Source of the DNA: Crambe crambe
Taxonomy: Eukaryota; Porifera; Demospongiae; Poecilosclerida; Crambeidae
Length of the DNA: 64,000 bases
Assembly: GCA_963924555.1 (NCBI GenBank)
Contig: OZ004585.1
Coordinates: 9,104,000 to 9,167,999 of the forward strand
Reading direction: 5' to 3'
Shown here piece by piece: positions 1 to 64,000 of the stretch. Numbering within the stretch: the stretch's first letter is position 1; the number at the start of each line of letters is the position of its first letter. The notes beneath the pieces are model-generated. The model searched no databases. It saw only the letters and a program-made list of their open reading frames with translations, and had not been told where the DNA came from. The translations under genes and the position numbers were made by a program.

Positions 1-3000
1 GCAAAAGTGTCTATGTCAAGGACAAACTCCTTAATAGCTTGGATAAAGACATTTTCCAGCCACTGGTGATCAACTTTTCAGCTCAAACAAGAGCAGGCCA
101 AGTGCAGGACCTCATCATGTCAAAGCTTGATAAACGACGGAAAGGTGTGTTTGGACCTCCCTTGGGAAAGAAGAGTGTTATTTTCGTGGATGACTTGAAC
201 ATGCCAGCCCGTGAGATTTATGGGGCCCAACCTCCCATAGAGTTATTACGACAGTACATGGACCATGCTATGTGGTGAGTTCTCCCATGTCACTATCATT
301 ACAAGTATCCACACATACCTGATCCACTTTATCTCTTATAGGTATGATAAGAAAGACACCAGCAAGTTGTCACTGGTGGATATTCAGTTCCTGGCAGCCA
401 TGGGTCCACCAGGAGGTGGGCGTAACCCTATCACCCCTCGCTTTGTACGACATTTCAATGTCATCACCATAAATGAGTTTAGTGATGAAACCATGACTAG
501 AATTTTCTCTAGCATTGTCACCTTCTATCTGAGGAGGGAGAACTTTCCTCCTGAGTACCACACTTGTGGCACTATGATTGTCTCAGCCACCATGGATGTC
601 TACAAGGAGGCTATGCTCAACCTCCTTCCCACTCCGGCAAAGTCACACTATGTCTTCAACCTCAGAGACTTTGCACGTGTCATCCTTGGCTGTCTCCTGG
701 TCAAACCCAAAGTCATTTCCAGCAAGAGGCAATTTGTGCGCCTCTGGGTCCATGAGGTAGGCCAATATAGTTAATATAATTTATCGGCAGTATAATAAAA
801 TCACTTTGTGATGGTGCCTTGCAGGTTTATAGGGTGTACTATGACAGACTGGTGGACAATGTGGACAGGCTGTGGCTGTTCAACCTGATGGAGAAGATGG
901 TCAAGCAGCACTTCAAGGAGGATTTCCAAATTGTCTTCAAACATCTCTCCTCCAGTGGGGGAAAGATCATCGATGATGACATGAGGTCACTGCTTTATGG
1001 AGACTACATAAAACCTGATGCTGTGAGTCATACCCATGATGATAATGATTATGGCTAAGTGCTATTTTGTCGTCAGGAGGAAAAGTTTTATGAGGAAGTA
1101 GAGAGTCTTGATGAGTTGACTGGAGTGGTGGAGACAGCTCTGGAGGAATACAACAACATGCACAAGACCAGGATGAACCTTGTCATCTTCCGCTATGTCT
1201 TGGAGCATTTATCCCGCATCTGTCGTATCATCAAACAACCTGGGGGTAACGGGCTATTGGTAGGGGTTGGAGGGAGTGGCAGGCAGTCTCTCACTCGCCT
1301 TGCTACTTCCATGGCAGACTACCATCTCTTCCAACCTGAAATTAGCAAGAGTTATGGCAAGCTGGAATGGAAAGATGACCTCAAGGTACTCTATTTAAAA
1401 ATTTAGTTTTTTCCTGAGTTACTGACATACTCTGTGTAGGTTTTGCTGACGAGTGCAGGCAAAGAGGGTAAGATGACAGTATTCCTGCTGACAGACACAC
1501 AGATCAAGGAAGAGAGTTTCCTGGAAGATGTAGATGGCCTCCTCAATGCAGGTGAGGTACCCAACCTCTTTGAACTCGATGAAAAACAAGAAATTCTTGA
1601 GGTTTGTGAAATGAATTACAAGCTATTGTATTGATGGTTTGTATTATATGAATATGATGATTTAGGCCATGCGGCCACTTGCTCAGCAGCAAAATAGTGA
1701 AGTGGAACACACACCTCTTTCACTCTTTAATTTTTTTGTGAATCGCTGTCGAGAGAACCTCCACATTATTCTTGCCTTTAGTCCCATCGGAGATGCTTTC
1801 CGCAACAGGATGAGGAAGTTTCCATCCCTCATCAACTGCTGTACTATAGACTGGTTCTCAGCATGGCCTGATGATGCACTAGGTAAGTGTATACATGATT
1901 TATATACCAGTATATCAAGCCAGGACAAACAGGCAGTTTATGCACACTTTTTACATTCACTTTAGAAAAAGTTGCCAACCGTTTCCTGGAGGAAGTGGAA
2001 TTAACTGACCTTGAGCGATCAGCCACTGTCCCCCTCTGCAAACATTACCATCAGAGCACCAGGTAGCTCTGCCTACATAGCTATGTGACTGTAGATGACG
2101 ATTATACACTAATAGGGAGCTCTCTGAGAGGTTTAGTAAAGAGCTTGGTCGACACAACTATGTGACACCTACATCCTACCTGGAGCTCATCTCTTCCTTC
2201 AAGAGTGTGCTGGCAAATAAGAGAGGGGAGGTCCTCAAACTCAAGAAGAGGTATGAGGTCGGTCTCGAAAAACTCCAATTTGCTGCTTCTCAGGTTAGCC
2301 AGCTACTGTGCTAGTATAAACTGTATAGTACGTCATTGAAGTTTATATGAGGGAAGATACATAGTTGAGCAAATGTACGTATTGTGGAGTGAGAGAGATT
2401 TCTGTGTGTTCAGGCATTTTATACTCATAGAAATGGGAGGTGATAAAATATTAGTAGATGTACATGTGCAGCAAATTCTATAATCATCGTACATTGAAAA
2501 CAAATTTAAAAAATATTTCACTAGAGTCAAATTAATATGTGATGCATAGTTCAGTTATTTAGTGCAGACGACACAGTTTAGTTCCTGATGATTGGTATAA
2601 TATGGACAAGGAAGGCCACGGTTACACGCTGCTTCAACATGAAGAAAGAGGGCTCCATCAGTGCTCGTCAAACCACCATAAGGCAGGGACTCCATCTCCC
2701 TATCCACACATTCAAACATGGTGCGACCACGAATATCTCTTGCATGATCTCCTTTGTATTCAGTCATGAGGTAGCCGTAGTACTCCCTGGTCCAAGTGGA
2801 GGGGCAGGTGGCCTTGGCTGGGATCATCAACACTTTCGATCTTGTAGATAATTCGCACACAGCACAGGGCACATTATGATTATGAGTTCCAGTTCCTGAA
2901 ACTGGTACCTCATACTCTGACCCATACACATGAGCATATCCTTGTATTCCAGGTCTGTACGTGAGGGTAGTACTGTACTCTGGGTCCTTTGGCATGCAGA

Positions 3001-6000
3001 GGTAATTTGCTCCACCACCTCTCTGGTTGTAATTAGTTCCTCCGGCAATCCCTGAGTAGACCAACTCAGTACCCCCCACTTGAGGACAGGTGCTCTTCCC
3101 CCACCTGGTGTAGATAGTCCCCCCACTACGAGGTCCAGGGGGTCCTTGTTTCCCAGGGGTTCCAGCTGGTCCAGGGGGTCCAGCTGGTCCTTGGACTCCA
3201 TCTCTGCCTGGAATTGCAATGAGAGTTGTTAGGTTATCCTTGTCCTTTTAAAAGTTGCAGATAGTTGCTTGTAGTGAAAAAGAGTGATTTTTAAAATCTC
3301 TTTTTATACTCTTCCTGCTTGCTCAAGAAAAGCTATTACATGGTTGCTATTAACCTTTTAAAATAACTCTGCCATCCCTACATCCTGCTTACTCAAGTAT
3401 TTTAAGCCTATTTCATGATTGCAATTGACCTTTTATAATAACTCTGCCATCCCCACATGCATGACTAAGTTATAATCAGACAGCTGAGTTAACTTATAAA
3501 AATGACTATGGCTAGATCATGCTATCAAAGTGCAACATTGACGTTTGTATGGTAAATACTAGCTATGGTGCATGGTTGTCCCTAAGGAGGTAGTGGCTTA
3601 CAAGGACCACACAAACTATATCCATGCAGCTGTCATAGAGAATCCACCTATTTCCTTAGACTAGTCTACAGTGGGCAGTAGCATTCTCTGTGGGCTCCAG
3701 TTTTATAGCTTTCCACAATCCACCTTGTCGATAAGGGACACTGATATGTATCTAGTGCACATCTGCAGGTTGCTAGTATGCAGAAAGAGTTGGAGGATTT
3801 GCAGCCAAAGCTGGTGACAGCAAAGGACGAGAATGCTCGCATGATGGTGGTGATAGAGGAGGAGAACATTGAGGTGGAGGCTCGCAGTAAGGTGGTGCGT
3901 AAGGATGAGGAAGCTGCCAATGCCAAAGCAGCTGAAGCCCAGGCCCTCAAAGATGAGGTGACAGTGTACTAGTGCTACATTGCCAGCTTTGATAGTTCCT
4001 GCATCCATGCCTGTAGTGTGAGAGTGATCTTGCTGAAGCCATCCCAGCTTTGGAGTCTGCACTTGCTGCCCTGAATACCTTGAAGCCTGCAGACATCACC
4101 ATTGTCAAGACCATGAAGAACCCACCAGCTGGAGTCAAGCTAGTCATGTCTGCTGTGTGCGTCATGAGAGATATCAAGGCCGACCGCATCAATGACCCCT
4201 CAGGTTCAGGCAAGAAGATAGAGGATTACTGGGGACCTTCAAAAAGATTGTTGGGAGACATGAAGTTTCTGGAAAATCTAAAAGAGTATGACAAGGATAA
4301 TATCCCAGTGAGTTTTAGTTGTATTTTCCTGTAGCTAAATTAATTGATGATCTATTTGATGTTTAGGTTCACGTCATGAAGAAGATCAGGGCTGAATTTG
4401 TTCCTAATCCTGAGTTTGACCCTGTCAAAGTGCGGACAGCCTCTTCTGCAGCTGAGGGACTGTGTCGCTGGGTAAAGGCCATGGAGATTTACGATAGAGT
4501 GGCAAAGGTATGTATGGGTACAGCATGGAAGGGAGAATCCAGGCATGGACTATTAACTTTTGGGTGGATTTTTTCCCCTTGATATTGTAGGTGGTGGCTC
4601 CAAAGAAGGAGAGTTTGGCTATTGCAGAAGCATCACTGAAGGAGACCATGGCTATTTTGAACACCAAGAGAGCTGAGCTGAAGGAAGTGGAGGATCGTCT
4701 TGCTGCTCTCAAGCAGCAGTTTGAGGAAAAAACACGAGAGAAACAACAGCTGGAGGAACAGGTCAACCTCTGTGCCATGAAATTAGAGAGAGCGCAGAAA
4801 TTAATTGGTGGTCTTGGAGGAGAGAAAGATAGGTCAGCTACGTAGCTAAGAGGAATTTACTATCTTACTATGAATATCGATGGTATTGCATTCAGATGGT
4901 CAGCAGCAGCTAAGAGGTTGCAAGAGACTTACGACAACTTGACTGGGGACGTGTTGATTTCATCTGGAGTGATTGCTTACCTGGGAGCCTTCACCTCAGC
5001 ATTCAGGTAGTTCTAGTAGACTGTTCCTAGCATTGTAATTATTGTGGTATTTACTTGCAGAGGAGACTGCATCCGTGATTGGATCTCAGTATGCCAAAAA
5101 TATGAGGTGCCCTGTTCACAAGACTTTAGCCTGAGCAAGACACTGGGTGAACCCATCAAGATCCGTGCCTGGAACATTGCTGGCCTGCCCACTGATTCTT
5201 TCTCCATCGACAATGGAGTTATAGTGGCCAACGCCAGACGCTGGCCTCTCATGATAGACCCTCAAGGCCAGGCCAACAAGTGGGTCAAGAACTCTGAGAA
5301 GGAAAACAATTTGCAAGTAGTGAAGCTGACACAGTCTGACTACGTCAGGACTCTAGAGAATTGCATTCAGTTTGGGACTCCAGTGCTGATAGAGAATGTG
5401 GGAGAAGAGTTGGATCCAAGTTTGGAACCACTTCTACTCAAGCAGACCTTCAAGCAGGGTGGGGTTTACTGCATCAAGCTGGGGGATAACACCATAGAGT
5501 ATTCCAATGACTTCAGACTCTACATCACCACTAAACTACGCAACCCTCACTACTTACCAGAGCTATCCACTAAAGTCACACTTCTCAACTTTATGATCAC
5601 TCCCGAGGGCCTGGAAGATCAACTCCTAGGCATCGTGGTGGCTAAAGAACGGTATGTTTAGTCAGTGAGCATGCATTAGTCAAAAGTTGCTTTATATAAT
5701 TATGTAGGCCCGAGCTTGAGGAGGAGAGGAATGCTCTGATACTAACAAGTGCCTCTAACAAGAAACAACTGAAAGAGATAGAGGACAAGATCCTTGAAAC
5801 ACTCTCTACTTCAGAAGGAAATATTTTGGAAGATGAGTCGGCCATCGAGATCCTGGATACCTCGAAAGTCCTCTCCAATGAGATTTCCAAAAAGCAGAAA
5901 GTGGCGGAGGAGACAGAGAAAAAGATAGAGCAATCTCGGGCAGGCTATCAACCTGTTGCAAAGCATGGCTCTGTCTTATTCTTCTCAATAACAGAGTTGC

Positions 6001-9000
6001 CCAACATTGACCCAATGTACCAATACTCCCTCATCTGGTTTGTCAACAACTTCCTCATCTCAATAGCTGAAAGGTAAGACAATCCTCCTCCTTTTTCCTT
6101 GACTGCTAGTGCTTCCCTCCCTCTCCCCCATGCAGCACTAAATCAAAGCACCTTGATCGACGTCTTCGCTATCTGACTGAACATTTCACTTACAACCTGT
6201 ACTGCAATGTTTGCCGTTCACTCTTTGAAAAAGATAAGCTTCTTTTCTCCTTTCTGCTGTGCTGCAACCTCCTCACGTAAGTCCAGAACTAACAGCCATA
6301 AATGCTGTATTATTTTCATTAATGGTTACATTTAGAGCTAAGAAGAGCCTTGACTATGCAGAGTTTATGTTTTTCCTAACTGGTGGTGTGGGTTTGGAGA
6401 ACAAACTGAAAAATCCTTCTCCTTCCTGGCTCTCTGACAAATCCTGGGACGAGATCTGTCGTATGAGTGAGCTCAAGGCCTTTAGTGGTTTCAGGAAGAG
6501 TTTTGAGAGGAACTTGGAGGACTGGAAGAAGTATTATGACCATAGAGAACCACACTTGGCAACTCTGCCACAGCCTTGGAATGACCAACTCTCAGATTTC
6601 CAGAAGATGATGGTGTTACGTTCCCTACGTCCTGATAAGGTCATCCCACTGGTTATTAACTTTGTTAGGCTCAAATTGGGAGAAAAATTTGTGGAACCTC
6701 CTCCCTTTGACCTGGCACGCTCCTATGCTGACTCCAACAACACCATGCCTCTGATCTTTGTCTTATCACCAGGGGCTGACCCCATGGCAAGTCTCATCAA
6801 GTTTGCAGAGGACAAGGGGTTCAGTGGAGACAAGTTTAATGCCATATCATTAGGGCAGGGACAAGGTCCTGTTGCGCAGAAGATGATAGACTCTGCTGTT
6901 AGGGACGGGACTTGGGTGGTGCTGCAGAACTGTCACTTGGCTGTGTCTTGGATGCCTGCCATGGAGAAAATATGCGAGGAAATGAGGCCAGAAACTGTTC
7001 ACAATGACTTCAGAATGTGGCTCACGTCCTACCCTTCAGACAAGGTACACACTATATAGCTACTTACACCCTATTATAATACTTGCTAGTATTCATATTA
7101 ATATGAGTGTATTATAGTTTCCAGTGACAGTTCTTCAGAATGGAGTGAAGATGACCAATGAGCCTCCCACTGGCCTCAGACAAAACCTACTGCAATCTTA
7201 CCTGACTGACCCCATCTCCGACCCTACGTTCTTCCAAGCATGTTCCAATAGAGAACTGGTCAGTTGTTTTAGGGTCTCTCACTCACTTCTGGTTATGGGT
7301 TCTGGTTTTGACCTTCCTTCGACAGGCATGGGAGAAGCTGCTGTTTTCATTGTGTTTTTTCCACGCTCTGGTCCAAGAACGAAGGAAGTTTGGGCCACTT
7401 GGTTGGAACATCCCTTATGGGTTCAACGAGTCTGACCTGCGTATCAGTGTGAGGCAGCTGCAGATGTTTATCAATGAGTATGAGGAGGTCCCCTTTGATG
7501 CCATCACTTACCTCACTGGACAGTGCAACTATGGAGGCAGAGTCACTGATGATAGAGACAGGTACATACACATAGTTTATACTAGCTGGAGTGCATTTGT
7601 GATGATAATGCATTGGATGGCTGCAGGCGATGTCTAATGAGCATTCTGTCCACCTTCTATTGTCCCGAAGTGATCACTGACCCCAAGTATAAGTTCTCTC
7701 AGAGTGGCTCTTACTATGCTCCTCCCAAAGGTCGGTATTACTCCTCTTACAGTGAGGAACATTTTTTCATGTATAGTACTGTGAAATGGCAGGTGATTAC
7801 GAGTCATACGTAGAGTTCATCAAAGAGTTGCCAATGTCCCAGGCTCCAGAAGTTTTCGGCATGGATGATAATGTGGATATCTCTAAGGAGCTCCAGGAGA
7901 CAAAGCTCCTATTTGACTCCATCCTCCTCACTCAAAACCAGCATGGAGGCAGTGGTAGTGGCAAACAAACTGAAGACACACTCAATGAAATTGCTTCTGA
8001 TATTCTTTCAAAGGTATATAATTAACTAAAGGCTCCGGAAAAAGATCTCCAAAATCGTGTTCCCCTTTTAGTTACCAGAGAACTTTGACCTTGAAGAGAC
8101 TATGGCCAAGTACCCGATTCGTTATGAGGAGAGTATGAATACAGTGCTGGTCCAGGAAATGGAGCGGTTCAACAGACTTATAAATGCCATCCGTTCTTCC
8201 CTGACCAACCTTAAAAAGGCCATCAAAGGTCTTGTGGTCATGAATGCTGAACTAGAGGCCCTTGCCACTTCTTTACTGGTGGGAAAAGTCCCAGACTACT
8301 GGGCAAAGAGTTCTTATCCCAGCCTCAAACCACTTGGAAGTTACGTGGCTGACTTTCTTCAGCGTCTCAAATTCCTCCAGGACTGGAAGGACAAAGGAAA
8401 ACCTACAGTCTTCTGGATTTCAGGATTCTACTTCACACAGGTAGCTAGCTACGTCAGTGTCAAACACGATTATCTCTACCATGTTTTAACACGCAGGCTT
8501 TCCTAACAAGCACATTGCAGAATTATGCTCGGAAGTTTGTCATTCCTATAGACAAACTCTCTTTTAAGTTTGAAGTAATGAATGTAGACATGTGTGTTAA
8601 ACCACCAGAAGACGGTGTTTATACCAAGGGACTCTTCCTGGATGGTGCTAGGTGGAGTAGGGAAAAGTATGTCATGGCCAATTCCAGGGACTGTTCAGTC
8701 ATTCTGTCCTATCCCTTATCTATAGAGACGTGTTAGTGGAGCAACTTCCAAAAGTTCTCTATGACCCCATGCCTGTTATCTGGTTTAAACCAGGTGGGTG
8801 ATAGCACTATAATAGATGTACCAAGATAATAATGGATCACTGTGTGTAGCTAAAAAAGATGACTTGGAAGACGAGGGTTGTTATGTGTGTCCTCTGTACA
8901 AGACAAGTGCTCGTCGAGGCACCCTCTCCACCACAGGGCACTCCACAAACTATGTCGTCTCCATTGACCTGCCCACCAACAAACCTGTAAAGTACTGGAT

Positions 9001-9040
9001 ATTGCGAGGCTGTGCCCTACTCTGCCAGTTGGACGACTAA
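1..9040 (+). CDS. Axonemal dynein heavy chain, inner-arm type (DNAH3/7/12 group), C-terminal half; 5' partial, ~25 exons
   Basis: The dynein heavy chain is the ATP-driven motor of cilia and flagella. The visible part is about 2,040 residues of a protein normally near 4,000. It opens inside the AAA3 Walker A (GKS at the first bases), then shows VFVDD-like Walker B ([19 protein letters not shown]) and GPPGGGRNP. The AAA4 P-loop GVGGSGRQS lies near 1265-1295. Two coiled-coil stalk arms (about 2116-3957 and 4591-4831) flank a microtubule-binding region (4017-4507, [14 protein letters not shown]). AAA5 (about 4895-5651), AAA6 and the C-terminal domain follow, ending in a [18 protein letters not shown] tail at TAA 9038-9040. 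Exons are joined by GT/AG introns mostly of 50-70 bp. The exception is 2294-3768 (1,475 bp), which holds an antisense collagen exon. AAA1, AAA2 and the tail lie upstream of the window. Subgroup assignment is from remembered family sequences; DNAH7 is as likely as DNAH3 or DNAH12. Confidence 0.93.
2555..3207 (-). CDS. Short-chain collagen C-terminal exon, nested antisense in a dynein intron
   Basis: The exon starts after a plausible 3' splice site (CAG at 3208-3210, minus strand). It encodes a short run of collagen Gly-X-Y triplets ([20 protein letters not shown]) followed by about 190 residues of cysteine-rich globular domain. That domain opens with [14 protein letters not shown] and contains [26 protein letters not shown] and CVVCTK before the TAA at 2555-2557. 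This layout matches the short-chain (spongin-like, C4-type) collagens known from sponges and cnidarians, which are extracellular matrix proteins. There is no frameshift or internal stop. I found no upstream exon (signal peptide or more Gly-X-Y) in the remaining ~560 bp of the intron. It could therefore be the 3' exon of a truncated duplicate, or part of a gene with tiny exons I missed. The whole unit lies inside intron 2294-3768 of the dynein gene on the opposite strand. Confidence 0.8.
3220..3768. other. Rest of the large dynein intron, AT-rich with a short tandem duplication
   Basis: No coding exon was recognised on either strand. Around 3308-3450 a ~70-90 bp AT-rich segment occurs twice in tandem (cctgcttgctcaag / cctgcttactcaag, each followed by a ctattaacctttt / gcaattgacctttt block and aactctgccatcc). 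Confidence 0.5.
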
Positions 9041-9152
9041 TTCATCACCAGTTAATTAGCTTAGTAGTATTATGCAACACGAACTTTTTAAAATTATTTT
9101 TGTAAAGGGGTGGGGCTAAGTCGGGGTGTGGTTTCGCGATCCAATTATAATT

Positions 9153-10514
9153 ATGTCGACTGGGCAGAGAAGATTAGACACTATTCTTGGGCACCTGAAA
9201 GCGAGCAGTGCCGCAGGTGGCGATGTCAAGTACCGCTATAGCATGGATGGAGAGAGTGCGGGGGTGCTGACGAGGGAAGAGAGACAGCACTATGAGGACA
9301 ACGGCTTCTTAGTTGTGAAGGGTCTAGTCCCATTACACGACATAGACACTTACAGGGAACGATTCAGAAAGATCTGCACTAAAGAGGTGGAGGTAATTGA
9401 TCTATCAACCATGCCACTGTATTGTGATTTTAGTAGTTGCAATGCACATAATTATTATAGGTACCTGGTATGACTGTGATGAAAGATGTAGCCATTGCAA
9501 AGTCAGAGTTCCAAACGGGAGAAAGAGCTATAAACAAGATACAAGATTTCCAGGTGGGCATGCATGATGTGCAGGTTGGGCTTGTTAGACTAGGGGTACA
9601 GCTGCAGTGACCCCAAAGATAAGAAATGCACTTTAGCCATTTTTCACACAATCATAGTTTGACCCAGTGTTGTTGGAATACTGCAAACTCCCTGAGGTGG
9701 TGCGCTATGTTCAGTGCTTCACTGGACCCGACGTGATGGCAATGCACACCATGCTCATCAACAAACCACCTGATCCAGGCTCAAAAACCTCACGTCACCC
9801 CATGCATCAAGGTCAGCTTTTAAAGTGGGAGACTCCGAACCAATCACTACATTTACCTCATCAATAGATCTACACTATTTTCCTTTCCGACCTGCCGACC
9901 GGATAGTGTGCAGTTGGACAGCCATGGAACATGTCCACAGACAGAATGGTTGTCTGGTTGTGTTGCCTGGCACCCATAAGTTGGAGTTGCTGGACCATGC
10001 TTACCCAAAGTGGGAGGTGAGTATTTGAGAGTGCAGGATGCTGTATAATCACTTATTGAACATAGGGAGGAGTAAATAAAATGTATTATGGGATCTTGGA
10101 CTATGACCCTTCCTATCCTCGTGTCCATTTGGAGATGCAAGCAGGAGACACGGTGTTTTTTCATCCCTTACTCATCCATGGTTCTGGCACCAATCGAACA
10201 AATGGCTTCAGAAAAGTATAATGAAATTGGCAGCGTTAGGATTTGACTAGACATGATTTAATACTGGCAGGCAATCTCCACACACTATGCCAGCTCCCAC
10301 TGCCAGTATGTATCTGTGGAAGGCACTTCACAAGAAGCCCTTTCAAAAGAAGTGCAAGAAATAGCTAGAAAACGCTTGGGCTCAGACGTGGAATTCACCT
10401 ACGACGTCAGTCAAACACTTTTAAACTTTCAGAAAATTTTACTAACCTACTTCTATGCAGATGGTATGGAGATTGAAAGGTGTCTGTGTTCATGGACAGC
10501 AAGTCAACCTTTAA
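9153..10514 (+). CDS. PHYH: Phytanoyl-CoA 2-hydroxylase, peroxisomal
   Basis: This Fe(II)/2-oxoglutarate dioxygenase hydroxylates phytanoyl-CoA in peroxisomal alpha-oxidation. The start at 9153 is chosen because it places RLDTILGHL near the N terminus, an exact PTS2 signal (R-L-x5-H-L). An in-frame ATG at 9126 would add only nine residues. The iron site is HQD: His is encoded at 9805-9807 and the Asp codon is split by an intron. It is followed by [26 protein letters not shown], and the distal histidine in [11 protein letters not shown] with the 2-oxoglutarate arginine in GFRK. The last exon (10461-10514) is tiny and gives [17 protein letters not shown], aligning with the usual end of PHYH; it needs a GTCAGT donor near 10395. 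The start lies only 112 bp after the dynein stop. Length (about 320 residues) is normal for the family. Confidence 0.93.
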
Positions 10515-10692
10515 CCCAAGTATCTGTGTGCGTCTCTCAACTCAACCTCTTAAAATAGAATGCACAATGTAAAAATGTTGATATTGAAAGAAGCATTGAA
10601 TGCACTATTTTACGTTCAGTGCTAGTATGGGGAAGTATTGCAATGATTGTAGCTGCTAGATTCGTTAATGATGTAATTAAGGGGAGGAGTCC

Positions 10693-13387
10693 TTAGGAGG
10701 TCTTGGCTCTTTTGGCTTCCTCACTGTGATGTGTGGGGAGAAAGTAATTCCAATTGTGGCACACCTGCTATCTCACCTTGGGGGAGGAGTAGGAGCAGGT
10801 CTCTTTGCAACTGCTGCTGCTGCTTTGTCAGCTGGCTTTGGGTCTTGTAGCCACCTCACTTGAGTGGCTGGCCCGTAACTAGAGTGTTACACACAAACCT
10901 CTTGATTTGGATCTGCCTTGCCCATTACTTATTTCAACCATACACTAATCCTTTTCATCTGGGACCAGACCTTTCTCCATACAGCTGTTCTTACTTACTT
11001 ACCCTTTGTCATTCTTGGCAGCAATCCTGAAGATGATGGCTGGTTTGGAAGTAGTGTCAATGTGAGCAGAAGCCAGCTGGTTGTGAGAGACAACACAGGA
11101 ACTTCCAGGACCACAGTACACGCGCGCAAAGGCCATGGTCCCTGGGACTGTACCAGGTGCTGGCTTCAACCCTAAGTACACACTGTACTCTGTGATGGTG
11201 CCAGCATTATTAGCAGGAGGCTCCCAAGACAAGTGCGCTCCTTCAGAACTCTGGAGGCCAGTGGTACACAAGTACATAACACTCTTCAATAGCAGCCATA
11301 CTGTGGTTAGTGTGCATCGGTACTTACCTTGCTGATGCGAATAGCCGATGGTGCCCCAGGAAATCCAGGCATACAGGTCTTGAAAGCTGCAACATCGGAG
11401 AAAGTACCACTGCCGCAGGAATTGATACCACACACACGAAACTTGTACGCCTTCCCTGGCTGCAACTCTACTTTCTGCACGTTTGGAGCAGTTGGAGAAC
11501 CCTGCTTCTAACAACCACCACTAATTGAAATCCTCAACTCTAGTGGGAACCTCTTAATGTTCTTACCTCTTGGCCTTGCTCAGTGGGCGTGTCCACCTTG
11601 ACGCTGTAGCCAGACACAGTGTATTGTGTCCCTCGAATGACATCGACATCATACCACTGTGGAGCAGCCTCTTTCTGACCTGTTGCTGGAGCAACCATGC
11701 ATGCTGAGTCATCAGATTCTGACTTGGCAGTAGAGGGGTCAGCCTTGGGGTCAGGTTTCGGCTTGGAAGAGCTGAAGTTGTAGGGCTGGATCTGGAGCAG
11801 GTAGTTGTCAGCTACAGATGTAGGAGAAGGTGTGGCTAACTCAGTGTCCATGGATTCAGTGGTCATTCTTACCTGAAGAGACATTGGTCCAGAGCAGTTC
11901 AAGGGAATTGGTGCCTGCTCTGACCAGCTGGATGCGAGCAGGTGCTGAGGGCTTCTCAGTCTCAAGGAACCAAAGGTCATTGCAACAAACCTGAAAGAAG
12001 AGAATTGGATCAACCCGGCTTAGCCGACTAGGTGTTCTGCATGTATACCTGGTTGTTCCACACTTTCTTGAAGCCATCTCGTCCACTCCACACATACATT
12101 CTGGTCCCCACTATGGCAGCAGTGTGCCCTGCCCGTGGACAAGGGCAATTATCACCTCCATCCTCTGGAACCTCTGGCATCTCTTCCCATGTGTTGTTCT
12201 CTAACAAAGGAAGAGTGTAATTGAGTGTGCGTGCACACACACACACACACACACCTGTATTGAAGCAGGCTAGTGAGTTGGAGCACTTCCATTCCGTCTC
12301 GTGGGTGGGGAGAGTTCCATCCTCAGCCATGACTGGAACCCAACCACCAAACACAAACATTTTGTTTTTCAACAGCACTGCAGAGTGCAAGCTACGGGGA
12401 AGGGGAGAAGAACCTTGTGGAGTGATAGCTGCCCACTGCATCGAATCTACAACAACACCAAGTCACTCGAAAAGCCAATCACCCAAGACACCATAAAGTA
12501 CTTACCGACATTCAACATCCAAAGGTCATTCAGGCGCTTGCCGTTCATACCTCCATAGATAAGCAGCTTGTTGGCTACTGTCACAGACGAGTGGCTTTCC
12601 CGGGTACAGGGGGAGGGACCTTCAATGTTGGGGCACTCCCACTGCAGCGATGTCCCCTCCAGCACTTCTAGAGAGTACACATCATTTAGGTACCTGCACA
12701 TTCATCATCATGAACTGACCCATTAAAAACACCCAAGGCCAAACTACTCACTTTGGTATGTTTAATTTAGGGTCACTGGACTCATTAGCTAAGCCTCCAA
12801 AGATGATGGCTTTCTGGCCCACAAGGTTGAATGAATGTCCCAGACGAGGGCAGGGAGGATCCTGCAGAGGAGTAAGACGACGCCATTCCCACCGGCTGGC
12901 AAGCAGTTCATATAACTACAGGAATAGCATTGGGATAATGTGATCAAGTAGCCACAAGATGTGGTATATCATACGTCATTGGAATATCTTCCATACTCCA
13001 TCATCCCTCCAAATATCAGCAGGCGTACTCCATCACATATGAAGCCAAAGGCAGCACAACCTGTAGGCTTCTCACCTCGTACCTGAGGCATGAACCACTG
13101 ACTGGTTGCTGGAGAGTTTAAAAAAGATAGCTAGAGTAATTATATGCACATGTTGTCGCGTACTAACCAGTATTTAACACATGGAGTTCTTCAACTATTC
13201 CATCATTTCCCCCACCAAAGATGATGATGAGTTCTTTGATAGCAACCGCTTTGTGGCCATGGCGAGGCCTCGGAGCAGGTCCGCTGGTTGAAATTACCTT
13301 TTTCCATTTGACCTTTTGTGTACCATGCTGGCTAGAAGCTTCTTTGCCGTCTCCAGCACTAGCAGCTGGCTGCACCGTGCCAGCCAT
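10693..13387 (-). CDS. Host cell factor homologue (Kelch + FN3), short HCFC2-like form
   Basis: HCF proteins are nuclear adaptors joining transcription factors to chromatin-modifying complexes. The first exon (13387 downward) gives [21 protein letters not shown] and [14 protein letters not shown]. Six Kelch blades follow ([63 protein letters not shown]). Next comes an FN3 pair: [70 protein letters not shown] and [10 protein letters not shown]. The tail is alanine/proline-rich and ends EEAKRAKTS at stop 10693-10695, a basic end suggestive of a nuclear signal. The Kelch-linked FN3 segment runs into the C-terminal FN3 with only a short linker, so the HCF proteolytic repeats and long middle region of vertebrate HCFC1 are absent. 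The gene is divergent from IPO9 (142 bp between ATGs) and convergent with PHYH. Confidence 0.92.
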
Positions 13388-13529
13388 TTTATTATCCCGC
13401 TCACGAGCACACGTGTCAAATTCTGGTAAAGATCACCAAAATCATAGTATCTATGCCAAAATGGTACAGGGTCGATCTAATTTCCACGTGTTGACAGGTA
13501 AGGATCGTTATCACTGCTGAAAAGGCTTA
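13388..13529. promoter_or_regulatory. Bidirectional promoter region between HCF and IPO9
   Basis: The two start codons face away from each other across 142 bp, so both promoters must lie here or in the 5' exons. Two CACGTG E-box cores are visible, at 13410-13415 and 13485-13490. No TATA box is obvious. The regulatory role is inferred from position. Confidence 0.55.
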
Positions 13530-16500
13530 ATGGAGGACCAGAAGAAAGCTGCAGTGAAGGGGGGTGTGTTACTTTGCTTGACTGCAATCCTGGGTTCTGA
13601 TCAAGATGCAAGAAAGACAGCTGAGCAAGAGCTAAAAGCCCTTGAGGTCACTGAAGGTCAGATGTAGATCCACCCACCCACTCACCTCTTTACTGTTCAA
13701 GGTTTGGTGCAGAGTTTGGTGTTATTCTTGCCGAGATAACTGCCTCAGAGGAGAGTCCAGTGCAGTACAGACAGGTACGACAGAGTAGCTGGTGTGATAC
13801 GGATTTATGACATCTATCTGATCTCCTTTATAATTGCTTCTCTATCAATTCCCTTTCTCTCCCCCTCCCTCATTGTGTAGCTTGCCTCCATCATCCTTAA
13901 GCAGTACATAGAGGTGCACTGGAGCAGGATAAGCAACAAGTTTCAGGAGCCCGAGCTGCAGGAAAGGGTGACTCACTGATCCTCTTTCTCACAAGTATAA
14001 CAATAGATTTCTCCTTGGTTTTGTTGATAGACAAAAGTAGCCATAAAGCACCTGCTTCCCTCTTGTTTGGGAGATAGCCAGAGTAAGGTCAGAGCTACTG
14101 TGGTGAGTGCAGCATTTATACCCATAAGAGCCACGCACTATCGTACCTACTTGGCAGGCCTATGCCATCTCAGCCATTGCTCAGTGGGACTGGCCCGAAA
14201 ACTGGCCAGACTTATTTGACTACTTGATGGCGTCTCTAGAGTTGGGGGACCCTAACCTTGTGCACGGCACCATGCGAGTGCTTACAGGTGCGACTCTGTG
14301 TGTGTGTGTGTGTCATTAGTCCATTATACTTCCATCTTCACCTGCAGAGTTTTGCCAAGATGTTTCAGACACTCAAATACCTCATGTGGCCACTGCCATC
14401 TTTCCTCACCTGCTCAAAGTTATTTTGGAGGCTGACCTCTACACTGTGCACACCAGAACTCGGGCTATTCACATCTATAACATCTTATCTGGTCTCATCT
14501 TCACTGTCAGTGCAATATTCCCTGTAAGACTTTTATAGATGCTTAGTAACAAAATATCCCCATTAGTTCTTAATAACAGGGGCACTCAAAATACCCCCAT
14601 TAGTTCTTAATAACAGGGGCACTCAAAACATCCCCATTAATTCTTAATAACAGGGGTGCTCAAAATATTCGGGCACTCAAAATATCTCAGTTCTTAATAA
14701 CAGGGGCGCTCAAAATATCCCCATTTGAGCATACCCTCCTTTACTGATTAGGATGCTGCTAAGGTGATCTTATTTCCATCACTGGAAAAATACTTGCAAG
14801 CATTTGTGGATATCCTTGATAGCGAGATGCCTAGCAACGCAGACTATGGATTGCGGAAAGAGGTCATCATGACACTGTGTCATTTGCTACGCTCCTTCAC
14901 ACAAACCCTGACCCCTCATATTATGAGTGTGGTGACACCAGTGTGGAAGATTTTGACTTCTGGGACAACTGTGTTAGTCATCATTATTATTAGTTGCTGT
15001 ACAGACTCTTCAAACATGTTGCTCTCATATTGCAGGTACTTGAATACTGTGGTCAACTCTGACCAGGAAGTGGAGGGAGTGTGTGACTCGGATGGAGAGG
15101 TCATAGGTCAGGAGAGTACCATATTTGCAGTATTTGAATTTATTAATGTGCTTGGAGAGAGCAGTAGTCTCCAGAAGCTCCTCCCACCAATTCTGCCGCA
15201 GTTGGCATACCTCCTAATCGTCCACATGCAGGTCACTCAAGAACAGGTTAGGCGTGGAGTGAGAGAGGGAGAGAGAGGAGTGTATCATGGTGTTTAGGGA
15301 GAGGGGTGTACCATGGTGTTTAGGGAGAGGGGTGTACCATGGTGTTTAGGGAGAGGGGTGTACCATGGTGTTTAGGGAGAGGGGTGTACCATGGCGTTTA
15401 GGGAGAGGGGTGTACCATGGTGTTTAGGGAGAGGGGTGTACCATGGTGTTTAGGGAGAGGGGTGTACCATGGCGTTTAGGGAGAGGGGTGTACCATGGTG
15501 TTTAGGGAGAGGGGTGTACCATGGTGTTTAGGGAGAGGGGTGTACCATGGTGTTTAGGGAGAGGGTGTTTTTGTGAACTGTGTACATGCAGTTTAGCTGC
15601 TGGATTGAAAACGTCAACCAGTTTGTGGATGAAGATGAGAATGAACTATCGTACTCCAGTAAGCCTCTTATGCATTATTTCATCCTAGTAGACGTAGCTA
15701 CTTTTAATTCAATAACGCTCAAAAATTAATCTAAGATGCCTAGATTGACCATTCAAACTTCTCCATTATGTTCACATGATGTCTAGATTCAGATGTATTC
15801 CCAATTAAGGTTATGTAGACTTATTATTATTATTTTGTAGTTCGCTTATCAGCATTTGACTTGGTGCAATCTTTCGTTGAAGAGGAGACGTTAGCTGGTC
15901 CTTGCTACAATGCCATCATTGATGCCATCAAGAAGCACTTGCAGGAAACCCCACCTCACTCCTCACCTCACTGGTGGAAGGTCAGGTCAACTCCCTGAAA
16001 CATTGACCTTCCCTGCTTACTGACCTGTCCACAGGTGCACGAGGCCTGCATGTTGGTATGCAGCGTATTGCTGGATGGAGTCAAAAATGAACTAGTGCAA
16101 TTTGATGTGGAGAAGTTCATGGGTGAAGTTATGTTACCAGATATTGCTGCAGATAGTGAGTGTCCAATGACTACAAGTCAAAGCAGGTCATTACAAGTGT
16201 ACGTACATGCACACATAGCCTCCTCTCTATTGAGTGGTCGATGTCTCTGGTTGGCTGGGAAAATGGCCTCCTTTCTTTCCCCTCCTACGCTCCTTAAGTG
16301 AGCACCAAAAGTTGTTCTAGTTAGTGAGCACCAACTGCATATCGCTTTTGTTCAGGCTAATGGAGATAATTGCAAGTGCCTTACAACCTTCTCAGAAGCC
16401 CGTCCTGAGGATTCTTACAGCTAAGGCAACCTACTAGTCAGTTTTGTTCCTCTGAGTAGGATACTGCACAAACATGATCACTCAAACATTATATCACAGC

Positions 16501-18725
16501 CTCTGCAATGAGCTAAAGTCAACTGGACATGCTCATTTGTTGCGGACATGGCTGCCCGACTATCTGAGTAGCCTGTGTGAGTTGGCTAGTCAGTCACCAG
16601 AGGATGTAGTTTTCCTTATGGTCGAGTCTCTCCAACTGGTTGCTAGGGTATGCAACTCTCCTGGTATGATGTGTGCCTTGACCTTTAATCCCTTTTTTTT
16701 TTAGATGGATAAAGAAGTAACGGCTCAGTGTTGTTCTAAAATAGTACCTTTGGCCATGTCTCTCTTCCTCCACTATTCCCATGGTCAGTCACTTCATGCT
16801 CTCTCTCTACTTGCATCGCATTGTGTGGATGTAATAGATCCCAGCATTAGTTCATGTGTGGAGGAACTGTTTGAGGCTCTGTCGCTGAATCCAGGCTGCC
16901 ATACTTCTCTCCACACTCATATCCTACCTACTTCACTGGAAATCCTTGGTTCAGTATCACCAGCTCTGCCATTAGGCCTCGTTGCTGTGAGTTTTCCTTA
17001 CTGTAGCTTAGCACCTTGTTAGAATGAACATGCCCTGCTTGTTGATTGTATGTAGGCGGTGTTGGATGTTCTGGTTCATGTGGTGAGGGGGTGTGTGGTG
17101 GAAGGTGCCTCAGGTGTCCCACAGACCTTCATTCAGCAAGTCTTCCCTCAAGCTGTACAAAAAATCTTGGAGTCTTCAGACTCATCAATTTTGCAAGTGT
17201 GACTTGCTCTGTGTGTGCGTGTGTGGACAGGTATAGATGTTTTTTTTTTTTGTTGTTTTTTTTTGCAGAATGGAGGCGAGTGTACTCGAGCTTTCATCTC
17301 GGTTGCAGTGGAGCAGCTTGCTTCCTGGTCAGTCCAGTGCTACTATGTGTATTAGATGGTCTTCACCTTGAACCAACTGTTCTTAGGAGTGACTCAGAAG
17401 GGCATGGTGGATTGCACTATGTGCTGAAGACCATCCTACATCTGTTGGATCCTCTCATGCCAGAGTTTTCAGCTTCCTTTGTGGGAAAACTTATCATCGT
17501 CTTCATTAAAAAGGTAGTGATAACACACTTCAGCAATGGATCAGCCCACACTGGGACACTCGGCATGGTGATACACACACTTCAGCAAGGGATCAGCCCA
17601 CACTGGGACACTCGGCATGGTGATACACACACTTCAGCAAGGGATCAGCCCACACTGAGACACTCGGCATGTAGAGTCACGTAATGTCCACTAATTGCAG
17701 GCTGGAAATGTTCTTGGACAAGACTTGGAACTGCTGCTAGGAGCTGTATTGAGCAAGATGCAGAGTGTGCAGACCCCAAGTGTCATGCAGTCCCTTCTGC
17801 TTGTCTTTGCTCGCCTCATTCAAACTGAGGTAGACATTTCTTGTGATTCATTTCTGTTGCTAGATGATCATTGAATAGATGGAAGCTGTATTGAATTTCT
17901 TGTCTCATGTACCTGACCCTTCTGGTAAACCTGCACTGCAGTATGTCCTCAACGAGTGGTGCTTGAGACATGTAAATCATTTATAATAATATGTATAACC
18001 TCGAGTAACCCTCTGTTTGTGCATCAATGCTATGCAGCCTTTCTTTTTTGGAGCGTATGAGACTAAAGTGAGCACACTAGCTCTTTCTGAACTTCTCTCT
18101 CACTGCATCACTACTGGGGACCAGCGACTCACTACCATTTTATTGCCAGGAGAAGAGGTCCCTCCTCAAGGAGCAGAGGGCAAGTAATATTTAATAACTC
18201 ACCACCCAAGAATCCATCCTGATGTGGTTTATGTAGGCATTCAGACTCGATCACAGCAAGCAGCTGCTCCTGCGAGATGGACTCAAGTCAGCCTTCCCAT
18301 TAAGATAGTCAAGTTACTGGTGGGTGACCTCCAACATCACTTGGAGGAGGAAGAGGAATCCGAGGTATTACGTGTCCTCTCCTGTCCAAGGAATTATACT
18401 TGTTTGTACATACTAGGAAGAGATAACTGAAGACGAGGACCTAGAAGGAACTTTGGGGAGACTACTGGCCAGCAGCGGCAAGGGCAGTGTTGACCAATGG
18501 GATGTGGAGGATGATCCAGACTTACTAGATGAACCAGTCATGGAACTGGACATACAGGTATCAATGACAAGGGATATATATCAGTGTGTGTGACCATAAC
18601 TATTACAGATGCACATCACCAAGTACCTACAAGAACTAAGTGAGCAACCTTGCTTCGCCTCCTTCAGCAGCTACTTGACTCCATCTGAACAACAAACGCT
18701 TGCAAGCATCAAACTACCCACCTGA
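13530..18725 (+). CDS. IPO9: Importin-9
   Basis: Importin-9 is a karyopherin-beta that carries histones, ribosomal proteins and other basic cargo into the nucleus. The start [20 protein letters not shown] leads into the importin-beta N-terminal repeat ([17 protein letters not shown], then [22 protein letters not shown] and [12 protein letters not shown]). Further matches are [20 protein letters not shown] (near 15080), [12 protein letters not shown] (about 15974-16056), a HEAT repeat block near 16700-17000, [16 protein letters not shown] (17448-17490), [17 protein letters not shown], and [22 protein letters not shown] long acidic segment (EEEEESE... [10 protein letters not shown]) and the end [20 protein letters not shown] precede stop TGA 18723-18725. 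Three introns carry minisatellites. The stop is only 56 bp from the stop of convergent NDUFA5, so 3' UTRs probably overlap. Confidence 0.93.
14526..14752. repeat. Intronic minisatellite, ~46 bp unit, IPO9
   Basis: About four to five degenerate copies of a unit containing gttcttaataacaggggc followed by actcaaaatatccccatt. The array fills most of this intron and ends just before the next IPO9 exon. Confidence 0.8.
15291..15567. repeat. Intronic minisatellite, 26-bp unit, IPO9
   Basis: About 10.5 nearly identical 26-bp copies of a unit containing tgtttagggagaggggtgta and ccatgg. Two copies carry a T-to-C change (gcgtttagg). It lies in the intron after the exon ending QVTQEQ. Confidence 0.92.
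17521..17672. repeat. Intronic repeat, 52-bp unit x 3, IPO9
   Basis: Three copies start at cttcagcaa near 17528, 17580 and 17632 and continue with ggatcagcccacactg and gacactcggcatg. The array lies in the intron after the exon ending VIFIKK. Confidence 0.88.
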
Positions 18726-18781
18726 TACCACCACTCTAGATCAATTTTTATAATGACAAGATGCTGCGCTACTTTGAGTGT

Positions 18782-19308
18782 TCATGGCCAATTCCATTGG
18801 TTAGGTGGGGGTTCTGCCATTAGTGGTTGCCATGGCTGCCATTCTTCCATTTTCTTGGTTAGGGACAGCTCCCTCTCAGCCTACAGAAATAGCAGTATGT
18901 AGATACTTGGGTCACCTACTGATAGCAACGCTAAATACCTGGTCAATTAATTCCTCCATCTGACCACAACCTATCTTCCTTTCTATGGCAGTGGGGTCAT
19001 TCTCTGCCTGTACAATCTGAAGTCTCTGCTGGACAACTTGTTCTGCTTTGTGTCGATAAGTTGCATCCTTAGGGAAATCTTTCAAAATGCCAAGAGTCTT
19101 TGTATACAGGCCACACAGCACCTTCACAGTTGCAACATGACAGGCACATCACTAGTTCTACCAGTTATTAGACTTACCTCCCTTGCATTAGGGACTACAT
19201 TATAACCTGTTAGACTGGTAGTCTAAAGAAGTGTCGCAGATAATAGGTATACACAGGCGATAGAACTGTCAGACTGGAACTAACCTTTTTCACTATGTTG
19301 CTGGCCAT
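18782..19308 (-). CDS. NDUFA5: NADH dehydrogenase (complex I) 1 alpha subcomplex subunit 5
   Basis: This is an accessory subunit of the peripheral arm of mitochondrial complex I. Four exons read on the minus strand. MASNIVKK comes from 19308, then TTSLTGYNVVPNARE, then VLCGLYTKTLGILKDFPKDA...ERKIGCGQMEELIDQ, then AERELSLTKKMEEWQPWQPL and EPPPNQWNWP with TGA at 18782-18784. The order and the W-rich end (QWNWP) match the family, as does the total length of about 116 residues. Introns are about 55-60 bp apart from the last. The ATG is 88 bp from the RPN1 ATG on the other strand, suggesting a shared promoter. The gene is convergent with IPO9. Confidence 0.93.
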
Positions 19309-19396
19309 TGTTTGGGTAAGAATCGTTTGCAAAATAGTATTGTCGTATAATTAGAATAACACATGTCCTCGTTATACAGTGGGAGGGCTGAAGAAG
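19309..19396. promoter_or_regulatory. Bidirectional promoter region between NDUFA5 and RPN1
   Basis: Only 88 bp separate the two divergent start codons, so the 5' UTRs and core promoters of both genes must fit here. No E-box or TATA element is evident. Inferred from position. Confidence 0.5.
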
Positions 19397-21811
19397 ATGG
19401 ATGAGCGATGTTTGGCAGCGTGTTTTGTGCTAGTATTGTGTGCTGGTGTCGTGGCTGGACGTAGCCCTCCTAACACTCGGGTGGAGGCTCTAGAATTGGT
19501 TACTGTCACCAGGGAAGTGGATCTAACAACACCCCTTGTCAAACAGAAAGTCACAATGGTGGTGGAAAACAAGGGTTCTAAGCCAATCTCCATCTTGCTG
19601 TACACTGTAGAGCCTCAGCTGGCTAGTAAAGTCTCCTATATTGGTGCACAGGTTGGTGAGAGGGCATGTCAGATTGAAGTACTTTCAATTTCCACTCTGT
19701 TGTGTGTGTTGTGTGTGTAGGTTGAAGTGAATAAGGAGGAGATGCATGTTCCCGTGGTGGAAGACAGCCCTCTCCCCAAGCAGAGCGAAGCTGCCACTTA
19801 CAAGATCACCTTGCCACCAATGTCGCCTGGATCTTCTATGACTGTTGTGGTAGAAATCGTCTTAGCTCATACAGTGCTTCCATTTCCAACTGAAATATCT
19901 CAGAACGAGAAACAGCTGGTGAAGGCCACGTTGAACAGCTACCTCTACTCTCCTTATCCCTGTAAGACGCAGAGCATGGTCATCACCTTACCAAACTCCA
20001 ACATCGAGTCCTTCACTCGAGTGGCCCCCACCAACAGTGCAGAGCAGACACTTACCTATGGTCCTTACTCTGATATGCGCCCCTTCTCATATGCCAAAGT
20101 GGAGGTGCACTTTGAGAACAACAAACCCTTCCTTGCTGTGGTGGATCTCGAGCGCATTATTGAAATCTCTCACTGGGGAAATATTGCAGTGGAAGAACAT
20201 GTCCATGTCAAGCACATAGGTACTAGCATGTGTGTTAGTCGAGCACATAGACGTGCTATTTGGGAGGTGGAAAGTGAGACAAGCTTATTTCTTGATGTGT
20301 TATGTGTTGTTGATGACGACCTCTCTCTTTATAATTTATAGGTGCAGCTCTCAAAGGCTCATTCAGTCGTTACGACTTTCAGCGTAATCCCAACAGTGGA
20401 CCCTCGGCTGTCAAGTCCTACACCACTCTGCTTCCTGCAGCTGCTCAGGACATTTATTACAGAGACGAGATAGGCAATATCTCCACTTCAAATGCACGAG
20501 AAGAGGAAGACTATGTATCCTTAGAACTACGACCTAGGTAAGCAGGTGTCTTGTCACAATATCAGATTCTATCTTAAGCACACAACAATAATTATGAAAT
20601 AGTTAGCAAAACTATTTTGTTTCTGAAGGTTTCCTCTGTTTGGTGGGTGGCAGACGCGCTATTACTATGGTTACAATGTGCCGTCCTATGAATACCTCTT
20701 TCACCAAGGTAGTCGGTACTTGCTGAAGATGAGATTAGTGGATCACGTCTTTGATGATCAGCTCATTCAAAAAGCCACTGTCAAGATCATTCTCCCAGAA
20801 GGAGTCAAGTAAGGTTATAGGCAGTGTGCTTTGATTGGAGGCAAGGTGGTATTGGATATGATTTGGGTTTGTGGCAATTAGCATGGCTAGTGTTTTGATA
20901 TTGACGAGTGGATTTTTGGTCTGTATTGGATTCAGTAACCAAACGACTGTTATGTGTTACAATTAATCAAGTTGGTGCTCAAATTACTTGCGCTCCATTA
21001 ATATTCTAGAGATATTCAACTACAGCGTCCATTGTACAAAGTGGAAGAAGATGCACAAGAAATAAAGCTGACTTATCTGGATACAATCGGTCGTCCTGTG
21101 ATTGTGTGTCGTGCAGAGAACTTGGTGGAGCAGCACATTCAAGATTTCCAATTGACCTACACTTTTGAGAGTGTCATGTTACTACAGGAACCACTGCTAA
21201 TGGTGGTTGGCCTTTACTTGTTTTTCCTGTTTGTTATAGTGATTGTGCGGCTTGATTTCTCCATTACTAAGGTCAGTTAGTTGTGATGTAGTATGTCACA
21301 GAGCCACATTCACAATAGCTCCAAGTGCAGGATGCGGCCTTGCTTGCACGCCAGCAAGCCTCTGTTCTGATTGACTCTATTCTGAAAGCACATGACAAGC
21401 GAGTGGCGCTTGTTTCCACTTATCGCTCCTCCATCTCTTCCTTCAAGAATAGCAGTGATACCAAGACTTTCAAGTCCACCAAGAAGAGCCTTGACGATCA
21501 GTTTAAGGCATTTGGAGAAAGGGTCTCCCAGCTAGCCAAGGAGCTGCAGCCAAATGATCCAGATGGTGCAGCCAAAGTAAGGTGTTAAGCTTGTGTGTGT
21601 TGTGTTAGTGAATGTGTCGCTCTCCAAGATCCAGGAAGTACAAAAGAAGATGACAGAAGTCTCGAAATTTTTGGAGGAGAGCTGCTTTTTGGCCGAGAAA
21701 GTGGTATCAGGCAGCTTGTCCAAGCAACAGTATATTGACCAGAACAAGATGGCTGGATCCCAGGTGGATAAACTACTCCAAGAGATTAGCAACATTGTGC
21801 ACACACTCTAG
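19397..21811 (+). CDS. RPN1: Ribophorin I, oligosaccharyltransferase subunit 1
   Basis: RPN1 is a membrane subunit of the ER oligosaccharyltransferase (OST) that N-glycosylates nascent proteins. The ATG at 19397 starts a signal peptide ([21 protein letters not shown]). The lumenal domain follows: [99 protein letters not shown] single membrane helix ([20 protein letters not shown], about 21,200) precedes a cytosolic coiled tail of about 165 residues ending [14 protein letters not shown] at TAG 21809-21811. About eight exons, with typical length near 600 residues. It is divergent from NDUFA5. TMEM258, another OST subunit, lies about 6 kb downstream. Confidence 0.95.
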
Positions 21812-22014
21812 AGCTAGAGTTGGCCTCCTAGGCGCATGAATATTCGAATTATAATTCCATAATTTTTTCGCTATCACGTGACCAGAGAAATTAGTTTTAA
21901 AAAAATTAAAAATTAATAGGCAAGTCAGACTCGTGTGTGCAGCAGTGCAGCAGTTTCTTATGCTCACTGCAGTAGACACAGCTGAAAGTTTATGTAGTGA
22001 GGGCTCAAATACCT
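21812..22014 (+). promoter_or_regulatory. RPN1 3' end and PMCA upstream region
   Basis: A 203-bp gap holds both the RPN1 3' UTR and the PMCA promoter/5' UTR. A palindromic E-box-like TCACGTGA-type core (CACGTG 21875-21880) stands in an otherwise AT-rich stretch. Confidence 0.4.
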
Positions 22015-24166
22015 ATGAACAGAAGGTTCGAAGAAATGGAGGCATTAAATAGTTTTGGACTAAGCAGGTATCAGTTGATGGAGCTGATGTCTCAACGTCG
22101 CCAGGAAGCTGTAGATAGAGTTAATGAATATGGCGGTGTAGAAGGCATCGGAAAGCAACTGGAGACCGATTTAAAATCCGGTATTAGTGGCACTGCAGGA
22201 GAATTGGAGACCAGAACCACGACTTTTGGTGAAAATGTTATCCCTTCAATCCCAGCAAAGTCGTTCATAGCACTGTGTTGGGACGCTATTCAGGACAAGA
22301 CTCTGCTGATTTTGATTGTAGCTGCACTACTTTCCATTATTCTTGGGGTCACAGTGGACAAGCGTAAGGTAAGTATCCATAAAAGGCCCAGGGCACCATT
22401 AGCTGCTAGCATGACTGCAAGCATGGCCTAGCATTATTAATTATTGTTTTGTGAATCAGAGTCTAGTAAGCCTGCTTTGAAGCACTTGATCTGGAACACA
22501 GAAATAATTTGCTTGATAATATCCTGTTTACTCGTGTTTGAACATATTATTGTCAATATGTAGGACATTGCTTGGGTGGAAGGAGTGGCCATCCTCGTAG
22601 CTGTAGTAGTGGTGGTGCTGGTGACTGCCATCAACGACTGGACCAAGGAGCGTCAGTTTCGGGGCCTGCAAAAGAAACTGGACACTGATTCTAGATTCTC
22701 AGTGATCAGAAACAGTCAGATAGTGGAATTACCACTGGCTGAGATAGTGGTTGGAGATGTGGCACAGTTCAAGTATGGCAACACTTTCCCTGTGGATGGC
22801 GTCCTTATTCAGGTCCTCAGACATTACCCCTTTCCCCATTTGTCACTTTTGAGTAAATTGGCACCATGGCCTCTCCTTTCTACTTGACTTTTGACACATG
22901 TAGCTAGCTAGGTTACCTACTTCAGCATGACTACATACACTAAATACTGTGCATTACTCTGATCAGTCATCCAGAGTCCGTTTTGGGCACTATTATTTAA
23001 GACATGGTAGAATAACTTTTTAGCTATGTGAACTGATCTTGCAGGGTTTTGATGTGCGTGTGGATGAAGCTTGCATGACTGGAGAAGCAGAATTAGTAAA
23101 AAAGAAAGTGGGCGTTGACCCTCTGCTGTTTGCAGGCTCACAGGTTATGGAGGGAGGTGGGACCATGATAGTCACTGCTGTTGGACCTTATTCTCAGCAA
23201 GGCATCATCTTTCAGTTGATGACTGACCGCGAGGACGAAGCAGGTCAGTTTTCTAGTGGAGGGTGTGGGAATGGTTAGCTCATTCTGTGAAGGGATAAGG
23301 GTTAGTTTAGGATTAGGTCATCCTATACAAGGATAACTTAAGGGGTTAGCTCATTCTGTAAAGTTAGGTTGTGTGCTCCAGGGTTCATCACTAAAGCAGT
23401 GAGACGATGCTACAAAAAGTATTGTACATGTTGTAAGAAGAAGAAGGATGAAGAAGAGGAACCTCCTATGCCAACTCTCCAGCGCCCTGGACTAGCTGGT
23501 GGGGACAACGAGAAGCTGGAAGTGCATGAGCTAACATTCAATCCTGACTCACCAGTGGAGGACTTGAGAGAAGAGGACGATGAAGACGAGTTGAAGGGTA
23601 TGGCCAAATTCAACCTCATCAAAAGGATGAAGCGTCGCAAGGAGAAGAAGAAGAAGGGAAAGAAGGAAGAGGGGACCAATGAAGCCAGCACCGAATCTGG
23701 TAGTGTCTTGCAGAGAAAACTCAATAAGTTGGCAGTCAGGATAGGCTATGGAGGCACAGCAGCTGCTGTAATTTGTGTCATTATTTTGTCTGTCAAGTTT
23801 GCTATTCAGGAATTCGGAATCGATCGCCGTCCGTGGGAACACTCCCAAGATTTCTCACAGCTCTTGCATTTTGTAATTATAGGCATCACTGTGTTAGTGG
23901 TGGCAGTGCCTGAGGGTCTGCCTCTGGCTGTTACCATTGCTTTGGCTTACTCAGTCAAGAAGATGTTGAAAGATAGCAACCTGGTTCGTCACTTGCATGC
24001 TTGCGAAACTATGGGGAATGCTACTTCCATATGTTCTGATAAGACTGGCACCCTAACCACTAACCGGATGACTGTTGTGGAGAGCTTCTTTTCTGGCATA
24101 AAGTGAGTGTCCCTCCTTGAAGAATCTGTGTTCTTTATTTTTAACCCTCAGCGTATGCATGGCATG

Positions 24167-24203
<37 letters not shown>

Positions 24204-27200
24204 TGTGCGTGCGTGCGTGTGTGTGTCAGCTAAAGAGAACTGGTACAAGAAATGTAAGAGATGTAGGGAGGGAGCAAACGAAGAAATATTTGTGCTGCCA
24301 ACAGACTGACTCAGAATAGAACCTTCTGCATAAAGGGGGATCTCACTAGGCACATGTTTCTACATCCACCATGCTGCCTGTAGCTTCAATTTCAGCCTTA
24401 ACAATGTGACTCCAGTGTTTAAATTAAGCTGATTTTTTTTGAAAAGGCTTTATTCAAAAGAAGGCTGATTTCCAGCTCTGTACTATATAGCCTACTCCAT
24501 ATAAAGCACACCCTAAGCTGCCAACCACAATTTCAGATGAGCTTGGACTGGTACATGGTATAGAGCAACAGAATGAAACTCAGAACTTACTTAAGTGACA
24601 TATCTATGAAGGTGTGCTCATGATCAGCTGATGATAATGTGAACTCTGCTCTTGCTCATTGGTTATCTGCAAACACATACACAATTATAATTACTATCGA
24701 CTCTTAGTGGTTAGGACTTCGTAACCTCATTAAGGACAGCACCCTCTTCCTTCCCTCATGTGTGATAGTTCATTATGTTTCGGTAAATTGTGTGTATAGG
24801 TATGACTCCACCCCAGAGCGTAAAGAGCTCTCCCAAGACCTTCTTGAGATTCTTAAAATCAACATAGCTGTCAATTCAGGCTATACTTCTAAACTCATTC
24901 CAGTGAGTTGGTCAGCTCTGACTGTAGTAGTCCACTTTCTGCATGTTTGATAATATCTGCATAGGGCATAATGCAATACTGCAGCTGCTAGACCTGTTCA
25001 CCTTTAGTTTGTGAATAGAATCTTGCTCAAGGGGTTTGTTATTGTTTCAGGATACTCATAGTGAAGATGATACAGAGCAGAAACTATTGGACAAGATCAA
25101 GACATGTTTTAAGTCCAAGAAGACTGAAGACCTCCTTGGGGAAGGATTGTCTAAACAAGTGGGGAATGTCACAGAATGTGCCTTGCTTGGCTTCCTTGTA
25201 GAATTGGGTAAAGGATTTTGTCTTAGGTGGTAGTGTCATGTGATCAGCCATATTACCCTTCTTTCATGCAGACATAGACTATGAGCGGATACGTGAAGAG
25301 CACCCTACTGAAATCTTCACCAAAGTCTTCACCTTCAACTCTGCACGTAAGAGTATGTCCACAGTGTTGCCAGTACTGGGACTGGGCCATCGCTTGTATA
25401 CCAAGGGAGCATCTGAAATAGTGTTGAAAAAATGTTCATTCATCTTGAAGGAGGGAGGGCATGTGGTTCCCCTCACAGCTGCTGACCACAGAGAGATCGT
25501 CTCTACCGTAGTGCAGTCCATGGCTGGCAGGGCTCTCAGGACTATTGCTTTAGCATACAGGTACAGTACATGTCATTTGAAGATAAGCACTATGCACCTC
25601 ACTTAGGCGCTGCTGCTTTGCTCACCTTGCTTATCTTCTTATTATTTAGTGAGCTTACTTTACTTAAGAGTGACTGCTCTCTTCTAAAATAACGTTCACC
25701 TGAAATAGAATAATGTTAGGTGTTAAGCGATAAGTGCAACCTATAACATGGGATTATGGTAGCCCATCATGTCCAAAGAGATGAGTGGTTATGGGTGCCT
25801 TCTGTTGTCCCATAAAATAGATATTACAGGTTGTCTTATTATTGTGCTGATTGCAGGGACTTTCCTGGGGAGAAAGGAGAGGAACCTGATTGGGATGATG
25901 AGGCTAACATAGTGAAGGACTTGGTGCTACTTGGAATTGTGGGCATACAAGATCCAGTCAGACCTGAGGTAATGCCACTAATACCGGATGGACCACACTT
26001 GTGGACCATGTACATAATTAGTTGGTCCCAATTCAACGTGCCGACACTTGAGCAGGATGCATTATATCATGAATGTTGTTGTAAGGTTGTGAATATTATG
26101 CTGTGAATGAGTATATGGAACACAATACAGGAAGTGACCATATATAAAAAGTTATGAATGTACACTGTGCTTACATTGCAGGTTCCATCGTGCATCAGGT
26201 CATGCCAGAAGAGTGGGATAACTGTGAGGATGGTGACTGGGGACAATGTGGAGACAGCTCGCTCCATAGCTTTGAAGTGTGGTATCATTACTCCTGGGGA
26301 CGGCTATTTGGTCATTGAAGGAAAGGAATTCAATAGAAAGATTTGCAACGCCAATGGAGAGGTTTGTTATTATGTCATACCTTGAGATCTGAGGAGAACG
26401 CTATGATGCCTTCAGTTCAAAGATTCACTTTTCTTTTGACGTGGGTAATTAAGCAAACATGATGGGTAGGGATCTATAATCGTAATGAAAGTCTTACTCG
26501 TGTGACAATCATGTCGTGTGCAGGTTAGTCAAGAGAAATTGGACCAGATATGGCCACGTCTTCGAGTGTTGGCTCGCTCGTCTCCCACAGATAAGCATAC
26601 TTTAGTGGATGGAATCATCCGGTCACGATTGTTCAAAACCAGGGAGGTGGTAGCTGTGACTGGCGATGGAACCAATGATGGTCCTGCTTTGAAGAGGGCA
26701 GATGTGGGATTTGCTATGGTGAGACAGACAACAATATATATTAGGCCCAGTTTAAAGTTACTCGTATGATACTAGGGGATTGCTGGTACTGATGTGGCCA
26801 AGGAAGCTAGTGACATAATTCTGACAGATGACAACTTTGCTTCCATTGTTAAAGCCGTCAGTTGGGGTCGTAATGTTTATGACTCCATTTCCAAATTCCT
26901 TCAATTCCAACTGACAGTCAATATCGTGGCTGTCGTGCTGACCCTAATCTCTGCTGTGACGATTGGAGACTCCCCCCTCCGTGCCCTCCAGTTGCTGTGG
27001 GTTAATTTAATCATGGACACACTAGCCTCCTTAGCTCTGGCAACTGAGCGCCCCACTCCTGATCTTCTCAAGCGCAAGCCTTATGGACGCAAGAGAGCAC
27101 TCATCTCCTATCAAATGTGGGTCTTTCTAGCTGGCCACACTCTCTACCAACTGACTGTCTTGTTTGTTCTGGTATATGCTGGAGCAGACTTGCTCAATAT

Positions 27201-27881
27201 CGATGATGATCGAGAAAAAGATGAACTGAGGGCCCCACCTGGCAAACACTTTACTGTAGTCTTCAACACCTTTGTATTTATGCAGCTTTTCAATGAGATC
27301 AATGCTCGCAAGATTCATGGAGAATGGAATGTGTTCAGCGGCATCCATCGCAACATAGTCTTTCTGTGTGTGGTGGTAGGTCAAGTTTCAGTTCAGATCC
27401 TCATTGTGCAGGTTGGTTTCTTCATCGGCATCATCTTCAACACGGCACCTCTGACGATTGATTTATGGTTGTGGTGCATCTTCTTGGGATCCGTTGAACT
27501 GTTGATCGGCCAGCTCCTCTTATTCATCCCCGTCAAATGGATCAAGACTGTTGTCAGGTCCATGTCAGTACCATGTAAACGGACCAAAGAAGAAGTAGAG
27601 GAAGAGGAAGAGACAGATTTTGACCCCCTGAGGGACAATGCTACGCGGGCTAAAGTCCTGTGGATGAAATCTTTGACAAGGTTACGCACTCAGGTAAGCT
27701 ACATGCACCAGTTGGTAGAAGGAAGTGAACACGTTCTTATAATTTTGAACAGATTCGCGTGGTGAATGCATTTCGGCAAGGTGTTGAATCAGGTTCCATG
27801 GTGGCCCTGGCTCAGCTGCAAGGAACACCACGCCCAGTACGCCACAACAGACCTGTGACTGGAATAGAGACTGCAGTATGA
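22015..27881 (+). CDS. Plasma membrane calcium-transporting ATPase (PMCA, P2B type)
   Basis: This calmodulin-regulated P-type pump exports Ca2+ across the plasma membrane. It has about 12 exons and about 1,200 residues, the usual PMCA length. In order: N-terminal region ([20 protein letters not shown]), actuator motif DEACMTGE (near 23065), a lysine/glutamate-rich phospholipid-binding loop (about 23400-23700, [18 protein letters not shown]), [19 protein letters not shown], phosphorylation motif [13 protein letters not shown] (about 24030-24070), nucleotide-binding [12 protein letters not shown], and hinge [20 protein letters not shown] (about 26650-26710). The C-terminal membrane helices include [21 protein letters not shown]-terminal calmodulin-binding segment ([22 protein letters not shown]) shows that this is PMCA rather than SERCA. 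Stop TGA 27879-27881. Start 22015 is the first ATG; an ATG at 22036 is an alternative. A (TG)n microsatellite lies in the intron at about 24169-24230. Confidence 0.95.
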
Positions 27882-28057
27882 ATGTCTCCTACTATTATGA
27901 TTAATTTATAGGAATTGCGTTGTATTTTTTTTTGTGTATGTGAAATACTTGCTGCTTATAATTATACTAGTATGGTCACTGTTTAGTTGGTGTAGTCTAT
28001 TTAATTGTGATTTTGTTCTATGAAAATTTCATTATTTTTTTGTGGATCTAAGACAAG

Positions 28058-28421
28058 TTACACATATATGCCAACCCAGAGTAACAGAAATAACAGGCCA
28101 AAGCCCAAGAAAAGGGCGGACCATAAAGAAATTAGCAGTTCCTTGACCAAGTAGCGTGAGAATTTGGTACTGGTTACCTCATATCTGGGGTGAAGTTAAG
28201 TAAATAGACCCGAAAAAAAAATACTAAAGAGCTTATCTCAGAGAGGATACACAAAGAACCATGCCATAAAAAAGAGTCCAATGGTGAGGAGTGTAATGGC
28301 CAGATGGGGATATACAGCTGGATTGACTGGACTTATGTACCTGCTCATGGAGTCCAAGTCCTACAAACAAAGCCATTACAATGGTTAGTAATATTACTGA
28401 TGCACCACTAACCAAAGTCAT
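28058..28421 (-). CDS. TMEM258: Transmembrane protein 258, oligosaccharyltransferase subunit
   Basis: TMEM258 is a small two-helix ER protein of the STT3A-type OST complex. Three minus-strand exons join cleanly. The first is MTL from ATG 28421, then a 54-bp intron with a ttactaac branch-like site. The second is [20 protein letters not shown] plus helix 1 ([13 protein letters not shown]). The third is [20 protein letters not shown] plus helix 2 ending LLLWVGIYV at TAA 28058-28060. The predicted length, about 80 residues, and both helices match the family closely. The gene is divergent from ARPC4 (153 bp between ATGs) and convergent with the PMCA gene (176 bp between stops). Confidence 0.94.
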
Positions 28422-28574
28422 CTTGTCTCTTCTTTTAGCAATCACGTGGAAAAGTAGCTGTATAATCGCGTGAGTTGAGTCAAATCATGTGACCTAGAAC
28501 GTGACAACCGACATTCACGTGATCAGTTACGAGATAAACGATATCCGAACGAGAACTAGAAACAAGATTTTGAG
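28422..28574. promoter_or_regulatory. Bidirectional promoter region between TMEM258 and ARPC4
   Basis: A 153-bp divergent intergenic segment with two CACGTG cores (28443-28448 and 28516-28521; the second is TCACGTGA). Regulatory role inferred from position. Confidence 0.55.
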
Positions 28575-29463
28575 ATGGTAAGTAAAGCAGTCCTTTTCTG
28601 TCGTATGTTACCATTCGTCAATCATTTGCTCGTGTCCTTGTGACTTGGTTGGATGATGTGTGTAGGCTGCTACGTTAAAACCTTACTTGAGTGCTGTGCG
28701 CTCCACCCTTACTGCTGCAATGTGTTTAGAGAATTTCGAAAGTCAGGTGGTCGAAAGGCATAACAAACCTGAAGTAGAAGTCAGGTAAAATAATAATTAC
28801 AAGAGCCAGGGTCTTGTTAGTATTATTGCCTTATATGGTAAAGTATTTATTTTTTAGGAGCAGTAAGGAATTGCTTATGACCCCCTTAGTGGTTAGCAGA
28901 AACGAGAAGGAGAAGGTGCAAATAGAGGCCTCCATCAATTCCATTCGCATATCTATTGCTATCAAACAAGTTGAGTTTCTAGTTTGAAGTACCTTCCAGT
29001 GTTATGGTGTTCATACTTTCAATAGGCTGATGAAATTGAAAAGATATTGTGCAAAAAATTCATGCGGTTCATGATGATGAGAGCAGAACATTTTTTCATC
29101 CTTCGCCGGAAACCGGTCGAGGTATGTGGGTAGTCACTATCGTAAATGGTAGCAGTTTGATATTGTTCTTCTTGTAGGGCTATGACATCAGTTTCCTCAT
29201 CACTAATTTTCATACAGAACAGATGTACAAACATAAACTAGTGGATTTTGTGATTCAGGTGAGTTTAAACAAGTATTGTATTGTGATGAGGTTCATATTC
29301 CTTATTTTAAGTTTATGGAGGATATCGACAAGGAAATCAGTGAGATGAAGATTTCATTAAATGCTAGAGCACGTATTGTAGCAGAAGAATTTTTGAAAAA
29401 TGTAAGGACTTGTATTCAGTGGAATGCGTGTGCATTGAAATTGTTGTTCATGTGCAGTTCTGA
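28575..29463 (+). CDS. ARPC4: Actin-related protein 2/3 complex subunit 4
   Basis: ARPC4 is a core 20-kDa subunit of the Arp2/3 complex that nucleates branched actin. The first coding exon ends exactly after the ATG (28575-28577, followed by GTAAGT). The second begins [20 protein letters not shown] and includes [14 protein letters not shown]. Later exons give [60 protein letters not shown] and [19 protein letters not shown]. The last coding exon is only TTC TGA (29458-29463), restoring the universal NF end. The product is about 168 residues, as in other animals. The stop lies 158 bp before the start of the deubiquitinase gene on the same strand. Confidence 0.96.
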
Positions 29464-29621
29464 GGATCAGTGTCAGTTTGATGTGTGCAATGCAAGAACT
29501 CTAGTTGATAGTATGCAAGATTTTTTTCTTTTTGTGTGTATAGCCAATGATTACAAACAGTATTATCAAGGTTACATAATATTGAAAGGTAGGTAGAGAT
29601 CGTCAATGAATCCCGATAAAA

Positions 29622-35032
<5,411 letters not shown>

Positions 35033-35183
35033 TTAGTCATTATTACATAACTCTTACTCTTTTTACACTTGATTATTTGTGTCCTAATTATTGTACTGAT
35101 GAGATGATTATGGTTTCATCAAGAGGACATGATACAAGACGTTTGTTGCACACTAATAAGCAACCAGCACTGATCAAATGAAT

Positions 35184-38100
35184 TTACTGATTTGAATGAA
35201 AGTGTTCAGATGTAGTTTGATGGGAGGAAGATAGTTTGTTCTGAGCATCTGCTAGTTGTGCAGCACACTGCTGGTACTGCCTCTGAACTTCCACCAATCC
35301 TTCCTGTAACTCACTCAACTGACAGTCACAAGCTTTCTTCAGTTGCTTGTAGAGTCTCAACTCACTTAGTGTATAGCCTGTAAGCACATGAACACACAAG
35401 ATTTGTCAAGAGAGATCACAGTCATTATGATCAGCATGTAATAGCATGACTGGTATGGCAAGTCCAAGATTCCAATACCTAGTTTAACTCTCAGAAAGTT
35501 GGATTTTCTCTTTTGTGCTTTGAGCTTTTGATTGAGCTTATTCAAAAGAGAGGCATTCGATGCACAATCAAGTGGACGAAGAGAGGAACACTTTTTTGAA
35601 GGGGTAGTACGATTTTCCTCAGAGATAGAGAGGAGAATATTTTTACGAGCCTGTAAAACTTCTAGTTCTCCTTGCAATGTAGCCACAGTCTCATCACAAA
35701 CCTACAAAGTTTTCATAAGCACAGTATTATTAGGATCAAGGGCAGTACTAACCTTCATTTGCACACGTCTTGTTGAATTTACAGTTTCGCATATATGTAC
35801 GTTATCTTCCAAGTCTGAGATTTCATGGCGACTATTTAAAATAGAGTCATCACAGCTTAGCATTTGTGCTTCGATTTCTTTAGTCTCCACAGCAACAATT
35901 GTTTGCAGTATTTCCACTCGAGACGTTAACATACTTGCCTGGAATCGAATATGAGCAAAATAGTCTTGAATGCAGGTGTGTGCAGCATTCAATGTACCTC
36001 AGCTGTCGTGTGTTCTAAATCTGCTTGAATCCTTTGTGCAGAAAGAATCTGGACACTGCATCCCTCCAGCTCCTCCTCCTGTCTTTGACACACTTTAGTA
36101 ACCTGACACAACTCATCCTATATAGTACCATGAAATAACAGGTAGTGCAGTGAAGCACTAAATTATCAGTACTGGCAGCTGCTACCTTGGCAGCATGCAA
36201 CAGAGCAGTAAGGTTGATGCTTTCTTTGGATAGTGCTTCAGTCTTCTCAAGTAAGTCCTCTCTTTCCTTCAGCAAGTCCTTATTGCTTGAGCGAATTTTC
36301 ACATTTTCCTCACTCAGTTGGTTGCGGATTGAGAGTAGTGCTTGGTAGGATCCAGAAAGTTTGGCATTATCTGTCTTCAGCTGTGCTAACTGAACTTCCA
36401 AACGCAATGTCACCTGCCGAGAATCTGCAAGACGTTGCTTCAGGTGAAGCGTGTCAGACTAGTTATGAAGAGGAATCAGTGAGGAGTTGCAGCGTCCAAT
36501 GTCTAGGGAGATAACTTACTTGAAATGACGAGTATCGACTGCTACTTATCGAGTGATTTGGTGAAGGGCTCACAGAGTTGTGTAGACTACATGCCACATC
36601 AATCTGAATGCAAAAAAATGATATTAAGAATATTCGCAACAGTATACGTACCTGACTGTCCACTGAAGCATTATAAAGGTCTGTGAGGGAACTGGTTAAG
36701 GTATCCTTCTGCTGACGAAGGGTTTTCTCAAGGCTCTCTATTTTAGAAGTCCTCTGCTGAAGGAGTTGCTTCAACTCGTTACTTAGTTGCGAGCGGCTAT
36801 GCAATTGACTCTTTAAGACTTCCACTTCAGCTTGAAGTTCATGTACCTGAAAATACACTTGAAGGTTAACTGTTTTTATGTTACATGAATCATGCATTCA
36901 CCTGCTGACCATGCATGATATTAGCGGCTCTAGTTGACTCCAATTCTGAAAGGGTGTGTTCCATGTTAGCAGTAGAATCTTTCATTTTCTCATTTAGCTC
37001 TTTGATGTGCATTCTTGCCTCCTTCAATTCTTCCTGGTACTGCCTGCTTATGACAAAAAAAATCCTTTAATTGGACATCAACACTCCATTCACAACACGA
37101 CCTTTGACTCCGTTTCAGCTGATTATGGAGAGTAGCATTTTCATTTTGTAGTTGACTAGCATGCTCACTACTTCTCTCCAATTGCACTCTCAGTTCCTCA
37201 ATCTCGTGTCTCAGTTTGTTACACTCTTCAATCGATGATGCAAGAGTACTAGTCTTTACTTTCAGATGAGATACGAGTGAATCACGTTGGTGCTGAAGAG
37301 ACTCTAACTGGTCGGAAAGCTGCTGCTTTAAAATGTCCACTTGCCTGCAGCGTTGGTCTATTTCAGTCACCTGACTCTGACGCAACTTGTTCAGTTGCAG
37401 ATTAGATTGCTTCAGGTCGTTCTCATAACATTCCAGTTGCTCTTTCTGCGATGTAGTAAGGGACTGCAATCGCTCCTAGAATGAGTTAGTAGAGCATTCT
37501 CTGAAAATTTCTACGTCTAATTTACCTTTTCAGTTAGCAAATGATCTAACTCAAGTTTGAGCTTTTCATTTTCAGTCAAGAGAGCTTCAAATTCCAAGAT
37601 GTGATCATTACTTCTCTGCCCAGAACCAGTTCTCTGTTCCAGGAGTGTCCTCTTTAATACGATAATCTCTCTCTCCAAAGTACTTCTCGAGTATTGGGTA
37701 GCAGCTAGAGAATTACAGAGGTCAGCATTTTTGTGAGTTAGTCGTTCCTGCAGCGATACAAAGTTCTGATAAAGTCATAATGTATGCTGAACTCACCAAA
37801 TCCTCTAGGAGACCACGAGAACTTGGAGATTTGGAGAGGACGTGGGAAGATAACAACTTATACTCGTCACGCAATGCATGAATGTGAGCCATCAGTCCCT
37901 CAATGGTCTGCTCCTTATCTTGGAGGACCTATAATTATAGAATGCTAAGATAGTACCAAAAAAAAAAAAAAAAAGAAAAAAAAAAGAAGAAAAGTGACAT
38001 TACCGATTCTGGTTTATTAGCAGTACTGGTCCAGAATGATTCAACCTACAATTTCCATTTATATCAACAAGTATTCTATTTTATACTTTATACTCGAGAT

Positions 38101-38577
38101 ACCTGGGAGATGAGTTTAGTGTTGTCAGCCATCAGTCTCGTAATAAGTTCAGCCTGTTGCTCCAACTTTGTACATGCTTCAACATAGCACTGTTCTGTCT
38201 CTGTGAATGACTTGTTCTAATGCACTCACACTGTGACAATTAGATGACTTAAACGTACCTCTTGACTCTTTTAATTTGCCATCCTGGTTCTTCATCATAA
38301 AGGTAGTGTGAATACTACTGCTATCTACTTAGTTAATGCTCACCTCATCACTGATCTGTTCTTTACTGGTCGCATTCAACAAGCAGGGGGATCTTTGAGG
38401 TTGTATCGACTCATTCCTAGATACTTTACGCCATTTAGACCTGTTTGCTTTACTTTCATGCCTGGAAAACACCGGAGTTCTTTCCGTTACGGTTACTACA
38501 CCACCCCTAGATGGCGGTGTGGGAATGCTCTGATCAGATAATAAGTCAATCCATGAAGATCCCAGCTCTTGCTCCAT
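35184..38577 (-). CDS. Coiled-coil protein, unrecognised; ~13 exons
   Basis: The protein starts MEQELGSSWIDLLSDQSI (minus strand, 38577). It has a basic, serine-rich N-terminal segment of about 75 residues (TERTPVFSRHESKANRSKWR). A long chain of coiled-coil exons follows: NKSFTETEQCYVEACTKLEQ, VLQDKEQTIEGLMAHIHALR, QERLTHKNADLCNSL, SQKEQLECYENDLKQSNLQL, HEIEELRVQLERSSEHASQL, VHELQAEVEVLKSQL, QLKTDNAKLSGSYQALL. The end is YTLSELRLYKQLKKACDCQL and a Gln/Ser-rich tail. Splice sites are regular and introns short. One intron carries a poly(A)/(A)nG tract (37960-37987). I estimate 800-900 residues. Such proteins are often centrosomal or cytoskeletal, but I do not recognise the family. Convergent with the USP gene (151 bp between stops). 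Confidence 0.75.
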
Positions 38578-39520
38578 AACTAATTCTATTCAGAGCACAC
38601 CTGTACACTGCACATGCGCACATGGATAAGAGATTGGCAAGGTGACTTGCTTGGCCACAGAACAACTTGGGACACTGGAGTTCGAGATTACTAGATCTTA
38701 TTTTGCACACAAATATTTACTCTCTTTGAAGCCAGAGTGCTTTGGTTACTCTGTTGGTAATAAGCAGCCCTGGCCTAAACACTTGGCTGATTTTGCAAAA
38801 AACTTGATAAACTAACTTCAAATTTACTTGACTGATTTATCTACTTGCTGAGATAGTACTGCTCTAAAACATGCTGTTTAAGCTTCGTCAAAATTTCATG
38901 GACGTGCAGTGTCCAAGTTAGTAAGCCACACCCATCAGCCGGTTGGGACTAGCTCTACAGAGATATCATGTAATAAGAGCAAGTTACCCCAATCTACCTT
39001 AAGGGTCTTTTAGTATCTCTCTTTCTATGCAGCACAATGCCCCTAAAAGGAAAAATGAAGAAAGAAGTCCAAAGTTACATCCACCACTCCTGCATTCACT
39101 TCAGGGTCCACTTCTACATCAACTTCAAGTGAGAGGAAAAAAAAAAGGGCATGTAATCTTAATTAAGGGACTCTTTTGAGAGACTTGGGCGCCTCCCCAC
39201 CTCATCTTGATGCATGAGATGATAACGAAAACTGTAGTGCATGTTTCCATCATCTCTACCTTGTATAGACGGGGTATGTAATGGAGCTCAAATTAGACAG
39301 TTAGAGCTGTTGGCATTACTGGTAAGTAAACACTCTTGCATGCAGCCAACTAGTCTGTTGTCATTTTGTGTAATGGCTGTTCCTTGGCCGGTATTAAGTG
39401 AGAATTGTCCAGTCATAAAAATTTGACAATTAAAATATTTATTCCTGTTTGAAATATATTCTTAATTGTACGAAAACATTAGCAAGTTATGCATGCAGTT
39501 AATCAACTTCAGTATATTTC
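38578..39520. other. Intergenic DNA, no gene recognised
   Basis: This stretch marks the switch from dense genes to repeats. A short open stretch (39241-39426) has no family resemblance and is flanked by stops. The first 100 bp are probably the promoter and 5' UTR of the coiled-coil gene. Nothing else is supported. Confidence 0.5.
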
Positions 39521-39800
39521 ATTACTGTCAGTCTCCCTCCCGCTCCTGTTTGCCTGCTGCCTGCTGTGGGACTGTTCCCTCGTTGGCTTGTTCCTGTTGT
39601 CAGTTTCCTGACCCTGTAACTGTTCAACTGTAGCTAGATAGAACAAGCTACACCACAACTAACTAACTAACATTCAATTTAGGTCACATTTGGCCAGATG
39701 CTCTTGAATTGAAATATTTCATTGAGTAATAGCAGTCAGTCTTCCTCCCGCACCTGTTTGCCTGCTGTGGGACTGTTCCTTGTTCAAAGATCTTAATTAA
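39520..39800. repeat. Two diverged copies of the ~185-bp satellite
   Basis: Copies near 39527 and 39737 share ctgtcagtctccctcccgct, cctgtttgcctgctgtggga and ctgttccctcgttggc with the array at about 43490-44120. Spacing here is about 210 bp, and the second copy is truncated. Confidence 0.75.
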
Positions 39801-40198
39801 TTCACCTCGATTAATTCTACAGCACGAGTGACTACAAATAATCATTAGAATATCAATCACATTTCCATACACTTGCAAACCAAGGTATACATAGAAAATG
39901 TAGCATTGGAGAGAGGAAAAGGGACTAACCACATGGTTTGCTAGAAATCAGTTGGCAGATTCACTATGTACAGTACTTATAACTACTGCCTGTAGCAGAA
40001 AAGTAATTATGCAATAAATGAACAGGAGCTCTGCTAGAACAGGTTCTGGCTAAGTTAGAATGGTTAGATTTGAGAAATACGTAGTGACTTACAAAATCTG
40101 ATCCTGTGCGGGGGCAGGGGGACCAACAACTAGAGGAGTATAGAGTGATACCATCAATTCTCAGGAGAACACCATGACATTTAACAACTTGATGCACT

Positions 40199-40614
40199 AT
40201 CAACACCTTGTTTACCAGTACAATGGCTTCCACTATGGTTGTAACGAGGACTACCTGAATGCAGGGGTGGCCTCATTTCAGGGCACGGGGTCCAATTAAT
40301 GTGTACATAAGGAAGCCAGTTAGTACTGGCAGAGTTCATGTAATACGAATCTACTAACAAACTTGTCTAGCCTCATCCCCAGGCTCTCTGCGTGAAAAGG
40401 GGAGGTTCCTTCCCTTTTTGTGCAGAGAGCCTGGGGATGAGGCTAGACAAGTTTGTTAGTAGATTCGTATTACATGAACTCTGCCAGCACTAACTGGCTT
40501 CCTTATGTACACATTAATTGGACCCCGTGCCCTGAAATGAGGCCACCCCTGCATTCAGGTAGTCCTCGTTACAACCATAGTGGAAGCCATTGTACTGGTA
40601 AACAAGGTGTTGAT
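40199..40614. repeat. Near-perfect ~416-bp palindrome (foldback/MITE-like)
   Basis: Left arm (atcaacaccttgtttaccag...) and right arm (...ctggtaaacaaggtgttgat) are reverse complements of about 200 bp each, meeting near 40406 with essentially no spacer. The core is ccccaggctctctgcg ... gcagagagcctgggga. Only a few mismatches are visible (for example ggttcc at the centre, agtactgg versus ccagcact). Confidence 0.9.
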
Positions 40615-40618
40615 GCAC

Positions 40619-40731
40619 TGGCAGAGTTCATGTAATACGAATCTACTAACAAACTTGTCTAGCCTCATCCCCAGGCTCTCTGCGTGAAAAGGGGAGGTCC
40701 CTTCCCTTTTTGCGCAGAGAGCCTGGGGACT
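40619..40731. repeat. Partial direct third copy of the palindrome core
   Basis: This repeats the 40328-40440 segment in the same orientation (ggcagagttcatgtaatacg ... gcagagagcctgggga), directly after the right arm of the palindrome. Confidence 0.88.
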
Positions 40732-40959
40732 TTAAAGAGATGTTTATGATTCCTGGGCCAGCCACCTAACTCTACCAAGTTACACGACGAATACTAAACT
40801 GGATGCATCATTACCTTGACGGTTCTGCAAACTCAAGATTTGCGAGTGACCTATAATTATTATCTCACAGGTTTTGTGTCGTAGTAGATTTCTCCGTAAA
40901 GCAAAGGAGATGCATAACAGTCATCTTGGTGAGAAAATTTGTTGGCTTCTAAACAGACA

Positions 40960-41290
40960 TAATGTGCTTATGACCCATTTGGGTTTTTACAGTCAAAAGT
41001 GAATCTAGGCATCATGGTGAATGTTCATATTCATATTAGAGTGCTATTTGTCTCGAAAAAAAAATTTGGCTACTTTTTGAAACTCCCCAATAGCCTTGGT
41101 AGAATGGATTTTAACAGTCAAAAGTGAATCTATGCATTATGCTGAATGTTTAGATTCACATTTGAGTGCTATTGTTTCGTAAAATTTCCCAAGTCTAGCC
41201 TTAGTAGCTAAATTGGGGAAAAAACTTGTGATAAATTGGACTTTTAACAGTCAAAAATGAATCTAGGCATCATGTGTAAATGGACAAGAA
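40960..41290. repeat. ~110-bp tandem repeat, three copies
   Basis: Three copies carry ttaacagtcaaaagtgaatc, taggcatcat and ttagagtgctatt. Related copies stand at about 47690-47900, next to the same downstream block, so this is a dispersed composite unit. Confidence 0.75.
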
Positions 41291-41470
41291 GCTGAAAGTT
41301 CAATATGCAATACACCCGGTTTCTGCTGATGCTTAATTGGCCTTGCCGATTATGTATTAGAAGAGTTAGGTTTGCTATCACCATCTACTACTGAAGTGTG
41401 TGATCAGCTCGAACCAGCTACGTAGGTAAGATTGTATGACGAATGTAGCTCTCTGTCATGCACCTTCTGT
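41280..41470. repeat. Dispersed block R, copy 1
   Basis: Shares gatgcttaattggccttgcc, gaagagttaggtttgctatc and gaagtgtgtgatcagct with copies at about 47930-48062 and 56395-56560. The stretch can be read as ADYVLEELGLLSPSTTEVCDQLE, with one in-frame codon insertion relative to the other copies. Confidence 0.75.
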
Positions 41471-42990
41471 ACTGTTGCATAACTTTATTACACCATCCTT
41501 CCATTGAATGTATTAGCAGATCATAGCCAGTTTGTCTTAGCTACACAGACAGACTTCTCAACCTAAAACATCAGCTTATGGTAAGGCATGCCCAGTAGCA
41601 GTGAGACATCATGTCTACAATGAGACACGAACCTTATCAAATATGCAACTCAGCAAAATAACCTTCTCAATGGATAACAGGCTAGCACTGTCGAAACATG
41701 GAGCCACGGCACATTTTCACAGTGAGATTTGTGTACATGACAGTCCATGGTACTGGTCACCATGTGATCATTGAGGAAACCCATGAATTGTTAAGAGAGA
41801 TGTGACCTTCTAAGATGAATGAGGGAGGGGGATCATCCGGCTCCAACCTTTGACCTCAAGCTCTTTTTGTTTCCTTAGGGACCCCAAACACTACAAGCTG
41901 TGCGAGTGTTGTAAGTTGGATAATCTTGCAACTTCTGCCTATGAATAAAATATACATGTCATGGTACAAAAGGTAGTAGACACACACACACACACAGCTC
42001 TAACTAAAGTTTAAATAAAACATCAGCTATGACCGTTAACAAACTGGCTAGCTAAGGAATGGGTTGCCACACACAGAAGAGATGATGCAGTCACAAAGTA
42101 ACATCTATAATAACTCATAGGGCCTTACCAGATGACTATGGAGAGGTAGATGATGTTGAAGCTATGGAGGGGGTAATCTCTGGATGAGTGGAACCATCCT
42201 CAGCAGATCTTTAGGAAAACCGATTGAGTGTCAAGACCTAGTTGAGCTTGGATCTGATCACAATGATAGCACCATTAGTCAGCTAGTCTGAACAATATCT
42301 TCTCTCCACCTCTTCTGTGTCCTGAAATCAATACATAACACCTGGCTACGGAGGATCATACTTAAAGAGTGGACTCAACACACACAATGTTACACAGTTT
42401 TAAACAGAGAGTAAGTATAGCTTAATTGGACTACACATTCCAACACTTTTTAGCACAATAGAACAACTATGCACTGGATCTTAGGATTCGCTGACCAGCA
42501 ATAACCCAACTTACAGCAGCTGCAGTCTAAAGAACTAGTAAAGAGCATAAAGAGCTTGAAACTTCAAGTAGCTAGCAAGGTGTGGCCATACTGTATATCC
42601 ATACAGCTACATAGCTCTTGAGAAAGCTACACACAGACAAACTTACTAGAAGGGAGTGGCTGCAAGGACGAGCAACAATTGACCTGTATTGAAGAGATAA
42701 AACAGTGTTAACAATATGAACAGGAGCTCTGGCTAAGCTAGAACGGTTATATATATATAACGAAACATACAATAATAGCACCGTGTCCTCTTTGGTCTGG
42801 TTAATGCAATAACTGTCGGCTGTGGCAGTCATAATATTATTGGCATCATAATTATTTACAGAATTTGTATTTCTTGGGCTGGGTATGCAGTTTTGAAAGA
42901 GTGAACAATGAATATAAACTTGTATGACTTTTGAGGATTGACAGGGGCACTCGAAGCTAAACCAAAGTCTTATTTCCTTTTTGCTCTGCT
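41471..42990. other. Intergenic DNA with small repeat fragments
   Basis: No gene was recognised. A (CA)n tract lies near 41981-41997. A fragment near 42720 (gaacaggagctctggctaag, tagaacggtta) resembles one near 40019 (gaacaggagctctgctagaa, gttagaatggtta). Confidence 0.5.
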
Positions 42991-43035
42991 ACATACCCAG
43001 GCCTGCAAAAAAAGTGGGCCTGGGTACGAGGCTAA
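42990..43035. repeat. Short hairpin element
   Basis: Inverted arms tacccaggcctgc / gggcctgggta enclose a short A-rich loop and are followed by cgaggcta. This is reminiscent of the gcctcatccccaggct ends of the large palindrome. It may be a miniature relative; inference only. Confidence 0.45.
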
Positions 43036-43489
43036 TGTAAACCTAACCTAGCATCTTTTCATTGCATCACTGCCTGAAAGAATGGGGATTTGTCATAATC
43101 ATGTTGCATATCTGTGTGGAATGATATCTGTGAGACATGTGACATAACTGGCTATTCCATATCTGTAGCAGTTATGTTCTGTTGTGTAGTAGACCTGGCA
43201 AGTTTCCTTAAACGTTACACACTGTACACATAATCATTATTGCTTACAGATCTGAGAGGGCAACAGACCTGTAACATTAACAGATTATGGGCTGTGTGGT
43301 GGACTATCTATCTGTAAGACTTATATGAGAACTGGTCTCGTGTAACACGGTTTTGACTGGAGTGCAAAGGTCACAAATCAGTACGGCTGGCCATCATTAA
43401 CCGCATACCCTCGCTCAATTCCCGTGCTGTCGCTCTCTGCCGTTCAGTTCCCGCTGCTGTTTGACATTCAATTTAGAGCTAAAGTATCT

Positions 43490-44125
43490 TATTGTGGTCT
43501 CCCTCCCGCTCCTGTTTGCCTGCTACCCGCTGTGAGACTGTTCCCTCGTCGGTCTCCTGACACGTAAGTGTTCAAACCCCGTAGCTAGATACCACAACTA
43601 AACATCCAAAACCTGTCACATTTAATATTTATTGCTAGCTACTCTTGAATTGAAATATTTTATTGTGTAATAGCTGTCAGTCTTCCTCCCACTCCTGTTT
43701 GCCTGGTGTGGGACTGTTCTCTCGTTGGCTTGTTCCTGTAGTCAGTTTCCTGACCCGTAAGTGTTCCAACTGTAGCTAGATAGAACAAGCTCCACACTGC
43801 AACTAACTTTCGAAACCTGTCACCTTTGAGATTTATTGCTAGCTACTCTTGAATTTAAATACAGTCAAGTCTTCCTCCCACTCCTGTTTGCTGCCTGCTG
43901 TGGGACTGTTCCCTCCTCGGCTTGTTCCTGTTGTCAGTCTCCTGACCTGTAAGTGTTCGACCTTAGCTAGATAGAACAAGCTACACACCACAGCTAACTT
44001 TCAAAACCTGTATCTATTGCTAGCTACTGAAATATTTTATTGTTTAGTAGCTGTCAGTCTTCCTCCCGCTCCTGTTTGCCTGCTGTGGGACTGTCAGTCT
44101 CCCTCCCGCTCTGTTTTGTCTGCTG
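43490..44125. repeat. Tandem satellite, ~185-bp unit, about 4 copies
   Basis: Copies start near 43497, 43680, 43867 and 44051, each with cttcctcccgctcctgtttg, cctgctgtgggactgtt, gtcagtctcctgacc and tagctagatagaacaagct. A short terminal copy starts near 44096. Two earlier diverged copies lie at 39527-39790. Confidence 0.85.
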
Positions 44126-45108
44126 TCGGCCTTCTTCCCGTCAACTGGTAAGTGAACATGTGCAGTTAAGTTGTGTTCTCCTGGCTACGAGTCTTTCTGT
44201 CGTCTTGATGAATGGCTGTAAATAACGAGATTAACATAGAATTCCATTAAGATGAAATCAACGTCCCTTGTTGAAATCAGTATTACTGTACTCTGGGCTA
44301 GCCTATAGATAGGGACTGACACATTATGCCTTTTGTGTTTCCCTATTATTCTATTCTTTAATTCCAGCTGTATAAAGTCATTCTTTTTTTATTGACCTAT
44401 TATTCTTTAATTATGCTCTAGCTGATATCATATGTATTTGAAAGACTGCGTAAATAGCACTTTCGATAGCCTATTATGTCAGCATTATGCTTCCTGCTTT
44501 GATAGACCTATTATTCCCAAAACTATGCTGGCAAAATGTTCCAGTCCCTACCTATAGAGCGCTTGCACTGTTTACTTATCCATGGCAACATTCAACCGTA
44601 GGCTACAGCTAGCTAGTCAATATCTTGGGACTGTGATGTCACATGCAAGTGCTCTATATCTGCTCGGACAAGAGTTCTTAGTGCAAATGGATCACAGATT
44701 ACTTGTGCGGTTAGAATGTGAGAGAGAGCTGAAGGTTTGAGAGGTTTTACTGTATAGGTGCCGGGAAAGGCGAGCATACAAAACCCGAGTTTGAACAAGA
44801 CTGTTTCTACGGTCGAGTGTTTGTCCTTATATGCTAGCTAAAACATAAATCAATCTGATTGGACAGAACGATATCCAGTGCATGTCACAAAAATGTCATT
44901 GGCCAAACATGTCTGTACTCTGTTCATTGGGTTCTAATCTCAATCACGGTAATACTGCAAATCAAGTGCTTGACACTCACTGCCGGTTAGACTGACAGTG
45001 TAAGCTGCCCTTATAGTCCGTTTCCAGTACCCTCCAAGAATTACCATCCTCTGGTGTGTCCTATATCTTGGCCATACATTAGTCTCAGGATCTCATTACG
45101 TTGCAGTT
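44126..45108. other. Intergenic DNA upstream of the orphan gene
   Basis: AT-rich sequence without recognisable coding potential. The last few hundred bases should hold the promoter of the gene starting at 45109; no specific element is evident. Confidence 0.45.
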
Positions 45109-46233
45109 ATGTCACAGTCTGAAGAATCTGGGCAGAGTCCTGCTCAGTCCAGGAAACGGCGTAGCTCGAGAAGAATAAGATTACTAATCAATGGTAATTT
45201 GTGTTACACACAAATGACATCACCAGCTACCATTTCTGTACATCTTCAGATCTGTTGGTGGGGGTAGAAGAGCAGTACCACCAGGCCCTGTCAAGTGAGC
45301 TAGGGGCTCTTCCAGACCTATGTGCCATGTCCAGCCAGGAGCTGACATTGGAAATAATGCAACTTTTTTTTAAACTTGGCATCAGCAAGAAAGAGCAAAA
45401 GGAAGTGTGGGCTCCTATTTATCGAAATATCAAGGCTAGGAAAACCCCACCTGTCTCTGACGACGAAGAGTCTGTTACTGGAAAGGTATTAACTGAAAAG
45501 TAATCGGGCTAGTAGTATCAAATGGTCATTACTCCTACAGGTTTCCCAATTTCGCTCCAGAACCCTCGCACCGTCAAAATGCACATACAAAACCCTAGAG
45601 ATGTCTGGGGTTCTACCCTCGTCTACTCTTTTTTTGGAGAATACCAATAGTGTTTCAGGAAAATTTCCCGAAAAGGAATTCACCGACGTTTCATCTGTGG
45701 TCGAAGTCATCAAAAGCATCATTAACGGGTCGCTACCTCAAAACGAATGTTTTCCTCACACGATCTGCAATAACATTATAGCAAAAGCAGTAGAGGTTTT
45801 GAATTCTGCTCACGGACGAGGAACATACCGATTTGAGATGAAGCCAAAGGTGCAAGTGAATGAGGATTCACGGAACGATAAAGAGTCTGATGTAAGCATA
45901 ATATGGGTGCGCAGCTCTCGTACCTTTGTCCTCATTGAGGTCAAATTAAGTGTTCCTTTAGTCCTCTCGGCAGACGAGAAACTTTTAAACGATTTCTCTC
46001 AATTAATTCTCGAAGCAATTTTAATGAACGAAAAAGACACCACTGTATATAACGAGCTTCTATTAATACTGACTGATGGGACCGTGTGGCATCTTTTCCA
46101 TGTCGATCTGTCAGGCTGGACTCGAAACGAGGAGCCAGTGTCTTTTTTGAAATACGACACTCTATCTGATAGAAACATCCCAGTTTTAAGCATCATTAGA
46201 ATAATTTTAGGAACAATTCCTATTTTGAAATAA
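45109..46233 (+). CDS. Orphan three-exon gene with PD-(D/E)XK-like C-terminal domain
   Basis: Three exons (45109-45193, 45250-45485, 45541-46233) join in frame with proper GT/AG sites, giving about 337 residues. Exon 1 is Ser/Arg-rich with a basic cluster (SRKRRSSRRIR) like a nuclear signal. Exon 2 is helical (MSSQELTLEIMQLFFKLGIS, KKEQKEVWAPIYRNIKARK). Exon 3 holds ESDVSIIWVRSSRTF followed by VLIEVKLS. This Asp ... Glu-Val-Lys arrangement, with an alternating hydrophobic strand pattern and a following helix (LLNDFSQLILEAILMNEK) and strand (ELLLILTDGTVWHLFHVDL), resembles the PD-(D/E)XK nuclease fold. I do not recognise a family. It stands alone in subtelomeric repeats, and its 3' end is partly duplicated just downstream. 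The nuclease reading is inference. Confidence 0.7.
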
Positions 46234-46235
46234 GC

Positions 46236-46340
46236 CTCGCTGATGGGACTGTGTGGCATCTTTTTCATGTTGATCTGTCACAAAACAAGAAACCAATACC
46301 TTTTTGAAATATGACACTCTATACATACGAGATCATTAAA
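46236..46340 (+). pseudogene. Tandem partial duplicate of the orphan gene 3' end
   Basis: It repeats the upstream exon-3 segment (ctgatgggactgtgtggcat, then ttttcatgttgatctgtca, then cctttttgaaatatgacact and atcattaaaataatt), with internal deletions. It directly follows the stop of the 45109 gene and cannot be translated as a continuous copy. Confidence 0.8.
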
Positions 46341-46365
46341 ATAATTATTAATTTTGTACATATTT

Positions 46366-46700
46366 GGGCTAGGACTTGTATAGGTATCTCCCAATGATGA
46401 CAAATGGTTATAACTCCTTAATAACAAAAGGGATTTCTATGAAATTACATATATATGACATACTAGTAATTCCATACGACATATTTGAAATTCTTTGAAT
46501 TCCGTTAAGTCATTAGAAAACCACCAGAGGGATTTCTATGAAATTACAGATATACAATATACTAGTACATCCCTACAACATATTTGAAATTCTCTGAATT
46601 CCTTTAAGTCATTAAGGGGTTAATACCATATCTCGAAAACCATCAGGGGGATTTCTAGATATACAATATACTAGTATTATCATAATTGAAATTCATTTAA
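46366..46700. repeat. Subtelomeric block S, copy 1 (internal ~100-130-bp units)
   Basis: It begins gggctaggacttgtataggt atctcccaatgatg and continues with units containing gggatttctatgaaattac, tactagtaattccatac, catatttgaaattctttgaa and gtcattaaggggtta. The same block starts at 53054, directly after a CTAGGG tract. This copy keeps a bare gggctagg remnant at its left edge. Confidence 0.85.
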
Positions 46701-46719
46701 GTATCTCAAAAACCATCCT

Positions 46720-47000
46720 AAGGCAATGTGAGCTACGAAGGTAAGATCGTGTGTGACGAATGTAGCATTTCCAACTCGTGTCCACCTTCAGTACAGTTGC
46801 ATAACTTTAACAAACTGGCTGGGGATATTTTAACAAACTGCCAATGTAACTCACCAACGGTTAGACTATCAGAAATGAACCTACGTAGGGGTACCGGGTT
46901 GGAAAGAGGATTTAGCTTGATCTCCTGGTGCTTCCATCTTCCTGGGCCCTCAAGAAGAGGCTTTCTCCTCCACGGTTTGATTCAAGGCTGATCTCCTGGC
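46720..47000. repeat. Subtelomeric block T, copy 1
   Basis: Shares acgaaggtaagat, cataactttaacaaactgg, ttggaaagaggattta, gaagaggctttctc and gctgatctcctgg with a second copy at about 56540-56850. In both places it lies near repeat S or R, so these blocks have been duplicated within the subtelomere. Confidence 0.8.
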
Positions 47001-47250
47001 TCTTCCAGTCTAACCCATGCACCAAAACTGGTTGGGAGTGGCAAACAATAGGGCTACGAAACAGCTAGCCCCAGCTGGCCACAGTGACGATAGCTAAATA
47101 GATAGATTATAGGAAAGGGTTATAATGATTATTATGGCCTTCAGCCAGATTTTCCAAACAACAATAGCTGATTTCGAGGGAGCTAGAGAACATCACATAG
47201 GCCTACAGCATTCAATGACAAGATGCAAATTGTGAGAGTTGAAGTCTTTT
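47001..47250. other. Intergenic, nothing recognised
   Basis: No coding or RNA gene was recognised in this stretch between duplicated subtelomeric blocks. Confidence 0.4.
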
Positions 47251-47610
47251 ACGATTGGACAACTAACTTGCAATTCACTGACATAACAGTTAAGACATGA
47301 ACTCTGCCGACCAACTTGCAAAGCACTGTATGAAGTATACATTGAGACTTCAGGAGTTGCCTCATTTCAGGGATCCCGATTAGAGGGAGTTTACTGTATT
47401 CATGAAAGTATTTATATAACGATACAAGGTGAACAATTATTTGCAGCTCCAATTAAATTGCATTTCTTTTCTATCCAACAACTCGTGACTAATGGGACCA
47501 GGTCCCAACGTCAACTTGGAACCGATGGGACCAGGTCCCAGTCCCATCATCAACTTGGGACCAATGGGACCAGGTCCCACCAACTTGGGAGACAAGTTTC
47601 CAGATTATAG
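47250..47610. repeat. Subtelomeric block U, copy 1, with gggaccaggtccca minisatellite
   Basis: The part at 47270-47410 (gaactctgccgaccaacttg, gtatacattgagactt, gggagtttactgtattcatg) matches 55318-55450. It ends in about three units of aatgggaccaggtccca-caacttgg (47488-47592). The 55460-55505 copy has the same motif, then a C-rich CTAGGG tract. Confidence 0.82.
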
Positions 47611-47689
47611 AGAATTCCTATTGGTGATTTGCAAGCACATTACAAGGTCATTCCAACTCTTGACATTATTTCCCAAGCCTTGGTAAAAG

Positions 47690-48062
47690 CCTCGACCAAT
47701 TTATAGTTAAAAGTGCATCTATGCATCATGATCTTTATGTCAAGTGCTATTGGTCTAGGCATCACGCCGAATGCTCAGATTGACATTAGAATGCTACTGG
47801 TCTCATAAAAAATTGGTGAAGTCTTTGGTAGGAAAAAATTTTTTTGTGACCAATTTGGATTTTAACGTCAGTAGCGAGGCCTGAATGTTTAGATTCACCA
47901 ATCTCGTAAAAAACTGCAAATCTATAGCCTAGGCACCATGCACGAAGACAAGAAGCTAATGGTTCCACCCGATTTCTGCTGATGGCTAATCGGCAAGGCC
48001 GATTACGTATCAGAAGAGTTGGGTTTGCTGTCATCATCTACTGAAGTGTGTGATCAGCTAGT
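47690..48062. repeat. ~110-bp repeats plus block R, copy 2
   Basis: Degenerate copies of the 40960-41290 unit are followed at about 47930 by block R (ctgatggctaatcggcaagg, gaagagttgggtttgctgtc, gaagtgtgtgatcagct). The reading ADYVSEELGLLSSSTEVCDQL is open in this copy. Confidence 0.78.
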
Positions 48063-48613
48063 AGCTTTAGTATTCCCGAGTAGACTCCTCAGTAGATAAA
48101 CTAGCTCTACGGTAAAACCTAGAAAGGAGACTTTAGCATGGGTTCCAGTATGCCCACACCCAGTTTGAGACTCTCCAACCCCACCTCTGGATGCCCAAAC
48201 ACAGTTTGAGACTCTCAAACCCCACCTCTGCATGCCCACATACTCTGACAAAGCAGGCAGCTGCCTGTACAAACCTTTTAGTAGGCTATAAAGCCTGTAC
48301 ATGAGCCCCCCTAGACCCCACCTCTGGTTGCCTGATGTATTAAAGCAGTAATAGACCTGGCAAGTCAAGTTGTAATCCCTAGCTGGGCTAGCTTACCAAA
48401 GCAACGGCGAATGGTAGCAGGACTGGGCGAATGTCAAACGAGTCTGATTATGTGGTTAACTGCCTACTTTGATACACATTTCAGCAGAACAGGTCAAGAG
48501 TAGGCACGTCCACAGACTCCACTTTTACACGAGGCTGGCCCCACGAGACTAATGGGCTCTCTTCTAACTTGGGACGTTTGTCCAGAATGGACTACAACGA
48601 ACATTACATTAAC
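48063..48613. other. Intergenic with a short direct repeat
   Basis: A ~44-bp direct repeat (atgcccacacccagtttgag / atgcccaaacacagtttgag, each with actctc-aaccccacctctg) lies at about 48150-48240. Nothing else was recognised. Confidence 0.5.
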
Positions 48614-48757
48614 CTTGGTTATAGATAGTGACGAGGATGGTGACTTGTTCTCCTTTCCAGATCTTGTTTTCCTTGATTTTCTGACTCCGTAAGTAGTAAC
48701 AGTTACCACCATGTGCTTGTCCAGAACACTTTCATAATCATCCACAATTAATCTCCT
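48614..48757 (-). CDS. Isolated exon-like segment, function unknown
   Basis: A 144-bp open segment (48 codons, phase 0 at both ends) is flanked on the minus strand by an acceptor (ttag at 48758) and a donor (aag|gttaat). It reads RRLIVDDYESVLDKHMVVTV then TTYGVRKSRKTRSGKENKSP, with a basic/serine C-terminal half. No neighbouring exon was found. It may be a remnant of a lost gene or a real exon of an unrecognised one. Confidence 0.3.
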
Positions 48758-49148
48758 CTAAGCTGCAATCCGGCTGCGTGATCCATGAATTTCATGGCCA
48801 ACGCGCGCGCTGACGTCGACTGTACCTAGACCCTTTACCAGACTATAAAAGAGTACCATATGCATGAACCTGCACAGCATATGACTTGTATGTGGAGGTG
48901 TAATTGTTTTGGATATGCTCAACAGAAATTAGAAGAGATTGGAGGAGAAAAAACATGTCGTATGCAGTTACTGAAAATGTGAGATAGCAGAATGTCCGGT
49001 GACCTGCTAATTAGCTACATGGAGGTCACGATGTATGTGAATATGACAATTTGTTGAGGGTGATTTCGTCCATTGCAAAAAAGGGGGGAAAAGACACTCC
49101 AAGCCGAGAGACGCAGCGAATGTGGATGGATGGGGATGGGTGGCTGAT

Positions 49149-50317
49149 TTAGTTGTAAGTTTTCACGTGTCTGTGGATGCTCGACTGCGAGAAACCTAGG
49201 TTGCAGATCTTGCACCGATAGGGCTTCTCGCTACTGTGTATGCGCTTATGTTTGGTAAAGTTGGAGGTGTCGGCAAAGGCCTTCCCACAAAAGTCGCAAC
49301 GATAGGGCCTTTCACCCGAGTGAGTGCGTAGATGGGTGGTCACAGACGAGAATCATTTCTGACATATCGGACAACCGAAAGGTTTTTCTCCAGAGTGAGT
49401 ACGCAGATGAACTGTAAGATTGTCAGCTCAAGCGAAGGCCTTTCCACACACGTCACAGCGCGATAAGGCTTCTCTCCCGAGTGAGTCCTAGTATGAATTT
49501 TTAGATGAGCAAAACTCTTGCCACAGATCTGACAGACGTTATTGCCAGACTCGTTTGGATTCTCGCTCCTCGGTTTAGATCCAGGAGAGTGCTCCGAAAG
49601 ACCGGGACAGACTCTGTGCAATGGGCTTGACATCGGGGTAGTCTTAGAGACGAGTGGTGGAGGAACGAGACGCTTCCGAGAGCATACGTAGCACTCGTCC
49701 GGAGAGCAGAAATCAGGTCAGGAGGGGGTGGTGGACGTTCGTCAGTAAAAGTACGGACAGACGAAGAAGTCGGAGTGGGGGCAGAATCTGGGACGTAGAT
49801 TCAAAGTCGAGAGCCAAGAGAGCATCGATTGCAATTTCGTGAGATTCCCCAACTTGTACCAGTGGCCTGAGGAGAGTGAACATCACACAATCAAAAACGA
49901 CGAATTACGTCACAGGAGCTAAAATTTAGGTTACTAAGTATATTCGAATGGCTTGGTACGCGGTCGATCGACCATGATATTACATGCTCACACGATCTCT
50001 TTAATTCTAACATAGATTCTAACACATACACATCGTACAAAGCTAGCTGCTTGCTAGCATGGCAGCTACACGGTAACTAGTTCATCATGCAAACGATGGA
50101 GGGGACCTAGTTAGATATGCATGGAAACTTACTCATCTTCTGCAGAATAAGGAACGTTTCTGTAATGTCCTGGTGAGTAAACAGGGAACTCAGGCAAAGC
50201 AGCGTAAGCTTGATTTGGAACAAGAAAAGGTGGAATGCTAGGATCTCCTACGCGGCCACTACCGCCTCCGAAGTACTGTGGAGAACCAAAAATAGGAGCT
50301 GGTGGAAAGCCTGTCAC
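49149..50317 (-). pseudogene. Decayed C2H2 zinc-finger transcription factor gene
   Basis: Two minus-strand exons are visible. The first (about 50316-50133) reads GFPPAPIFGSPQYFGGGSGR ... YRNVPYSAEDE and ends at a good GTAAGT donor. The second (49866 down to stop 49149-49151) starts after a pyrimidine-rich acceptor with LVQVGESHEIAIDALLALDF. It continues through a basic segment (CSRKRLVPPPLVSKTT) into a run of about five C2H2 fingers with [16 protein letters not shown] linkers. Breaks include a frameshift near 49455-49462, at least two further frame changes upstream (about 49700-49810), in-frame TGA codons at 49428-49430 and 49353-49355 where an Arg codon would be expected, and two fingers about three residues too short. 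The last finger ends HVKTYN, lacking the final histidine. Only the [21 protein letters not shown] finger looks intact. A 5' exon, if any, was not found. Confidence 0.72.
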
Positions 50318-50726
50318 GAAAGTGCGGAGAGCCTGGGGGACGTTCTATACACTAGTGTAGGATGTCTCTTCTAGTGTGAAATGTCCCACCTCCAAAGAAA
50401 AGAAAGTAAGCCTATATATGATTATGAATAAAGGAAGAAGCAGCTTACTAAAATTATTAGCTACAGTAGCTAGCTAGCTAGGTAGCTAGTTCAAAGAACG
50501 AATAGTGCAAAAATCAAGTCCAGTTTTGTGAGCCAAAAGGTATAGCTATAGCTAAGGTATCACATAAATGAATAATTGTTTTTGTTGACAAAAGGATTAG
50601 CGTCGGATAAAACATTTGGATGTATTCCCTGAAGATAACAGTAGCCACTGATTCCATTGTCACTGCTGCACAACAGAGCACGTTGGAGGTTCAGAGCCTA
50701 TTACGACACATACATTTGATATACAG
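50318..50726. other. Intergenic, with a fragment of the palindrome end
   Basis: gcggagagcctgggg (about 50326-50340) matches the core end of the 40.4-kb palindrome (gcagagagcctgggga). It stands next to the 5' edge of the zinc-finger remnant. The rest is AT-rich, with a ctagctagctaggtagctag tract near 50468-50490. Confidence 0.45.
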
Positions 50727-50974
50727 TCATACAAAGAACCGAAACACAACAACAGAAATGAATATCTGTTAGTTTTATCCAGTCGTGGTGATCTCCAGCT
50801 TCACTTTAAATTTGTGCAGGTGATTGCCAGTTCTTTTACTCGTCAGGTGCAGGTGCACGAGAATCCATCTAAGCAGCACTACAGACAGCGTGACTTGCAC
50901 TTCAGTTCTCTACTTCCCAACTTGGCCAAACCAGTTTTGGAATTTTGCACAGGCTCACTGCCTGCACAATTATG
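50727..50974 (+). CDS. Possible orphan exon, function unknown
   Basis: This 248-bp segment is open in one frame between an acceptor (gatatacag) and a donor (TATG|GTAAAA). It reads SYKEPKHNNRNEYLLVLSSR then GDLQLHFKFVQVIASSF, ending LPNLAKPVLEFCTGSLPAQL. The composition is protein-like, but I recognise no family and see no partner exons. It could be a remnant or a chance open frame. Confidence 0.3.
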
Positions 50975-51780
50975 GTAAAACATGTACGTAGTTGTAGCAT
51001 CAACAGATCGGTACATATACAAAATAATAATTATAGCATAACTGTCATAGCCAATCTCTCTCTCTCTGTATTCCGTGCAACATACACTCTAGCTCACTAT
51101 AGTTGCTCTAGCTATATTGCCACAATCATTCCATTTTAACAGTGGCAAAATTATCGATTTGACTTTATTATTTTGAACTCTTATTTTGAGTTGCCATGAT
51201 GACACTTTTTTTCTTTTTAAGCTGTGACCTTAGTTTAGCTTAATGATAATTGGTATATAAATAGACTTTTATCTGTACTTTGTACAGGGCATTGTAACAT
51301 TCCATAAACCACAAAGAAAACTCCTCCCGCAAGTTTGTTATTAGTTTAATTTGATGTAATATTCATATGCTTAACATGCGGTGATATTTCACTCGACAGT
51401 AAGATTCAGCTAGTGAAGACGAACAAGTCGATATATATAAAGTTGCATTTCGAAAGGTAAAAGTGTTAACCGAATTATACACGACATGATATGCTATCAG
51501 AATCAGATGACCGAAACATGGACAAGGAGGTGACCAACGACAGATGGCGTTTAAAGTTTTATTGCGAAGCAAAAAAGATAGAATCCATAACGACCAGGAG
51601 GTGCTCGAAAAAATAGAAGTTAGATAGGAGGGATAGGTCTCTATTGTAATCAAAATAATCGTAACCTTTCGATACAACAGTTATGATTTAAGTGGAAACA
51701 AGTGAGTATCACGTATGTATAGTCCTAAAATTGCTAGGATAATATCTACCGTTTTATGTGTAAAGATAATTGTTACTCTG
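50975..51780. other. AT-rich intergenic DNA, no gene recognised
   Basis: The longest open frame (51363-51677, minus) has no start context, splice sites or family-like composition. Nothing else was seen. Confidence 0.45.
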
Positions 51781-53032
51781 CAATAAAATGCTCGCATTAA
51801 AAAATATCTACTACTTTGAAATGTTCAAATTAGCAAAGCTGACTTTGGTATCTGTCATCCCGTATAACTTCATTTACACTACCATATCATTGTTTAAATG
51901 ATTTCTTACTATTAATTTTTGTAATATTCAAATTAGCCAGAATTTAACCCCTTACTCCGTGATCTGTAATCAAACTCAACTCCCTTTACACTACATTAAT
52001 TCAAAAACCTCCCGGTTCTACTACTTTGTAATATTCATATTAGCCCAAGTACATAAATTTAACCCTCTGTTTAATCCTGCTTATCTCATCTACTCCACAA
52101 CATTATGACAAAACCCCTCATGTTTAAAGGATTTTCAAATTAGCCCAATTACAGTAGAATTTAACCCTTACTCCTTGATCTGTAATCAAAATTAACTCTC
52201 TCTACACTTCATTATTATGTCAAAAACCATCCCGTTGAACGTAATTTTTACTACTTTGTAATATTCGAATTAGCCCAGCTAGATACAAATTTAACTCACT
52301 GGCTCCCGTATTTGTCATCCAGTATAATTCCATATTATACAACAATATTATAACAAAAACTCTCCCGTTCTTACTATTTTGTAATATTCAAATTAGCCCA
52401 GTTACAGTAGAATTTAACGATCCAAATTCAAATTTAAACTCTCTCTACACTTCACTATTATGTCAAAAACCATCCTGTTAAAAATAATTTTTATAATTTT
52501 GTAATATTCAAATTAGCCCAGCTAGATACCAATTTAACCCACTGACTCCTTTATTTGTCATCCAGTATATCTCCATTTATACTACAATATCATAAAAGCT
52601 CTCCTGTTTGAAGGATTTCATAATTAGCCCGGTTACATCCCCCTTACTCCTTAATCTGTAATCAAACTTAATTCATTACTACGTCAAAATATTAAGAGTA
52701 ATTTTTATTACTTTGTAATATTCAAATTAGCCCAGTTACAGCAGAATTAAACCCCCTTACTCCACGATCTGTAATCAAACTTCTCTCTCTACACTTTCAC
52801 TATTATGTCAAAAGCCATCCCGTTATAAGTAATTTTTACTACATTGCAATATTCAAATTAGCCCAGTTAGATACAAATTTAACCCACTGACTCTTGTATT
52901 TATCATTCAGTATAACTCCATTTATACAACAATATTATAACAAACTCTTACATTTTAAAGATTTTACCTTTACTCCATGATCTGTAATCGAACCTACACT
53001 TCACTATTATGTCAAATGCCATCCTGTTATAA
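51781..53032. repeat. AT-rich subtelomeric satellite, ~115-bp monomers alternating as ~235-bp dimers
   Basis: About ten copies of gtaatattcaaattagccca recur near 51920, 52027, 52130, 52257, 52380, 52500, 52613, 52713 and 52846. Two monomer types alternate. One has cagctagatac ... gtatttgtcatccagtata ... aactctcccgtt. The other has cagttacagtagaattt ... ctccttgatctgtaatca ... cactattatgtcaaaaacc. Confidence 0.88.
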
Positions 53033-53061
53033 CTAGGGCTAGGGCTAGGGCTAGGGCTAGG
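53033..53061 (+). repeat. Interstitial CTAGGG tract, forward orientation
   Basis: Four complete CTAGGG units plus ctagg lie exactly between the AT-rich satellite and block S copy 2. Unit and orientation are the same as in the terminal array. Confidence 0.95.
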
Positions 53062-54330
53062 ACTTGTATAGGTATCTCCCAATGATGACAAATGGTTATA
53101 ACTCCTTAATAACAAAAGGGATTTCTATGAAATTACATATATATGACATACTAGTAATTCCATACAATATATTTGAAATTCTTTGAATTCCGTTAAGTCA
53201 TTAAGGGGTTATTACTGCAATACCATATCTCAAAAACCATCAGGGGGAATTCTATGAAATTGCATATGTATAACATGCTGGTAATTCCCCATGACATATG
53301 TGACCCGTTTTAGGAAAATCCGCCTAAACGCGCGTGAACATTATTGTCACAATAGGTGATTTTATATCACAGGTCAATATATTCAACAAAAATTTTTTTC
53401 TGTATAGATCAAAACTATGATCCTTGAACAAACTTCTGACCAAGTTTTGGAACTTAGACTAAAGTAGAAAGGCTTCAAATGAAGCGTTAAAGTTAGCTAG
53501 TCAGCCATGAAACCTTCGTGCACGGAAAATCCAGCAGCTGAAAATCACCAGAACTAAGGTAGGCTTTCCAGCTTATACGCTTGGAAATATGAACTAACTA
53601 AGCTTTCTACGCTATCTTTAGTACCTTGTTACTCTTTTCTAGGCTTTAGTTGGTACTTACTAGCGTCAGGAGGCGAGAAACTAGCGTCTCTCTAACTCTA
53701 GTTCGAGGCTCCACCCACTTCAATTTGATAGTGCACGGGCGTGGCCGGAAATGATGTTCACGTTGCTTATTCAGCTTTTTCTCCCAAAAAATTAAAACGC
53801 TAATGGACGCTATCTGGAGTTTTCTAAGAGCTGTTCCTCGGGCATCAAAGGACCTGAAGCTTTGAAAATTGCGCGATGGAGAGCCAAAGGGCCATAGATA
53901 ACGGATATCAACAAATCAAAAAAATTTTTAGTGCCGCGTTATGCCGGATTTTCCTGTACCCGGTCACATATTTGAAATTCTTCGAATTCTCTCAAGTCAT
54001 TAAGGGGTTATTACTGTTATACCATATCTGTGAAGTCAGACATAGTAACCACGTGGTCACAAAGGAATGTAATTACTAACCATAAATTTCCAGTGTGATA
54101 CATAGTAGTGTCTTAGTCATGTGGATTTTCACATTAGCAGTTTTGGAGACTGCAACTATGTATGGGTGGTATGTCTGATTACCCTTAAAAGGTTTATTAT
54201 ATCTCGAAAATCAGGGGACTTTTATGATAATAATTATTTCAAAAACATGTTTGAATTTGTAGAATTCTGTCAAGTCATTCAGTGATCATCAAAAAACATC
54301 AGGGATACGTACTAAGGCAATGTGAATCAT
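53054..54330. repeat. Subtelomeric block S, copy 2 (interrupted by an insertion)
   Basis: Matches 46366-46700 (gacttgtataggtatctccc, ctccttaataacaaaaggga, gtcattaaggggttatta) and continues with further diverged units to about 54330. It is split at 53300-53967 by a transposon-like element. Confidence 0.82.
53300..53967. mobile_element. MITE-like non-autonomous DNA transposon, 668 bp
   Basis: Imperfect terminal inverted repeats of about 33 bp begin GTGACCCGTTTTAGGAAAAT at the left and, as reverse complement, GTGACCGGGTACAGGAAAAT at the right. The element splits a block S unit. The sister copy at about 46484-46505 reads gacatatttgaaattc, which is the empty site. Flanking ATAT (53296-53299 and 53968-53971) is the likely target-site duplication, though ACATAT is also possible. 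No transposase frame is present, so it would depend on a partner elsewhere. The superfamily is not assigned. Confidence 0.82.
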
Positions 54331-54394
54331 TTTGACAGCCAGCGAGCAAGTACTTTTGTGCTTCAAGTCTTTAGAAAATTTGCTGTGTTAAGTG

Positions 54395-55300
54395 GCAGGT
54401 ATAAAACATGTACATAAAACACAATCCCTCCAAATTCCCTCTTGTGTGGAAGGATCTCTTGAAGTTTGAACGTTTCGATCAATCCATTGCACTGAAATCA
54501 ATCTCCTCGGCCGCAGCTTTAACCTCTTGGCTCCTTAATCGATACATACTTTAACCTCAACCTAGTCTACATAATAACACAATCCTCCTAATTCCCTCTT
54601 GTTTGAAATGATCTCTTGCAGTTTAAAAATTTCGCTGCAGCTATAACCCCTTGGCTTGTAAATTGATACATACTTTACCCTCAACCTAGTGTACATAAGA
54701 ACACAATCCCTCCAAATTCCCTCTTGTATGTTGCAGTTTGAACACTTTGATCAATGAAATCAATCTCCTTGGCAGCAGCTTTAACTCCTTGGCTCCTTAA
54801 TTGATACATAGCTTTCTCTCAACCTAGTGAACACAAGAACACAATCCCTCCAAATTCCCTCTTGTATGAAAGGATCTCTGAAGTTTGAACATTTCGCTCA
54901 ACCCATTTGCACTGAAATCAATTTTCTTGGCCGCAGCTTTAACACCTCGTTCCTAAATTGATATGTACCTTTCTCTCTTCTAAGAACACAATTCCTCAAA
55001 ATTCCCTCTTGTATGAAAGGATCTCTTGAAGTTTGAAAGTTTCGATCAATCCATTGAACTTAAAACAATCTCCTCGGCCGCAGCTTTAACCTCTTGGCTC
55101 CTAAATCGATACATACTTTTCTCTCACCCTAGTGTACATAAGAACACAATCCCTCTTGTATGAAAGGATCTCTTGCAGTTTGAACGTTTGGATCAATCCA
55201 TTGCACTGAAATCAATCTCCTAGGCCGCACCCTTGGCTCCTAAATTGATACATACCTTTCTCTGACCCTAGTGTACATAAGAACACAAATGCAAATTTGG
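54395..55300. repeat. Subtelomeric satellite, ~145-bp unit, about 6 copies
   Basis: Units start with acacaatccctccaaattcc near 54420, 54578, 54705, 54838, 54987 and 55146. They continue with ctcttgtatgaaaggatctc, ttgcactgaaatcaatctcc, ggccgcagctttaacc and ttggctcctaaat-gatacat. Copies vary in length from internal deletions. Confidence 0.87.
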
Positions 55301-55513
55301 ACAGAAACAGTGAGAGCATTGGACAACCAACTTGCAATTCAGTTAACACTTGAACTCTGCCAACCAACTTGTATGTAGTATACATTGAGACTTACTGGGG
55401 TTGCCTCATATCAGGGATCCTAATTAGAGGGAGTTTATTGTATTCATGCAAGTATTGCGACAAATGGGACAAGGTCCCAACATCAATTTGGGACCAATGG
55501 GACCAGAACCCAG
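55301..55513. repeat. Subtelomeric block U, copy 2
   Basis: Matches 47250-47530: accaacttgcaattca, gtatacattgagactta, gggagtttattgtattcatg, then gggacaaggtcccaacatca. Here the gggacc repeats run directly into a C-rich CCCTAG tract. Confidence 0.82.
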
Positions 55514-55547
55514 CCCTAGCCCTAGCCCTATCCCTAGCCCTAGCCCT
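55514..55547 (-). repeat. Interstitial CTAGGG tract, reverse orientation
   Basis: About five to six CCCTAG units with one degenerate unit (ccctat). This is the complement of the terminal array, so the tract is inverted relative to the chromosome end. Confidence 0.93.
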
Positions 55548-56118
55548 GTAAATACAGAATTGAAATACTTGTCGAAAAGTGAAGCTCTCCTCATCATCAG
55601 ATACTGTCTCAGAATTCAAGTAGACTGTCTTTGGGATCACTCCTCTTTCAAGTACGCAATGTACTTGAATAGATCTCTACTCCCAGAACTTGCCACTCTG
55701 TCAATAAGCCTTTTCTCATATGCTGTTTTTGCTATTCGACAGTCTTCTTCGAAGCATTTTTCGGTCTGCATAAGCTTGTCTTTAGCTGCCTCATTTTTAT
55801 TCACAGGACATTTTCTCCACAATGTATTAAGGCAATTGGACTTATGCCTCAGATTGGCATCAAACCATTTCGGGAATTGGTGATTCTTCAGTCTCACTCT
55901 ATGTATAAACTTCTCCATATAGTTATTAGCTTAAATATTGCCCAGATTAATTCTACATCTTCCGACTCAAAACAAGCACTAAAGTCCTCATCCATCCATC
56001 CAGTCAGCTTTCTGATAATCATAGGCTTCTTACTGCATTCCTGTTTCGTTCTTATATTTAAGTTTAGATGTATTGGGAAGTGATCTGATCGTATAGGATC
56101 ACTGGATGGTAGAGCCAT
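55548..56118 (-). mobile_element. Non-LTR retrotransposon (LINE) fragment, endonuclease-RT linker
   Basis: On the minus strand, 56118-55894 reads ALPSSDPIRSDHFPIHLNLN, containing the SDHFPI end motif of the APE-type endonuclease. After a frame change, 55918-55637 reads RLKNHQFPKWFDANLRHKSN ... KTAYEKRLIDRVASSGSRDL, typical of the linker before reverse transcriptase. The element is truncated on both sides, frameshifted and clearly non-functional. Confidence 0.75.
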
Positions 56119-56394
56119 TCAGTTAGAAGATTGATATCCAGCTAGAAGATTGAGTCGACGATTGCTATTCAGATAGGAATAAGGGCCATCTGTGGTGTTT
56201 GATAAGATCATCCAATATACACACAACAATTATAAGGTGGTTTTTGCTAAGACTGGAAACATCAGTGTACCTACAGTTGGAATGGCTATGGAAACACAAC
56301 AACTACAGCTATTTAGACTGCCATGGATCGATAAACCGTATAACTGACCAAAATGGGGTGGGAAACTGTCACGACGAATGGACAAGAAATCGAA

Positions 56395-56560
56395 TTCAAA
56401 AAATGTCACGTGTGAATGGACAAGGTTCAACATGCAATGCACCCAATTTCTGCTGATGGCTAATCAGCAAGGCTGATTACGTATCAGAAGAGTTGGGTTT
56501 GCTATCATCATCTACTGAAGTCTGTGATCAACTCGAATCAGGTACGAAGGTAAGATTGCG
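56395..56560. repeat. Dispersed block R, copy 3
   Basis: Third copy of the R block (ctgatggctaatcagcaagg, gaagagttgggtttgctatc, gaagtctgtgatcaactcga). It again allows the reading ADYVSEELGLLSSSTEVCDQ. It runs into block T copy 2 (acgaaggtaagattg), just as R is followed by acgtaggtaagattg at 41420. Confidence 0.78.
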
Positions 56561-56900
56561 TGTGTAGCTATAGCTAAATATTCCATTTCCAACCTCGTGT
56601 CCACCTACTGCATAACTTTAACAAACTGGTTACGACATTTCAACAAACTGGCTATAGCCAATGTAACTCACCTACATCAGAAATGGAAACATCAGCTATA
56701 GCTATTTAGACTGCCATTTAACAAACTGGCTATAGCCACGGACTTACGTAGGGGTACCCACTTGGAAAGAGGATTTATGTCACGGTGCTTCCATCTTCCA
56801 GAAGAGGCTTTCTCGAGGCTGATCTCCTGGTGCTTCCATCTCCCTGGTCTCGGTGCCCAGTTGATGCTCCATAACCAACCAACGAGCTGGTGGCTAAGAA
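56540..56900. repeat. Subtelomeric block T, copy 2
   Basis: Counterpart of 46720-47000 (cataactttaacaaactgg, ggggtaccca-ttggaaagag, ggtgcttccatcttcc, gaagaggctttctc). Confidence 0.78.
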
Positions 56901-57820
56901 CAATAGGGCTTCGAAAACAGCTACACAGTGACAATTGTTCTGAAGTAGATAAAGTCATAAAATAATAATAATAACGAATACAAATTAACAACAAAATGAT
57001 ATAGGAGAGCTGTAGCAGGGCTATGATCTCCAAATCTGATTTCGAGGTAGGCCTATACTGTAGATGCAAATTGGACCAAAACAGAGAGAGTCGAGGGTCT
57101 GTACAATTGATATTCGGATAGGAAGCTGTGGTAGAACTATAATAGAGCCATCCGTTAGAAGATTCATATCCAGCTAGAAGATTAAGTCGACAATTTATAT
57201 TCAGATAGGAATAAGGGCCATCTGTGGTTCCAGCTATATACACACAACAAAAATAAATTATAATGTGGTTTTGCTAAGACTGGAAACATCAGCGTACCTA
57301 CAATTGGAATGGCTATGGAAACACAACAGTTACAGGTAGTTAGACTGAACAAACTAGCTATATGCTATAACCACAAACCTACAGTTGGAAATCAGAAATG
57401 GAAACATCAGCAATAGCAATTTAGACTGCCATTCAACAAAAAGACTATAACCATTGCATTAATAAACTGGCTATAACCAATGCACCTACAGTCGGACCAT
57501 CAAAAATGGAAACATAAGCTACGTGGCATATTAGACTGACATTAATTTCCATTTAACCATCTAGCTATAGCCATTAACAAACTGGCTATAGCCGCGGTTG
57601 GACGGAGACATCAGCCATGGAAATACCATTTAGACTGCCATTTGGTACCTACAGTACACAGGACCATCACAAATGGAAACATCAGCTATGGAAACATATT
57701 GGCTATAGCTACCACACTGTACCTACAGTTGTACCATCAAAAATGGAAACATATAGCTATTTAGACCAAACTGGTGAGGGTACTCTCTATGGTGCTTCCA
57801 TCTTCCTAGGCTGCCCCGAA
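56900..57820. repeat. Irregular short repeats (aactggctatagcca / atggaaacatcagctat)
   Basis: Many scrambled copies of aactggctatagccaatg, acctacagttggaccatca and aaatggaaacatcagctat. Two copies of gctagaagatt-agtcgac ... cagataggaataagggccat also occur (56137-56196 and 57172-57225). No coding sequence was recognised. Confidence 0.75.
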
Positions 57821-57825
57821 TGAAA

Positions 57826-58000
57826 GTTACTGCAGGTTACAGGAGGTTACTGCAGGTTACAGGAGGTTACTGGAGGTTACTGCAGGTTACAGGAGGTTAC
57901 TGGAGGTTACAGGAGGTTATCAGAGGTTACTAGGAGGTTACAGGAGGTTACTGCAGTTACAGTAGGTTACTAGGAGGTTACAGGAGTTATTGCAGGTTAC
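57826..58000. repeat. Minisatellite, 11-12-bp unit (ggttac[a/t]gga/cag)
   Basis: About 15 copies of an 11-bp unit alternating aggttactgc and aggttacagg, with one- to two-base slips toward the right end. Confidence 0.9.
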
Positions 58001-58116
58001 AGTAGCAGTGGAGTAGGAATAGGAAATTTATTGGGGGGGGGGCAGGAACAATAAGTTAATCACAGTAATAGCAACAATCTTTCTGTCATTAACTAGCCCT
58101 AGCCCAAAAATTGTGA

Positions 58117-58255
58117 TGGAATGAAAGTATTGTGGGTATCATATTTTACTGATATCCTCAAATTAAACATGTGATCAGAAAGTACACACAGAGAGCAATG
58201 TACTGATATTAAAATTATCAGAAAAATATGATAACCACAATACTTTCATTCCATA
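58117..58255. repeat. Short inverted repeat, ~25-bp arms
   Basis: atggaatgaaagtattgtgg (left arm, about 58120) and ccacaatactttcattccat (right arm, about 58235) are exact complements separated by about 90 bp. It may be a small foldback element. Confidence 0.75.
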
Positions 58256-58379
58256 AAAATTTGTGGAATATAAAGAAATATAATAGCATTGCCCTCTGTT
58301 TAAGCTTTCTATCGATATGCTTAGTTTAGCCATACTGATAATTTCGAAAATATATTGTAAAAGGTCTTCAAAATAACTG

Positions 58380-58850
58380 ACGATTAACATAACTTTTGAA
58401 ATATCAAGTGTATACAGATAATTTCGATATCATAGCATTGCTCTTTACGTAAGCTTTCTGTTCATATGCTTACTTTCTCCATTCGACAATTTTCAAAACA
58501 AAGGTAAAGTGTCGTCAAAATTCCAACATACTCATAACTGATGGTGACTTCTGGCTATAATAACTTTTGAAATATCATGTATATACATACAATTTTAATA
58601 CCATAGCATTGTTTTTTATGTATGCTTTCTGTTCATATGCTTACTTTATCCATTCCGATAATTAAAAATATGGTAATGTTTCTTCAAAGTTCATAACTGA
58701 TGGTGACTTCTGGCTATCATAACTTTTGAAATATCAAGTATATACATATTATTTTGATATCATAAAATTGCTCTCTGTGTAAGCTTTCTGCTAATATGCA
58801 TATTTTGTCCCTATTGACAAAGTTCAACTATCCAGAACATTCTCTTCACT
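58380..58850. repeat. Tandem repeat, ~170-bp unit, about 3 copies
   Basis: Units contain ataacttttgaaatatcaag, tatacatac, catagcattgct, gtaagctttctgttcatatg and cttactttatccatt, near 58390, 58560 and 58725. Confidence 0.82.
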
Positions 58851-58934
58851 ATAAACTTTCATAATATTCACCCACATTTTGTTCTTAACACACACATATT
58901 TAAGACAATTGCGCATGTCAATTACCAACTACGC

Positions 58935-59473
58935 ATATTTCTCCAATTGATGCCCACCATATCTAATTGATGCCCACCATATCTAATTGATGCCCACCAT
59001 ATCTAATTGATGCCCACCATATCTAATTGATGCCCACCATATCTAATTGATGCCCACCATATCTAATTGATGCCCACCATATCTAATTGATGCCCACCAT
59101 ATCTAATTGATGCCCACCATATCTAATTGATGCCCACCATATCTAATTGATGCCCACCATATCTAATTGATGCCCACCATATCTAATTGATGCCCACCAT
59201 ATCTAATTGATGCCCACCATATCTAATTGATGCCCACCATATCTAATTGATGCCCACCATATCTAATTGATGCCCACCATATCTAATTGATGCCCACCAT
59301 ATCTAATTGATGCCCACCATATCTAATTGATGCCCACCATATCTAATTGATGCCCACCATATCTAATTGATGCCCACCATATCTAATTGATGCCCACCAT
59401 ATCTAATTGATGCCCACCATATCTAATTGATGCCCACCATATCTAATTGATGCCCACCATATCTAATTGATGC
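58935..59473. repeat. 20-bp minisatellite abutting the telomere, ~27 copies
   Basis: An almost perfect array of aattgatgcccaccatatct. The first copy is preceded by ctcc. The last copy breaks at aattgatgcc, where CTAGGG begins without spacer. The copies look identical, implying recent amplification or homogenisation. Confidence 0.95.
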
Positions 59474-62400
59474 CTAGGGCTAGTGCTGGGGCTAGGGCTA
59501 GGGCTAGGGCTAGGGCTAGGGCTAGGGCTAGGGCTAGGGCTAGGGCTAGGGCTAGGGCTAGGGGCTAGGGCTAGGGGCTAGGGCTAGGGGCTAGGGCTAG
59601 GGCTAGGGCTAGGGCTAGGGCTAGGGGCTAGGGCTAGGGCTAGGGCTAGGGCTAGGGCTAGGGCTAGGGCTAGGGCTAGGGCTAGGGCTAGGGCTAGGGC
59701 TAGGGCTAGGGCTAGGGCTAGGGCTAGGGCTAGGGCTAGGGCTAGGGCTAGGGCTAGGGCTAGGGCTAGGGCTAGGGCTAGGGCTAGGGCTAGGGCTAGG
59801 GCTAGGGCTAGGGCTAGGGCTAGGGCTAGGGCTAGGGCTAGGGCTAGGGCTAGGGCTAGGGCTAGGGCTAGGGCTAGGGCTAGGGCTAGGGCTAGGGCTA
59901 GGGCTAGGGCTAGGGCTAGGGCTAGGGCTAGGGCTAGGGCTAGGGCTAGGGCTAGGGCTAGGGCTAGGGCTAGGGCTAGGGCTAGGGCTAGGGCTAGGGC
60001 TAGGGCTAGGGCTAGGGCTAGGGCTAGGGCTAGGGCTAGGGCTAGGGCTAGGGCTAGGGCTAGGGCTAGGGCTAGGGCTAGGGCTAGGGCTAGGGCTAGG
60101 GCTAGGGCTAGGGCTAGGGCTAGGGCTAGGGCTAGGGCTAGGGCTAGGGCTAGGGCTAGGGCTAGGGCTAGGGCTAGGGCTAGGGCTAGGGCTAGGGCTA
60201 GGGCTAGGGCTAGGGCTAGGGCTAGGGCTAGGGCTAGGGCTAGGGCTAGGGCTAGGGCTAGGGCTAGGGCTAGGGCTAGGGCTAGGGCTAGGGCTAGGGC
60301 TAGGGCTAGGGCTAGGGCTAGGGCTAGGGCTAGGGCTAGGGCTAGGGCTAGGGCTAGGGCTAGGGCTAGGGCTAGGGCTAGGGCTAGGGCTAGGGCTAGG
60401 GCTAGGGCTAGGGCTAGGGCTAGGGCTAGGGCTAGGGCTAGGGCTAGGGCTAGGGCTAGGGCTAGGGCTAGGGCTAGGGCTAGGGCTAGGGCTAGGGCTA
60501 GGGCTAGGGCTAGGGCTAGGGCTAGGGCTAGGGCTAGGGCTAGGGCTAGGGCTAGGGCTAGGGCTAGGGCTAGGGCTAGGGCTAGGGCTAGGGCTAGGGC
60601 TAGGGCTAGGGCTAGGGCTAGGGCTAGGGCTAGGGCTAGGGCTAGGGCTAGGGCTAGGGCTAGGGCTAGGGCTAGGGCTAGGGCTAGGGCTAGGGCTAGG
60701 GCTAGGGCTAGGGCTAGGGCTAGGGCTAGGGCTAGGGCTAGGGCTAGGGCTAGGGCTAGGGCTAGGGCTAGGGCTAGGGCTAGGGCTAGGGCTAGGGCTA
60801 GGGCTAGGGCTAGGGCTAGGGCTAGGGCTAGGGCTAGGGCTAGGGCTAGGGCTAGGGCTAGGGCTAGGGCTAGGGCTAGGGCTAGGGCTAGGGCTAGGGC
60901 TAGGGCTAGGGCTAGGGCTAGGGCTAGGGCTAGGGCTAGGGCTAGGGCTAGGGCTAGGGCTAGGGCTAGGGCTAGGGCTAGGGCTAGGGCTAGGGCTAGG
61001 GCTAGGGCTAGGGCTAGGGCTAGGGCTAGGGCTAGGGCTAGGGCTAGGGCTAGGGCTAGGGCTAGGGCTAGGGCTAGGGCTAGGGCTAGGGCTAGGGCTA
61101 GGGCTAGGGCTAGGGCTAGGGCTAGGGCTAGGGCTAGGGCTAGGGCTAGGGCTAGGGCTAGGGCTAGGGCTAGGGCTAGGGCTAGGGCTAGGGCTAGGGC
61201 TAGGGCTAGGGCTAGGGCTAGGGCTAGGGCTAGGGCTAGGGCTAGGGCTAGGGCTAGGGCTAGGGCTAGGGCTAGGGCTAGGGCTAGGGCTAGGGCTAGG
61301 GCTAGGGCTAGGGCTAGGGCTAGGGCTAGGGCTAGGGCTAGGGCTAGGGCTAGGGCTAGGGCTAGGGCTAGGGCTAGGGCTAGGGCTAGGGCTAGGGCTA
61401 GGGCTAGGGCTAGGGCTAGGGCTAGGGCTAGGGCTAGGGCTAGGGCTAGGGCTAGGGCTAGGGCTAGGGCTAGGGCTAGGGCTAGGGCTAGGGCTAGGGC
61501 TAGGGCTAGGGCTAGGGCTAGGGCTAGGGCTAGGGCTAGGGCTAGGGCTAGGGCTAGGGCTAGGGCTAGGGCTAGGGCTAGGGCTAGGGCTAGGGCTAGG
61601 GCTAGGGCTAGGGCTAGGGCTAGGGCTAGGGCTAGGGCTAGGGCTAGGGCTAGGGCTAGGGCTAGGGCTAGGGCTAGGGCTAGGGCTAGGGCTAGGGCTA
61701 GGGCTAGGGCTAGGGCTAGGGCTAGGGCTAGGGCTAGGGCTAGGGCTAGGGCTAGGGCTAGGGCTAGGGCTAGGGCTAGGGCTAGGGCTAGGGCTAGGGC
61801 TAGGGCTAGGGCTAGGGCTAGGGCTAGGGCTAGGGCTAGGGCTAGGGCTAGGGCTAGGGCTAGGGCTAGGGCTAGGGCTAGGGCTAGGGCTAGGGCTAGG
61901 GCTAGGGCTAGGGCTAGGGCTAGGGCTAGGGCTAGGGCTAGGGCTAGGGCTAGGGCTAGGGCTAGGGCTAGGGCTAGGGCTAGGGCTAGGGCTAGGGCTA
62001 GGGCTAGGGCTAGGGCTAGGGCTAGGGCTAGGGCTAGGGCTAGGGCTAGGCTAGGGCTAGGGCTAGGGCTAGGGCTAGGGCTAGGGCTAGGGCTAGGGCT
62101 AGGGCTAGGGCTAGGGCTAGGGCTAGGGCTAGGGCTAGGGCTAGGGCTAGGGCTAGGGCTAGGGCTAGGGCTAGGGCTAGGGCTAGGGCTAGGGCTAGGG
62201 CTAGGGCTAGGGCTAGGGCTAGGGCTAGGGCTAGGGCTAGGGCTAGGGCTAGGGCTAGGGCTAGGGCTAGGGCTAGGGCTAGGGCTAGGGCTAGGGCTAG
62301 GGCTAGGGCTAGGGCTAGGGCTAGGGCTAGGGCTAGGGCTAGGGCTAGGGCTAGGGCTAGGGCTAGGGCTAGGGCTAGGGCTAGGGCTAGGGCTAGGGCT

Positions 62401-64000
62401 AGGGCTAGGGCTAGGGCTAGGGCTAGGGCTAGGGCTAGGGCTAGGGCTAGGGCTAGGGCTAGGGCTAGGGCTAGGGCTAGGGCTAGGGCTAGGGCTAGGG
62501 CTAGGGCTAGGGCTAGGGCTAGGGCTAGGGCTAGGGCTAGGGCTAGGGCTAGGGCTAGGGCTAGGGCTAGGGCTAGGGCTAGGGCTGCTAGGGCTAGGGC
62601 TAGGGCTAGGGCTAGGGCTAGGGCTAGGGCTAGGGCTAGGGCTAGGGCTAGGGCTAGGGCTAGGGCTAGGGCTAGGGCTAGGGCTAGGGCTAGGGCTAGG
62701 GCTAGGGCTAGGGCTAGGGCTAGGGCTAGGGCTAGGGCTAGGGCTAGGGCTAGGGCTAGGGCTAGGGCTAGGGCTAGGGCTAGGGCTAGGGCTAGGGCTA
62801 GGGCTAGGGCTAGGGCTAGGGCTAGGGCTAGGGCTAGGGCTAGGGCTAGGGCTAGGGCTAGGGCTAGGGCTAGGGCTAGGGCTAGGGCTAGGGCTAGGGC
62901 TAGGGCTAGGGCTAGGGCTAGGGCTAGGGCTAGGGCTAGGGCTAGGGCTAGGGCTAGGGCTAGGGCTAGGGCTAGGGCTAGGGCTAGGGCTAGGGCTAGG
63001 GCTAGGGCTAGGGCTAGGGCTAGGGCTAGGGCTAGGGCTAGGGCTAGGGCTAGGGCTAGGGCTAGGGCTAGGGCTAGGGCTAGGGCTAGGGCTAGGGCTA
63101 GGGCTAGGGCTAGGGCTAGGGCTAGGGCTAGGGCTAGGGCTAGGGCTAGGGCTAGGGCTAGGGCTAGGGCTAGGGCTAGGGCTAGGGCTAGGGCTAGGGC
63201 TAGGGCTAGGGCTAGGGCTAGGGCTAGGGCTAGGGCTAGGGCTAGGGCTAGGGCTAGGGCTAGGGCTAGGGCTAGGGCTAGGGCTAGGGCTAGGGCTAGG
63301 GCTAGGGCTAGGGCTAGGGCTAGGGCTAGGGCTAGGGCTAGGGCTAGGGCTAGGGCTAGGGCTAGGGCTAGGGCTAGGGCTAGGGCTAGGGCTAGGGCTA
63401 GGGCTAGGGCTAGGGCTAGGGCTAGGGCTAGGGCTAGGGCTAGGGCTAGGGCTAGGGCTAGGGCTAGGGCTAGGGCTAGGGCTAGGGCTAGGGCTAGGGC
63501 TAGGGCTAGGGCTAGGGCTAGGGCTAGGGCTAGGGCTAGGGCTAGGGCTAGGGCTAGGGCTAGGGCTAGGGCTAGGGCTAGGGCTAGGGCTAGGGCTAGG
63601 GCTAGGGCTAGGGCTAGGGCTAGGGCTAGGGCTAGGGCTAGGGCTAGGGCTAGGGCTAGGGCTAGGGCTAGGGCTAGGGCTAGGGCTAGGGCTAGGGCTA
63701 GGGCTAGGGCTAGGGCTAGGGCTAGGGCTAGGGCTAGGGCTAGGGCTAGGGCTAGGGCTAGGGCTAGGGCTAGGGCTAGGGCTAGGGCTAGGGCTAGGGC
63801 TAGGGCTAGGGCTAGGGCTAGGGCTAGGGCTAGGGCTAGGGCTAGGGCTAGGGCTAGGGCTAGGGCTAGGGCTAGGGCTAGGGCTAGGGCTAGGGCTAGG
63901 GCTAGGGCTAGGGCTAGGGCTAGGGCTAGGGCTAGGGCTAGGGATAGGGCTAGGGCTAGGGCTAGGGCTAGGGCTAGGGCTAGGGCTAGGGCTAGGGCTA
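59474..64000 (+). repeat. Terminal telomere-type array (CTAGGG)n, ~4.5 kb
   Basis: About 750 units of CTAGGG run to the last base of the window. The G-rich strand reads 5'->3' toward the end, the orientation of a native right-hand telomere. Variants cluster at the proximal edge (ctagtgctgggg near 59480; CTAGGGG units at about 59560-59625). Elsewhere only isolated changes occur: a missing G near 62050, an extra GCT near 62584, and A for C at 63944. The usual animal unit is TTAGGG; here the first T is C throughout. Confidence 0.92.

Follow-up and report, generated by a model that had tools for sequence, protein, structure and literature searches.

CTAGGG as the probable main telomere unit of the sponge Crambe crambe

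The right end of chromosome 5 and its subtelomere

The window, that is, the whole stretch of 64,000 nucleotides analysed here, is the right end of Crambe crambe chromosome 5 (contig C8, 9,167,999 bp), and the contig ends with base 64000 of the window. Of ten open reading frames of the window scanned with Pfam, six carry a domain above the cut-off (two dynein, one ribophorin I, two P-type ATPase and one ubiquitin hydrolase), one has a weak importin match and three have no domain. The subtelomere contains two short interstitial tracts of CTAGGG, one on the forward strand at 53033..53061 (4.8 copies; 24 bp at 53033) and the other on the reverse strand at 55512..55547 (six copies with one change; about 30 bp, 55514-55543). 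Between them is a 147-bp tandem repeat in three copies (54853..55288, forward strand), and the stretch 54961-55288 is 99.4% identical to one at the left end of C17. A larger block common to other chromosome ends (57914..59473, forward strand) aligns with the left end of C17 over 1,580 columns at 95.8% identity, and its part 58216-59473 matches the left end of C14 at 95.5%. The last component, directly before the terminal array, is a satellite of 20 bp, AATTGATGCCCACCATATCT (58945..59474, forward strand; 26.5 copies, 100% matches), of a type that also adjoins eight further telomeres. The satellite ends after GATGCC, and base 59474 fits both the satellite and the array.

The terminal array itself (59474..64000, forward strand), delimited by Tandem Repeats Finder and by the contig end, has a period of 6, 754.5 copies, 99% matches and the consensus CTAGGG, with 749 exact occurrences of the unit in 4,527 bp. 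Its G-rich strand points to the contig end, as expected of a telomere, and the contig stops within the array. The departures from the consensus are few, namely CTAGTGCTGGGG at 59480, CTAGGGG units at 59558, 59571, 59584 and 59621, a shortened CTAGG at 62046, CTGCTAGGG at 62585 and ATAGGG at 63944. The initial annotation, which described nearly pure CTAGGG running in telomeric orientation to the end of the window behind a typical subtelomere of satellites, duplicated blocks and interstitial tracts, was therefore borne out on all these points, the tracts being short.

CTAGGG arrays across the genome

The assembly odCraCram1.1 derives from one individual of Crambe crambe (Porifera, Demospongiae, Poecilosclerida, Crambeidae) and was analysed as 119 contigs (143,139,886 bp); the underlying data are described as PacBio HiFi reads at 459-fold coverage with a QV of 58.1 (PMC12166358). 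We examined the outermost 500 bp at both ends of the 18 contigs longer than 1 Mb (together 140,970,413 bp). CTAGGG in outward orientation was present at 28 of these 36 chromosome-scale ends, whereas an array of the canonical animal unit, TTAGGG, was found at none of them. Of the 18 chromosomes, 17 have CTAGGG at one or both ends within the last 500 bp, the exception being C1, where it only faces inwards. The eight ends with no array in the last 500 bp are both ends of C1, the left ends of C12 and C15, and the right ends of C10, C13, C17 and C21. At the right end of C13 there are six CCCTAA in 500 bp, scattered through a longer repeat and none in tandem. Among the 101 smaller contigs, 22 were examined, three of them at both ends and nineteen at the left end, and no array was found there. 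Further in from the left end of C12 we found satellite, then CTAGGG, then CCCTAG placed head to head with it, with a CCTAGG-rich stretch between the two, and in C1 the inward-facing CTAGGG extends from 10215 to at least 11734. Both inner arrays look like assembly misjoins and were left out of the counts.

Genome-wide, (CTAGGG)4 starts at 40,889 places (19,099 + 21,790) and the reversed control at none, which rules out chance; counting 6 bp for each start, the arrays amount to about 245 kb. By contrast, (TTAGGG)4 starts only at two places (1 + 1) in 143 Mb, each 24 bp long and both interstitial. A tandem repeat with its G strand toward the contig end and a unit common to the different chromosomes are the features of a telomerase-type array, and both are observed here. 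TTAGGG at other chromosome ends was one of the outcomes against which the initial annotation had set its interpretation; with none among the 36 ends, CTAGGG stands as the genome-wide unit.

Fifteen arrays, that of the window and 14 at left ends, were parsed whole; their assembled lengths range from 4,509 to 8,579 bp. CTAGGG accounted for 14,557 of their 14,620 units (99.6%). The commonest departure was CTAGGGG, with 23 units, 17 in the proximal and 6 in the distal halves of the arrays. Of the 14 shortened CTAGG units, 13 lie in distal halves, and thin coverage there may contribute to them; ATAGGG occurred four times. Units resembling the canonical one were limited to one TTAGGG and one TTAGGGGG, both in proximal halves and with none among those listed distally.

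These data bear on the possibility that CTAGGG forms only an inner, variant part of the telomeres and that TTAGGG is still made at outer tips that the assembly did not reach or omitted. The assembled lengths of 4.5-8.6 kb might be limited by read length, at eight of the 36 ends the last 500 bp are free of arrays, and in humans CTAGGG is described as a variant found proximally in telomeres of TTAGGG (PMC7073516). Against this possibility, the two 24-bp (TTAGGG)4 tracts of the genome are interstitial, the TTAGGG-like units show no increase outwards, and the first units at the satellite joins described below are CTAGGG and not TTAGGG. We consider it improbable that the canonical unit caps these chromosomes.

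Satellite joins, telomerase and its predicted template

Nine of the 15 whole arrays sit directly on the 20-bp satellite, of the type CTAATTGATGCCCACCANNT, at four different join positions. Five of them (the left ends of C5, C11, C14, C19 and C20) start after CTA, with an overlap of 3 nt between satellite and telomere; two (the window and the left end of C18) after GATGCC, with an overlap of 1 nt; one (C17 left) after CCATA, with 2 nt; and one (C10 left) after TTGA, with an extra G and no overlap. Eight of the nine joins thus overlap by 1-3 nt, while random joins simulated 20,000 times gave a mean overlap of 0.46 nt and reached 3 nt in 2.3% of the simulations. The window and the left end of C17 share 95.8% identity over 57914-59473, but the telomere begins at a different satellite position in each. 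We read these joins as new telomere that would have been added where the satellite had broken, by an enzyme whose template pairs with the last bases of the broken end. The number of independent additions supported is at least four and not nine, because the five identical joins may stem from fewer events, even as copies of a single one. The remaining six whole arrays begin on other sequences. The left ends of C6 and C8 have a nearly identical junction and the flanks of the left ends of C3 and C13 are alike, so exchange between ends also occurs.

The genome contains a telomerase-specific protein domain. This is the telomerase RNA-binding domain PF12009 on C6, detected as two pieces with E values of 1e-13 and 1.9e-6. 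A single stop interrupts the six-frame match of the first piece and could be explained by an intron. One of these pieces also matches two PDB sequences named telomerase reverse transcriptase (TERT), the fish proteins 4o26 and 4lmo (E 3.4e-4 and 7.3e-4). A regular-expression search of 8 kb of this candidate TERT locus did not find the catalytic motifs A to C, and an open stretch of 105 aa after the RNA-binding domain had no Pfam and no PDB match. By eye, this stretch resembles TERT motifs 1 and 2. Among the telomere-binding proteins, two POT1-type domains were found, one in an open frame of 623 codons (E 7.4e-25) and the other in one of 491 codons (E 4.4e-11), and the TRF homology domain (PF08558) gave no match in the genome, the controls being silent too.

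An alternative is that chromosome ends recombine with one another, in an ALT-like spreading of a CTAGGG satellite, and preserve the arrays in this way, with no telomerase of changed template involved. The subtelomeric blocks common to different ends, at 78-99% identity, indicate that exchange does take place, and the five identical satellite joins together with the almost identical junctions of C6 left and C8 left could be its products. What makes recombination an unlikely source of the arrays is that the telomere starts at no fewer than four positions of one satellite, with eight of nine joins overlapping its register, that related subtelomeres such as those of the window and C17 left are joined differently, that the genome encodes a telomerase-specific TERT domain, and that the arrays are 99.6% uniform. 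That the arrays stem from errors of basecalling or assembly, or from a contaminating genome, is the least credible of all: array artefacts do exist, as the head-to-head join of C12 left and the inward-facing array of C1 left attest, but a uniform reading of T as C, which the initial annotation had considered, is not credible with HiFi data of 459-fold coverage and QV 58.1, the 28 ends from 17 of 18 chromosomes agree on both strands, TTAGGG outside the arrays is read normally (20 times in the window) and the genes of the window are those of an animal (dynein, ribophorin and P-type ATPase domains).

Taken together, the array is very probably the telomere of Crambe crambe chromosome 5 and CTAGGG the main unit of the species, most likely the product of a telomerase that is ordinary for an animal except for its template. 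The template of its RNA would read CUAGCCC or a permutation of it, as against the CUAACCC of other animals, i.e., an A-to-G change, and should be found as a permutation of CUAGCCCUAG. Such an enzyme would add CTAGGG to chromosome ends, and also to broken ends of subtelomeric satellite whose last bases pair with the template. The human telomerase template has 11 nt; with a template as long as this, both copies of the changed position would have to change to give arrays of such purity, and with a short one a single change would suffice. The telomerase RNA was not found, and for this reason we infer the template change from its product, the array. That telomerase and not recombination maintains the ends appears probable from the same data, and the change is presumably fixed in the species, of which one individual was sequenced.

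The search for the RNA was made at several levels. The window had no match in Rfam at gathering thresholds. A search of the whole genome with the telomerase RNA model RF00024, in which 27 of 286 first-look candidates were scored, produced nothing at E <= 0.001; 14 control genomes were silent as well, so this silence is no evidence of absence. The pattern DCTAGCCCTAGCD describes a template of 11 nt, in the same register as in humans and bounded by bases that break the continuation of an array; it occurs at 74 places in the genome versus 12 for its reversed control. We defined 58 loci that cover 71 of the 74 places, including two of five clustered places on C14; the 13 tandem copies on C12 all fall into one locus, and another holds two neighbouring places on C8. 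No telomerase RNA was listed for these 58 loci by cmscan at E up to 10, and none of them stood out by U-rich-then-A-rich runs or by a P6.1-like hairpin, a feature taken from the human telomerase RNA. A U-run followed by an A-run is present in 13 of the 58, which means little because the DNA is AT-rich, and at least seven (L075, L080, L098, L099, L108, L109 and L122) seem to be members of a single dispersed repeat. Sponge telomerase RNAs have been published for three species, including Amphimedon queenslandica, and, by the account given there, were reached only with models retrained stepwise (PMC8480181). The template change proposed in the initial annotation thus finds indirect support in the purity of the arrays, in the join points and in the TERT domain, and the searches with RF00024 and with the 11-nt template in the human register did not retrieve the RNA that would carry it.

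CTAGGG and other telomere repeats

The literature searched on CTAGGG telomeres, sponge telomeres and Crambe telomeres contains, among the matches listed, no report of CTAGGG as the main telomere of an animal, in agreement with the statement of the initial annotation that no such animal was known to it. The genome note of Crambe crambe (PMC12166358) makes no mention of 'telomer', the word 'telomeric' is absent from the demosponge genome papers among the matches listed, and 'telomer' is absent from the Ephydatia and Diacarnus genome papers. The main text of the TeloBase and tidk papers does not contain CTAGGG, and a record kept only in a database is possible. On this basis, what is new is a one-base change of the hexamer as the main telomere, in a phylum where none was expected. 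It places a non-canonical main telomere in a non-bilaterian phylum, where TTAGGG would be assumed. From one assembly of one individual, the switch may be confined to Crambe or may be older.

In practical terms, TTAGGG probes, assays of TTAGGG products and assembly curation based on TTAGGG would miss the telomeres of Crambe. The expected template motif provides a handle on the telomerase RNA, and, with a single base changed, it becomes possible to test how telomerase RNA, TERT and POT1 have evolved together.

The unit is also of interest for its behaviour in humans. Arrays of CTAGGG in human telomeres are reported to mutate in the male germline at 20% per gamete (PMC7073516, citing Mendez-Bermudez 2009), an instability ascribed there, tentatively, to quadruplexes or to structures of the C strand. 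Elsewhere quadruplex formation is reported to be five times slower for CTAGGG than for TTAGGG, and the instability not to be explained by quadruplex formation alone (PMC8136832). In our own predictions for DNA, CTAG pairing gives (CTAGGG)8 a folding energy of -5.2 kcal/mol, versus 0 for (TTAGGG)8, with a model that leaves quadruplexes aside. All 200 shuffles of (CTAGGG)8 fold at least as well, and for this reason we treat self-pairing of the G strand as a possibility only. The chances seem to us evenly balanced that a sponge lineage has moved permanently from TTAGGG to CTAGGG through a change in its RNA template and now runs on a repeat that is hypermutable in humans and folds unusually. In that case, either its telomere proteins or its replication must deal with an altered quadruplex and with CTAG overhangs that pair with themselves, or the repeat as such is not what makes the human arrays unstable. 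Crambe offers a natural test of why (CTAGGG)n is unstable in human cells, with the troublesome human repeat as its normal unit.

TTAGGG is the usual telomere unit of animals, where it is made by a telomerase that combines TERT with an RNA of the H/ACA type. The telomeres of Crambe resemble those built of it in having a six-base, G-rich unit with GGG, in the same orientation and in terminal arrays of kilobases, and in a genome with a TERT RNA-binding domain and POT1-type domains; they differ in that the unit starts with C instead of T throughout. Compared with the CTAGGG variant repeats of human telomeres, the unit is identical, but in humans it is a proximal variant and in Crambe it makes up the whole array at the ends examined. 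Within the same phylum, the published sponge telomerase RNAs lead one to expect a template-pseudoknot, a CR4/5 and an H/ACA domain in that of Crambe (PMC8480181). Parallels among other animals are the TTAGG of insects and the compound units of bumblebees (Bombus), as given in PMC8480181 and PMC11814493, where a changed unit is likewise found genome-wide and telomerase is presumed to make it, although the changes are other ones and the phyla are different.

Possibly misplaced telomeric arrays

At the left end of contig C12 of Crambe crambe, CTAGGG and CCCTAG arrays stand head-to-head (positions 765-9999 of locus L022, G000:C12:1-10000), separated by roughly 200 bp of CCTAGG-rich sequence and flanked on the outside by the 20-bp subtelomeric satellite. 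These opposed arrays are probably a false telomere-to-telomere join made in assembly, probably helped by the palindromic CTAG core, and the alternative is that they may represent a real fusion of two ends. In chromosome 1, the outermost 500 bp carry no array at either the left or the right end, and an inward-facing CTAGGG array lies some 10 kb inside the left end (G000:C1:10215-11734 and on, L008), perhaps an inverted end piece.

TTAGGG and template motifs within repeats

A 26-bp minisatellite (window 15273-15565, 11.3 copies at 97%) includes TTAGGG at its joins by chance, and most TTAGGG occurrences in this region of the window are explained by these joins. Among the loci retrieved with the telomerase RNA template pattern, CTAGCCCTAGC is present, amid unrelated sequence, in every copy of a tandem repeat whose unit is about 28 bp long and which has at least 13 copies (L131, G000:C12:247500-248000). 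GCTAGCCCTAGCT lies near one end of an apparent dispersed repeat found on several chromosomes (L075, L080, L098, L099, L108, L109 and L122).

POT1-type domains

Two POT1-type domains, each within its own long open frame, were located at G000:C20:502097-502486 (plus strand) and G000:C21:151856-152215 (minus strand), and this single sponge is predicted to possess two POT1-like genes.
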